Part shown: one piece after another, positions 1-37,986 of the stretch
Layout: every line of letters begins with the position of its first letter
How positions within the stretch are numbered: position 1 is the first letter of the stretch
Source: a virus
Virus record (IMG/VR): IMGVR_UViG_3300036715_002378
Span: 1 to 37,986 of that record
DNA length: 37,986 nucleotides
Strand: one strand, 5' to 3'
Made by a program: the position numbers and the translations under genes
The notes under the pieces: generated by a model
What the model saw: only the letters and a program-made list of their open reading frames with translations
Told to the model about the DNA's origin: nothing
Database searches by the model: none

Positions 1-2
1 CA

Positions 3-161
3 CACGTGCGTGATGACCTCAATCTTGATATAATCAAATATAGAAAAACATGGGCAGATACTCTTACTTTAGTAGAGGTCTCGTCATTTAATACTGAAGA
101 ATATCTAGAAAAAAATCTACAAGAAACGGCAGTTAGTAGACAACATTGTATTCTTTTCTAA
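3..161 (+). CDS. C-terminal end of an unidentified protein (partial)
   Basis: An open frame runs from the left edge to TAA at 159-161, giving 52 residues that end in SRQHCILF. The start lies outside the window. The composition looks like an ordinary soluble phage protein, but I recognise no motif and cannot name it. It is followed by a 39-base gap and then the next gene, so it probably belongs to the same + strand early/middle transcription unit. Confidence 0.55.
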   Translation, partial: HVRDDLNLDIIKYRKTWADTLTLVEVSSFNTEEYLEKNLQETAVSRQHCILF

Positions 162-200
162 TACTGATCAAATACATAATTATTTTAAGGAACCCAACAT

Positions 201-440
201 ATGAATCAAAATCACGAATTATTATTAGAGCTTTGGGCAAGGGTTAAAAACCATATTCAACCAAAAGAGCGTTTAGAAGTAGCTGATATCCTTGTTATCG
301 TTTTCGACGAGTTTGGTATGGTCGACGACGAATTATTAGACGAAGATTTAGATAAAGAAATGCGTGCAGCAGCAAGAAGCCATCTTTCAAGCGGCATAGG
401 CGATGACTTCGACCTTGAGGATAGATATGACGACGAGTAA
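201..440 (+). CDS. Small acidic conserved-type phage protein
   Basis: This 79-residue protein starts at ATG 201 behind an AAGGA ribosome site about 10 bases upstream. Its N-terminal half is amphipathic (LLELWARVKNHI). The C-terminal half is very acidic (DDELLDEDLDKEM and a DDFDLEDRYDDE tail). There is no membrane segment or known catalytic motif. The end overlaps the next gene by 14 bases, which suggests translational coupling. It lies upstream of uvsY-uvsW and may be a small replication or recombination accessory, but that is guilt by association only. Confidence 0.7.
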   Translation: MNQNHELLLELWARVKNHIQPKERLEVADILVIVFDEFGMVDDELLDEDLDKEMRAAARSHLSSGIGDDFDLEDRYDDE

Positions 441-744
441 AATGCCCGCTGATGTGTTCGGCGAAGAATTGATATTAATAATTAATTCTAAAGATGCAGC
501 AAAATCGGTAGAAAAGATACAACAATTTCGGGAAGGAATGAAAGACCCCGATATTGGTGCTAGTTATGTAGTATGGATTTCAGAACCAGCTAATCTTACT
601 AGAGTACATAAGGCTATGATTGATGATTTAGAAATCCAGCCACGTGCTATGGCAATTAAGCGAGTATTAATGTCAAGAACACAACGAGCAGTATTGTTAG
701 TTCAGGCTATGGAAACTTCTATAAAAAGAGCACATCAGCTGTGA
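427..744 (+). CDS. Hypothetical protein, 105 residues
   Basis: I place the start at ATG 427, not at an upstream in-frame ATG at 403, because a GAGG ribosome site lies just ahead of 427 and the resulting 14-base overlap with the previous gene is typical here. The protein has a mixed alpha/beta look (ELILIINSKDAAKSVEKI; YVVWISEPANL) and a basic C-terminal half with MSRTQRAVLLVQAMETSIKRA. I do not recognise the family. Its TGA stop overlaps a GTG start at 741. Confidence 0.65.
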   Translation: MTTSKMPADVFGEELILIINSKDAAKSVEKIQQFREGMKDPDIGASYVVWISEPANLTRVHKAMIDDLEIQPRAMAIKRVLMSRTQRAVLLVQAMETSIKRAHQL

Positions 745-824
745 GTAATACAGTATTTGATTTGTTGCTAAATTCTACGAAAAATACAAATCAAAACCAT
801 TACCATTACATAGGTACATCATGA
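741..824 (+). CDS. 27-residue small protein between two coupled genes
   Basis: GTG at 741 overlaps the stop of the preceding gene as GTGA, and TGA at 822-824 overlaps the ATG of uvsY as ATGA. The peptide begins MSNTVFDLLLNSTKN and ends HYHYIGTS. A purine-rich AAAGAG stretch about 10 bases upstream could serve as ribosome site. Exact stop-start overlaps at both ends are unlikely by chance, and the alternative is an unexplained 76-base gap in a packed genome. Function unknown. Confidence 0.55.
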   Translation: MSNTVFDLLLNSTKNTNQNHYHYIGTS

Positions 825-1282
825 ATAATTGGTATTATAGAGTTACAAGTAATTTAGGCTTATTACCTGATTTTATCGATTATTATGAATCTGAGCTAGA
901 AAAAGCAAGATTTGAATTATCATTAAAAGGTAAAAGCCTTGAAAAACATGCAGCAGAATTGCCTGGATTAGTCGAACAAAGATTTGCACAATTACAGGAA
1001 ATTGAAGCAGTTTTAGAATATTTAAATATTCAATTAAAGAAAGACAGGGCAGCAGAATTTAAAAAATTCTTAGAAGGGTACAACAAGGCATTAAGTTCAC
1101 GTGATGCTGAAAAGTATGTTGATGGTGTGTCGTCTATTGTAGACTCGACTGTATTAATTAACGAAGTTGCACTTTTAAGAAACAAGTACTTAGGTATAAC
1201 AAAAGGCATAGAAGCGAAGAATTTTATGCTTGGACATATATCAAAGTTGCGAATTGCTGGATTAGATGATGCGAGCGTATAA
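821..1282 (+). CDS. uvsY: UvsY-like recombination mediator
   Basis: This 153-residue protein is close to the length of T4 UvsY (137). It is largely alpha-helical and charged, and ends with a segment (LRNKYLGITKGIEAKNFM, then LGHISKLRIAG) that resembles the UvsY C-terminus, where the mediator forms its helical oligomer. In T4, UvsY loads the RecA-like UvsX onto ssDNA coated by gp32. The gene lies directly before uvsW, the same order as in T4, and this synteny is a large part of the assignment. The start overlaps the previous stop as ATGA. Sequence similarity is modest, so the call rests on length, the C-terminal motif and context. Confidence 0.72.
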   Translation: MNNWYYRVTSNLGLLPDFIDYYESELEKARFELSLKGKSLEKHAAELPGLVEQRFAQLQEIEAVLEYLNIQLKKDRAAEFKKFLEGYNKALSSRDAEKYVDGVSSIVDSTVLINEVALLRNKYLGITKGIEAKNFMLGHISKLRIAGLDDASV

Positions 1283-1290
1283 GGAAAAAA

Positions 1291-2751
1291 ATGTCAATAA
1301 CAAAATTACAAATACTCGACGAAGTTAATATAAAATTTAATGATTTGGGGCCAGAATGCAGGCGCGCAATGGTTAAGGCCTTAGAATATTATGTGCCAGG
1401 AGCACAATACTCGCCTGCTGTGCGGTTGGGTCGATGGAATGGAAAGCAAAGTTTCTGTGATCTAGCAGGCCGATCTTATTTGAATTTATTAGATAAACTA
1501 TTACCTATAGTGCAACATTATGGGTATGATATCGAAATAGAAGATATGCGTCAACCAGGTAGAGATTTTGAATTTGAAGCAGTTGACGAAAATAGCTATT
1601 CTCATATCTTATGGCCAGAAGGACACCCTCTTGCAGGTAAACCCATTATTATTAAAGACCATCAAGTAGGTGTAATTAACTCATATTTAGAAAATATTAC
1701 GGGAATTAATATTGCGCCAACTGGAAGCGGTAAGACGATCGTTACATCTATCCTAAGTCACAAAGTAGAAAAATACGGTAGAAGTATTATTATTGTTCCT
1801 ACTAAAGATTTAGTGACACAAACTGAAGAAGATTATATTAATTTCGGGTTAGATGTAGGCGTGTTTTTCGGAGATCGAAAAGAATATAATAAAAGACATA
1901 CTATATGTACATGGCAAAGTTTAGAAAGTTTGGCTAAAAAATCAAAAGAAACTGATTTAGATATTGACATAAATGCATTTTTTGAAGATGTAGTTTGTGT
2001 TATTGTAGACGAAACACATAAGGCAAAAGGTGCTGTACTTCAGAAGATATTATCGACCTACCTTGCAAATGCACCAATCCGGTGGGGTTTGACAGGTACA
2101 ATGCCTGAAGAGGATAGTGATAAGATGGGTGTAATGGCATGCATTGGTCCATTATTAGGCAAAATTAATACAAAAGAACTACAAGATAAAGGTATATTAG
2201 CTCAACTACAGATACATGTAATACAGTTACAAGATACAACTGCACCTCTGTCTGGAAATTACCAAGCAGAATTAAAATGGTTAACAACAAATATCAAGCG
2301 GCTTGAATTCCTTGCTAAAGAAGTAATTGCAATGGCAGAAACTGGAAATACATTAGTGTTAGTAGATCGTGTTCAAACTGGCGAAATGTTACAGGCGCTC
2401 ATACCTGATTCTATATTTGTATCAGGTAAAATGAAATCAAAAGCTAGGAAGGACGAATATAAAGAAGTACAAGAAGTAGATGGCAAAGTCATAATAGCGA
2501 CATTTTCTGTAGCCAGCACTGGTATTAATATAAATCGAATATTTAATTTAGTACTTTTCGAAGCAGGTAAGAGTTTTGTTAAAGTAATACAAAGTATCGG
2601 ACGTGGAATTCGTGTAGCGGCAGACAAGTCATTTGTGAATATATATGATATTTGTGCTAGTACAAAATATAGCAAACGGCATCTCACTAAAAGGAAAAAA
2701 ATATATACCGAAGCTGAATACCCTTATACAGTCACTAAGGTAGCGTACTAA
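1291..2751 (+). CDS. uvsW: UvsW-type SF2 helicase
   Basis: This 486-residue protein has the length of T4 UvsW (about 500). It has an N-terminal DNA-binding extension of roughly 110 residues, then a superfamily 2 core: Walker A APTGSGKT at about residues 142-149, a DEAH-box variant VDETHKAKG near 238, LTGT near 270, and a C-terminal RecA lobe ending with motif VI (QSIGRGIRV). UvsW is a 3'-5' RNA/DNA helicase that unwinds R-loops, drives branch migration and helps switch replication from origin to recombination-dependent mode. It follows uvsY by 8 bases, with a short AAGGAA ribosome site. Its TAA stop overlaps the ATG of the endonuclease relic downstream as TAATG. Confidence 0.93.
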   Translation: MSITKLQILDEVNIKFNDLGPECRRAMVKALEYYVPGAQYSPAVRLGRWNGKQSFCDLAGRSYLNLLDKLLPIVQHYGYDIEIEDMRQPGRDFEFEAVDENSYSHILWPEGHPLAGKPIIIKDHQVGVINSYLENITGINIAPTGSGKTIVTSILSHKVEKYGRSIIIVPTKDLVTQTEEDYINFGLDVGVFFGDRKEYNKRHTICTWQSLESLAKKSKETDLDIDINAFFEDVVCVIVDETHKAKGAVLQKILSTYLANAPIRWGLTGTMPEEDSDKMGVMACIGPLLGKINTKELQDKGILAQLQIHVIQLQDTTAPLSGNYQAELKWLTTNIKRLEFLAKEVIAMAETGNTLVLVDRVQTGEMLQALIPDSIFVSGKMKSKARKDEYKEVQEVDGKVIIATFSVASTGININRIFNLVLFEAGKSFVKVIQSIGRGIRVAADKSFVNIYDICASTKYSKRHLTKRKKIYTEAEYPYTVTKVAY

Positions 2752-3263
2752 TGCCTAAGAAAATAACAACTAATGTATTAATACAACAATTTAATATAGT
2801 GCATGGTAAAAATTATGATTACACTAAAGTAATCTATATTAATAGTTCGGTAAAAGTCTCTATTGGTTGTAAGTTGCACGGACAATAACTGATATTACCA
2901 CTGAATCATAAGAAAGGACACAGTTGGTCTAAATGTAGTAAGGGTAATATTTCTAAAATGGAAATAGTTTAGCTAGATAGCTTAAATATTTTAGACGAAT
3001 ATAGACAGAAAGTGTTGTATGTTGGCAATGTAAAAATTAGAGTAGACGCATATGACCTAACAACAAATACCGTGTATGAATTTCAGGGAGACCATTGGCA
3101 CGGGAATTTAGAAAAATACGAATCATCTAAGATTAACAGTAATAATAAGAAAACATTTAGCGAATTAAACACGAAAACAGAACAAAAGCGTGAATTAATT
3201 AAAAATGCAGGATATAATCTTATAGAGATCCGAGAATCGAATTTCCTTAGGAAACATGTATGA
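2751..3263 (+). pseudogene. Decayed Vsr-like homing endonuclease
   Basis: One frame runs from ATG 2751 to TGA 3263 but is interrupted by TAA 2886-2888 and TAG 2970-2972. The first part matches the zinc-ribbon-type start common in free-standing phage endonucleases (HGKNYDYTKVIYINSSVKV, then HG and LPLNHKKGH). The last part is a Vsr/EDxHD-type nuclease core: VDAYDLTTNTVYEFQGDHWH, then GN, KTFSEL, KTEQKRELIKNAGYNLIEI. The CxxC expected after NHKKGH has become SWSKC. All pieces are in one frame, so two nonsense changes plus missense decay, not rearrangement, inactivated it. It sits just after an intact uvsW, so it was probably a free-standing element. Confidence 0.85.
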
Positions 3264-3526
3264 AATCGATTAGAACAAATTTACACATAACATGTATAAA
3301 AGCATTTACGAAATTCTTGACTACAAATAATATAACTGCTATAGTAGGGAAATATACTGACAATACAGGATTTAATTTTAATACTTGTTTATGCTATACG
3401 TATTCTGAAAAAAATATTGCAACCTGTGAAAATATGACATACCTGTTACTTAAATACGGGAATTTAACTAGTGCATTTACAGATTCAGAGTACTACAGGG
3501 ATTATAAAAAGGATATTTATGAATAA
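3260..3526 (+). CDS. Hypothetical protein, 88 residues
   Basis: ATG 3260 overlaps the stop of the endonuclease relic as ATGA. The protein has several cysteines (HITCIKAF, NTCLCYTYSE, ATCENMTYLLL) but no regular metal-binding spacing, and it ends YYRDYKKDIYE. It overlaps the next gene by 8 bases. I do not recognise it. It could be a normal small phage protein or a passenger left behind with the decayed endonuclease. Confidence 0.5.
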   Translation: MKSIRTNLHITCIKAFTKFLTTNNITAIVGKYTDNTGFNFNTCLCYTYSEKNIATCENMTYLLLKYGNLTSAFTDSEYYRDYKKDIYE

Positions 3527-3887
3527 AACAATAAAAACAGAATTATCTACTACATATATACCGTTAATAAAGATATTCTTTGAAGCAAATGATATGCATA
3601 ATGTTATTGTGGACACATACAGTATGCAGGTTAGGGATTATATTCATGATGCAATACAGGTCACATATGATCAAGATAACGAAGATACAGCAGGAAAAAT
3701 TGCATATATGTCAATAGTACATGCAGGGTTTTTAAATATGCTAGACGATTTTCTTATAAAATGTAATATAAGCCCCTATCATCTACAACCAGAAACTATG
3801 AAAACACAAAAATATGAAGAAACTTTTAGAAAAGGTACAGATTTGTCTTTAAACGAAATAAGCAAAACAATAGAACAAGGTAATTGA
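3519..3887 (+). CDS. Hypothetical protein, 122 residues
   Basis: I chose ATG 3519 because an AAAGG ribosome site precedes it and it overlaps the previous stop; an in-frame ATG at 3471 would run deep into the previous gene. The protein is helical and acidic in the middle (TYDQDNEDTAGKIAYM), with a C-terminal half containing MLDDFLIKCNISPYHLQ. No signal peptide, membrane segment or known motif was seen. A host-type promoter begins at its 3' end, so it is probably the last gene of this transcription unit. Confidence 0.6.
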   Translation: MNKTIKTELSTTYIPLIKIFFEANDMHNVIVDTYSMQVRDYIHDAIQVTYDQDNEDTAGKIAYMSIVHAGFLNMLDDFLIKCNISPYHLQPETMKTQKYEETFRKGTDLSLNEISKTIEQGN

Positions 3888-3912
3888 TTTTATCATGCAT
3901 ATATGTTACTAT
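3884..3912 (+). promoter_or_regulatory. Sigma-70-like promoter
   Basis: TTGATT at 3884-3889 and TACTAT at 3907-3912 are 17 bases apart, overlapping the end of the preceding gene and about 23 bases ahead of the CTG-start gene. A downstream TATAAAAT could be an alternative -10. The -35 has one mismatch from TTGACA. Confidence 0.45.
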
Positions 3913-3934
3913 ATAAAATAAAAGGAGAATTATT

Positions 3935-4438
3935 CTGTTTATCTTAACTAATGAAAATCGGGCATATGAACTCGACAAAGTGCCAAATGAAATAGAAGAC
4001 ATAAGGTATTGTGTCTTAGACTATTCTGATCCAAAAAATCCAGATTATTTCTTTATACCGCTTATATTTTTAGAAAGTTTTCAAGCACCAGCAGTAGTAT
4101 TAAACATAGGCGATTATACAGTTCAAATGCCATTAGATTGGTCTATTCTTGTTTGCGATGCCGAATACAGTGACTTAGAAATAATGCCGTTGACTAGTTT
4201 AAATGATCGAGGATTTCATACAATGGTATTTAATCCATTGAAGCATATGGTGCCTAGACCAAAAGAAGTAAACATCACTAATGTGTATGCAGAAGTAAAA
4301 TGGTATTTTCCTAAATTAAAAAACGGAAATATTTTAGTTGTTCCTATTGAGGACAAGCCAAATCCAAACTGTGTTTTATTTGTCAAGGAGACAACAAAAT
4401 TACCAGATGTTATAGATATCGGTGCGTTATTTGAATAA
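3935..4438 (+). CDS. Conserved-type phage protein with a non-ATG start
   Basis: The frame carries clear coding content upstream of any ATG or GTG (FILTNENRAYELDKVPNEIE). The only candidate initiators near the strong AGGAG site at 3923-3927 are CTG 3935 (7-base spacing) and ATT 3932. I annotate CTG; a GTG at 3980 would discard 15 good residues. The 167-residue product contains YSDPKNPDYFFIPLIFLESF, MPLDWSILVCDAEYSDLE and VKWYFPKLKNG, features I associate with a widely conserved protein of T4-type aquatic phages whose function is unknown to me. It has no membrane segment. It is driven by the promoter at 3884-3912. Confidence 0.7.
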   Translation: MFILTNENRAYELDKVPNEIEDIRYCVLDYSDPKNPDYFFIPLIFLESFQAPAVVLNIGDYTVQMPLDWSILVCDAEYSDLEIMPLTSLNDRGFHTMVFNPLKHMVPRPKEVNITNVYAEVKWYFPKLKNGNILVVPIEDKPNPNCVLFVKETTKLPDVIDIGALFE

Positions 4439-4625
4439 CTGATTTTTTATATGTTCCGTTAACAGAATACGGAACAGCTAGAAGAGAATTTATTATGGAA
4501 TGGTTTCTAGTCCACAAATTAAAGATGATCCTGATTTAAAAAAGTTATTAAAATTAGGATTTTTAAAAAGAATTCGCATGCATACAAACAGATATCATGC
4601 ACGAACTTATTTAGTGAAAACATGA
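4435..4625 (+). pseudogene. Frameshifted small gene (about 62 residues)
   Basis: Two coding-looking pieces lie in different frames. The first starts at ATA 4435, overlapping the previous stop, and reads TDFLYVPLTEYGTARREFIM then EW to about 4503. The second continues one frame back from 4503 as VSSPQIKDDPDLKKLLKLGF and ends RYHARTYLVKT at TGA 4623-4625, overlapping the next ATG as ATGA. A single-base deletion at the TGG-TTT junction near 4503 would explain this. The 3' piece alone could start at ATG 4500 (41 residues). Either a recent frameshift, a sequencing indel, or a short gene starting at 4500. Confidence 0.45.
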
Positions 4626-4813
4626 CTACTGAAGATTTAATATACCGCTTACGGAAACGCGCAGAAATACGCAGGCAGATCTCTTCTCGAAAGAGTGTGC
4701 AAGAAGGGAAGGCAGATCGTTTATCGGATTTATTAGAAGAAGCCGCACTAGAAATCGAGACTTTACGAGAAGACATAGACCATATTTACAGAGAGAAAGG
4801 GTACGATGGATAA
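4622..4813 (+). CDS. Small coiled-coil protein, 63 residues
   Basis: Highly charged helical protein: MTTEDLIYRLRKRAEIRRQI, then heptad-like stretches LSDLLEEAALEIETLREDI. Such short helical proteins are common among phage early genes, and I know no function for them. The ATG overlaps the preceding stop as ATGA, and the end overlaps the next gene by 8 bases, so translation is probably coupled. Confidence 0.6.
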   Translation: MTTEDLIYRLRKRAEIRRQISSRKSVQEGKADRLSDLLEEAALEIETLREDIDHIYREKGYDG

Positions 4814-5360
4814 TATGCAAGATTGGTTAAGTGGGTTTTATGGATTGAACCCCGATGCTATAGAGACTGAAGAAGAAAAGCCTACAAAAAAAGCAAGTAC
4901 ATTAACACTTAAGATGGAGTTGCCTGCTATGGATTTTTGTAATAAATATTTTTATAGAAATCTATCAGCTGAACATAAAAAAGAAATAAGCTTATGGGTA
5001 TTAATGCGGTATATGAGCTCATCTCAAAACCATGCAGAGCACCATCTTATGATGGTAAATGATTTAGTAAATAACGAATTTAATTCGTTAAAAAAACATC
5101 CTGAATTACAATGGATGCTTTTGTCATTATGTGGAACAGGTCGAGAACAATTTCATCCATGGATTCCGCCTCCCAAAGGTATTAAAAAAGATAGAATCGA
5201 AGAAGCATTAATACAAATATACCCTTTATTAAAAAGTGACGATATTGAGTTATTGCTTAAATTAAATTCAAAAGAAGAATTGATTGAATTATTTAAAGAT
5301 AACGGTCTTGATGATAAAACAATAAAAGAAATATTTAAAGGCGAGCCAAAAGGAAAATAG
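4806..5360 (+). CDS. Possible clamp-loader small subunit-type protein
   Basis: A 184-residue helical protein with an acidic, lysine-rich N-terminal linker (EETEE.KPTKKAS type) and a conserved-looking core: ISLWVLMRYMSSSQ, HHLMMVNDLVN, KHPELQWMLLSLCG, FHPWIPPPKG. The C-terminal helices (ELLLKLNSKEELIELFKDNG) resemble a small helical adaptor. Its length equals that of T4 gp62 (187), which with gp44 loads the gp45 sliding clamp. The placement near other replication genes fits, but I see no decisive motif and gp44/gp45 are not in the window, so gp62 is a guess. It ends with the only TAG stop I noted on an intact gene here. Confidence 0.6.
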   Translation: MDNMQDWLSGFYGLNPDAIETEEEKPTKKASTLTLKMELPAMDFCNKYFYRNLSAEHKKEISLWVLMRYMSSSQNHAEHHLMMVNDLVNNEFNSLKKHPELQWMLLSLCGTGREQFHPWIPPPKGIKKDRIEEALIQIYPLLKSDDIELLLKLNSKEELIELFKDNGLDDKTIKEIFKGEPKGK

Positions 5361-5362
5361 CC

Positions 5363-6061
5363 TTGATAGCTAACAAACTAATGAAACAAGAACATATCTG
5401 TAAATTCTGTGGTACTAAATTTCATAAATCTAGCACGTTAAGTACTCATATGTGTGTGAAAAAGCAAAGGGTGCTCGACGCAGATGCCACAGGCCCGAGA
5501 TTAGGATTTAGAGCATTTCAACGATTCTTTGAACTTACTGCCCAAGTAAAAAGACCTAAAACATTAGAAGAATTCATTGAAAGTCCGTATTATATAGAAT
5601 TTGCAAAATTTGGTAATCATTTAGCTAATCTTAAACCTTTGTACATTGAAAAATATATTGATTTTGTAATACAAAACGGTGTAAAATTAAAAGATTGGAC
5701 AAAGGATTTTGTGTATGATTGTTATATCAATGATATCGTAAAAAAAGAACCAGCAATAAGTGCAACTGAGAGAACTATTATTGAGATAGTAGAATGGTCA
5801 GAAAAAAATAATAAACAATTTGTTGATTTTTTCTATACAATTTCAGCCAACGAAGCAGCATATATGATTAAGACAGGTAAAATAAGCCCGTGGGTATTAT
5901 ACCTTGCCCCGTCTGGAGAAAGTTTAATGAGCAGCTTTAATGAAGACCATGCAAAAATAATAGGTACGATCATTGACCCAGGCCTATGGATGCGAAAATT
6001 TAAGAAAGCAGCCGATGACGTTGAGTATATAAGAAATTTGCTATCACAGGCAGGACTATGA
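5363..6061 (+). CDS. Zinc-finger protein of unknown function
   Basis: This 232-residue protein has an N-terminal finger CKFCGTKFHKSSTLSTHMC (Cys-x2-Cys, later His-x2-Cys) around residues 12-30. A long helical domain follows with LGFRAFQRFFEL, LEEFIESPYYIEFAKFGNHL and a C-terminal WMRKFKKAADDVEYI. I annotate TTG 5363 because a GGA-rich ribosome site (AAAGGAAAA) lies at proper distance, while the internal ATG 5381 has none. The pairing with the preceding gene suggests a shared role, perhaps DNA binding during replication or late transcription, but no function is established from sequence. Confidence 0.75.
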   Translation: MIANKLMKQEHICKFCGTKFHKSSTLSTHMCVKKQRVLDADATGPRLGFRAFQRFFELTAQVKRPKTLEEFIESPYYIEFAKFGNHLANLKPLYIEKYIDFVIQNGVKLKDWTKDFVYDCYINDIVKKEPAISATERTIIEIVEWSEKNNKQFVDFFYTISANEAAYMIKTGKISPWVLYLAPSGESLMSSFNEDHAKIIGTIIDPGLWMRKFKKAADDVEYIRNLLSQAGL

Positions 6062-6251
6062 GTGTAATATATACTATTTTAACAGCTGGACAAGCTTTTT
6101 GGATAGACAACACATTTGGTTGGAAAGGCGTTCGTATGTTATCGGAGAATTTGATAATGATCAAGACGCTGCTATCTTTATGTTACAACACGGTGGTAGT
6201 ATGAGATCGGTTTGGGGTGAATTTAAAGTAATTTTTAGTAAAAGGGAATAA
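6058..6251 (+). pseudogene. Small gene broken by a one-base frameshift
   Basis: ATG 6058 overlaps the previous stop (ATGA) and reads MSVIYTILTAGQAFWIDNTF then GWKGVR. After CGT at 6133-6135 the sense continues one frame back as YVIGEFDNDQDAAIFMLQHG, ending SVWGEFKVIFSKRE at TAA 6249-6251, which overlaps the next ATG. Restoring one T between CGT and ATG would give a continuous protein of about 64 residues. No slippery heptamer is present at the junction, so a deletion or a sequencing indel is more likely than programmed frameshifting. Confidence 0.6.
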
Positions 6252-6838
6252 TGCGTAAAGTTGCTACAGACGTAGATATTGATGTATTTAACAGGGATGC
6301 TATATTAGAGGGTATCGAGTGCATTTACGGCAGGATTGATAGGCCGAATAATAAAGTAGAAAAACACCCTACTGGTGTTTATTTTCAAAATATACCGCGA
6401 GACCCTACTACAAATATTTCAACATTAGGCCATAAGGTTGCAAATGAATACGGCTACTTTAAGGTAGATTTTCTTAATGTAACAATGTATGAAGGTGTCC
6501 GGGATGAAGCGCATTTAATAGATCTCTTAAATCGTGACCCAGTGTGGGGTTTTTTTGAATTTGAAGAAATTACTGATCAATTATTCCATTTAAACGGGTA
6601 TAGTCATTTATTGAAAAAATATAAACCACAATCAGTTGAAGATTTAGCAATGATACTAGCAATTATTCGACCATCAAAATCCCATTTACAAGGAAAGTCG
6701 TGGTACGAAATAAGAAAAGAAGTTTGGGTTAAGGATACAGATGAAGGCTACGCATTTAAGCGTGGTCATGGTTTGGCCTACAGTTTAGCCATTGTTGTTA
6801 ATTTGAATCTATTGATCGAACAAATGTCAGCAGGATAA
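6251..6838 (+). CDS. Small protein resembling the DnaE finger region
   Basis: This 195-residue protein contains segments resembling short blocks of bacterial DNA polymerase III alpha, in the same order: YGYFKVDFLNVTMYEGV (compare G-L-x-K-x-D-F-L-G in DnaE), LFHLNGYSHLLKKYKPQSVE then DLAMILAIIRPSK (compare the VFQxES...LxPxxFEDL.A..ALxRPGP block), and YAFKRGHGLAYSLAIVV (compare GYGFNKSHAAAYALV). It lacks the PHP domain and the palm aspartate region, so it cannot be a complete polymerase. It may be a repurposed DNA- or nucleotide-binding fragment. The start at 6251 overlaps the preceding stop as TAATG. Confidence 0.7.
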   Translation: MRKVATDVDIDVFNRDAILEGIECIYGRIDRPNNKVEKHPTGVYFQNIPRDPTTNISTLGHKVANEYGYFKVDFLNVTMYEGVRDEAHLIDLLNRDPVWGFFEFEEITDQLFHLNGYSHLLKKYKPQSVEDLAMILAIIRPSKSHLQGKSWYEIRKEVWVKDTDEGYAFKRGHGLAYSLAIVVNLNLLIEQMSAG

Positions 6839-6849
6839 ATGTTCTAAAA

Positions 6850-7221
6850 CTAATCTGCCTTTCTTAATAATTGAATTTGGCGTTTTTTAATACGTTTTTT
6901 AATAATGTTATTTAGGCTAGTCATTGTGCCAAATATAAGCTCAACATCTTTGTTTACTACTGTCCTTAAACAATACCTGAATTGGTTCATATCACCTTGT
7001 AAGAAAATATTAATAGGTAAAAGTCGATTACTTTCCCACCACCATATTTCGCCAAGTTCCAAAAATAACTTCTTCTCTTCGGGAGTTCTCAGTGATTCGT
7101 AATCATAGAAACTTATAATTTTATCATCAGAGTTTTGTATTATCCCGATATATTCGTGCAATTGACATCTTAGTCCTGAAAGGAAGGGAAACTTTTCTTT
7201 TATATTTTCGAGATTTAACAT
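6850..7221 (-). CDS. Hypothetical minus-strand protein, 123 residues
   Basis: One of two genes on the minus strand. The protein begins MLNLENIKEKFPFLSGLRCQ and contains LHEYIGIIQN, FLELGEIWWWESNRLLPINI and a basic C-terminus NNIIKKRIKKRQIQLLRK that could bind nucleic acid. I recall this kind of protein as conserved in T4-type aquatic phages but know no function. It converges on the DnaE-like gene (12-base gap) and diverges from the virion-type gene at 7314, so the intervening 92 bases must hold both promoters. Confidence 0.7.
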   Translation of the reverse strand: MLNLENIKEKFPFLSGLRCQLHEYIGIIQNSDDKIISFYDYESLRTPEEKKLFLELGEIWWWESNRLLPINIFLQGDMNQFRYCLRTVVNKDVELIFGTMTSLNNIIKKRIKKRQIQLLRKAD

Positions 7222-7275
7222 ACTCTTATTTATGCCTATAATAACCTTACAAAAATAATTTCTGGTAATAATAAA

Positions 7276-7283
7276 GATAAATA
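7276..7283 (+). promoter_or_regulatory. Late-type promoter box GATAAATA
   Basis: GATAAATA lies 30 bases ahead of the virion-type gene at 7314. It resembles the T4 late -10 motif TATAAATA recognised by gp55-RNA polymerase. The same box or GCTAAATA recurs 20-60 bases ahead of many structural genes in this window, which is the main reason to believe it. Confidence 0.65.
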
Positions 7284-7313
7284 CTGATAATAATTGAAAC
7301 TAAGGCAAAATAA

Positions 7314-8183
7314 ATGGACATTTCGATAAACAAAGTATATCTCTACGACCATGTTAGACAGTTACTTGCTGTTGATGATGTCTTTTGCCCACTTAAGGAC
7401 ACTGGCCCAATGAATAAAAATCCAATACTAGTGCATAAATCTCTAGATAATAAAATTATTTTTAGGGCATTAGGCCCTGATAGAATTCCTGTCGATATTG
7501 CATGTACACAACAAGTATATGCTAGAATTATTGACCCAACTAATAATACTGTTGTTCTTGAAAAATTGTGTAGCTTAGGTCCTGCAAAAGGGTTAATAAA
7601 TTTAATGTTAGACAGCGGCGACACAATAGACATATCTGCCGGATTATATAATATGGTGCTTATTAGAACTGAAGAATTTGTCACAGATATACCGGGGTAT
7701 TATGTAGAGAAACCATTATATAGCGATATGAATGATAACGTATCCATGGAAGTAGAAATCACAGAACAAGCATTTAAGGCACCGTTACCTAGCGTAACCA
7801 TTCTTCCAGAGAACTGGACACCTGATATACTTGTATCTATTTCGGGCGCACCAAGACCTTGTTTTTACACTTCAAGAATACCTGGGGCAAGAGTTCTTAA
7901 TCATAAAGAATCTGTACATTCGTTTTCTACATATACTGAAAGATTTACAGGTATATTAGAGATATGGGGATCTTTAGAAGAAACACCTGATGCATATCTT
8001 AATGATGCTAGATGGTTTAGGATTTATCCATCTAGCATGAATGATAATATCGAATATATTAATTACACAGGTACCCAGGCCTGGACATTTAAAGAAAATG
8101 TGATGTGGTTAAAATTTCGTTATCTACCGTCTACAGAAGTCCTTGACCCCGGTTTATTTAAAAAGCTTATTATTCGTTCTTAA
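7314..8183 (+). CDS. Putative virion structural protein
   Basis: A 289-residue beta-rich protein with no catalytic motif. The first half has the look of a fibre or baseplate upper-protein domain (VYARIIDPTNNTVVLEKL, GLYNMVLIRTEE). The C-terminal part has WFRIYPSSMNDNIEYINYTG, then WTFKENVMWLKFRYLPSTEV, a segment type common to tail/head decoration proteins of aquatic T4-type phages. It is a monocistronic unit behind a late-type box, and a host-type promoter follows its stop. A structural role is inferred from promoter class and fold type. Confidence 0.65.
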   Translation: MDISINKVYLYDHVRQLLAVDDVFCPLKDTGPMNKNPILVHKSLDNKIIFRALGPDRIPVDIACTQQVYARIIDPTNNTVVLEKLCSLGPAKGLINLMLDSGDTIDISAGLYNMVLIRTEEFVTDIPGYYVEKPLYSDMNDNVSMEVEITEQAFKAPLPSVTILPENWTPDILVSISGAPRPCFYTSRIPGARVLNHKESVHSFSTYTERFTGILEIWGSLEETPDAYLNDARWFRIYPSSMNDNIEYINYTGTQAWTFKENVMWLKFRYLPSTEVLDPGLFKKLIIRS

Positions 8184-8198
8184 TCTACCTGATATAAT

Positions 8199-8227
8199 TT
8201 GATTTTCTTAGGAATTTCTGCTATACT
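8199..8227 (+). promoter_or_regulatory. Sigma-70-like promoter
   Basis: TTGATT at 8199-8204, a 17-base spacer, and TATACT at 8222-8227. The predicted start falls on the ATG (8234) of the endonuclease relic, so the relic would have been leaderless; the promoter now probably serves primase and helicase downstream. Confidence 0.5.
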
Positions 8228-8233
8228 TGTTGC

Positions 8234-8473
8234 ATGAATATAGATGTATTGAATAAAAGTAGATCTCAGAAAGGTTCCTAAGAACTTGCACCTTCGTGAA
8301 AAATCTTAAGCAATGCAAGACAATTGCACGGCAATCCTAAATTATACAATGCAGCCGATATTAATGTTAAGAATAAGAAGACATTCGGTGAATTATGTGA
8401 AATAACTCAGACAAAGAGAAAGTTGATTATAGATGCAGGATATACTCTTATTGAAAAACGGGAAACAGGATGA
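8234..8473 (+). pseudogene. Relic of a Vsr-like homing endonuclease
   Basis: From ATG 8234 a single frame with stops at TAA 8279-8281 and TGA 8297-8299 continues to TGA 8471-8473. The last 50 codons are the C-terminal part of the same endonuclease family as the relic after uvsW: LHGNPKLYNAADINVKNKKT, FGELCEITQTKRKLIIDAGY, TLIEKRE. The expected WHGN has become LHGN, and the catalytic core before it is missing or unrecognisable. The stop overlaps the primase ATG (ATGA). This 5' flank of the primase gene is otherwise without coding content. Confidence 0.75.
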
Positions 8474-9537
8474 TATTTAACCTATTGAGGGATGCAATAT
8501 TACAGAATATAGGTCCATTAAAACAGGCCCCGAAGAATTGGGGCAAACGCCACTGTATGCTTTGTCATACGCAAGGCCATGGGAAGGATACACGTAACCG
8601 TTTCGGAATTCAATTTAATCCGGGAAAAAACTCAATTTTATTAAATTGTTTCAATTGTGGATTCAGCGCATCGTATTCAGACGGCAAAGGATTGTCAAAT
8701 ACGTTTAAAACATTCCTCGAAGAAATACATATAGATCAGCGGTTTATAAATCAAATAGAATTTGAAATATTTAGACAAAGAAACCAAATACGAGTATTGC
8801 GTGATGGCGACGAGCCTGAAGAAGACCGCGAATCTGTTTTTAGATCTTTATTACATAAGTGGCAGCCAACGGAATTACCAGAGAATTCACTATCAATACA
8901 AGATTGGTTAGAGAATGGTTTAGACGATCCCGACTTTCTAAAAGTGACTCAATATGCTCTAAGTAGGAAAATTTATGATTTAGAGAATTTCTTTTGGACA
9001 CCAATAAGTTCACATAACTTAAATAAACGAATAATAATTCCGTTTAGGTATAAGGGTAGTATTGTTGGTTTTACATCTAGACTGTGTTATGATACAGTTG
9101 AAAAAACTATACCAAAATATTATCAACAATGTCCCCAAGACTTCGTGCATAATTTAGATGATCAACAAGGCTGGACACGTAAATATGTAATAGTAACCGA
9201 AGGTGTTTTAGATGCATGGGCAGTCGACGGGGTTAGTGTTCTAGGCGAAGTAGGGCAAACAAAAGTCGATATTATTAATAGGTTACAAAAAGATATAATT
9301 GTTTGCCCTGACCGAGATAAGAAAGGTAAAGATTTAGTCGATGTTGCTATAAAAAATAATTGGGCAGTTTCATTCCCGAAATGGGATAAAGATATAAAAG
9401 ATGCAGCAGGTGCATCAGAAAAATATGGAAGACTGTTAACAACCCACTCGATAATATCTTCAGCTATAACAGGAAAAGACAAGATTCAACTATTTTGGAA
9501 CATGGAGCAGAATGAAAGAGCAAGAAAACGCAAGTGA
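8470..9537 (+). CDS. 61: T4 gp61-type DNA primase
   Basis: This 355-residue protein (T4 gp61 is 342) has an N-terminal zinc-binding domain with Cys29-x2-Cys32 and Cys60-x2-Cys63 (HCMLCHTQGHGK; LNCFNCGF). The central part is followed by a Toprim-like segment: YVIVTEGVLDAWAVDG with the acidic glutamate, then CPDRDKKGKDL with the DxD motif. It makes RNA primers on the lagging strand and works with helicase gp41, encoded immediately downstream with a 26-base overlap. The start overlaps the stop of the endonuclease relic. Confidence 0.9.
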   Translation: MIFNLLRDAILQNIGPLKQAPKNWGKRHCMLCHTQGHGKDTRNRFGIQFNPGKNSILLNCFNCGFSASYSDGKGLSNTFKTFLEEIHIDQRFINQIEFEIFRQRNQIRVLRDGDEPEEDRESVFRSLLHKWQPTELPENSLSIQDWLENGLDDPDFLKVTQYALSRKIYDLENFFWTPISSHNLNKRIIIPFRYKGSIVGFTSRLCYDTVEKTIPKYYQQCPQDFVHNLDDQQGWTRKYVIVTEGVLDAWAVDGVSVLGEVGQTKVDIINRLQKDIIVCPDRDKKGKDLVDVAIKNNWAVSFPKWDKDIKDAAGASEKYGRLLTTHSIISSAITGKDKIQLFWNMEQNERARKRK

Positions 9538-10819
9538 AATTACGGACTACAGTAAAGACATAGAAGATATCTTTATTAGTTTTATGATAAGTAACCCCGA
9601 CCTGTTCGTAAGGTGTAAAGGTATTATGAAGTCAGAGTATTTTGATGATAGGCAAAATAAAGATACTATTGCATTTATTGAAAGTTATAGTATTGATTTT
9701 TCAATAATACCATCATTAGATGAAATTTATGCTGTGACACAAAAAGAAATAAGAATCATGGATAAAGAAGCAGTAATCCATGATGCTTGGTTTTTACGAG
9801 AATTTGAAAAATTTTGTAGGCATAAAGCATTGCGAGATGCAATCTTATCATCACCTAACAAATTAGACGAAGGTAAGTACGGCGAAGTATTAGCAAATAT
9901 TAAGGCAGCGGTAGAAGTTGCATTAGTTAAGGATTTAGGGCTCGACTATTATGCAGACCCTAAATCCAGGTTAGAGTCACTTAAAGAAAATAAAGGGCAG
10001 GTCTCTACAGGTTGGAAAACTGTCGACGAAAAATTGTATGGTGGATTAAATAAGGGTGAGATTACAATTTTTGCAGGACAAAGTGGCAGCGGCAAGTCAA
10101 TCTTTTTACAGAACCTTGGTGTAAATTGGGCCATGGCTGGCTTTAACGTTGTGTATCTTTCGTTAGAACTTAGTGAAAAATTATGTGCAATGCGGATTGA
10201 TGCAATGCATACAGGGTATGAAACTAGAGAAGTTATGAGAAATATTGATGATTCTCATATGAAGATTCGGGCAATGCATCAAAAATCGAAAGGATCTTTA
10301 CGTATTAAACAGTTACCAAACGGATGCACAACAAACGATATTAGGGCATTTATTAAGGAATATGAAATACACTGTGGAAAAAAGGTTGATGCAATTTTAG
10401 TAGACTACTTAGATCTTATGTCACCGATGAGTAGAAAGATATCTGCAGAAAATATGTTCGTTAAAGACAAATATGTAACAGAAGAATTAAGAAATTTAGC
10501 TGTAGAATTAGATATTGTTACAGTATCTGCAAGTCAGTTAAATCGTTGTTTATCCCCTGACACAAAAGTCAACATAGAAAATAAGGGAATTATAGAAATA
10601 AAGGATGTCGTCGTCGGCGATAAGATATTAAGTGCATCAGGGTATAATTTAGTAAAAGACAAATGGCATAATAAGGCAAATCACGTTTACAGAGTAACAA
10701 CTGAATCCGGAAAACAAATTATTTGTTCAGCAAATCACAGATTTCCGACAAAATCGGGAATTGATACAATTGAGAGCGGTCTTAGTATAGGGGATATTTT
10801 GTTCGTAAAAAATAAATAA
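9512..10819 (+). CDS. 41: gp41 replicative helicase N-part fused to split-intein N-half
   Basis: Residues 1-345 are the N-terminal and most of the RecA-like domain of a DnaB-family helicase: Walker A GQSGSGKS near 189-196, Walker B-type DAILVDYLDLMSP, and TVSASQLNR at the end. The frame then passes directly into an intein N-half that starts with Cys346 (CLSPDTKVN) and stops at TAA 10817-10819. The rest of the helicase is a separate gene at 11037. The insertion point after SQLNR and the intein look like the known split intein gp41-8 of environmental phages. Active helicase therefore requires trans-splicing with the product of 11037-11549. GGAG at about 9502 supports ATG 9512. Confidence 0.93.
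   Translation: MKEQENASEITDYSKDIEDIFISFMISNPDLFVRCKGIMKSEYFDDRQNKDTIAFIESYSIDFSIIPSLDEIYAVTQKEIRIMDKEAVIHDAWFLREFEKFCRHKALRDAILSSPNKLDEGKYGEVLANIKAAVEVALVKDLGLDYYADPKSRLESLKENKGQVSTGWKTVDEKLYGGLNKGEITIFAGQSGSGKSIFLQNLGVNWAMAGFNVVYLSLELSEKLCAMRIDAMHTGYETREVMRNIDDSHMKIRAMHQKSKGSLRIKQLPNGCTTNDIRAFIKEYEIHCGKKVDAILVDYLDLMSPMSRKISAENMFVKDKYVTEELRNLAVELDIVTVSASQLNRCLSPDTKVNIENKGIIEIKDVVVGDKILSASGYNLVKDKWHNKANHVYRVTTESGKQIICSANHRFPTKSGIDTIESGLSIGDILFVKNK
10547..10819 (+). other. Split intein N-half in gp41 (90 residues)
   Basis: It begins with Cys1 (CLSPDTKV, block A), has a block-B-like segment ICSANHRFPTKSG with the conserved His, and ends GDILFVKNK at a stop codon. The length matches known gp41-type N-inteins (about 88-90). 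No endonuclease domain is fused. Confidence 0.9.
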
Positions 10820-10853
10820 CATCAACGTAGTTAAATCGTGGAAAATGTTATTT

Positions 10854-11036
10854 ATGGAATATACAGAACATGAAGTGGAACTAATTACATCTGCACAGAT
10901 ATGGGATACTGATAAGAAGCGAATAGACATTCTACAAAATAGGGGTTATAATATACTAATAGTGTAGTCATCGGAGTATATAACGGATAAGATTAGCACA
11001 GTAAACAAATGCTTGGAATTTTTAAGGAACAATTAG
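10854..11036 (+). pseudogene. Vsr-like endonuclease relic inside the split helicase locus
   Basis: Between the two helicase genes a frame from ATG 10854 (open upstream too) reads ELITSAQIWDTDKKRIDILQ, then NRGYNILIV, a TAG at 10965-10967, then SSEYITDKISTVNKCLEFLR, ending at TAG 11034-11036. This matches the C-terminal helix and last strand of Vsr-like phage homing endonucleases, in which a Trp is usual where the TAG stands (V-x-I-W-E-S-E type). The nuclease core is absent, so only a tail remains. Its stop directly abuts the ATG of the intein C-half. Confidence 0.75.
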
Positions 11037-11147
11037 ATGGATGAAGATAAAATTGTTAGTATAGAGTATGTTGGGGAAATAGAGACAGTTGATATAACAA
11101 CGGACGGAGATCATTTATTTTTTGGTAATGACATATTAACACATAAT
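11037..11147 (+). other. Split intein C-half in gp41 (37 residues)
   Basis: It covers blocks F and G: VDITTDGDHLFFGNDILTHN followed by Thr+1 of the extein at 11148. Length is typical for C-halves of gp41-type split inteins (37-45 residues). Confidence 0.9.
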
Positions 11148-11549
11148 ACATCATACGAGGAAATAGAATTTGACCCAAGTCATATTGCAGGTGGTATATC
11201 TAAAGTTAATACAGCTGATAATGTAATTGGTATATTTACTAGTGCAGCAATGAAAGAAAGCGGTCGCTACCAGATTCAGTTTATGAAAACACGTTCTAGC
11301 TCTGGAGTAGGATCTAAAGTGGATTTAGTATTTAACAATAAATGTTTAAAGATTTCTGATTTAGATGAGTCTGATAATAGTACACCTAATGCTATTACAA
11401 AAAATATATATGACCAATTAAAAAGGTCTAGTACAGTTAAGTCAGGAGAAAAAGTAGATACTAACACAGGCGAAATAACATCTGGTACAAAAGTAGATCC
11501 ATTAGAAGGTGCAGCAAGCCTTCGGGCTTTTTTGAAAAAACGAACGTAA
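11037..11549 (+). CDS. 41: Split-intein C-half fused to gp41 helicase C-part
   Basis: Residues 1-37 are an intein C-half (IVSIEYVGEIETVDI; HLFFGNDILTHN, ending in the catalytic His-Asn), and residues 38-170 are the missing C-terminal part of the helicase: TSYEEIEFDPSHIAGGISK, DNVIGIFTSAAMKESGRYQI, QFMKTRSSSGVG with the arginine-finger region. The +1 residue is Thr. Trans-splicing with the 9512-10819 product would yield a helicase of about 478 residues, near T4 gp41 (475). A plain ATG with weak upstream purines serves as start. Confidence 0.92.
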   Translation: MDEDKIVSIEYVGEIETVDITTDGDHLFFGNDILTHNTSYEEIEFDPSHIAGGISKVNTADNVIGIFTSAAMKESGRYQIQFMKTRSSSGVGSKVDLVFNNKCLKISDLDESDNSTPNAITKNIYDQLKRSSTVKSGEKVDTNTGEITSGTKVDPLEGAASLRAFLKKRT

Positions 11550-11552
11550 CCT

Positions 11553-11560
11553 GATAAATA
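11553..11560 (+). promoter_or_regulatory. Late-type promoter box GATAAATA
   Basis: It starts 4 bases after the helicase stop and 24 bases ahead of the TTG-start gene at 11584, marking the switch from replication to virion genes. Confidence 0.65.
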
Positions 11561-11583
11561 GATAAAAGAATTTGGAGATAAAA

Positions 11584-11868
11584 TTGTCCATTAACCGTAG
11601 AAGTAAATCTATCTTAGAAGAAATTAGTTCTTATGTTCCTCAAAAAAATAAAGAAGAACTTATAGAAGCACGAGCGCAGCATATCATAGTTTCTGCTATT
11701 AATTTATTAGAGTCCATTGACGAAGCATTTACTGCCGAAGAAGCCGATGCACTTAAGAAAAGGTTTGTGTCAAGTATAAAAGGCGCTGACCCTAATCGTT
11801 TTACACGCATGGTAAAGCGTATTAAATCAGGAAGCTACCAAGAGGAAGACGAGATTAATGGCGACTAA
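11584..11868 (+). CDS. Small helical late protein
   Basis: I place the start at TTG 11584, about 6 bases after a GGAG site at 11574-11577; an earlier in-frame TTG at 11572 lies before that site. The 94-residue product is helical: NRRSKSILEEISSYVPQKNK, HIIVSAINLLESIDEAFTAE, ADPNRFTRMVKRIKSGS, then an acidic tail. I recall similar proteins in aquatic T4-type phages but no function. It is the first gene after a late-type box and overlaps the next gene by 11 bases, so a virion assembly role is possible. Confidence 0.65.
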   Translation: MSINRRSKSILEEISSYVPQKNKEELIEARAQHIIVSAINLLESIDEAFTAEEADALKKRFVSSIKGADPNRFTRMVKRIKSGSYQEEDEINGD

Positions 11869-13204
11869 TACACGATTGCTTATTAAGCTTTGGATTCAAC
11901 ATTTAAAAAATAATGGAATTGCATCTACACAATCAGACCCTAAGTCAGGTAAATTAGTTTATAAGAAGCAACCGACAGCGGGTGATTTATCTAAGTTTCT
12001 TTTACTAAAGACACGCTTAGATGATGAAGTTATTGACGATGCAATAATTCAAGTATTAGCACCCGAACACGGACAAATATCTAATGAACCAGACAGTGTT
12101 GATTATGGTGATGAATCATCTAGAAGTAAACGAGCACCTAATAAATTTAATCCAGACGATGCAGACGATGTAGATTATCGTGATGTTAGAGACCCACTTA
12201 GTATTTCACACGATAATAGATCACTATCTCCTCATACACCACAATTGTCTGGACCTAGTGTATCTCCTAAGGCCAGAGGCGGCAAGAAACCAGGCGTATT
12301 AAGTCAGACGCCTAATGCTATCAGAAAACGCAATGCCCGCGCTGCCAAGAAAAAATTAACTGAAGAATTTTATGATGACCCGGGCAAGACTGTATCTGAA
12401 AAGAATGTAGAAGATGTATTTAAAATCCTTGCACCAGCAATAAATGCGCTGGATACATCACCTGACACTGGGACAGAAGAACCTAAACAATCACCAGAGC
12501 AGAAGAAAGCAGCACAGTTAGTCAAACTAAAAGACCTTATTACAAATAAGATGTCTAGTTCACAACGACGAATGTTTTGGAATATATTAACTAAGGAATC
12601 ACTATCAGAAGAAAAAGTATCACGTTCTGATGCTAAGACAATTTTTAAGAATGCGGCAAACAGTCGCGCCTCTAGATCTTTGTTTAAAGGTAAGCTTGAT
12701 ATTTCTGATTTGCAACAAGCATGGCGTGATGCTAATTATTCATTAGATACGGATGATATAGGTAAGATATTACACGAACACGGATTTAGTGAAGACGAAA
12801 TTAACAGAGTATTTGATGAAGTTTTAGGCGAGTATAATACATCGACTGCTGCACCAAAAGCTAGTGATGCGCCAAAAGCTAGTGATGCAATACAGAAATT
12901 AGCAAACTATGCTAAGTCAGCCGGGCTAACAGAGCCCTTAATATCGTTTATGCGAGAAAAATTTGGTGACGAATTAACAACACCGGAAGATATTGATGAT
13001 ACTGAAGACTTTGATAATATTCGATCGCCTAAGAAAAGTTTGTTCAGTCAAGGCATAGATTGGGCGAAAAATACATTTAAAAGACAAGCTACTGTAGAAG
13101 AAGTAAGACAAATATTTACAGATATTGTGTTAAAAGAACGAAAATTAAAAGATAGAATGATAAAAGATCAAGAAAGGGCGTTATTAGGTCGCTCTAGGAA
13201 ATAA
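11858..13204 (+). CDS. Large charged late protein, scaffold-like
   Basis: This 448-residue protein begins TRLLIKLWIQHLKNNGIAST and is rich in charged and low-complexity linkers (DDADDVDYRDVRDPL; IRKRNARAAKKKLTEEF). Two helical domains follow (SSSQRRMFWNILTKESL; DIGKILHEHGFSEDEINRVF). Near the end is an exact short peptide repeat PKASDAPKASDA. The C-terminus is basic (KERKLKDRMIKDQERALLG). No enzyme motif. High charge, linkers and position behind a late-type box suggest a prohead core or internal virion protein; this is inference. Confidence 0.65.
   Translation: MATNTRLLIKLWIQHLKNNGIASTQSDPKSGKLVYKKQPTAGDLSKFLLLKTRLDDEVIDDAIIQVLAPEHGQISNEPDSVDYGDESSRSKRAPNKFNPDDADDVDYRDVRDPLSISHDNRSLSPHTPQLSGPSVSPKARGGKKPGVLSQTPNAIRKRNARAAKKKLTEEFYDDPGKTVSEKNVEDVFKILAPAINALDTSPDTGTEEPKQSPEQKKAAQLVKLKDLITNKMSSSQRRMFWNILTKESLSEEKVSRSDAKTIFKNAANSRASRSLFKGKLDISDLQQAWRDANYSLDTDDIGKILHEHGFSEDEINRVFDEVLGEYNTSTAAPKASDAPKASDAIQKLANYAKSAGLTEPLISFMREKFGDELTTPEDIDDTEDFDNIRSPKKSLFSQGIDWAKNTFKRQATVEEVRQIFTDIVLKERKLKDRMIKDQERALLGRSRK
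12851..12888 (+). repeat. Short in-frame tandem repeat (two 18-base units)
   Basis: Two nearly identical 18-base units encode APKASD twice; the only difference within the units is in a third codon position (GCA versus GCG). It looks like a recent slippage expansion of a flexible linker. Confidence 0.75.
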
Positions 13205-13244
13205 CCAATAAAGTTATCATCTTTTGCATAATTTCGAGTAAAAA

Positions 13245-13252
13245 GATAAATA
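13245..13252 (+). promoter_or_regulatory. Late-type promoter box GATAAATA
   Basis: It lies 46 bases ahead of the gene at 13299, in the 94-base gap after the scaffold-like gene. Together with the strong terminator after 13883 it makes that gene a separate single-gene unit. Confidence 0.65.
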
Positions 13253-13298
13253 TTAACATGCAGATATGTGTCTGCGAACTTATTAGGAGATTTAAATC

Positions 13299-13883
13299 AT
13301 GACGCAGAAAGTAAATGGCGCAGCATACCCAGGCGTATGGGTTGAAAGAAAAGTTGCATTCGTAAAATTAGTTTTTAGTAAAGATATTTCTGCTCTTGCA
13401 GCAGCCGATCTTACTGTACTTGGTACTACTACACCAGCAGGTGCTGGCACAGTTGCTAGCTCAGTTTTTGGTGTAGTAGAGAGTGCAGTAGTACAAGCAC
13501 TTAAAACACTTGAAACAAGAGCAACTGTTCTTGCAGTAAGTAACTATGATGTTAGTAGCACTACAGTTGATATAATGCTTGGTAATGCAGAAGGTTGGTT
13601 CGCACCATTAACTGATGGTATTATTGCTACTGCTCTTCCAGTGACTGGTGCAACTGCGGTTGTTACTACAGGTGGTGCGGCACCTACAAACGTGCTTGGC
13701 GCGCTTGTTTCTGTAACACCTACAGCAGTAACATTTGATATGAAATTTGCAGCTTTCAACGGTACAATGCCAGTTGGAACTGGTGCAAACGGTACATTGA
13801 TTCTTGGCCCAGGTTCCACTTCTGGTGCTACACCAGCAAACAGTTCTACAGGTACAGCAGGTTGGTACCCAGCAACAATCTAA
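13299..13883 (+). CDS. Abundant-type small virion protein
   Basis: This 194-residue protein is rich in Ala, Thr, Val and Gly, with few charges, as in head decoration or fibre proteins. It starts MTQKVNGAAYPG, related to the N-termini of the next three late genes (VNGGIIN, TNGGVFN, IHGAATA). The middle has VTGATAVVTTGGAAPTNVLG and the end GPGSTSGATPANSSTGTAGW. It stands alone between a late box and a perfect intrinsic terminator, an arrangement that fits high expression. AGGAG about 8 bases before ATG supports the start. No homologous family recognised. Confidence 0.7.
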   Translation: MTQKVNGAAYPGVWVERKVAFVKLVFSKDISALAAADLTVLGTTTPAGAGTVASSVFGVVESAVVQALKTLETRATVLAVSNYDVSSTTVDIMLGNAEGWFAPLTDGIIATALPVTGATAVVTTGGAAPTNVLGALVSVTPTAVTFDMKFAAFNGTMPVGTGANGTLILGPGSTSGATPANSSTGTAGWYPATI

Positions 13884-13899
13884 TCTTAATAGATTTGAT

Positions 13900-13926
13900 A
13901 AAAAAGGCGCCTTGTGCGCCTTTTTT
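13900..13926 (+). terminator. Rho-independent terminator
   Basis: An 11-base perfect stem (six A then GGCGC, paired with GCGCC then six T), a five-base loop CTTGT, and a T run form a textbook intrinsic terminator 17 bases after the stop of the preceding gene. The A/T symmetry would let it work in both directions. Confidence 0.92.
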
Positions 13927-13950
13927 AATGTCCGTAAAATATATAGATAT

Positions 13951-13958
13951 GATAAATA
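13951..13958 (+). promoter_or_regulatory. Late-type promoter box GATAAATA
   Basis: It lies 24 bases ahead of the gene at 13983, directly after the terminator at 13900-13926, so the next gene is transcribed independently. Confidence 0.68.
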
Positions 13959-13982
13959 TACTTAATTGTAGGAGATTACATA

Positions 13983-14519
13983 ATGGCAACTTTTAAAGTG
14001 AATGGTGGAATCATCAATTCTCAAACACTAACCGGTAGTTTACGGTATTTTAAAATGACTGGACCTTTTGCATGGACAGTTTCTGACGGCACAGTTAATT
14101 TACCAGTAGAGGTATCCGGCGGTAAAATAACAGCGACTACATATTTTGTTGTCGGTAATAACAAACCAGTACCTAACAGTGCAGCAGTACTAGCCTTTGC
14201 TGAATTAACAAAAAACTGCGATGTGACAATAATTTCTTGTCAACCTGCATTATATGGTAGTACAACAGAAATACACTTTGCATGCTCTGCATCAGCATTC
14301 GGTTGGGGTTCTGATACACCGCCGTATGATGTACCGCCTGCAAACACGCCAGAAGATATGACTGCCGCAGCACCTCAGATGCAAGCAGCAGTTAGAGCAT
14401 TACCAAGCACCACAGTATATATTACTACAGGCTCAGCAGACTCTGCTAATGTACCTGTTACAGCTACAGCAAGTTTTGCTTCAGTTACTGTAGTAGAAGT
14501 ACCGTTTAAATTAGCTTAA
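13983..14519 (+). CDS. Small virion protein, decoration/fibre type
   Basis: A 178-residue, low-charge, beta-rich protein beginning MATFKVNGGIINSQTLTGSL then RYFKMTG. This N-terminal module recurs in the following genes. The later part has CSASAFGWGSDTPPYDVPPA and a Ser/Thr/Val-rich end. It has its own late box and is followed by a 19-base perfect palindrome. No signal peptide or enzyme motif. A role as a head or tail decoration protein is inferred from composition and context. Confidence 0.68.
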   Translation: MATFKVNGGIINSQTLTGSLRYFKMTGPFAWTVSDGTVNLPVEVSGGKITATTYFVVGNNKPVPNSAAVLAFAELTKNCDVTIISCQPALYGSTTEIHFACSASAFGWGSDTPPYDVPPANTPEDMTAAAPQMQAAVRALPSTTVYITTGSADSANVPVTATASFASVTVVEVPFKLA

Positions 14520-14531
14520 ATTTTATGCTAA

Positions 14532-14570
14532 TAGAGAAGGAAAGGGGCACTGTGCCCCTTTCCTTCTCTA
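14532..14570 (+). terminator. Perfect 19-base palindrome, probable terminator
   Basis: TAGAGAAGGAAAGGGGCAC (14532-14550), one T, then its exact reverse complement to 14570. As RNA this makes a long tight hairpin 12 bases after the stop of the preceding gene. There is no T run after it (CGGTG follows), so it may act as a factor-assisted terminator or protect the 3' end from exonucleases. Confidence 0.7.
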
Positions 14571-14588
14571 CGGTGTTATGTGTCATTT

Positions 14589-14596
14589 GATAAATA
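14589..14596 (+). promoter_or_regulatory. Late-type promoter box GATAAATA
   Basis: It lies 24 bases ahead of the gene at 14621, the same distance as for the preceding paralogue-like gene. Confidence 0.68.
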
Positions 14597-14620
14597 TAGG
14601 AAACTTACAAGGAAGATTTT

Positions 14621-15544
14621 ATGCCAATACGCACTAACGGCGGAGTGTTTAATCAACAGGTTCTAACAGGATCTTTATCGCACTGGGTAATATGTGGCGC
14701 AAATTTTAATGGAGCTATAAACCAGTACGGTAAGCCTGTATTAGGGTCAGCAGCCGAGATTATATTTGAAAATATAGAAGAAGGCGCCACTGTAAATATA
14801 ATGAATCCTAGTAGCGATAATTTATCTTTTGCATTAGAAGAAGGTCGATCAACGTGGGACGAAATATCATTAACAATTATGGTACAATCCTTAGGTGATG
14901 ATGTAGGTGTTGATCATGTTGATTGTACTGTCTGCACTGTTAAACGTGTTCCGTATATCTGGGGATGTGGTGCATCGGGTACATCATCGTTCTTAGACCT
15001 AACTGATACACCTGACACGTATGCTGGTGCTCAGAACTATGTTGTCACAGTCAATAGCACAGCATCTGGCTTAGTATTTACACCGATAGGAATAACATCT
15101 AATGCTTTTTCTTTTATTGACGTACCGTCACAACCAACTATTACAGCAACCGGCAGTGACACGTTAACTATATTACCGGGTGAAAATATTTATATAACTA
15201 CTGATGCAATTAGTAAGAGCGTAGTTATTAATTCAACAAACATAACAGACTATATAGCGACCACACCTGGATCCTTTTTAGGTTTTAGTAAGAAATACTA
15301 TGTAACTAGTCCAGGAACAGTATATTTACCTAACGGTACATTATCTACTGCTCCGATAGGGACTGCTGTAATTGTTACAAAATCCACATTAGAAACTGTT
15401 TTTATTAATACAACAGGTACATCTGATATAATAGCAACTGATTTAGGTAATACGAATTCTATTCAACTTGATGTTACAGAAGAATGTGTTTTTATATTTG
15501 ACGGAATTTCTACATGGCAACTGCAAATTGGTTCTAGACTTTAA
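14621..15544 (+). CDS. Tail- or head-fibre-like virion protein
   Basis: This 307-residue protein begins MPIRTNGGVFNQQVLTGSLS, the shared N-terminal module, followed by a short cysteine-containing beta segment (HVDCTVCTVKRVPYIWGCG). It then has the SFLDLTDTPDTYAGAQNYVV module, a motif widespread in phage tail-fibre proteins, and a C-terminal beta domain with GTVYLPNGTLSTAPIGTAVI. The combination suggests a fibre with an attachment module at the N-terminus. It starts behind AAGGAAG at a proper distance. Confidence 0.72.
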   Translation: MPIRTNGGVFNQQVLTGSLSHWVICGANFNGAINQYGKPVLGSAAEIIFENIEEGATVNIMNPSSDNLSFALEEGRSTWDEISLTIMVQSLGDDVGVDHVDCTVCTVKRVPYIWGCGASGTSSFLDLTDTPDTYAGAQNYVVTVNSTASGLVFTPIGITSNAFSFIDVPSQPTITATGSDTLTILPGENIYITTDAISKSVVINSTNITDYIATTPGSFLGFSKKYYVTSPGTVYLPNGTLSTAPIGTAVIVTKSTLETVFINTTGTSDIIATDLGNTNSIQLDVTEECVFIFDGISTWQLQIGSRL

Positions 15545-15545
15545 T

Positions 15546-15553
15546 GCTAAATA
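15546..15553 (+). promoter_or_regulatory. Late-type promoter box GCTAAATA
   Basis: It starts immediately after the preceding stop (2 bases), 17 bases ahead of ATG 15571. C instead of A at the second position compared with GATAAATA. Confidence 0.55.
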
Positions 15554-15570
15554 GTAGATAAGGATATAAA

Positions 15571-16071
15571 ATGGTTCAAAAAATTCACGGTGCAGCAACA
15601 GCACAGCAAAACTTAACAGCAGATTTACAGTATTATGTCTGTTATGTTTCGTCTCCTGGAGCTTTTACTGATCCAAATCCAAATCCCCCACCTTCTCAGG
15701 AATTAGAGAGGTTAGTTAATATACAGGTTACCGGCAATCCGTTAGATAAGAGTCAGAAAAACTTTGAAGTTTTTCTGATGAGTATAGGCTTAAGGGCAAT
15801 GCCTGTAGTATTATCTGATCCGTTTCCTGTAATAGAATTATCTGATTATACTATAGAATTAACAGGTGAAGGTTTTATATGGAAATTTGCGGTAGAGCGA
15901 GGAGTACAATTTTATAATTTCACCCCATATGGAACACCTGGGCCAGTGGGATTATTAGTAGACGATTTAGACGGAGTAATAATCCCTAGTGGTGTTAGAA
16001 TTACAACAGTCACAGGCAGCCCGAGCGGTTGGGCAAAAAATGTATCATTTTCAAGGATAACTACTATATGA
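15571..16071 (+). CDS. Small virion protein sharing the N-terminal module
   Basis: The 166-residue product begins MVQKIHGAATAQQNLTADLQ then YYVCYV, a divergent copy of the module in the three preceding genes. A proline-rich turn (DPNPNPPPSQELERL) leads to a beta-rich domain with LSDYTIELTGEGFIWKF and VIIPSGVRITTVTGSPSGWA. AAGGA precedes the ATG. The stop overlaps the next start as ATGA. Probably a decoration, fibre or connector component. Confidence 0.66.
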   Translation: MVQKIHGAATAQQNLTADLQYYVCYVSSPGAFTDPNPNPPPSQELERLVNIQVTGNPLDKSQKNFEVFLMSIGLRAMPVVLSDPFPVIELSDYTIELTGEGFIWKFAVERGVQFYNFTPYGTPGPVGLLVDDLDGVIIPSGVRITTVTGSPSGWAKNVSFSRITTI

Positions 16072-16832
16072 TTAAAGACGATAGAATTATTAAAGAACTT
16101 ATGTACGGTGATGTCATAAAACAAATAGCAGAATCTAATTCTATTAGTTTGACAGATGCTAGAGAAATATTATCGAGAATGTCTTTTAAAGAATACAAAG
16201 CTGTATTAGAGGGACAAGTCACACCACCTTCTGGCCAAACAATTGGACCTACACCTTCACAGCCTGTACAGTCACAGCAAGCATCTTCTGCCCCACAGAA
16301 AGTAAAACCAATGTGGGCAGGAAAAGGTGCACCTGTACAAGTTGGTATGACTGTTGGCATGCAAGGGCAAAACGGTATGCAAATACCCGGTGAAGTTGCA
16401 CAGGTAGATGCGAATGCGAACGGTGTTAAAGTAAAAAATCCTACTACAGGTAAATTAGAGTGGATGAATACAGACACTTTGCAACCTGTTATGGCTCAAG
16501 ATAATCAACCACAGCAAACAGCCCAGCAGCCTGTTTCGGAAGAAGATGACGAAGATCTACGTAGATTAAAGGAATTGGCAGGTATCAGAGAAAATTGTAG
16601 TGCAGGTGCAACAGGTGCAGGATCAATTGCTATTGCCCCGACAGGGCTAGGTAAGATGCAAAAACGACAATATACAAACGAACAGCAACCTGTAGAATAT
16701 ACAAGAACAGAAGCTCCAAAAACTATTGTAGGTGATACTAAACCAAATCAAGCATCTGGTGAACTTTCTGCTAATTTAGCCGCAAGAAATAAAAAGACAG
16801 CATCTAGAAAGAATAACGGGTTAAGAAGGTAA
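16068..16832 (+). CDS. Gln/Pro-rich late protein, scaffold- or internal-type
   Basis: ATG 16068 overlaps the preceding stop; an earlier ATG at 16029 lies inside the previous gene. The 254-residue product has a helical N-terminus (IIKELMYGDVIKQIAESNSI), a Gln/Pro/Ser linker (TPSQPVQSQQASSAPQKV), a small beta core resembling an SH3-like turn (GMQIPGEVAQVDANANGVKV), an acidic helix (EDDEDLRRLKELAGIREN) and a Gly/Ala segment with CSAGATGAGSIAIAPTG. The C-terminus is basic. Phage head core proteins often look like this. Function inferred only. Confidence 0.62.
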   Translation: MIKDDRIIKELMYGDVIKQIAESNSISLTDAREILSRMSFKEYKAVLEGQVTPPSGQTIGPTPSQPVQSQQASSAPQKVKPMWAGKGAPVQVGMTVGMQGQNGMQIPGEVAQVDANANGVKVKNPTTGKLEWMNTDTLQPVMAQDNQPQQTAQQPVSEEDDEDLRRLKELAGIRENCSAGATGAGSIAIAPTGLGKMQKRQYTNEQQPVEYTRTEAPKTIVGDTKPNQASGELSANLAARNKKTASRKNNGLRR

Positions 16833-16834
16833 AG

Positions 16835-17278
16835 ATGCCAAAGGGTGACCTATTAAAGAAGCTAAACAAAGCAGTTGACAGAAGTGCTAGGTTAGCTATT
16901 AAGAATGGGTACCCTTTGCAAACCTCAAGCAATACTGCAATTATAGGAAATGTTTCAGTTGAAAAAAATATTAATAATTTTTATAACATAATTTCTGTTA
17001 ATAAAACAGTTTTATATGAAAACATACTACTGTATGATATAGCTATACTTATTGCACAGAGACATTATAAAGGTGAACAATTTATTATAAAACAGATATT
17101 ATTATTAGAAGAAAAATATGCAAAATACCACACAGATATGTTACATTATTTGCATTGCCTTAAGGTTGCTAAAAGTAATCACGATTTAGAGAGAATGGCA
17201 ATTCTAGAAGATAAATTTCAAGTTGCTGAGCAATTAGCTAAACACGTAAAGGAATCTATAACCGTTTTTAAAAAATAA
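16835..17278 (+). CDS. Hypothetical helical protein, 147 residues
   Basis: The gene follows its neighbour by 2 bases. After a basic N-terminus (MPKGDLLKKLNKAVDRSARL) comes a long helical region with VLYENILLYDIAILIAQRHY and RMAILEDKFQVAEQLAKHVK. No motif recognised. It is probably part of the late operon begun at 15546 and may be a structural accessory. Confidence 0.65.
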   Translation: MPKGDLLKKLNKAVDRSARLAIKNGYPLQTSSNTAIIGNVSVEKNINNFYNIISVNKTVLYENILLYDIAILIAQRHYKGEQFIIKQILLLEEKYAKYHTDMLHYLHCLKVAKSNHDLERMAILEDKFQVAEQLAKHVKESITVFKK

Positions 17279-17293
17279 AATGGCGACCAGAAA

Positions 17294-17301
17294 GATAAAT
17301 A
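17294..17301 (+). promoter_or_regulatory. Late-type promoter box GATAAATA
   Basis: It lies 35 bases ahead of the large gene at 17337, in the 58-base gap after 17278. Confidence 0.66.
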
Positions 17302-17336
17302 AATAATAGAAACATAACTTAACAGGAACGATTTAT

Positions 17337-18821
17337 ATGCTTTTACACGATATTGGTAAGTCACCAAATACCACATTAAGAAGGATAAATCAGCACCTAG
17401 AAGCTAATTACGGTTTTAAGATTTCTGAAAATGTTAATGATACTGAGTTAGTTAGTATCATGGAACAAATTGAGGGAGAAATTACTGACTTAAAAGTACA
17501 AGGTGCTGATGCTAAAACTTCGTCAGAAATTTCTAAAAGACTTTTAATACTTGAAGGTATTAAAACACTTAGGGAGTTTGCTGATATTCAGTTTAAGTCA
17601 CCAAAGCTTGATAGTGTGGTTAATAATTTAGCTAACTTTGTTGTTGAAATATTTGAAATTACAGGTAAAGATTCTTTAGATTTTGAAAAAGCTGTCGAAA
17701 GAGCAATGGACGAATATCGTTCTAGTAGATATCGTTTTCCCGATGATTTTATTGAACAAAAGGTTAGGCATGAAGCAATGAACATGCTAGAATCTATGTC
17801 AGATATGCATCAGCATGATGCATTAGCACCAGGGCTATCTATAATGGAAGACGAGTCTATTGATCAAGCACAAGGTGATTCAGATGCAAATGGTATAGAA
17901 GAAGATGAAGACCCGTTTAAGTCTGTAGGTAAGAGAGCATCAGCAGCAGGTGGTCACGCAGGTGAAGTACCTAACACACCACACGCTAGGCATGCAATGA
18001 AGGTATTAGGCAATGATCAGCTTTCGATGCAAGATATGAACATAGATAGCAACGACAATATACCGTTAGTACTAAACCCAAACACCGGGCGCATGGTGCC
18101 TGATCCGTTTGCTGCACATGCAGCAGCAAGAAAACAAGGAATAGCAATGAGAGAACATGAAAATTTAGTAAAGAACTTACGTCGTTTGTTAGAAACAGAA
18201 GTAAGCCAAGCAGAAGTGATGATGGCCGCAAAAGGTTTTGCACAAGAATTACAAGAAATGGTTGAAAAAATTGGTCGTTTACAGAACGAGGATCTTCCCC
18301 CAGTAACCGATCAAATGAGAGAAACATATGGTACAGATTCTGCTACAGCTTTTCAGACACAGATTTATAGTGCCTTGCAAGGAGTAATGGATTCTTTATA
18401 TACTGCTAAACAACAAGTTGATGATGCTGTAACAAATATGGCAGCAACTGGTCAAGTAACTGCTCAAACTGATATGGATAAAGATATTGACATGGGCATG
18501 GATGACGAAATGTCTATGGGCGGAGTCGATGATTTAGATAACATTGCTGCTGATTTAGATCAAGATACGGGAATGGATGACGAATTCGGTGCAGAAGACG
18601 GTGAAGAGCCATTGGGCCGTGCAAAGAAAATGGAATCTGCTTTACAGCAAAAGGTTTTAGAAATGAGAAAACTTGTAGCTAAAGCAAGAGCACTAAGAGA
18701 AGCCAAAGTAGCCGAAGAAGATGAAATTGACGAAAAAGTAGAAATTTATTCACGTAACAAATATTCCGGTGATAGTACATTTTCTAGAACTAAGAAAAAC
18801 CCGTCTAGTAAAACATACTAA
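17337..18821 (+). CDS. Large acidic helical virion or scaffold protein
   Basis: A 494-residue protein rich in Asp, Glu, Met and Ala. The N-terminal third is helical (LRRINQHLEANYGFKISENV). The middle has a conserved-looking patch (HARHAMKVLGNDQLSMQDMN, LVLNPNTGRMVPDPFAAHAA). Then come helices with QAEVMMAAKGFAQELQEMVE and TAFQTQIYSALQGVMDSLYT, an Asp/Met run (DMDKDIDMGMDDEMSMGG), and a C-terminal coiled-coil-like stretch. I recall such proteins from T4-type aquatic phages without a function. Size, acidity and helices suggest prohead scaffolding or an internal protein. Confidence 0.66.
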   Translation: MLLHDIGKSPNTTLRRINQHLEANYGFKISENVNDTELVSIMEQIEGEITDLKVQGADAKTSSEISKRLLILEGIKTLREFADIQFKSPKLDSVVNNLANFVVEIFEITGKDSLDFEKAVERAMDEYRSSRYRFPDDFIEQKVRHEAMNMLESMSDMHQHDALAPGLSIMEDESIDQAQGDSDANGIEEDEDPFKSVGKRASAAGGHAGEVPNTPHARHAMKVLGNDQLSMQDMNIDSNDNIPLVLNPNTGRMVPDPFAAHAAARKQGIAMREHENLVKNLRRLLETEVSQAEVMMAAKGFAQELQEMVEKIGRLQNEDLPPVTDQMRETYGTDSATAFQTQIYSALQGVMDSLYTAKQQVDDAVTNMAATGQVTAQTDMDKDIDMGMDDEMSMGGVDDLDNIAADLDQDTGMDDEFGAEDGEEPLGRAKKMESALQQKVLEMRKLVAKARALREAKVAEEDEIDEKVEIYSRNKYSGDSTFSRTKKNPSSKTY

Positions 18822-18829
18822 TATTATAA

Positions 18830-19147
18830 ATGAGAGCAAGAGAAATACTAGACGAGGATTACAATCAGAATCTGCAATCTGACATTGATAATCTGCTAAT
18901 AGGGGTAAAAGGTAACAATGTTTTATCGTTACCTACCCAAACATTAGTTAATAAATTACAATCAGCAGGGTACTCTATAGATATAGATAGTTTACTAACT
19001 TTATTACAGAATGATCCGATTGTTACAAATGCAACACCAGATACTATAGAACTTGTACCGCCGTCAGCTGAACTAAGTGGTGACGACGAAACACAAGATA
19101 GTGCTGCTCGTGTAAACGATATGGCGCAGAAAGCTACAAAAATTTAA
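18830..19147 (+). CDS. Hypothetical late protein, 105 residues
   Basis: Starts at ATG 18830, 8 bases after the previous stop, with no strong ribosome site. It has a wholly helical N-terminal domain (LPTQTLVNKLQSAGYSIDID, then SLLTLLQNDPIV, NATPDTIELVPP) and an acidic C-terminal tail. The pattern of a small domain with LVNKLQSAGY is familiar from aquatic T4-type phages but unnamed. Likely co-transcribed with 17337 and the next gene. Confidence 0.65.
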   Translation: MRAREILDEDYNQNLQSDIDNLLIGVKGNNVLSLPTQTLVNKLQSAGYSIDIDSLLTLLQNDPIVTNATPDTIELVPPSAELSGDDETQDSAARVNDMAQKATKI

Positions 19148-19157
19148 GGTAAAGATT

Positions 19158-20372
19158 ATGTCTTGTGAGTCATCATCCGGGTTTCCAACAGCCCCACAAA
19201 TGGAACAAACGGCAACAAATTTGCCAGTTGTATGGGAAGAAATTTGTGCAATACAGCAGGCCGTATTATCAGCATCTAGCCAATGTCGTACAGGTGGACC
19301 ACAGATGTGTACTACGATTGGTGGAACAACACCTATGACATTTGTTAGCGGTGTAACATCGGTAAATGTTACATCAGGTGGCACTGGGTATTTTCAAGAT
19401 TTACCTACAGTTGAATTTGTGCCACCTGTAGGATCATCTCCATCATCGATCGCAACCGCAACTGTAACAACTAACGGTGGAAGTGTTTTATCGATTAATG
19501 TTACAGGTCAAGGTGCTGGATACCAACCTGTTTCTGCCACCATGTCGGTAACTTCAGTTGCAGGACATTCTGCTAACTTACAACCATTAGTAAATGCCGC
19601 AGGTAATATTGTCGGAATTAATATAATTAATGCAGGATCTGGTTATACAACAAATGATTCTGTTATTGCGACAAGGGCTGTATTACCTAATATAGGGTAT
19701 GTTGATGCAGTTTTTGCAATAACTACTATTAGTTTAACAGGACAGATATTAGCAGTTGCAATATTAAATACAGGGTCGGGTTATCAACCTAGTGTGACAG
19801 AGGTAAAGATTGTTTCATGGTTAAATACAGCAGTGCCGTATCCGTTAGGTGCAGGATTTCAGGGTACAGCATTACTCGATAATACTGGCGCAATAACAAG
19901 TGTATTAGTTAATAACGGTGGTGCCGGATATATGCCTTTTAATCCATACCTTGTAATAACTGATCCAGGCACTGGTGCAACAACACAAGTAAATTTACAG
20001 GCCAGTAGTGTACCTGAAAAATCTATTACGTACAACACTCCGCCGGCATCTTCGTTTGTTTCATCTATTGATGTTTTAACACCGGGAGACAATTATACAA
20101 ATCTTGCTACAGGCACGGTATTAAATCCTGTAACAGCAGCATTACCAAATCCACCAGCAACACCGGCCGTAGTTGTTATAAATGTGGCGAATAATACGTT
20201 CGGAACTAATCCGCAGCTATATTGGCAAGTATGGGCAAATGTAGTAACAAATAAAGCAATTCAAATGCAATTAAATGCAGTATTATCATATTTTGTTGCC
20301 TTAGGATATACAATTGTAATTCAAACGAATCCAGCAACAGGTAACACAATCCAATGGAAATTAGCGTGGTGA
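19158..20372 (+). CDS. Virion protein with GSGY-type beta repeats
   Basis: This 404-residue, low-charge protein has a short helical, cysteine-containing N-terminal region (WEEICAIQQAVLSASSQCRT). At least five imperfect repeats follow of the form I-x-V-x-N-x-G-S-G-Y-x-x-x-P: VNVTSGGTGYFQDLP, INVTGQGAGYQPVSA, INIINAGSGYTTND, AILNTGSGYQPSV, VLVNNGGAGYMPF, spaced about 45-70 residues apart. Such repeats form beta-solenoid or Ig-like stalks in phage fibres. The C-terminal domain (LYWQVWANVVTNKAIQMQLN) could be a trimerisation or tip region. Probably a fibre or long decoration protein. Confidence 0.7.
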   Translation: MSCESSSGFPTAPQMEQTATNLPVVWEEICAIQQAVLSASSQCRTGGPQMCTTIGGTTPMTFVSGVTSVNVTSGGTGYFQDLPTVEFVPPVGSSPSSIATATVTTNGGSVLSINVTGQGAGYQPVSATMSVTSVAGHSANLQPLVNAAGNIVGINIINAGSGYTTNDSVIATRAVLPNIGYVDAVFAITTISLTGQILAVAILNTGSGYQPSVTEVKIVSWLNTAVPYPLGAGFQGTALLDNTGAITSVLVNNGGAGYMPFNPYLVITDPGTGATTQVNLQASSVPEKSITYNTPPASSFVSSIDVLTPGDNYTNLATGTVLNPVTAALPNPPATPAVVVINVANNTFGTNPQLYWQVWANVVTNKAIQMQLNAVLSYFVALGYTIVIQTNPATGNTIQWKLAW

Positions 20373-20380
20373 TACGATCA

Positions 20381-20503
20381 ATGGGTGGTAAGATAGAAAA
20401 AATAATATTGTCTATTTTAATATGTCCGCACTGTAATAAATCTGGTAGAAGTAGGTCAATATATCGTTGGCATTTCGGCAATTGTAAAACATTGACATTG
20501 TGA
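20381..20503 (+). CDS. 40-residue zinc-finger peptide
   Basis: ATG 20381 to TGA 20501-20503 encodes a peptide whose second half, CPHCNKSGRSRSIYRWHFGN then C, has a Cys-x2-Cys...His-x3-Cys spacing. This is like the small zinc finger (CPHCG-K-x-G...RWHF-x-x-C) attached to some phage HNH endonucleases. It may be a separate tiny protein or the remnant of a larger one. It begins 8 bases after the previous stop, and its last codons overlap the -35 box of the next gene's promoter. No clear ribosome site. Confidence 0.5.
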   Translation: MGGKIEKIILSILICPHCNKSGRSRSIYRWHFGNCKTLTL

Positions 20504-20521
20504 TGTTCTTTGTGCTATAGT
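20492..20521 (+). promoter_or_regulatory. Sigma-70 promoter placing the start on an ATG
   Basis: TTGACA at 20492-20497, an 18-base spacer, TATAGT at 20516-20521. The predicted +1 is about 7 bases downstream, at the ATG (20528) of the exonuclease gene, so the transcript would have little or no 5' leader. Confidence 0.65.
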
Positions 20522-20527
20522 TACTAT

Positions 20528-21184
20528 ATGTACATAAACAAAATATACGATTATAAGCCTTTAGAGCGGATAAGCACACCCGAAGGTAGAAAATACATAG
20601 TAGGAGAAAATTCTCAATTACCGAGTGTTACAACTGTTCTTTCAAAAGTAGCTGATAAGTCGTTCCTTATAAAATGGCGAGAAAAAGTTGGTGATGAAAA
20701 AGCTGCACAAATCACTAATGAATCAGCTAGCCTAGGTACAGGGATGCATAATAACTTAGAGAATTATATATTAGGTAAGCCATTAGATGGGTCATTTATG
20801 AGCCAAACATTAGCTAAAGTTATTATTAAGCATGGATTATCAAAAGTATCAGAAGTCTGGGGCACAGAGGTAGCATTATATTGTACAGGATTATACGCAG
20901 GTACAACAGACTTAGTTGCTGTACATGATGGTATACCTTCTATTATAGATTTTAAAAATAGTCTCAGATTAAAAAAAGAAGAATGGATTACAGATTATAA
21001 GGCCCAATTAGGCGCTTATGCACTAGCACACAACGAGATGTTTGATACAAAAATACACCGAGGTGTTGTTATGATTGCAACAAGAGATGCAACCTATCAA
21101 GAATTTGTGTTTGAAGGTAGTGGTTTTGATGAATGTATTAGTCTTTGGCTAACGGCATTAGATAAATATTACGCATCAGTTTAA
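20528..21184 (+). CDS. PD-(D/E)XK exonuclease, RecB/Cas4-type
   Basis: The 218-residue protein starts at ATG 20528; no ribosome site precedes it, consistent with a leaderless message from the promoter at 20492-20521. LPSVTTVLSKVADKSFLIKW is typical of the N-terminus of this nuclease class, and SLGTGMHNNLENYILGKPL holds the helix with His. Catalytic motifs follow: GTTDLVAV (Asp), IIDFKNS (Asp-x-Lys) and QLGAYALAHNE (Gln-x3-Tyr). It probably degrades or processes DNA ends, like phage RecB-type and mitochondrial MGME1-type exonucleases. Partner and polarity are not predictable from sequence. Confidence 0.82.
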   Translation: MYINKIYDYKPLERISTPEGRKYIVGENSQLPSVTTVLSKVADKSFLIKWREKVGDEKAAQITNESASLGTGMHNNLENYILGKPLDGSFMSQTLAKVIIKHGLSKVSEVWGTEVALYCTGLYAGTTDLVAVHDGIPSIIDFKNSLRLKKEEWITDYKAQLGAYALAHNEMFDTKIHRGVVMIATRDATYQEFVFEGSGFDECISLWLTALDKYYASV

Positions 21185-21240
21185 AAGTAATTTAAATAAT
21201 ATACAAGATTGCAATGTTATTTGCATAACGAGGTTTTAAA

Positions 21241-21963
21241 ATGTCAGCACCTGTAGTTGTATCAAGGATACAAAATAGACGTGGAACACAAATCCAATTT
21301 GATGGGTATGTGTATAACCCTGTAGGACCTAATAGCTTATACCCACACGGATATAATGGTGCCGCTGGATATAATAATTTCCCAAATTTTACACCTATTA
21401 ATTACCCTAAAGTATTATTGCCAGGCGAATTAGCATTGTGTGTTGACACCGGTAGAATTTTTATAGGTAATACTGATGGTCGATTTATTGAGACAGACAC
21501 TATTCCTGTAGATTCTAACCAACACCTACGTCCTATCGAATGGCCATTGCCTGTGCCTGACTTTCCTGGAGTTTTTCAGCCAGTTAAGCGAACAGTAGAT
21601 AGTGTAGATATTACGCTAGAATATGCAGCAACACCTTTCCTAAATATTCTTTATGATGTCACCGATGTCACGGCACCCGACTGGAACTCTGTAGGAAGTG
21701 CTTTTTCTAGGAATGGGGAATTAAGGATAACAGCAGTTCAGTCATCTGCTACACCGCCACCTCCGTTTTCGACATTACCTAATTTGCCTCCGTTTTCTCC
21801 TGCAACATTAGTAGATACAGGAACACAAATAAATTTAGACGAAACAAAAGATGTTAATTTCATCGCTAAATATGTAGGTGCTAATATAGAAATCTGGTAT
21901 ACACATAATTTTTCAACTACATTAACATTAAGTACAAATACAATAAGCTGGTTACCGTTTTAA
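21241..21963 (+). CDS. Fibre-like virion protein
   Basis: The 240-residue product has an N-terminal module seen in virion proteins of aquatic T4-type phages: VSRIQNRRGTQIQFDGYVYN, then YPKVLLPGELALCVDTGRIF and IGNTDGRFIE. Such modules, with LLPGELA and TGRIFIGN, begin many tail-fibre or decoration proteins. A proline-rich linker (SSATPPPPFSTLPNLPPFSP) leads to a small beta domain. A GAGG ribosome site lies 7 bases upstream. No late box in the strict form was found ahead of it. Confidence 0.7.
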   Translation: MSAPVVVSRIQNRRGTQIQFDGYVYNPVGPNSLYPHGYNGAAGYNNFPNFTPINYPKVLLPGELALCVDTGRIFIGNTDGRFIETDTIPVDSNQHLRPIEWPLPVPDFPGVFQPVKRTVDSVDITLEYAATPFLNILYDVTDVTAPDWNSVGSAFSRNGELRITAVQSSATPPPPFSTLPNLPPFSPATLVDTGTQINLDETKDVNFIAKYVGANIEIWYTHNFSTTLTLSTNTISWLPF

Positions 21964-21972
21964 GAGCACAAC

Positions 21973-22404
21973 ATGATATGGAATACAATCCCTAATGACC
22001 AAAGACTTTCTCTTTGGAAAAATTTACGAAACAATATTTCTAATTTAACAGTAGAAACACAGATAATTGAAATTGCTAAATTCTATGCCGGTATGCCATA
22101 TGGCGCCCGTACTATAGATTATTATACGCCTGATAGTTGGCCAACACCGTGGGAAATATTATTCTATGGCGAATTTTGTACAAGTTCTATAAGCTTATTA
22201 ATATACTACACTGCTACATTATCTAAAATTCCTGCAGAATTACACCTAGTAGAAGATCATGACGGTATATATTTATTGCCAGTTTTATGTAGTCAATATA
22301 TACTTAATTACGAATTAGGTATGGTAAATACATGCTCGGAAGTTAGCAATAATTTTAAACTTTTAAAAGTTTATACCAACGACCAAATTAAAGAAATACA
22401 ATAA
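21973..22404 (+). CDS. Conserved-type protein, 143 residues
   Basis: It contains IPNDQRLSLWKNLRNNISNL, AKFYAGMPYGARTIDYYTPD, SWPTPWEILFYGEFCTSS and LLPVLCSQYILNYELGMVNT. The aromatic-rich central patch looks like a conserved functional site. I recall this as a recurrent protein of T4-type aquatic phages with unknown function, often beside structural genes as here (9 bases after the previous gene). No membrane segment, no known catalytic signature. Confidence 0.7.
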   Translation: MIWNTIPNDQRLSLWKNLRNNISNLTVETQIIEIAKFYAGMPYGARTIDYYTPDSWPTPWEILFYGEFCTSSISLLIYYTATLSKIPAELHLVEDHDGIYLLPVLCSQYILNYELGMVNTCSEVSNNFKLLKVYTNDQIKEIQ

Positions 22405-22486
22405 AAGAAACACTAGGCACCAGCTTAGGGATTTCTTGCCCTTTAATAAATGACAAATTAAAAAGAGAGTACGGAGAATAAAATTA

Positions 22487-23800
22487 ATGAATAATAAGAC
22501 ACCACAGATGGGATTATACGAAACATATATTGCTAAGAGTCGATATGCAAGATACATAGATTCTAAAAAGCGAAGAGAGAACTGGGATGAGACAGTAGCA
22601 AGATATTTTGATTTTATGAAAGGGCATTTAGCAGAAAAACATAACTATGTTTTAACTGATGGCTTAAGGAATGAATTACAATCAGCTGTTACGAATTTAG
22701 AAGTAATGCCTTCGATGCGTGCGTTAATGACGTCAGGGAAAGCACTAGAACGGGATTCTACCGCCGGATATAACTGCTCATATTTGCCGATCGATGACCC
22801 AAAAGCATTTGATGAAGGTATGTTTATTTTATTATGTGGTACAGGTGTAGGGTTTAGTGTGGAGCGTCAATATATTGCAAAATTACCTGAAGTACCTGAA
22901 AAAATTTATGATAGTGAAACAGTAGTTGTTGTATCTGATAGTAAAGAAGGCTGGGCAAAAGCATTAAGACAAGTTATTTCTTTATTATATTCTGGTGAAG
23001 CACCATCCTGGGACGTTAGTAAAGTTAGGGCACCTGGTGCAAGATTAAAGACATTTGGTGGCCGTGCGTCTGGTCCAGAACCATTAATTGAATTATTTAA
23101 ATTTGTAATTAAAATTTTCAAGAATGCCCAAGGTAGAAAATTAAATAGTATTGAGTGTCATGATATTATGTGTAAGATTGGTGAAGTTGTTGTAGTTGGC
23201 GGAGTTCGCCGTAGTGCTATGATTTCTTTATCTAATTTATCAGACGACCGTATGCGTAATGCTAAATCAGGTGCATGGTGGGAGACTCAAAGCCAACGTG
23301 CTTTAGCAAATAATAGTGCATGTCATACAGAACGACCAGACGTTGGTATCTTTATGCAAGAATGGTTATCCTTGTATGAGTCAAAATCAGGCGAACGCGG
23401 GATTTTTAATCGTGAAGCTGCAAAAAACATTGTAAAAATGAATGGCCGTCGCAACCCAGACTTTGAATTTGGTACAAACCCGTGTTGCTTGGTAGGTGAT
23501 ACACAGATTGATGTTATTTCTAACGGTATCGAATATAGAATGAAACTATCAGATGTCGTAGAATCTATTGCATCTGGTACATCCTATACAGTGAAGTCTT
23601 TTGATGGCGAAGAAATTGTGCAAAAACCAATCATCTGGTCCGGCGAAACCAGAAAAGATGCAAAACTAGTAAGAGTGACTGATACAGTGACAGGGAAACA
23701 GGTTGTTTGCACACCTGATCACCCTATATATACCAAGAATCGTGGTTATATTGAGGCAGCAAAGCTTCTACCTGATGATGAGTTATTGATATTAGAGTAA
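22487..23800 (+). CDS. nrdJ: Class II ribonucleotide reductase N-part fused to split-intein N-half
   Basis: Residues 1-333 are the first part of an adenosylcobalamin-dependent ribonucleoside-triphosphate reductase: NLEVMPSMRALMTSG, GYNCSYLPIDDPKAF (first redox cysteine), LLCGTGVGFSVER, VVVGGVRRSAMISLS and FEFGTNPC, ending on the Cys that carries the thiyl radical in this family. The frame then enters an intein N-half at Cys334 (CLVGDTQIDV) that stops at TAA 23798-23800. The rest of the enzyme is encoded by two more genes, at 24062 and 25317. GGAG about 12 bases upstream supports ATG 22487. I see no cobalamin riboswitch in the 82-base leader. Confidence 0.94.
   Translation: MNNKTPQMGLYETYIAKSRYARYIDSKKRRENWDETVARYFDFMKGHLAEKHNYVLTDGLRNELQSAVTNLEVMPSMRALMTSGKALERDSTAGYNCSYLPIDDPKAFDEGMFILLCGTGVGFSVERQYIAKLPEVPEKIYDSETVVVVSDSKEGWAKALRQVISLLYSGEAPSWDVSKVRAPGARLKTFGGRASGPEPLIELFKFVIKIFKNAQGRKLNSIECHDIMCKIGEVVVVGGVRRSAMISLSNLSDDRMRNAKSGAWWETQSQRALANNSACHTERPDVGIFMQEWLSLYESKSGERGIFNREAAKNIVKMNGRRNPDFEFGTNPCCLVGDTQIDVISNGIEYRMKLSDVVESIASGTSYTVKSFDGEEIVQKPIIWSGETRKDAKLVRVTDTVTGKQVVCTPDHPIYTKNRGYIEAAKLLPDDELLILE
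23486..23797 (+). other. NrdJ-1-type split intein N-half (104 residues)
   Basis: It begins CLVGDTQIDVISNG and includes block B VVCTPDHPIYTKNRGYI; it ends DDELLILE. Start motif, CTPDHPxYTKNRGY and length (known NrdJ-1 N-half about 105) match the split intein described at the same insertion site in environmental phage reductases. Confidence 0.92.
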
Positions 23801-23810
23801 TGGGATGAAC

Positions 23811-23845
23811 CCCTGTTGATCTATAAACATTAGTTATCAACAGGG
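23811..23845 (+). repeat. Inverted repeat between split-intein halves
   Basis: CCCTGTTGAT at 23811-23820 and its exact reverse complement ATCAACAGGG at 23836-23845 flank a 15-base loop. It begins 11 bases after the stop of the NrdJ N-part gene. It could be a weak transcription attenuator or the footprint of a mobile element boundary. Confidence 0.6.
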
Positions 23846-23854
23846 ATTCTGGCT

Positions 23855-24007
23855 ATGAAAACCAAAGAAGACTTTTTAACAATAACAGGGATTCCAGAGG
23901 AGGTAGTTATTAACTACCTATCTAGATCAAATCGTGTCATAGAGAATCTGTGGTGCAAATGTGGCACACACAAAGAAGAATGGTTGGAAATTTTGTTTAT
24001 CGTTTGA
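23855..24007 (+). CDS. 50-residue ORF in the gap between intein halves
   Basis: ATG 23855 to TGA 24005-24007 encodes MKTKEDFLTITGIPEEVVIN, YLSRSNRVIENLW, CKCGTHKEEW and a short tail. The Cys-x-Cys...His spacing hints at a metal site. From about 23977 a different frame continues with plausible residues (NGWKFCLSFEQNPSTTKFID), suggesting a frameshifted remnant of a larger protein. By analogy with the other split loci here it is probably a relic of an inserted endonuclease, but I cannot match it to a family. Confidence 0.35.
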   Translation: MKTKEDFLTITGIPEEVVINYLSRSNRVIENLWCKCGTHKEEWLEILFIV

Positions 24008-24061
24008 ACAGAATCCGAGCACAACGAAATTTATAGATAAAACAATAATAGAGGATTAAAA

Positions 24062-24160
24062 ATGATTATAGTAGAAGAATTAGATTATACGGAAGACACG
24101 TACGATATTACAGTACAAGATACGAAGTGTTTTTTTGCAAATGATGTGTTGGTACACAAT
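24062..24160 (+). other. NrdJ-1-type split intein C-half (33 residues)
   Basis: It reads TEDTYDITVQDTKCFFANDV then LVHN with the terminal His-Asn, followed by Ser+1 of SEIIL. It is similar to the known NrdJ-1 C-half (EDTYDI...FFANDILVHNS) but a few residues shorter at the N-terminus. Confidence 0.92.
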
Positions 24161-24853
24161 AGTGAAATTATTTTGAGACCGTACCAATTTTGTAACCTCA
24201 CAGAGATTATTGTTCGTGCTGAAGATACACAAGAAGATTTAAAACGCAAAGCACGTATTGCTACTATCTTAGGTACATTCCAGTCTACACTTACGCATTT
24301 TCCATATTTGCGCAAAATCTGGAAAGACAATACAGAGCAGGAGAGATTGCTTGGTGTATCAATGACAGGCATTTTAGATAATTCTTTATTAAATGATCCA
24401 AACGATGTAGGCTTGCCTGCTAGGCTTGAAGAAATTAAGAAATTAACAGTTGAGGTTAATGCAGCATTAGCAGATGAATTAGGTATACCTGTATCCGCAT
24501 CTATTACAGCAGTAAAACCTAGTGGGTGTACTACAGCAGAAACACATATTCGTACCACCCAGGGTATTATGTCAATGGCACAGATTTTTGAGCATGCTGG
24601 ACATAACATTAGTGACTATAAAGATAGAGTAGGTGTATGGCTGGATGCAGAAAACTTGCCGCAGGTTTATGACAAAAATGACGAATTGCAAGATATTACA
24701 AAATTGTATATAAACGGTGTTATGCCTGTAATAGAAATTGAGTTCGAGGATGGTAAAAAGTATAAGTTTACTGAAAATCACCAGCTGCTTACTGTAGATG
24801 GATGGAAGCGCGTAGACGAACTTTCAGAAAACGACGACATAATTTCATTTTGA
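24062..24853 (+). CDS. nrdJ: NrdJ middle part flanked by two different intein halves
   Basis: A three-part polypeptide. Residues 1-33 are an intein C-half ending FFANDVLVHN; residues 34-155 are the reductase segment SEIILRPYQFCNLTEIIVRA through ASITAVKPSG, with Glu of the active-site loop (NPC-SEI after splicing); residues 156-263 are the N-half of a second intein starting CTTAETHIRTT and stopping at TGA 24851-24853. The molecule must be spliced at both ends, to the products of 22487-23800 and 25317-25970. AGAGGA about 7 bases ahead of ATG 24062 is a good ribosome site. Confidence 0.93.
   Translation: MIIVEELDYTEDTYDITVQDTKCFFANDVLVHNSEIILRPYQFCNLTEIIVRAEDTQEDLKRKARIATILGTFQSTLTHFPYLRKIWKDNTEQERLLGVSMTGILDNSLLNDPNDVGLPARLEEIKKLTVEVNAALADELGIPVSASITAVKPSGCTTAETHIRTTQGIMSMAQIFEHAGHNISDYKDRVGVWLDAENLPQVYDKNDELQDITKLYINGVMPVIEIEFEDGKKYKFTENHQLLTVDGWKRVDELSENDDIISF
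24527..24850 (+). other. Second NrdJ split intein, N-half (108 residues)
   Basis: It begins with Cys (CTTAETHIRTTQGIMSM) directly after the reductase motif KPSG. It has a block-B-like segment YKFTENHQLLTVDGWKRV with the conserved His, and ends ENDDIISF at a stop. Its sequence is unrelated at a glance to the first NrdJ intein, which fits a separate invasion. Confidence 0.88.
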
Positions 24854-24876
24854 TACTTACAGTGCATGTTGGATTA

Positions 24877-25320
24877 ATGAATAGTAATTATTTAGGACAT
24901 TACTATGACAAACCAACAAAGATGAGATCCATGCACGGTAAGATATGGAAAGATGCACACGGTCCTGTTCCACACGTGTACGAAATACGCCATATCTTAC
25001 CTAAGCATGCCGGTGGCACTGACGAATTAAGCAACTTAGAAATTGTAACACCGACCGAACATGCAGAACGACACCTTAAGTTATATAAGGAATATGGGGA
25101 TTTCAGGGACCTGTGTGCATACCGTATAATAGGATACAATTTTACAGAAGCCCGTAAAATATCGTCGAGTGAAGGTGACAAGCTTGGACCAAAGAATAAA
25201 GGGTTTAGGTGGTACTCCGACGGTGTAAATAATTTTAAATATACACCTAAACAACAACTAGACTTAAGTTTTGAAGATTTTTCACATCAACATAAAGAAT
25301 ACAAACAAGGAAGAAAATGA
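24877..25320 (+). CDS. HNH homing endonuclease between split-intein halves
   Basis: I chose ATG 24877; an earlier in-frame ATG (24802) overlaps the intein in another frame. The 147-residue product has an HNH core: YEIRHILPKHAGGTDELSNL then EIVTPTEHAERH, with the expected His, Asn and His. It ends with a GFRWYSDGVNNFKYTPKQQL-type tail and KQGRK, a DNA-binding module common in phage HNH endonucleases. No stop or frameshift interrupts it. Its TGA overlaps the ATG of the intein C-half (ATGA). It would cut intein-less nrdJ alleles and so mobilise the split intein. Confidence 0.9.
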   Translation: MNSNYLGHYYDKPTKMRSMHGKIWKDAHGPVPHVYEIRHILPKHAGGTDELSNLEIVTPTEHAERHLKLYKEYGDFRDLCAYRIIGYNFTEARKISSSEGDKLGPKNKGFRWYSDGVNNFKYTPKQQLDLSFEDFSHQHKEYKQGRK

Positions 25321-25421
25321 AAATAAAATCAATTAAAAAAATAGCACCAGAACTAACAATGGATATTGAGGTGTCGAATACACATTCTTATCAATTAGAT
25401 AACGGTGCGGTCTCGCATAAT
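25317..25421 (+). other. Second NrdJ split intein, C-half (35 residues)
   Basis: Block F/G residues LTMDIEVSNTHSYQLDNGAV then SHN, followed by Thr+1 of TVSQL at 25422. The KPSG/TVSQL insertion site is in a highly conserved reductase loop. Confidence 0.9.
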
Positions 25422-25970
25422 ACTGTGAGCCAATTAACCGACACAGCAAGCGGAATTCATTCACGTCATGCCGAGTACTACTATCGTCGTGTTCGTGGTG
25501 ATGTGAAAGATCCGTTAACTCAAGCAATGATGGCTGCTGGTGTGCCGCATGAGCCCGATGTAATGAAACCAGGTAGTACAATGGTATTTACATTTCCTAA
25601 GAAAGCACCCGAAGGGGCAGTATTGCGAAAAGACCTTGATGCAATTAAACATTTAAATTTGTGGCTAGTATATCAACGACACTATTGTGAACACAAGCCG
25701 TCTGTTACTATATCTGTTCATGAAAATGAATGGCCAGCGGTCGGTGCATTTGTATGGGAGCATTTTGACGAAATGTCTGGTGTATCTTTCTTACCATATG
25801 ACGGTGGTAGCTATAAGCAAGCACCTTACGAAGATTGTACAAAAGAAGAATACGAGGCATTATTAGCTATTATGCCAACAGATATTAGCTGGGATGCTAT
25901 TGTTGAATTAGATGACAATGTAGAGGGTGCGCAAATGTTGGCTTGTACAGCAGGCGGTTGCGAAATCTAA
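25317..25970 (+). CDS. nrdJ: Split-intein C-half fused to NrdJ C-part
   Basis: Residues 1-35 are an intein C-half (SIKKIAPELTMDIEVSNTHS; YQLDNGAVSHN). Residues 36-217 are the C-terminal part of the class II reductase: TVSQLTDTASGIHSRHAEYY, MAAGVPHEPDVMKPGSTMVF, LVYQRHYCEHKPSVTISVHE, and the C-terminal redox pair in LACTAGGCEI, which re-reduces the active site. After both splicings the reductase would be about 637 residues. AAGGAAG ahead of the ATG is a good ribosome site. Confidence 0.94.
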   Translation: MKIKSIKKIAPELTMDIEVSNTHSYQLDNGAVSHNTVSQLTDTASGIHSRHAEYYYRRVRGDVKDPLTQAMMAAGVPHEPDVMKPGSTMVFTFPKKAPEGAVLRKDLDAIKHLNLWLVYQRHYCEHKPSVTISVHENEWPAVGAFVWEHFDEMSGVSFLPYDGGSYKQAPYEDCTKEEYEALLAIMPTDISWDAIVELDDNVEGAQMLACTAGGCEI

Positions 25971-25977
25971 TGAGTAT

Positions 25978-26006
25978 TTGCTTAACAGCAATTTTGCCTA
26001 TATAAT
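25978..26006 (+). promoter_or_regulatory. Sigma-70 promoter with consensus -10
   Basis: TTGCTT at 25978-25983, a 17-base spacer, and a perfect TATAAT at 26001-26006, 36 bases ahead of ATG 26043. Confidence 0.65.
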
Positions 26007-26042
26007 GTAGATTAACACAATAATTAACACAAAGGGAGACAT

Positions 26043-26348
26043 ATGTTACTAGATAAACAAAAAACAATGCCGTATATAGGTATATTCAAAATGCCTACAG
26101 GTGAAGAAGTAATTGCAAAAGTAACAGCGGACACAGATACTTACTATTCTGTTAAAAATCCGCTGTGTATGGTTGCATCACAAAAAGGGTACCAATTTGC
26201 ACCGTATTTGTTAATGGCAGATCCGGAAAAGCCGATTAATATTCCTAAACCGATTATTACAGCAGATCCTGTGGCCGAATTAGCCGGACAGTATGAGTCT
26301 GTAGTATCAGGCATTGCATTACCACAGAAATCATCAATTATTACATAA
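26043..26348 (+). CDS. Conserved-type small protein, possibly Sm-like
   Basis: A 101-residue protein, strong AGGGAGA ribosome site. It contains MPYIGIFKMPTGEEVIAKVT, ADTDTYYSVKNPLCMVASQK, FAPYLLMADPEKPINIPKP and QYESVVSGIALP. The alternating beta pattern with GEEVIAKV near the N-terminus resembles small Sm/Hfq- or SH3-like barrels, but this is only a fold impression. I recall the protein as widespread in aquatic T4-type phages with unknown function. First gene of a host-promoter-driven unit. Confidence 0.72.
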   Translation: MLLDKQKTMPYIGIFKMPTGEEVIAKVTADTDTYYSVKNPLCMVASQKGYQFAPYLLMADPEKPINIPKPIITADPVAELAGQYESVVSGIALPQKSSIIT

Positions 26349-26363
26349 TAAAAAGGAGACAAC

Positions 26364-26570
26364 ATGACACAACAACGTACATCACCGAAGACACCGTACG
26401 AGATACGTCTAGACTTATTACAACTATCGTTTGATATTTTACAATCACAGCATTCTGCACGCGCAGCAGAAAAAGGTGAAAAAGCCCCTATTAGTGCCCC
26501 TGCTGTTGAAGAAGTTATAACAGAAGCCGAAAAAATGAATAAATTTATTTCTACAGGCTTAACTCATTAA
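26364..26570 (+). CDS. Small helical protein, 68 residues
   Basis: It contains TPYEIRLDLLQLSFDILQSQ, then a Lys/Ala/Pro linker and AVEEVITEAEKMNKFIS. AAGGAGA ribosome site 8 bases upstream. The YEIRLDLLQL helix is a pattern I associate with small conserved phage proteins of unknown role. Co-transcribed with the preceding gene. Confidence 0.7.
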   Translation: MTQQRTSPKTPYEIRLDLLQLSFDILQSQHSARAAEKGEKAPISAPAVEEVITEAEKMNKFISTGLTH

Positions 26571-26581
26571 TATATTTTTAA

Positions 26582-26629
26582 TTTACAAGAACGGAATATT
26601 AATGTGTATATTAATCCCGTTCTTGTAAA
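26582..26629 (+). terminator. Long hairpin, probable terminator or processing signal
   Basis: TTTACAAGAACGG at 26582-26594 pairs exactly with CCGTTCTTGTAAA at 26617-26629; inside, ATTAAT pairs with ATTAAT around a GTGTAT loop. It starts 11 bases after the preceding stop. No T run follows, so it may stabilise the upstream mRNA or terminate with help. Confidence 0.6.
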
Positions 26630-26654
26630 CATATGTACTTATACCTTACACCTT

Positions 26655-27422
26655 ATGAAATATATAAAAAACATTAATTCCTGGATTAATTATAATCCTC
26701 CCAGAGCATTGACTATCAAAGGTTGGCGCACATTCGACAAAGACTTTCAAGAACATGCACCGATTCGTTATTGGTATAAACATACCTTAAAACGTGCAAT
26801 AGTGTATCCTATAAAATGGAAATATGAAGCAATATGTGACTGGTTTAGGTATCGTACCTATGACAGGTATCACGTAATTACCACAGGGCTCGAACCAGGG
26901 TATTGCGGAATAGACAAACAAATACTTTACTCTAATTTTAATATGTTAAAGGATTTTGTTGAAATTTCTAAAGCATCTCAGGAATACCGTTGGACCGGTA
27001 TATATGAGAAAGAAGCATCTTGGTGTGAAAAACACGTGCCTTTTTACTATGTTCTTTATCCTTTTCGCCGCGCCGATTTAGGTATTAAAACCTTAGTGTG
27101 GGAGACAACATTAGATGACCCGACATTACCTGAACTAGAGCAGAGCCCAACACAAGCAGTATATGCAAGGGAGATAATGTCATTATATACTTGGTGGACC
27201 ACTACTCGCCCAGCGCGTAAAGAAATTGAATTCAACCAGTACGATGATCAAGGACTGGGCATGCTAGGTTCATTAGATGATGATTTTAATAAAGATGCTG
27301 AAGATTATAAAAAACATGTAGACTCTATGCAGGCTTACAACAATCAAGAAGACTTATGGGAAAAGGAGGATGATGAAATGCTTATTAGGTTAATAAAAAT
27401 TAGGAATGTGTTATGGACATAA
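26655..27422 (+). CDS. Hypothetical aromatic-rich protein, 255 residues
   Basis: ATG 26655 is preferred because an earlier in-frame start (26604) lies within the hairpin. The protein is rich in Tyr, Trp and Arg: YKHTLKRAIVYPIKWKYEAI, CDWFRYRTYDRYHVITTGLE, PGYCGIDKQILYSNFNMLKD, and acidic near the end. I have seen this general type (YHVIxxxxLxPGYxxxDxxxL) in large phages but know no function. It overlaps the next gene by 10 bases. No membrane segment. Confidence 0.65.
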   Translation: MKYIKNINSWINYNPPRALTIKGWRTFDKDFQEHAPIRYWYKHTLKRAIVYPIKWKYEAICDWFRYRTYDRYHVITTGLEPGYCGIDKQILYSNFNMLKDFVEISKASQEYRWTGIYEKEASWCEKHVPFYYVLYPFRRADLGIKTLVWETTLDDPTLPELEQSPTQAVYAREIMSLYTWWTTTRPARKEIEFNQYDDQGLGMLGSLDDDFNKDAEDYKKHVDSMQAYNNQEDLWEKEDDEMLIRLIKIRNVLWT

Positions 27423-27781
27423 ACCCTGCACCTGATTTAGGACACGAAATGGCTAATGATACAATAATTATTTCATACCTTGAGGACGAGACGATTGCGA
27501 AAGAATTTTATGCGGCCTTATCTAATATGCAGTGGGAAAAGATAGATAACAAGCCCGACGACGAATTAATTATTGCAAAATTACAAGGCATAGTTATTGA
27601 TGCTTGGAGTTGTTCGTGGCGTTATGCCGCCGGCATCGTTGCAGATATACGTAATATGCATTATAATACACACGAAAGTTACATAGATTTTTACTGTAGC
27701 GGTAACGAAGGGGTTGTAACTGAAAGAGTGGAAGAGTGTTTTAAGAGGATGGGGTGGAAACCACACGCCTGGGAACAATAA
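27413..27781 (+). CDS. Hypothetical protein, 122 residues
   Basis: It starts at ATG 27413 within the end of the previous gene (an internal ATG at 27449 is also possible). Contains NDTIIISYLEDETIAKEFYA, IVIDAWSCSWRYAAGIVADI and a C-terminal RVEECFKRMGWKPHAWEQ. The pattern WRYAAGIVADIR is distinctive, but I cannot assign it. The stop overlaps the metallophosphoesterase start as TAATG. Confidence 0.65.
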   Translation: MDINPAPDLGHEMANDTIIISYLEDETIAKEFYAALSNMQWEKIDNKPDDELIIAKLQGIVIDAWSCSWRYAAGIVADIRNMHYNTHESYIDFYCSGNEGVVTERVEECFKRMGWKPHAWEQ

Positions 27782-28545
27782 TGAGCATACTAGCAGAATA
27801 TATTAAAAGTAAGTTTAAAGGTATCTTAGTGTTTGGCGACATTCACGGAGACTATAAGTCCTTGATGACTGCTTACGAATATGCTGAACAGAATAATTAT
27901 TTTTTCTTATCCTTAGGTGATTTAGTAGATAGAGGCCCATACCCGTTTGAAGTAGTAGAATGTATGAGTACTTTAATAAACGCTGGACGAGCCGGGTTCA
28001 CCGTAGGAAATCACGATGATAAATTTTATAGATACTATAAAGGTGCATCGGTGACAATGTCCAATGATGCGATACAGACACTTATCGATGTCGGCGACAA
28101 CCGTAAAGAATCATTCTTGAGTATGTATGCAGAAATTATTGAAAATACTAATTATTCTAATATTTTTCACGAATTCGATGACATTGTTTTAGTTCATGCT
28201 GCGAGTCACGATAGTATATGGGATAAAACTAAGAAATTTAATAAGAGTGCAAAACACAGTGCATTGTATGGCGAAGTAAATGACGAAATATATGAGACAG
28301 GCTTACCTATTAGGATGTATAATTGGGTGGATAATATTCCTTCTAATAAAACAGTTATAGTAGGGCATGATAGAGCACCTATACATAATGTTGCTATAAC
28401 TGAGCCATTAATAAAAATAAACAATGCAGGTGGTAAAGCTGTGTTTATTGATACAGGGTGTGGTAAAGGCGGATTTTTATCTGGTGCTGTAATCGACATT
28501 GAAGATAATGTATTTAAATTTAAAAATTTTGTAGATTTTAAATGA
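27781..28545 (+). CDS. Metallophosphoesterase (PPP/ApaH-like)
   Basis: The 254-residue protein has the full calcineurin-type signature: GDIHGD at residues 19-24, LGDLVDRGPYP near 47-56, TVGNHDDKF near 76-84, then VHAAS and VGHDRAP with metal-binding histidines, ending CGKGGFLSGAVIDIE. This is the arrangement of bacterial/phage Ser/Thr protein phosphatases and Ap4A hydrolases (PrpE/ApaH). The substrate cannot be told from sequence. I take ATG 27781, which overlaps the preceding stop; an upstream in-frame ATG at 27754 lies inside the previous gene. Confidence 0.88.
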   Translation: MSILAEYIKSKFKGILVFGDIHGDYKSLMTAYEYAEQNNYFFLSLGDLVDRGPYPFEVVECMSTLINAGRAGFTVGNHDDKFYRYYKGASVTMSNDAIQTLIDVGDNRKESFLSMYAEIIENTNYSNIFHEFDDIVLVHAASHDSIWDKTKKFNKSAKHSALYGEVNDEIYETGLPIRMYNWVDNIPSNKTVIVGHDRAPIHNVAITEPLIKINNAGGKAVFIDTGCGKGGFLSGAVIDIEDNVFKFKNFVDFK

Positions 28546-28552
28546 TAATATA

Positions 28553-28581
28553 TTGACTTTTAGTGTAAAAACATTTAAACT
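28553..28581 (+). promoter_or_regulatory. Sigma-70-like promoter
   Basis: TTGACT at 28553-28558, a 17-base spacer and TAAACT at 28576-28581, in the 82-base gap ahead of the KTSC gene (ATG 28628). The -10 is weak. Confidence 0.45.
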
Positions 28582-28627
28582 TAATTCTGTAGCAATAAAC
28601 AATTGTTACAATAACTCGGAGAAAAGT

Positions 28628-28879
28628 ATGACAAACACAAAGAAAAGCTTGACAAAAATTGATAAATCAGTTGTATTCACTACTATTAGTGGTAGCAGCT
28701 TAATTTCTGCTTATGCACGCGAAGCAAACGATCTTGCATTGAAATTTAAAAACGGTACTACATACATTTACAAAGATGTAGATACTAAAGTAGTAGAAGA
28801 CTTTAAAAATGCAGCTTCAAAAGGTAAGTTCTTTTCAGCAAGTATCCGCAGTAAGTTCCTTTCAGAACAAGCAGAGTAA
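28628..28879 (+). CDS. KTSC-domain protein
   Basis: I start at ATG 28628 behind a clear GGAGAA site; an in-frame ATG at 28553 lies in the promoter. The 83-residue product matches the KTSC domain: LISAYAREANDLALKFKNGT, TYIYKDVDTKVVEDFKNAAS, KGKFFSASIRSKF, with the K/S-G-K/R-F-F-x-x-x-I-R end that defines the family. Such domains are found alone or at the C-terminus of lysyl-tRNA-synthetase-like and phage proteins; their function is not settled. A hairpin follows its stop, so it is likely a single-gene unit. Confidence 0.85.
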   Translation: MTNTKKSLTKIDKSVVFTTISGSSLISAYAREANDLALKFKNGTTYIYKDVDTKVVEDFKNAASKGKFFSASIRSKFLSEQAE

Positions 28880-28888
28880 TATAAATTT

Positions 28889-28906
28889 GGGAGGGTAACA
28901 CCTCCC
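28889..28906 (+). terminator. GC-rich hairpin after the KTSC gene
   Basis: GGGAGG at 28889-28894 pairs with CCTCCC at 28901-28906 around a six-base loop, ten bases after the stop. CCCTTATTCT follows, so the U tract is poor; a weak intrinsic terminator. Confidence 0.6.
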
Positions 28907-28923
28907 CCTTATTCTATAGAAAG

Positions 28924-29367
28924 ATGGATAATAAAAATAAAATTATTGGATTTACGGCAGGCAGTTTTGATTTAGGACCGCACTGCGGCCACGACCTTAT
29001 GTTTGAAGAATCAAAGGCACAATGCGATTATTTAATTGTAGCACTACAAAGCGACCCTACATTAGATAGACCGGACACAAAAAATAAACCAATACAGGGG
29101 TTATTTGAACGATTTATACAGTTACGGTCAAATAAGTTTATAGATGAAATTATTGTTTATGAAACAGAAGCAGACTTATATATATTGTTGTCATCATTAA
29201 AGATTGATAAAAGATTTATCGGAGCAGACTGGTATGAAAAAGCTTTTACTGGTCATGATATACCGGGAATGTTAGACAAAACTATATATAATTCTAGAAA
29301 CCATGGTTATTCAACAAGCAATTTGAGAGAAAGAGTTACTAAGGCAGAAAATGATAAGCTTATCTAA
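28924..29367 (+). CDS. Glycerol-3-phosphate cytidylyltransferase-like nucleotidyltransferase
   Basis: The 147-residue protein is the size of TagD-type cytidylyltransferases (about 130). It shows the nucleotidyltransferase signatures: GFTAGSFDLGPHCGHDLMFE with the HxGH motif, DYLIVALQSDP, RFIGADWYEK, and the C-terminal GYSTSNLRERV (S-T-S-x-L-R-x-R). It would make an activated CDP-linked alcohol or a related nucleotide product; the acceptor cannot be read from sequence. In phages such enzymes may feed surface or nucleotide modification. Overlaps the next gene by 17 bases. Confidence 0.85.
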   Translation: MDNKNKIIGFTAGSFDLGPHCGHDLMFEESKAQCDYLIVALQSDPTLDRPDTKNKPIQGLFERFIQLRSNKFIDEIIVYETEADLYILLSSLKIDKRFIGADWYEKAFTGHDIPGMLDKTIYNSRNHGYSTSNLRERVTKAENDKLI

Positions 29368-29611
29368 ATGGAATGTTAGTGTCGAATACGGCCCTGCAAC
29401 AACAGATATTAAAGAAATTGTAGTTGATGCAGCATCGTTAAAAGGTGCAATATTAAGGGCAGAAAAATGGGCTAAAGAAAATAATATTGATTCACCTGTT
29501 ATCGGTATTCCGTATAAAGATGATTTTGATGAAGATTATGGATTAGACAATTTTGATGATGTTGACTTTATAAGTTCTTTAAATTATAATTTGTATGACA
29601 GCGAAAGGTAA
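29351..29611 (+). CDS. Hypothetical acidic protein, 86 residues
   Basis: Starts at ATG 29351 inside the end of the previous gene. Contains WNVSVEYGPATTDIKEIVVD, SLKGAILRAEKWAKENNID and an acidic C-terminus (DFDEDYGLDNFDDVDF). It looks like a small ferredoxin-like alpha/beta fold, but no family is recognised. It is followed 3 bases later by a membrane protein gene. Confidence 0.6.
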   Translation: MISLSKWNVSVEYGPATTDIKEIVVDAASLKGAILRAEKWAKENNIDSPVIGIPYKDDFDEDYGLDNFDDVDFISSLNYNLYDSER

Positions 29612-29614
29612 TGT

Positions 29615-29908
29615 ATGGAAATTATAGGATATATTAAATGGGTGTGGAATGGGGCAGATTTTAGTATTAGAAGTTTTATACTTTTATGTATTACTCTTAG
29701 TATATTTATAATTACATTAATTACTATTTCTAGCTTATCAGGTGCAGCAATAACCGTCTACGCCTTCTTTTACATAGCAGCATGGATTTTATTAAGTGTA
29801 TTAAGTTATTTATTAATTAGTTCAATAATTGAATATAGGGCTTACAAAGACAGAGAGGCAAAAGAAATAATGTATCGATTAATGCATGAAAATCGGCCTC
29901 GACATTAA
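29615..29908 (+). CDS. Two-span membrane protein, 97 residues
   Basis: Two hydrophobic segments, SFILLCITLSIFIITLITIS (about residues 21-43) and a second at about 49-70 (YAFFYIAAWILLSVLSYLLI), lie between a short amphipathic N-terminus and a charged C-terminal tail (EYRAYKDREAKEIMYRLMHE). No holin family is recognised, but a small phage membrane protein of this shape could be a holin, antiholin or superinfection-exclusion protein. It starts at ATG 29615, 3 bases after the previous stop. Confidence 0.7.
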   Translation: MEIIGYIKWVWNGADFSIRSFILLCITLSIFIITLITISSLSGAAITVYAFFYIAAWILLSVLSYLLISSIIEYRAYKDREAKEIMYRLMHENRPRH

Positions 29909-29943
29909 TAATTCAGAAAAAAAATCTAAAAGCAATTAATAAA

Positions 29944-29951
29944 GCTAAATA
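29944..29951 (+). promoter_or_regulatory. Late-type box GCTAAATA
   Basis: It lies 54 bases ahead of the NadM-Nudix gene in a 97-base intergenic gap. It is unusual for a metabolic gene if the box is truly late-specific. Confidence 0.45.
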
Positions 29952-30005
29952 GTATAGTAGAGATAGACTTTACAAATCAACTAAACAAAACATAGGATTT
30001 ATGTT

Positions 30006-31034
30006 ATGAACAAGAAATACAATTCCCTCGTCTTTTTGTGCAGAGCTCAGCCGTTACATAACGCTCATGTTGAAATTATCCGCCGAGCACAAAAATTAGC
30101 AGATCAATTAATTATTATTGTAGGATCTGCAAATCAGCCAAGCACATTTAAAAATCCCTGGTCTTCATCAGAAAGAAAAGGCATGATCTCTTCTGTTATT
30201 TCTGATATCAATAATGGCATTATTGTACATATAGAAGAAAATACAGACACTATTTACAATAACCCGGCTTGGGTAGCAAGAATACAAGCTATCGTCGGAA
30301 AATACACAAAAATTGGCGAAAAAATCGGTATTATAGGGCATAAAAAAGACCCAAGCACTGAGAGCTATCTTAAGATGTTCCCGCAGTGGGTATTAGAGGA
30401 AATTGAATTAATCGAACCCTTAAATGCAACAAATATACGTGATTTATATTTCCGTAAGGATGCAAATTTAAATTTCCTTAATAGTGTTGTTCCTTCTAGT
30501 GTACTTAATTTCCTTGTGAATTGGAAAAAGACACCGAAATACGAACAGGTAATAAAAGAACGTGAATTTGTAGAAAAATATAAATTACAATACGCATCAT
30601 TACCGTATGCACCTATTTTTGTTACAACTGACGCGGTTGTAATTTGTTCCGGGCATGTTCTTATGATTAAGCGTCGATGCGAGCCGGGAAAAAATTTATT
30701 GGCTCTTCCCGGCGGATTTGTAAACGCAGCAACTGATAATAGTATTCGCGATGCAATGATCCGTGAATTACGAGAAGAAACCGGAATTAAGATTCCTATT
30801 CCGGTTTTACTCGGCAGTATCGTAGCAAATCGCGTCTTTGATGCACCTGACCGAAGTGTGCGAGGACGAACAATTACACATGTATATCGTATTGATTTAC
30901 CTGATGGCGAGTTACCAAAGGTACGCGGCCTAGATGATGCCGAAAAAGCAAGTTGGGTGCCTATTGCTAATATAAAAAGCGAAGAAACATTTGAAGATCA
31001 TGCGGAAATAATTCAAAACATGTTAGGTGCATAA
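30006..31034 (+). CDS. nadM: Bifunctional NMN adenylyltransferase / Nudix hydrolase
   Basis: 342 residues, the size of NadM-Nudix fusions. The N-terminal nucleotidyltransferase has CRAQPLHNAHVEIIRRAQ (H18xxH21), IIVGSANQPSTFKNPWS and NATNIRDLYF. The C-terminal Nudix domain has ALPGGFVNAATDNS then IRDAMIRELREETGIKI (residues about 236-261), with the REUxEExGU core intact but two extra residues before it. NadM makes NAD from NMN and ATP; the Nudix half usually hydrolyses ADP-ribose. With the NAMPT gene downstream it completes NAD synthesis from nicotinamide. The overlap TAATG couples it to the next gene. Confidence 0.94.
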   Translation: MNKKYNSLVFLCRAQPLHNAHVEIIRRAQKLADQLIIIVGSANQPSTFKNPWSSSERKGMISSVISDINNGIIVHIEENTDTIYNNPAWVARIQAIVGKYTKIGEKIGIIGHKKDPSTESYLKMFPQWVLEEIELIEPLNATNIRDLYFRKDANLNFLNSVVPSSVLNFLVNWKKTPKYEQVIKEREFVEKYKLQYASLPYAPIFVTTDAVVICSGHVLMIKRRCEPGKNLLALPGGFVNAATDNSIRDAMIRELREETGIKIPIPVLLGSIVANRVFDAPDRSVRGRTITHVYRIDLPDGELPKVRGLDDAEKASWVPIANIKSEETFEDHAEIIQNMLGA

Positions 31035-31309
31035 TGAATACTATTGTATATAAAGAAACAGATGATAATTGGCATGGAAATTTTGCAATATCTCAAAATA
31101 AGGCAGCAGTTAAGGTAACCTTAGGACAAACAGGGCCAAATCCGCCATATAATGGGCAATGGAGAGTCGGTGTATGGGGTAACGATGACTACGGAATGGT
31201 AAAAGATTTTAGTACCGAGGCAGACGCAGAAATTACATTTATTCGGTTATGTAAGTGGAAAATGATAAATCAGGTCGATTTACAGCTAGCAGGGTTTATA
31301 ATAGCATAA
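31034..31309 (+). CDS. Hypothetical protein between NAD genes, 91 residues
   Basis: Starts at ATG 31034 (TAATG overlap). It contains WHGNFAISQNKAAVKVTLGQ, NGQWRVGVWGNDDYGMVKDF and EITFIRLCKWKMINQVDLQL. A compact beta-rich start and helical end, no known motif. It lies within the NAD-synthesis operon, but nothing in the sequence links it to that function. It overlaps the next gene by one base (TAATG). Confidence 0.62.
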   Translation: MNTIVYKETDDNWHGNFAISQNKAAVKVTLGQTGPNPPYNGQWRVGVWGNDDYGMVKDFSTEADAEITFIRLCKWKMINQVDLQLAGFIIA

Positions 31310-31548
31310 TGTACTATGTGCCAATACCTGAGATAAATGGTAGAAATGATTTTCTTACGCTATCTATTATGTTAGAAGAAAGAGGATATAGCGACCGGGT
31401 GTTATATAACGAAGGCGGCTGGCATGAGAATTATACACAGATGGTGGAACCACATTTAATGTTTGAAGAATTAGACGATGCAATAGTGTTTGTATTATTG
31501 ACAGGAAGTACGGTACATACCGAAGTGCCAAAAAAACAAAAACGGTGA
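31309..31548 (+). CDS. Hypothetical protein between NAD genes, 79 residues
   Basis: I use ATG 31309, overlapping the previous stop, rather than the in-frame ATG 31255 inside the previous gene. Contains VPIPEINGRNDFLTLSIMLE, RGYSDRVLYNEGGWHENYTQ and a basic Lys-rich C-terminus. No recognised family. With its neighbours it completes a tightly coupled block between nadM and nadV. Confidence 0.6.
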   Translation: MYYVPIPEINGRNDFLTLSIMLEERGYSDRVLYNEGGWHENYTQMVEPHLMFEELDDAIVFVLLTGSTVHTEVPKKQKR

Positions 31549-31596
31549 CAAAGACCTGGGAATAGACCTAGGCACTTTTAATAGAGGATCTTTATT

Positions 31597-33069
31597 ATGT
31601 TTGAGCTAATTAAACCATTTAATATCATTCTTGCATGTGATACATACAAATTTGATCATCACCGAGAATATCCAGCAGACTCTGAATATATTTATTCAGC
31701 AGTTGTTCCAAGAAAGTCAAGTAATTACGCTACAAAGGTAGTAGTGATGGGCAATGCATTGGTTGCATTTTTATTATCAAAGATTCGCGTCGAACAATGG
31801 ATGATTGACGAAGCTGAAATTGAAATAAACCAACAAGGCTATGAATTTAACAGAGAAGGATGGGAAATAATTGTCCGTGAATTTGATGGTAAATTACCTA
31901 TTACATATTTCGGTGTCGAAGACGGACGAGTTGTTGACCCACAAACGCCTGTAGCAGGGATTATTAATACAGATAAACGTTTCAAATGGTTAGTAACTTA
32001 TATAGAAACATGGGTGCAGGAAATTGTTTGGAAAATGTCTACAGTAGCAAGCATGACCCGTGCAGTTCGTTTAAAAATTAAGCATTACATGGAATTAACT
32101 GGTTCAGATATGTCAGGGCTAGATTACAAATATCATAACTTCGGGGATAGAGGAGCAGATAGTCCGCATGAAGCCCCTATTATGGCAGGTATTGCACATG
32201 CAGCATTATTTAACGGAAGTGATTGCGCTCGTGCTAATGGTTATATTAAAACTATTTACAGAACAGCTAAGTCATATACGTCATCTGTTGTAGCAACTGA
32301 GCATTCTGTAATGTGTTCACATTCTGATGCTGTTAAAAAAGATGACTTCGGTGCAGCAAAAATGGCAGTAGGACGTTTAAAAGAAGTTGTGGAACGTACA
32401 AAAAATGGTATCGGTATTCCATTAATGTCTGTTGTTATTGATACATATGATAGTCGTCGTTTTGTACGTGAGTATATGGGTGGCGCATTTAAACAAGATA
32501 TTATTAATTCCGGTGGTAAAATGGTAATGCGCCCTGATAGCGGTGTATTGACGGTAGAACCGGTAACAGTGGCAAAAGATTTAGATGACACATTTGGCTC
32601 TACTATTAACGATGCAGGGTTTAAGGTGCTTCATAGTTGTGTTGGGATTTTGCAAGGCGACGGGGTAAAGGTTACTACAGTAGATAGTATCTTGCAATCT
32701 TTTGTCGATGAAAAGTTCTCAATAGATAATATTGTGTTAGGGTCGGGGTCAGGCGTTTCACACGAAGGCTCACGTGATGATTTTAGTTTTAGCATGAAAG
32801 CAATTGCACATTTTAATGGTACACACTGGGTTCGGTTGTTAAAAGAACCTAAAACAGATGCAGGTAAAAAATCATTGACAGGGCTTGTTCGCTGCTATGA
32901 AGATGCTGCAGGTAATCTGCAAGTAACCGATTATTTAACTAAATCTATGTTCCCGACAGATCAATTTTTACAAGATGGCCCAGGATGGCGCAAATGGTTT
33001 GAAAATGGTCATCAAACTTATATTCAGTCATTTGATTCTGTTTGCAAGTTTGCTAGAGCAGGTACTTAA
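31597..33069 (+). CDS. nadV: Nicotinamide phosphoribosyltransferase (NAMPT)
   Basis: 490 residues, the size of NAMPT/NadV. Signatures: ILACDTYKFDHHREYPADSE near the N-terminus, YKYHNFGDRGADSPHEAPIM, VVATEHSVMCSHSD, VVIDTYDSRRFVREYM, GGKMVMRPDSGV (phosphate-binding), and VLGSGSGVSHEGSRDDFSFS. It makes NMN from nicotinamide and phosphoribosyl pyrophosphate. Together with NadM it reconstitutes NAD in two steps, as in Vibrio phage KVP40-type genomes. Start ATG 31597 has GAGGA about 9 bases upstream. A strong hairpin follows the stop, so it ends its transcription unit. Confidence 0.95.
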   Translation: MFELIKPFNIILACDTYKFDHHREYPADSEYIYSAVVPRKSSNYATKVVVMGNALVAFLLSKIRVEQWMIDEAEIEINQQGYEFNREGWEIIVREFDGKLPITYFGVEDGRVVDPQTPVAGIINTDKRFKWLVTYIETWVQEIVWKMSTVASMTRAVRLKIKHYMELTGSDMSGLDYKYHNFGDRGADSPHEAPIMAGIAHAALFNGSDCARANGYIKTIYRTAKSYTSSVVATEHSVMCSHSDAVKKDDFGAAKMAVGRLKEVVERTKNGIGIPLMSVVIDTYDSRRFVREYMGGAFKQDIINSGGKMVMRPDSGVLTVEPVTVAKDLDDTFGSTINDAGFKVLHSCVGILQGDGVKVTTVDSILQSFVDEKFSIDNIVLGSGSGVSHEGSRDDFSFSMKAIAHFNGTHWVRLLKEPKTDAGKKSLTGLVRCYEDAAGNLQVTDYLTKSMFPTDQFLQDGPGWRKWFENGHQTYIQSFDSVCKFARAGT

Positions 33070-33070
33070 A

Positions 33071-33111
33071 TAATATTGGGGTTATATACTAAAGTATTAA
33101 CCCCAATATTA
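33071..33111 (+). terminator. Hairpin terminator after nadV
   Basis: TAATATTGGGGTTA at 33071-33084 and its exact reverse complement TAACCCCAATATTA at 33098-33111 form a 14-base stem; TACT/AGTA can extend it inside. It starts 2 bases after the nadV stop. The following TTACATGTATTTTC has a modest T content. Confidence 0.78.
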
Positions 33112-33129
33112 TTACATGTATTTTCGTAT

Positions 33130-33157
33130 TTGATGAATAATTTTAGTAGCATAGAAT
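33130..33157 (+). promoter_or_regulatory. Sigma-70-like promoter of a lost operon
   Basis: TTGATG at 33130-33135, a 16-base spacer, TAGAAT at 33152-33157, 21 bases before the ATA that replaces the expected start of the prkA remnant. Confidence 0.5.
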
Positions 33158-33178
33158 TATATTTACTAGGAGTAATAC

Positions 33179-33474
33179 ATATCTAATCTATTTAAGATGC
33201 TCGAAAATGAGAAAAAGAATTTAGAAAAGGAAGTTTATACTATCGGGGAATACTTAGATAAGTGTAAAGAAGATAAAATAACCTATGCTACAGCAGCAGA
33301 ACGAATGCTTAAAGCAATAGGTGAGCCAGAATTAGTAAACATGCAGGAAACTTACCTTATTATCAAACAAATGATAGAGAACTTTCACAAGATAATATTA
33401 AGGTATTAAAATATGTAGAAGAGTTGTAGGGATTTCCGGTAGAACTAGTAACACAGATAGTTGATGGAAGATAA
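33179..33474 (+). pseudogene. Deletion scar: prkA start joined to spoVR-like end
   Basis: A perfect AGGAG (33168-33172) lies 6 bases ahead of ATA 33179, from which the frame reads SNLFKMLENEKKNLEKEVYT, IGEYLDKCKEDKITYATAAE, RMLKAIGEPELV: the N-terminus of PrkA-type serine protein kinases (compare E. coli YeaG). After about 33340 PrkA similarity ends. A different frame then carries NLPYYQTNDRELSQDNIKVL, KYVEEL, TAG 33427-33429, GFPVELVTQIVDGR, resembling the C-terminus of SpoVR-family proteins (VL-x-H...LWGFxVxLE). A short ORF from ATG 33197 to 33409 (70 residues) may still be translated. prkA, yeaH and spoVR are often neighbours in bacteria, so an internal deletion of such a block is the simplest reading. 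Confidence 0.65.
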
Positions 33475-33505
33475 AAAAGGGGCAATACCCCCTTTTTTAT
33501 CTTCC
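33466..33505. terminator. Bidirectional intrinsic terminator
   Basis: A 17-base perfect stem (GGAAGATAAAAAAGGGG at 33466-33482 with its reverse complement at 33489-33505) has a six-base loop and A/T runs on both sides. It serves + strand transcripts from the prkA scar and minus-strand transcripts of the gene at 33497-34669, whose stop codon lies inside it. Confidence 0.92.
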
Positions 33506-34669
33506 TATCGCAACTGTTATACCCGGACCCGGCATATGTTCTTTATCTGACGAACTTTGAGTAATGCTTTGTAATATCAGACTGTATTTTGTTGTATTTT
33601 CGTCAATTCGTACATTATCACCTAATAAATATCTGCCATTTGGTTGTAATTTTGCATCATTGCACTCATTGGGTGATAATGACATCACTGCTGTACGGGC
33701 ACCCGGCTTATTATGGCTTGTTTTAAAACCTGGTTGATATGTGTCTGAAACATAAATAATTGGTGTATTACCGTCAGCATCAAACATAGCATAAAATGTT
33801 TCACCATTAGGGAACATTTGATTAATGAATTTTATGTTAAAGTCAATATTTACTTTAGTAGTTGCCTGTGATATAACACCGCCACCTGATTTAATCCAGT
33901 CTTCGGCAGCCGCTACCGCCTCTTTGTCTGATAAAGCAGATCCACGGTTTTTCTCTTCTCCACGCTTATTTAACACAATCCACGGGGTTTTCCCGTCAGT
34001 AGATGGTCGGTATCTAATTACCCAGCCATGAAAAGGTATATCCACTACTTTTGCCTTAGGTTTAGGCAGTGCCGCTTGATCAGCATCGTATTGCTTCTTT
34101 AAAATGCTAGTAAAATCTGCTTCATTAAGTTCGTCTAGCAATTGTCCTAACTTATTAGCATATGGCCCAGTCTCCTGAACAGTAACAGTAGACCCTTTCC
34201 ATTTGTCTGTTACGTCGTTTAAGATGTCTTGATAACTTACATCGTTTGCAGGCGCACAACGATTAATTCCGCCCATACCACCCTCAGCAATTTTTTTAAC
34301 TATTGCACTACTATATCTTGGGTTACGCATTTTAACATTTTCGGCTTCATCTTTAGTAGAATATGTTTTTACGAGCTTACCATTAACATATAACCCGTGT
34401 CTTTGATCTGAATCATCTTGATTTAGCGTCATATTACCTAATTTCTTATCATAATCGAAACGAGCTTCCTTAACGTCTGATTTCTTATCATTAGCAAATT
34501 GTTTCTTAGTTGCCTTAACAATGCCGCTAAATCTTTTATTTCCTGTTTTAAAGTCGCCCTTATTATCTGCAGAAGAAGCAGATTTACCTGCAGCAGTCTT
34601 ATATTTAGACAAAAGTTCATTGGAAATTTCGTTTAAATTTTCAGTAGGTGTAATATTTTTAATTTTCAT
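33497..34669 (-). CDS. Virion-type protein on the minus strand, 390 residues
   Basis: The product begins MKIKNITPTENLNEISNELL. It has a Lys/Ser/Ala-rich charged N-terminal region (AAGKSASSADNKGDFKTGNK), then a small repeated-type domain HGLYVNGKLVKTYSTKDEAE then NVKMRNPRYSSAIVKKIAEG. Later segments include VDIPFHGWVIRYRPSTDGKT and FNIKFINQMFPNGETFYAMF. The VNGKLVKTYxTKxEAE domain is one I associate with structural proteins of aquatic T4-type phages. A late box and AAGGA ribosome site precede its start on the minus strand. No enzyme motif recognised. Confidence 0.7.
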   Translation of the reverse strand: MKIKNITPTENLNEISNELLSKYKTAAGKSASSADNKGDFKTGNKRFSGIVKATKKQFANDKKSDVKEARFDYDKKLGNMTLNQDDSDQRHGLYVNGKLVKTYSTKDEAENVKMRNPRYSSAIVKKIAEGGMGGINRCAPANDVSYQDILNDVTDKWKGSTVTVQETGPYANKLGQLLDELNEADFTSILKKQYDADQAALPKPKAKVVDIPFHGWVIRYRPSTDGKTPWIVLNKRGEEKNRGSALSDKEAVAAAEDWIKSGGGVISQATTKVNIDFNIKFINQMFPNGETFYAMFDADGNTPIIYVSDTYQPGFKTSHNKPGARTAVMSLSPNECNDAKLQPNGRYLLGDNVRIDENTTKYSLILQSITQSSSDKEHMPGPGITVAIGR

Positions 34670-34691
34670 TTAAAATCCTTATGCTTTTCTA

Positions 34692-34699
34692 TATTTATC
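34692..34699 (-). promoter_or_regulatory. Late-type box GATAAATA, minus strand
   Basis: Read on the minus strand, GATAAATATAG lies 22 bases ahead of the start codon at 34669. Finding the same box correctly oriented for the rare minus-strand gene is independent support that the motif is a real promoter. Confidence 0.68.
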
Positions 34700-34715
34700 G
34701 TTTTAATATACTAGG

Positions 34716-34744
34716 TTGACATAATAATTAAAAACATATATAAT
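34716..34744 (+). promoter_or_regulatory. Perfect-consensus sigma-70 promoter
   Basis: TTGACA at 34716-34721, exactly 17 bases, TATAAT at 34739-34744. Both hexamers and spacing equal the bacterial sigma-70 consensus, the strongest host-type promoter in the window. It points at the SleB-type hydrolase gene 62 bases downstream. Confidence 0.85.
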
Positions 34745-34758
34745 TATTTATGCCAGAT

Positions 34759-34766
34759 GCTAAATA
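34759..34766 (+). promoter_or_regulatory. Late-type box GCTAAATA
   Basis: It lies 15 bases after the sigma-70 -10 box and 40 bases ahead of ATG 34807, so the hydrolase gene has both an early-type and a late-type signal. Confidence 0.55.
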
Positions 34767-34806
34767 GTATTCCCTTATTTAATCTGGGAAAATAGGAGAA
34801 ATAACA

Positions 34807-35322
34807 ATGATGACAGCAAAGATTATATTTTTATATATATTAGGTACGACTAATTTTGCAAGCCAAGGTATTGATGTATCTAAGATCGACCCCGAGCAAG
34901 CATACTGCCTTGCTAAAAATATTTATTATGAAGCAGGTAATGAAGATATACGAGGGCAATTTGCGGTAGCATCCGTTACTCTAAACCGTGTTAAAGATTC
35001 GCAATTCCCTAATACAGTATGCAATGTTGTTAAATATAGTATTAAGACAAAAAATAATAAGGCAATATGTGCATTTTCGTGGTATTGCACAAATGAAAGA
35101 AAAGGTAAAGATGTACCTATAATAAATAAAAATGGTACAATAAATCAAACAGTAGTTGATCAATTTCAAATAGCCAGCGTAATAGCAATATCTGTATTAG
35201 GTAGTAAGGTAGCAGATAATACATACGGGGCAACATTTTTCCATAATGCAAGTGTACACCCGTCGTGGGTTAATACTTTAACAAAAACCGCCAAAATAGG
35301 CAACCATACCTTTTATAAATGA
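34807..35322 (+). CDS. SleB-type cell wall hydrolase (endolysin candidate)
   Basis: A 171-residue protein with a hydrophobic N-terminus of about 20 residues (MTAKIIFLYILGTTNFASQ) that looks like a secretion signal or signal anchor. The rest matches the SleB/Hydrolase_2 family: CLAKNIYYEAGNEDIRGQFA with the catalytic Glu, VASVTLNRVKDSQFPNTVCN, CAFSWYC, and GATFFHNASVHPSWVNTLTK, IGNHTFYK at the end. The enzyme cleaves peptidoglycan glycan strands. AGGAG about 8 bases upstream; ATG 34810 is an alternative start. It has both sigma-70 and late-type promoter signals. Confidence 0.88.
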   Translation: MMTAKIIFLYILGTTNFASQGIDVSKIDPEQAYCLAKNIYYEAGNEDIRGQFAVASVTLNRVKDSQFPNTVCNVVKYSIKTKNNKAICAFSWYCTNERKGKDVPIINKNGTINQTVVDQFQIASVIAISVLGSKVADNTYGATFFHNASVHPSWVNTLTKTAKIGNHTFYK

Positions 35323-35543
35323 GGTATTCATCTATAAATATATCGTTAATATTATATAGCTTACATCGACTTTTAAATACATATAATACTGTAGAATATC
35401 ATTGTAAGAGAAGGTTTGCATTTTTACCTGTCGATACCAAATTTAATAGAATGATTTGGTTAAGGTTTTATTATGAAAAGAGTAAAATTACAATATTCGA
35501 AGTACTAGACAGTTTGTTTTTCAAGAAAAAATGTATAATTTAA
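35319..35543 (+). CDS. Small protein, 74 residues
   Basis: ATG 35319 overlaps the hydrolase stop as ATGA. Basic, aromatic-rich product: SLHRLLNTYNTVEYHCKRRF, AFLPVDTKFNRMIWLRFYYE. The FAFLPV...IWLRFYY pattern is one I recall from tiny phage proteins without a known function. Coupling with the hydrolase might point to lysis, but the sequence itself does not show this; there is no clear membrane segment. Confidence 0.55.
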   Translation: MRYSSINISLILYSLHRLLNTYNTVEYHCKRRFAFLPVDTKFNRMIWLRFYYEKSKITIFEVLDSLFFKKKCII

Positions 35544-35583
35544 CATCAGCAGATTGTATAGTTGAAAAACTTAGTGAAAATTA

Positions 35584-35612
35584 TTGACATTCGTTAATTA
35601 TTTAAGTAAAAT
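35584..35612 (+). promoter_or_regulatory. Strong sigma-70 promoter of thyA
   Basis: TTGACA at 35584-35589, a 17-base spacer, TAAAAT at 35607-35612, then GGAGG at 35620 and ATG 35631: a compact early-type promoter with a strong ribosome site. Confidence 0.78.
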
Positions 35613-35630
35613 ATCGCATAGGAGGCAGAT

Positions 35631-36482
35631 ATGCAAAATTATTTAAACTTATTAAAAACCGTAATGGATGCGGGTGTTGATAGAAATGACCGAACAGGTA
35701 TCGGCAGTCGTTTTATCAATGGTGCGATGTTAAAATGGGATCTTTCAAAAGGGTTTCCGTTGCAAACAACACGTAAGGTTCCTCTACGATTTGCTTTTGA
35801 AGAAACTATGTTTTTCTTACGAGGCGAAACCAACACAAAGATATTAGAGCAAAAAAATATTAATATCTGGAAAGGAAACACAACACGCGAGTTTCTTGAC
35901 AATCGAGGCTTACATGATCTACCTGAAGGTTCTATTGGCACAGGATACTCACATGCTTGGCGTAATTTTGGCGGTACGTTAGGAAATTCGGACGGTGTCG
36001 ACCAAATAAAAGAACTTTTAGGTGGGATAAAAATAGACCCAAATGGTCGCCGCCATTTAGTAACTGCTTGGAATCCGCAACAAAATAGTGGAACACCGCT
36101 ACCACCATGTCATATAATGCATATGTATTCTGTAATGAACAATAAATTAAATAGCTCTTTTGTAATGCGCAGTAATGATTTACCATTCGGTCTTCCGTTT
36201 AATATTGCGGGATATGCATTACTCAATCATATTTTTGCAAAACATTTAGGGCTTGAACCCGGCGAATTAACATATATGGGATGGGATGCACACATTTATA
36301 TGAATCAAATAGAAATGTCAACTGAAATCTTAACAAGAACACCTAAGGAATTACCTACTTTAAGTATTAATAAAGATTTAATTACATTAGAAGATATTAT
36401 GTCTTTACAGTGGGAAGATATTACCTTAAGCGGATACGACCCGTATCCAGATGTGCAAAATAAACCAGAGATGGCGAAATGA
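35631..36482 (+). CDS. thyA: Thymidylate synthase ThyA
   Basis: 283 residues (E. coli ThyA 264). Signatures: DRNDRTGIGSRFINGAML, FPLQTTRKVPLRFAFEETMF, the active-site loop PLPPCHIMHMYSVM with nucleophile Cys160, and the dUMP-binding FVMRSNDLPFGLPFNIAGYA. MGWDAHIYMNQIEM holds the usual His and Tyr, although the common GDAHIYxNH is changed to GWDAHIYMNQ. It methylates dUMP to dTMP using methylene-tetrahydrofolate. It has its own sigma-70 promoter and overlaps the next gene by 4 bases. Confidence 0.96.
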   Translation: MQNYLNLLKTVMDAGVDRNDRTGIGSRFINGAMLKWDLSKGFPLQTTRKVPLRFAFEETMFFLRGETNTKILEQKNINIWKGNTTREFLDNRGLHDLPEGSIGTGYSHAWRNFGGTLGNSDGVDQIKELLGGIKIDPNGRRHLVTAWNPQQNSGTPLPPCHIMHMYSVMNNKLNSSFVMRSNDLPFGLPFNIAGYALLNHIFAKHLGLEPGELTYMGWDAHIYMNQIEMSTEILTRTPKELPTLSINKDLITLEDIMSLQWEDITLSGYDPYPDVQNKPEMAK

Positions 36483-36802
36483 TAATAACAAAAGAACAAT
36501 ATGTAAAGATTGATTTAGTGGATAAACTCTTAGATGCCATGAGTGTAGAACAATTAAAAGAACTCACTGAATCAGCACAACTTGTCGCGGTTTTGAAAGG
36601 TACAGCAAGTAACCCAGGACTCTTACGTGAGTTAATTCAGGAAAATACGCTACTTTCTATGGAGATGGTGACACTTAGAAACGAATTATACTCAATAAAG
36701 GAAGATGTTAAAGCATTACTTAGAGTTGTGAACCAAGTTGTGTTCGCGCCACCGCCATACAACAATGATTTTCAAAATCTAAGATCAAAATACTATATTT
36801 AA
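36479..36802 (+). CDS. Hypothetical coiled-coil protein, 107 residues
   Basis: ATG 36479 overlaps the thyA stop (ATGA). The product is helical: KIDLVDKLLDAMSVEQLKEL, GLLRELIQENTLLSMEMVTL, RNELYSIKEDVKALLRVVNQ, with a heptad pattern in the second half and a short Pro-rich C-terminus. Probably oligomeric. No link to thymidylate synthesis can be read beyond co-transcription. Confidence 0.65.
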   Translation: MIITKEQYVKIDLVDKLLDAMSVEQLKELTESAQLVAVLKGTASNPGLLRELIQENTLLSMEMVTLRNELYSIKEDVKALLRVVNQVVFAPPPYNNDFQNLRSKYYI

Positions 36803-36836
36803 TAACCACTAAAATTAGTCAAATGTGTTTAGATCA

Positions 36837-36844
36837 TCTAAATA
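36837..36844 (+). promoter_or_regulatory. Late-type box variant TCTAAATA
   Basis: It lies 21 bases ahead of folE in the 63-base gap after the previous gene. It keeps CTAAATA but has T at the first position; the weakest member of the set. Confidence 0.4.
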
Positions 36845-36865
36845 CAGAGAACCCACAAGGATACT

Positions 36866-37558
36866 ATGGAAAAAAATACACTATCGAATACAATTAAAGG
36901 CCGTATTACTAAAGCAGGTGCAAGATATTGGGCCGGAGATAATATATCCGAATTTATTACCGAATCAGAGAAGGAAGCCTTAGTTGTAGAATTGACGGAG
37001 AAATTTGAAGAAGTTTTGCAGAGCTTAATAATTGATACAGAGAATGACCCTAACAGTAACGGTACAGCAAAACGCCTTGCAAAGATGTATATAAATGAAA
37101 CTATGTCAGGCAGATATGATGCACCACCAGATGCAACTGCATTTCCTAATGATTCGGTAGAAAGGTACGATGGTATGTTAGTTGTTCGTTCAGAGTTAAA
37201 ATCGATATGTTCACACCATCATCAACCTGTTACTGGCACAGCGTATATCGGCATTTTGGCTGCACAAAAACTTATTGGTTTATCTAAATATACACGTATT
37301 GCCCAATGGTGTGCCCGTCGCGGAACATTACAGGAAGAACTATGTAATGATATCGCAAAAGAAATACAAACAGCAACAGGTAGTGATGATATAGGAATAT
37401 ACCTTAGAATGACCCACGGGTGCTGTGAAAATAGGGGAATTATGGCACACGATAGTTCGACTACAACAACTGTATTACGTGGAGCATTTAAGGATGACCT
37501 CGGAACAAAGAAAGAATTCTTTGATACATTATCTCTGCAAACTTCCCAACTTCGGTAA
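36866..37558 (+). CDS. folE: GTP cyclohydrolase I (FolE)
   Basis: 230 residues (E. coli FolE 222). The zinc site is recognisable: Cys115-Ser-His-His118 in SICSHHHQPV, and Cys186 in THGCCENRGI, 71 residues later as in the canonical enzyme (Cys110/His113/Cys181). IGLSKYTRIAQWCARRGTLQ and the C-terminal STTTTVLRGAFKDD match family blocks, but several loops differ from housekeeping FolE. It turns GTP into dihydroneopterin triphosphate, feeding folate (supporting ThyA) or 7-deazaguanine synthesis. No queC/D/E or dpdA gene is in the window. AAGGA 4 bases before the ATG. Confidence 0.92.
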   Translation: MEKNTLSNTIKGRITKAGARYWAGDNISEFITESEKEALVVELTEKFEEVLQSLIIDTENDPNSNGTAKRLAKMYINETMSGRYDAPPDATAFPNDSVERYDGMLVVRSELKSICSHHHQPVTGTAYIGILAAQKLIGLSKYTRIAQWCARRGTLQEELCNDIAKEIQTATGSDDIGIYLRMTHGCCENRGIMAHDSSTTTTVLRGAFKDDLGTKKEFFDTLSLQTSQLR

Positions 37559-37624
37559 TCAATATGTCACATCAAATAGGCGAACGCAATCTTTAATAAA
37601 TTACGGCAGCTTCTTATCGATGAT

Positions 37625-37986
37625 ATGAATGCAAAGTTGAATGACTTACAAAAGCTGTTACCGACATATAATTGGAACGGACAATTTTTAATAAGAAGGA
37701 GCGCACATATATCAAAAACTCAAATGTATGGTTGTCAACAATGTGGTAATTTGCGATCCTTAGGCGAGGAGCGTATTATTAAATTTCTTAAGAAATTTAA
37801 TATAAATTATACATATCAGAAAACATTTGACTGGGATTGGTCTATCGGACATAAACAATCGTTAAGATACGACTTTTATATCCAATCACTTAACCTATTA
37901 ATAGAATTTGACGGTAAACATCACACAGAGCCGACTAGGTACGGTGGGCAAAGTTTAGAATCGGCAACCAAGCAAACAAAACGCAC
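37625..37986 (+). CDS. Vsr/PD-(D/E)XK-type homing endonuclease (partial)
   Basis: The frame is open from 37580 to the right edge; ATG 37625 is the first ATG but has no ribosome site, so the start may be lost. It has a degenerate zinc-ribbon segment (WNGQFLIRRSAHISKTQMYG then CQQCGN), followed by SLGEERIIKFLKKFNINYTY and the nuclease core LRYDFYIQSLNLLIEFDGKH then H, and YGGQSLESATKQTKR. The core fits the D...E-x-D-G...H pattern of Vsr-like free-standing phage endonucleases. The N-terminal part looks shortened compared with the relic at 2751, so it may be a decaying copy. It follows folE by 66 bases. Confidence 0.75.
   Translation, partial: MNAKLNDLQKLLPTYNWNGQFLIRRSAHISKTQMYGCQQCGNLRSLGEERIIKFLKKFNINYTYQKTFDWDWSIGHKQSLRYDFYIQSLNLLIEFDGKHHTEPTRYGGQSLESATKQTKR

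What the first reader, a model, noticed from the sequence alone, without database searches (positions are those of the whole stretch)
9512..11549. Replicative helicase gp41 fractured by a split intein
Seen: the helicase is cut after SQLNR; the N-half of an intein ends the first gene and its C-half begins the second, 217 bases later, with a Vsr-like endonuclease tail between. Known: split inteins gp41-1 and gp41-8 occur in environmental phage helicases, and the site and motifs here resemble gp41-8. The native +1 residue here is Thr rather than Ser, which could alter splicing kinetics. Inference: DNA replication depends on trans-splicing, which could time or limit helicase activity.
Basis: partly seen in the sequence, partly recalled or inferred. 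Interest (0 to 1): 0.8.

Follow-up and report, generated by a model that had tools for sequence, protein, structure and literature searches.

The report
Phage helicase split by decayed intein
A bacterial virus encodes its DNA-unwinding enzyme as two proteins that a self-splicing element should join; the element is a new member of a known kind whose DNA-cutting gene has decayed, and the same virus has a second enzyme cut into three pieces the same way.

Summary
The gp41/DnaB-like helicase is encoded by two ORFs (9512-10819, 11037-11549). The first ends in a 90-aa N-intein after SQLNR; the second begins with a 37-aa C-intein. All class-1 splicing residues are present (Cys1, His-Asn end, Thr at +1). 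A second assembly (L005) has the same stops, so it is not an assembly error. The spliced product aligns without a gap across the junction to an intact relative.

It is a fractured gene of the kind described by Dassa et al. 2009: a new member at the insertion site attributed to gp41-8, but in its own sublineage with locus L124. L124 still has a 431-aa Vsr-like endonuclease. The window's copy lost about 1.1 kb of it, and the remaining tail carries a nonsense codon. Closest empty-site relatives have Gly at +1, so Thr accompanies the intein. Patchy distribution points to a mobile element that lost its mobility gene but must still splice, not to a timing device; regulation is untested.

More unusual, on the same contig: class II ribonucleotide reductase is in three ORFs joined by two further split inteins, seen again in locus L183.

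The parts
8470..9537 (+). DNA primase gene directly upstream, overlapping the helicase start (context)
   Evidence: phrog_47 DNA primase 2.7e-21; same primase-helicase order in phage MIJ3
9512..10546 (+). N-extein of DnaB/gp41-like helicase, 345 aa, ends ...VSASQLNR
   Evidence: 79-83% to intact relatives
10547..10816 (+). N-intein, 90 aa, Cys1, block B SANH; stop TAA 10817-10819
   Evidence: TIGR01445 4e-10; 6QAZ 8e-15; dN/dS about 0.16 versus L124
10820..11036 (+). 217-nt spacer: eroded Vsr-like endonuclease gene; vestigial start ATG 10845, in-frame TAG 10965-10967, remaining C-terminal tail to TAG 11034-11036
   Evidence: alignment to L124 endonuclease, score 128 versus shuffle maximum 53; phrog_22677 E 0.005 for 10845-10964; 5 of 220 positions differ in L005
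11037..11147 (+). C-intein, 37 aa, MDEDKIVS...GNDILTHN, preceded by AAGGA Shine-Dalgarno-like sequence
   Evidence: TIGR01443 over cut-off; 6QAZ 6e-7; dN/dS about 0.075 versus L124
11148..11549 (+). C-extein of helicase, 133 aa, +1 Thr (ACA), TSYEEIEFDP..., stop TAA
   Evidence: phrog_19; gap-free junction alignment to intact L248 helicase, 391/475 identical
22487..23800 (+). Class II ribonucleotide reductase (nrdJ) piece 1 (333 aa to GTNPC) plus 104-aa N-intein A
   Evidence: phrog_367 4e-98; intein matches NrdJ-1 structure 8UBS 8.8e-13
24062..24853 (+). nrdJ piece 2: 33-aa C-intein A, 122-aa extein (SEIIL...AVKPSG), 108-aa N-intein B
   Evidence: PF14890 1.1e-13
24862..25320 (+). HNH-type homing endonuclease ORF between nrdJ pieces 2 and 3
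   Evidence: phrog_655 homing endonuclease 1.2e-5, phrog_15471 HNH 2.6e-5
25317..25970 (+). nrdJ piece 3: 35-aa C-intein B (ends SHN), 182-aa extein starting TVSQL
   Evidence: phrog_367 3.3e-46

Best explanation
The helicase gene was invaded at the conserved SQLNR codon by a fractured-gene element: a split intein whose two halves carry between them a homing-endonuclease gene of the CapR-repeat/Vsr-like kind. Homing copied the element, with the short flank that supplies a Thr nucleophile at +1, into a previously empty SQLNR|GSYEE allele. The endonuclease then lost about 1.1 kb and took a nonsense mutation, so the element is no longer mobile by itself. The splicing halves persist because the phage cannot make a whole helicase without them. 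The two polypeptides associate through the intein halves; Cys1 attacks, the acyl group passes to Thr+1, Asn cyclises, and a scarless 478-aa helicase results. Shown: anatomy, intact catalytic residues, empty and full alleles, endonuclease remnant, purifying selection versus L124. Inferred: splicing itself, its need for infection, homing and co-conversion, and the order of events.
For: Anatomy and intein profiles. Same stops in an independent assembly. Same site empty in 94 loci and filled in about 15. L124 holds the same pair with a full 431-aa endonuclease and TSYEE at the junction. Remnant alignment and PHROG match. Helicase tree: window is nested among empty alleles (nearest L248, 83%) and L124 sits beside a different empty allele; the insertion label needs 4 changes. 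+1 residue is S/T/C in 10 of 10 filled versus 8 of 36 empty non-redundant rows, Fisher p 1e-5, relatedness not corrected. dN/dS well below 1 in both intein halves.
Against: No splicing assay or proteomics. The contig is a 38-kb fragment, so an intact second helicase elsewhere in the genome cannot be excluded. Nucleotide flanks show no long co-conversion tract; only about 11 nt (ACATCATACGA) next to the junction are shared with L124. dS is near saturation, so dN/dS is rough. The Fisher test ignores phylogeny.
Confidence: 0.88

Rival explanations
1. The split intein is retained because it regulates replication: helicase becomes active only when both halves accumulate and splice, which times or caps DNA synthesis.
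For: The helicase is an essential replication enzyme, and the intein is kept intact after its endonuclease died. Two further split inteins interrupt the dNTP-supply enzyme of the same phage.
Against: Most helicases of the same clade, including the nearest relatives, lack the insert. The distribution follows no consistent lineage. Published gp41-type inteins splice in seconds (PMC11766414). Maintenance is already explained by need for the host protein.
Confidence: 0.07
2. The two ORFs are a decaying pseudogene pair: the helicase was broken by the element and is no longer made.
For: The endonuclease between them is clearly decayed.
Against: All splice residues and both exteins are intact; exteins are identical in L005 while the spacer varies; dN/dS is low versus L124; the C-half has its own start and ribosome-binding site.
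Confidence: 0.03
3. The halves act as separate, non-spliced subunits that assemble non-covalently.
For: Split enzymes without splicing are known, for example the Aeromonas phage nrdA broken by mobE (PMC3653736).
Against: The intein residues needed for ligation, including a +1 nucleophile absent from the closest empty alleles, are conserved.
Confidence: 0.03

Closest known systems
Fractured genes with split inteins and free-standing homing endonucleases (Dassa et al. 2009, Nucleic Acids Res 37:2560; full text not held here)
   Same: Enzyme gene broken in two by a split intein, endonuclease gene in between, phage DNA-metabolism enzyme, Vsr-related endonuclease
   Different: Endonuclease reduced to an inactive remnant; on the same contig nrdJ is broken twice
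gp41-8 split intein
   Same: Helicase host gene, Cys1, same SQLNR insertion site (gp41-8 flanks recalled as SQLNR/SAVEE)
   Different: Separate sublineage with L124; Thr rather than Ser at +1; 46%/62% identity to the recalled gp41-8 halves; shorter C-half (37 aa)
gp41-1 split intein (6QAZ)
   Same: Closest solved structure; N-half 8e-15, C-half 6e-7
   Different: Different insertion site in the helicase (TRSGY); 41%/56% identity; SQLNR-site and TRSGY-site inteins are separated 99/96
Split intein with HNH endonuclease in DNA polymerase B of jumbo phage MIJ3 (PMC6892783)
   Same: Same broader phage group: MIJ3 helicase is 55% identical to the window's N-extein and intein-free
   Different: Other host gene, other insertion site, endonuclease intact
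NrdJ-1 split intein (8UBS), for the nrdJ site A on this contig
   Same: Same host enzyme and, as recalled, same GTNPC|SE site; 8.8e-13
   Different: Here a second split intein interrupts the same gene at KPSG|T

Membership tests
Fractured gene with split intein (Dassa type) | Host enzyme coding region broken in two ORFs at an intein site | tested here: met
Fractured gene with split intein (Dassa type) | N- and C-intein halves with catalytic residues (Cys1, block B His, His-Asn end, +1 S/T/C) | tested here: met
Fractured gene with split intein (Dassa type) | Free-standing endonuclease gene between the halves | tested here: inconclusive
   Only a remnant with deletion and nonsense codon in the window and L005; intact in the sister locus L124
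Fractured gene with split intein (Dassa type) | Trans-splicing yields the whole enzyme | not testable with these tools
   needs expression or proteomics
gp41-8 intein allele family | Insertion after SQLNR in gp41-like helicase | tested here: met
   gp41-8 flanks are recalled, not fetched
gp41-8 intein allele family | Groups with other inteins of this site rather than with gp41-1-site inteins | tested here: met
   99/96 in the two-site tree; unresolved when further sites are added
gp41-8 intein allele family | Ser at +1 | tested here: not met
   Thr in window, L005 and L124; gp41-8 Ser from PMC11766414. Thr is an accepted class-1 nucleophile, so this separates it as a variant, not from the kind
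EDxHD/Vsr-like homing endonuclease | Catalytic Vsr-like domain | tested here: not met
   The window keeps only the last ~50 residues; L124's protein matches Vsr-fold families weakly in that same stretch (PF18741 8e-4)

The most novel reading that the evidence does not exclude
This phage needs three split-intein reactions for two nucleic-acid enzymes. Its class II ribonucleotide reductase is made as three polypeptides joined by two different split inteins, the middle piece carrying a C-intein at its front and an N-intein at its back, as also in locus L183. A natural protein assembled from three pieces by two split inteins was not found in the literature I could search.
Probability: 0.65. Interest if true: 0.6.

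Novelty: new member of a known kind. Interest (0 to 1): 0.42.

Why it matters
One insertion site can be read in every state of the homing cycle: empty, filled with a full endonuclease (L124), eroded (window, L005), endonuclease-free with a 55-nt spacer (L106), and fused back into one chain (L121). That makes it a good natural series for asking how split inteins arise and persist after losing mobility. The Gly-to-Thr difference at +1 between empty and filled alleles shows that the intein's chemical need is visible in the host protein. L124 and this pair are also candidate Thr+1 tools for protein ligation, and the doubly split reductase offers two natural, presumably orthogonal inteins working in one protein.

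Tried and rejected
Assembly error or frameshift: rejected, L005 has the same stops. Read-through or TAG recoding that would fuse the endonuclease tail to the C-half (they share a frame): no suppressor tRNA in the window, and no conserved gene is clearly interrupted by TAG; but TAG ends only 1 of 52 ORFs, so recoding is unlikely rather than excluded. Separate promoter for the C-half: one 11/12 match in the spacer at 10924-10952, but fewer promoter-like sites overall than in shuffles, so no weight given. Long co-conversion tract: not seen. First intein tree with many sites left the window's intein unresolved near gp41-1-type inteins; a cleaner two-site set resolved it. Full texts of Dassa 2009 and Carvajal-Vallejos 2012 are not held. 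First attempt at a degenerate pattern scan had too few fixed bases. AlphaFold was not run: the two halves are separate chains and sequence matches to a solved gp41 intein were already strong.

Full report
Observation. The window is one IMG/VR virus record of 37,986 bases, a fragment. ORF 9512-10819 is a DnaB/gp41-like helicase up to SQLNR, followed by 90 residues that score as an intein N-terminal region. ORF 11037-11549 begins with 37 residues that score as an intein C-terminal region and continues as the rest of the helicase. The stretches between the exteins are 270 nt N-intein, a TAA stop, 217 nt spacer and 111 nt C-intein. The total of 601 nt puts the exteins in different frames.

Reality check. 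A second contig from sample 3300035181 (L005) carries the same arrangement with the same stops. Over the helicase exteins and primase it is identical. It differs at one position in the N-intein and five in the spacer. That is natural variation between two assemblies, concentrated in the spacer, not sequencing error. Removing the intein halves gives a 478-aa helicase that aligns across the junction without a gap to the intact helicase of L248 (391 of 475 identical).

Same site elsewhere. tblastn of both exteins against the fetched loci found 94 with the site empty and 19 rows with an insertion there (about 15 distinct loci once duplicates of the window are removed). Insertions range from full elements (1.5-1.8 kb with an endonuclease ORF) through L106 (split, 55-nt spacer, no endonuclease) to L121 (one continuous 143-aa intein, no split). 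L124 is the closest filled relative: N-intein 65% and C-intein 84% identical, the same TSYEE junction, and a 431-aa endonuclease between the halves.

The remnant. The spacer in one frame matches the last 49 residues of L124's endonuclease with score 128; 1000 shuffles of the spacer never exceeded 53. The Trp of L124's IIWENEY is a TAG in the window (10965). The first 47 nt of the spacer align to the start region of L124's endonuclease gene (30 of 47), so the gene lost about 1.1 kb internally. L124's protein matches Vsr-fold nuclease families in exactly this tail (PF18741 8e-4), and both it and the window's 40-aa mini-ORF match phrog_22677 (1e-27 and 0.005). Its repeat-rich front and Vsr-like end resemble the CapR-repeat outgroup of EDxHD/Vsr homing endonucleases described in PMC12350094; that likeness is by inspection. 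Other inteins at this site carry a different endonuclease type (L114: phrog_3339, 9e-98).

Mobility. On a tree of spliced helicases the window sits among empty alleles (nearest L248, 83%), and L124 sits next to a different empty allele (L263). The insertion label needs at least four changes. In the intein tree the window and L124 are sisters (100/99), and all SQLNR-site inteins separate from the gp41-1-site inteins (99/96). Patchy hosts with a site-specific intein lineage is the usual mark of homing. This is an inference; loss from an older insertion could give part of the pattern.

The +1 residue. Filled alleles have Ser, Thr or Cys at +1 in 10 of 10 non-redundant rows; empty ones in 8 of 36, with Gly the commonest (Fisher p 1e-5, without correction for relatedness). 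In the window's own clade empty alleles have Gly (once Asn) and the two filled ones Thr, both ACA; Gly to Thr takes two base changes. The simplest reading is that the codon arrived with the intein. An empty locus with Thr (L265) also exists, which could be a donor-like allele or a scar of loss. The nrdJ gene gives a weaker echo: the closest intact relative L167 has Ala at +1 of site A, the filled window allele has Ser, although most empty alleles there also have Ser.

Function. Catalytic residues are intact, and dN/dS against L124 is about 0.16 (N-intein) and 0.075 (C-intein), with dS near saturation. I conclude that splicing is still under selection. Timing of replication by splicing is possible but unsupported. 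Reported rates for gp41-1 and gp41-8 (0.14-0.18 and 0.045 per second; PMC11766414) mean half-times of about 4-15 seconds, short against an infection. This intein's own rate is unknown.

Beyond the coordinates. The intein profile also hit 23534-24160 and 24641-24856. A class II ribonucleotide reductase is encoded by three ORFs. Piece 1 ends at GTNPC with an N-intein like NrdJ-1 (8UBS, 8.8e-13). Piece 2 starts with the matching C-intein and ends at AVKPSG with another N-intein. Piece 3 starts with a second C-intein followed by TVSQL. Joined, the exteins give 637 aa, 562 of 629 identical to the intact NrdJ of L167, without gaps at either junction. An HNH endonuclease lies between pieces 2 and 3; between pieces 1 and 2 only a 50-aa ORF is left. 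Ninety-nine loci are empty at both sites; L183 is filled at both, with intact endonucleases of PD-(D/E)XK-like and GIY-YIG type. I found no report of a natural protein assembled from three chains by two split inteins in the library searched; the 2009 fractured-gene paper itself could not be read.

Verdict. The finding is confirmed as to fact. As to kind it is a new member of a known arrangement, with an eroded endonuclease and a Thr at +1. The regulatory idea is not supported. The doubly split nrdJ is the part a specialist would find most surprising.

Noticed in passing
22487-25970: Class II ribonucleotide reductase in three ORFs with two split inteins (sites GTNPC|S and KPSG|T); the middle ORF bears a C-intein in front and an N-intein behind. 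Locus L183 has the same three-piece layout.
   Followed up: yes
23811-23845; L183 806-885 and 2418-2480; L124 7610-7653: Strong hairpins between the N-half stop and the endonuclease start (z -3.8, -5.3, -5.0, -3.3); in L183 site B the AGGAGG and start codon lie in the 3' arm, which would hide the ribosome-binding site, as recalled for T4 homing endonucleases.
   Followed up: partly
L188 5666-5952; L230 4304-4449: Group I introns (Rfam 98 bits; 31 bits, below cut-off) interrupt nrdJ close to the two intein sites, with HNH and LAGLIDADG-like ORFs: introns and inteins aim at the same short conserved stretches.
   Followed up: partly
L121 8122-9579 (reverse strand numbering): The same SQLNR site holds a continuous 143-aa mini-intein inside one unbroken helicase ORF, a possible re-fused or never-split form.
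   Followed up: no
L047 5700-6400: An N-intein about 60% identical to the nrdJ site B N-intein (query residues 207-262) sits in what looks like a class I ribonucleotide reductase after APMPTAS, on a 94-kb contig.
   Followed up: no
23855-24007: A 50-aa ORF between nrdJ pieces 1 and 2, probably a remnant of a lost endonuclease; no convincing family match (UBA_4 E 0.0045 below cut-off).
   Followed up: partly
31597-33069: Nicotinamide phosphoribosyl transferase gene (phrog_448, 3.6e-111), suggesting phage NAD salvage.
   Followed up: no
10965-11036: The dead endonuclease tail is in frame with the C-half ORF and separated from it only by TAG stops; TAG ends 1 of 52 ORFs in the window.
   Followed up: partly
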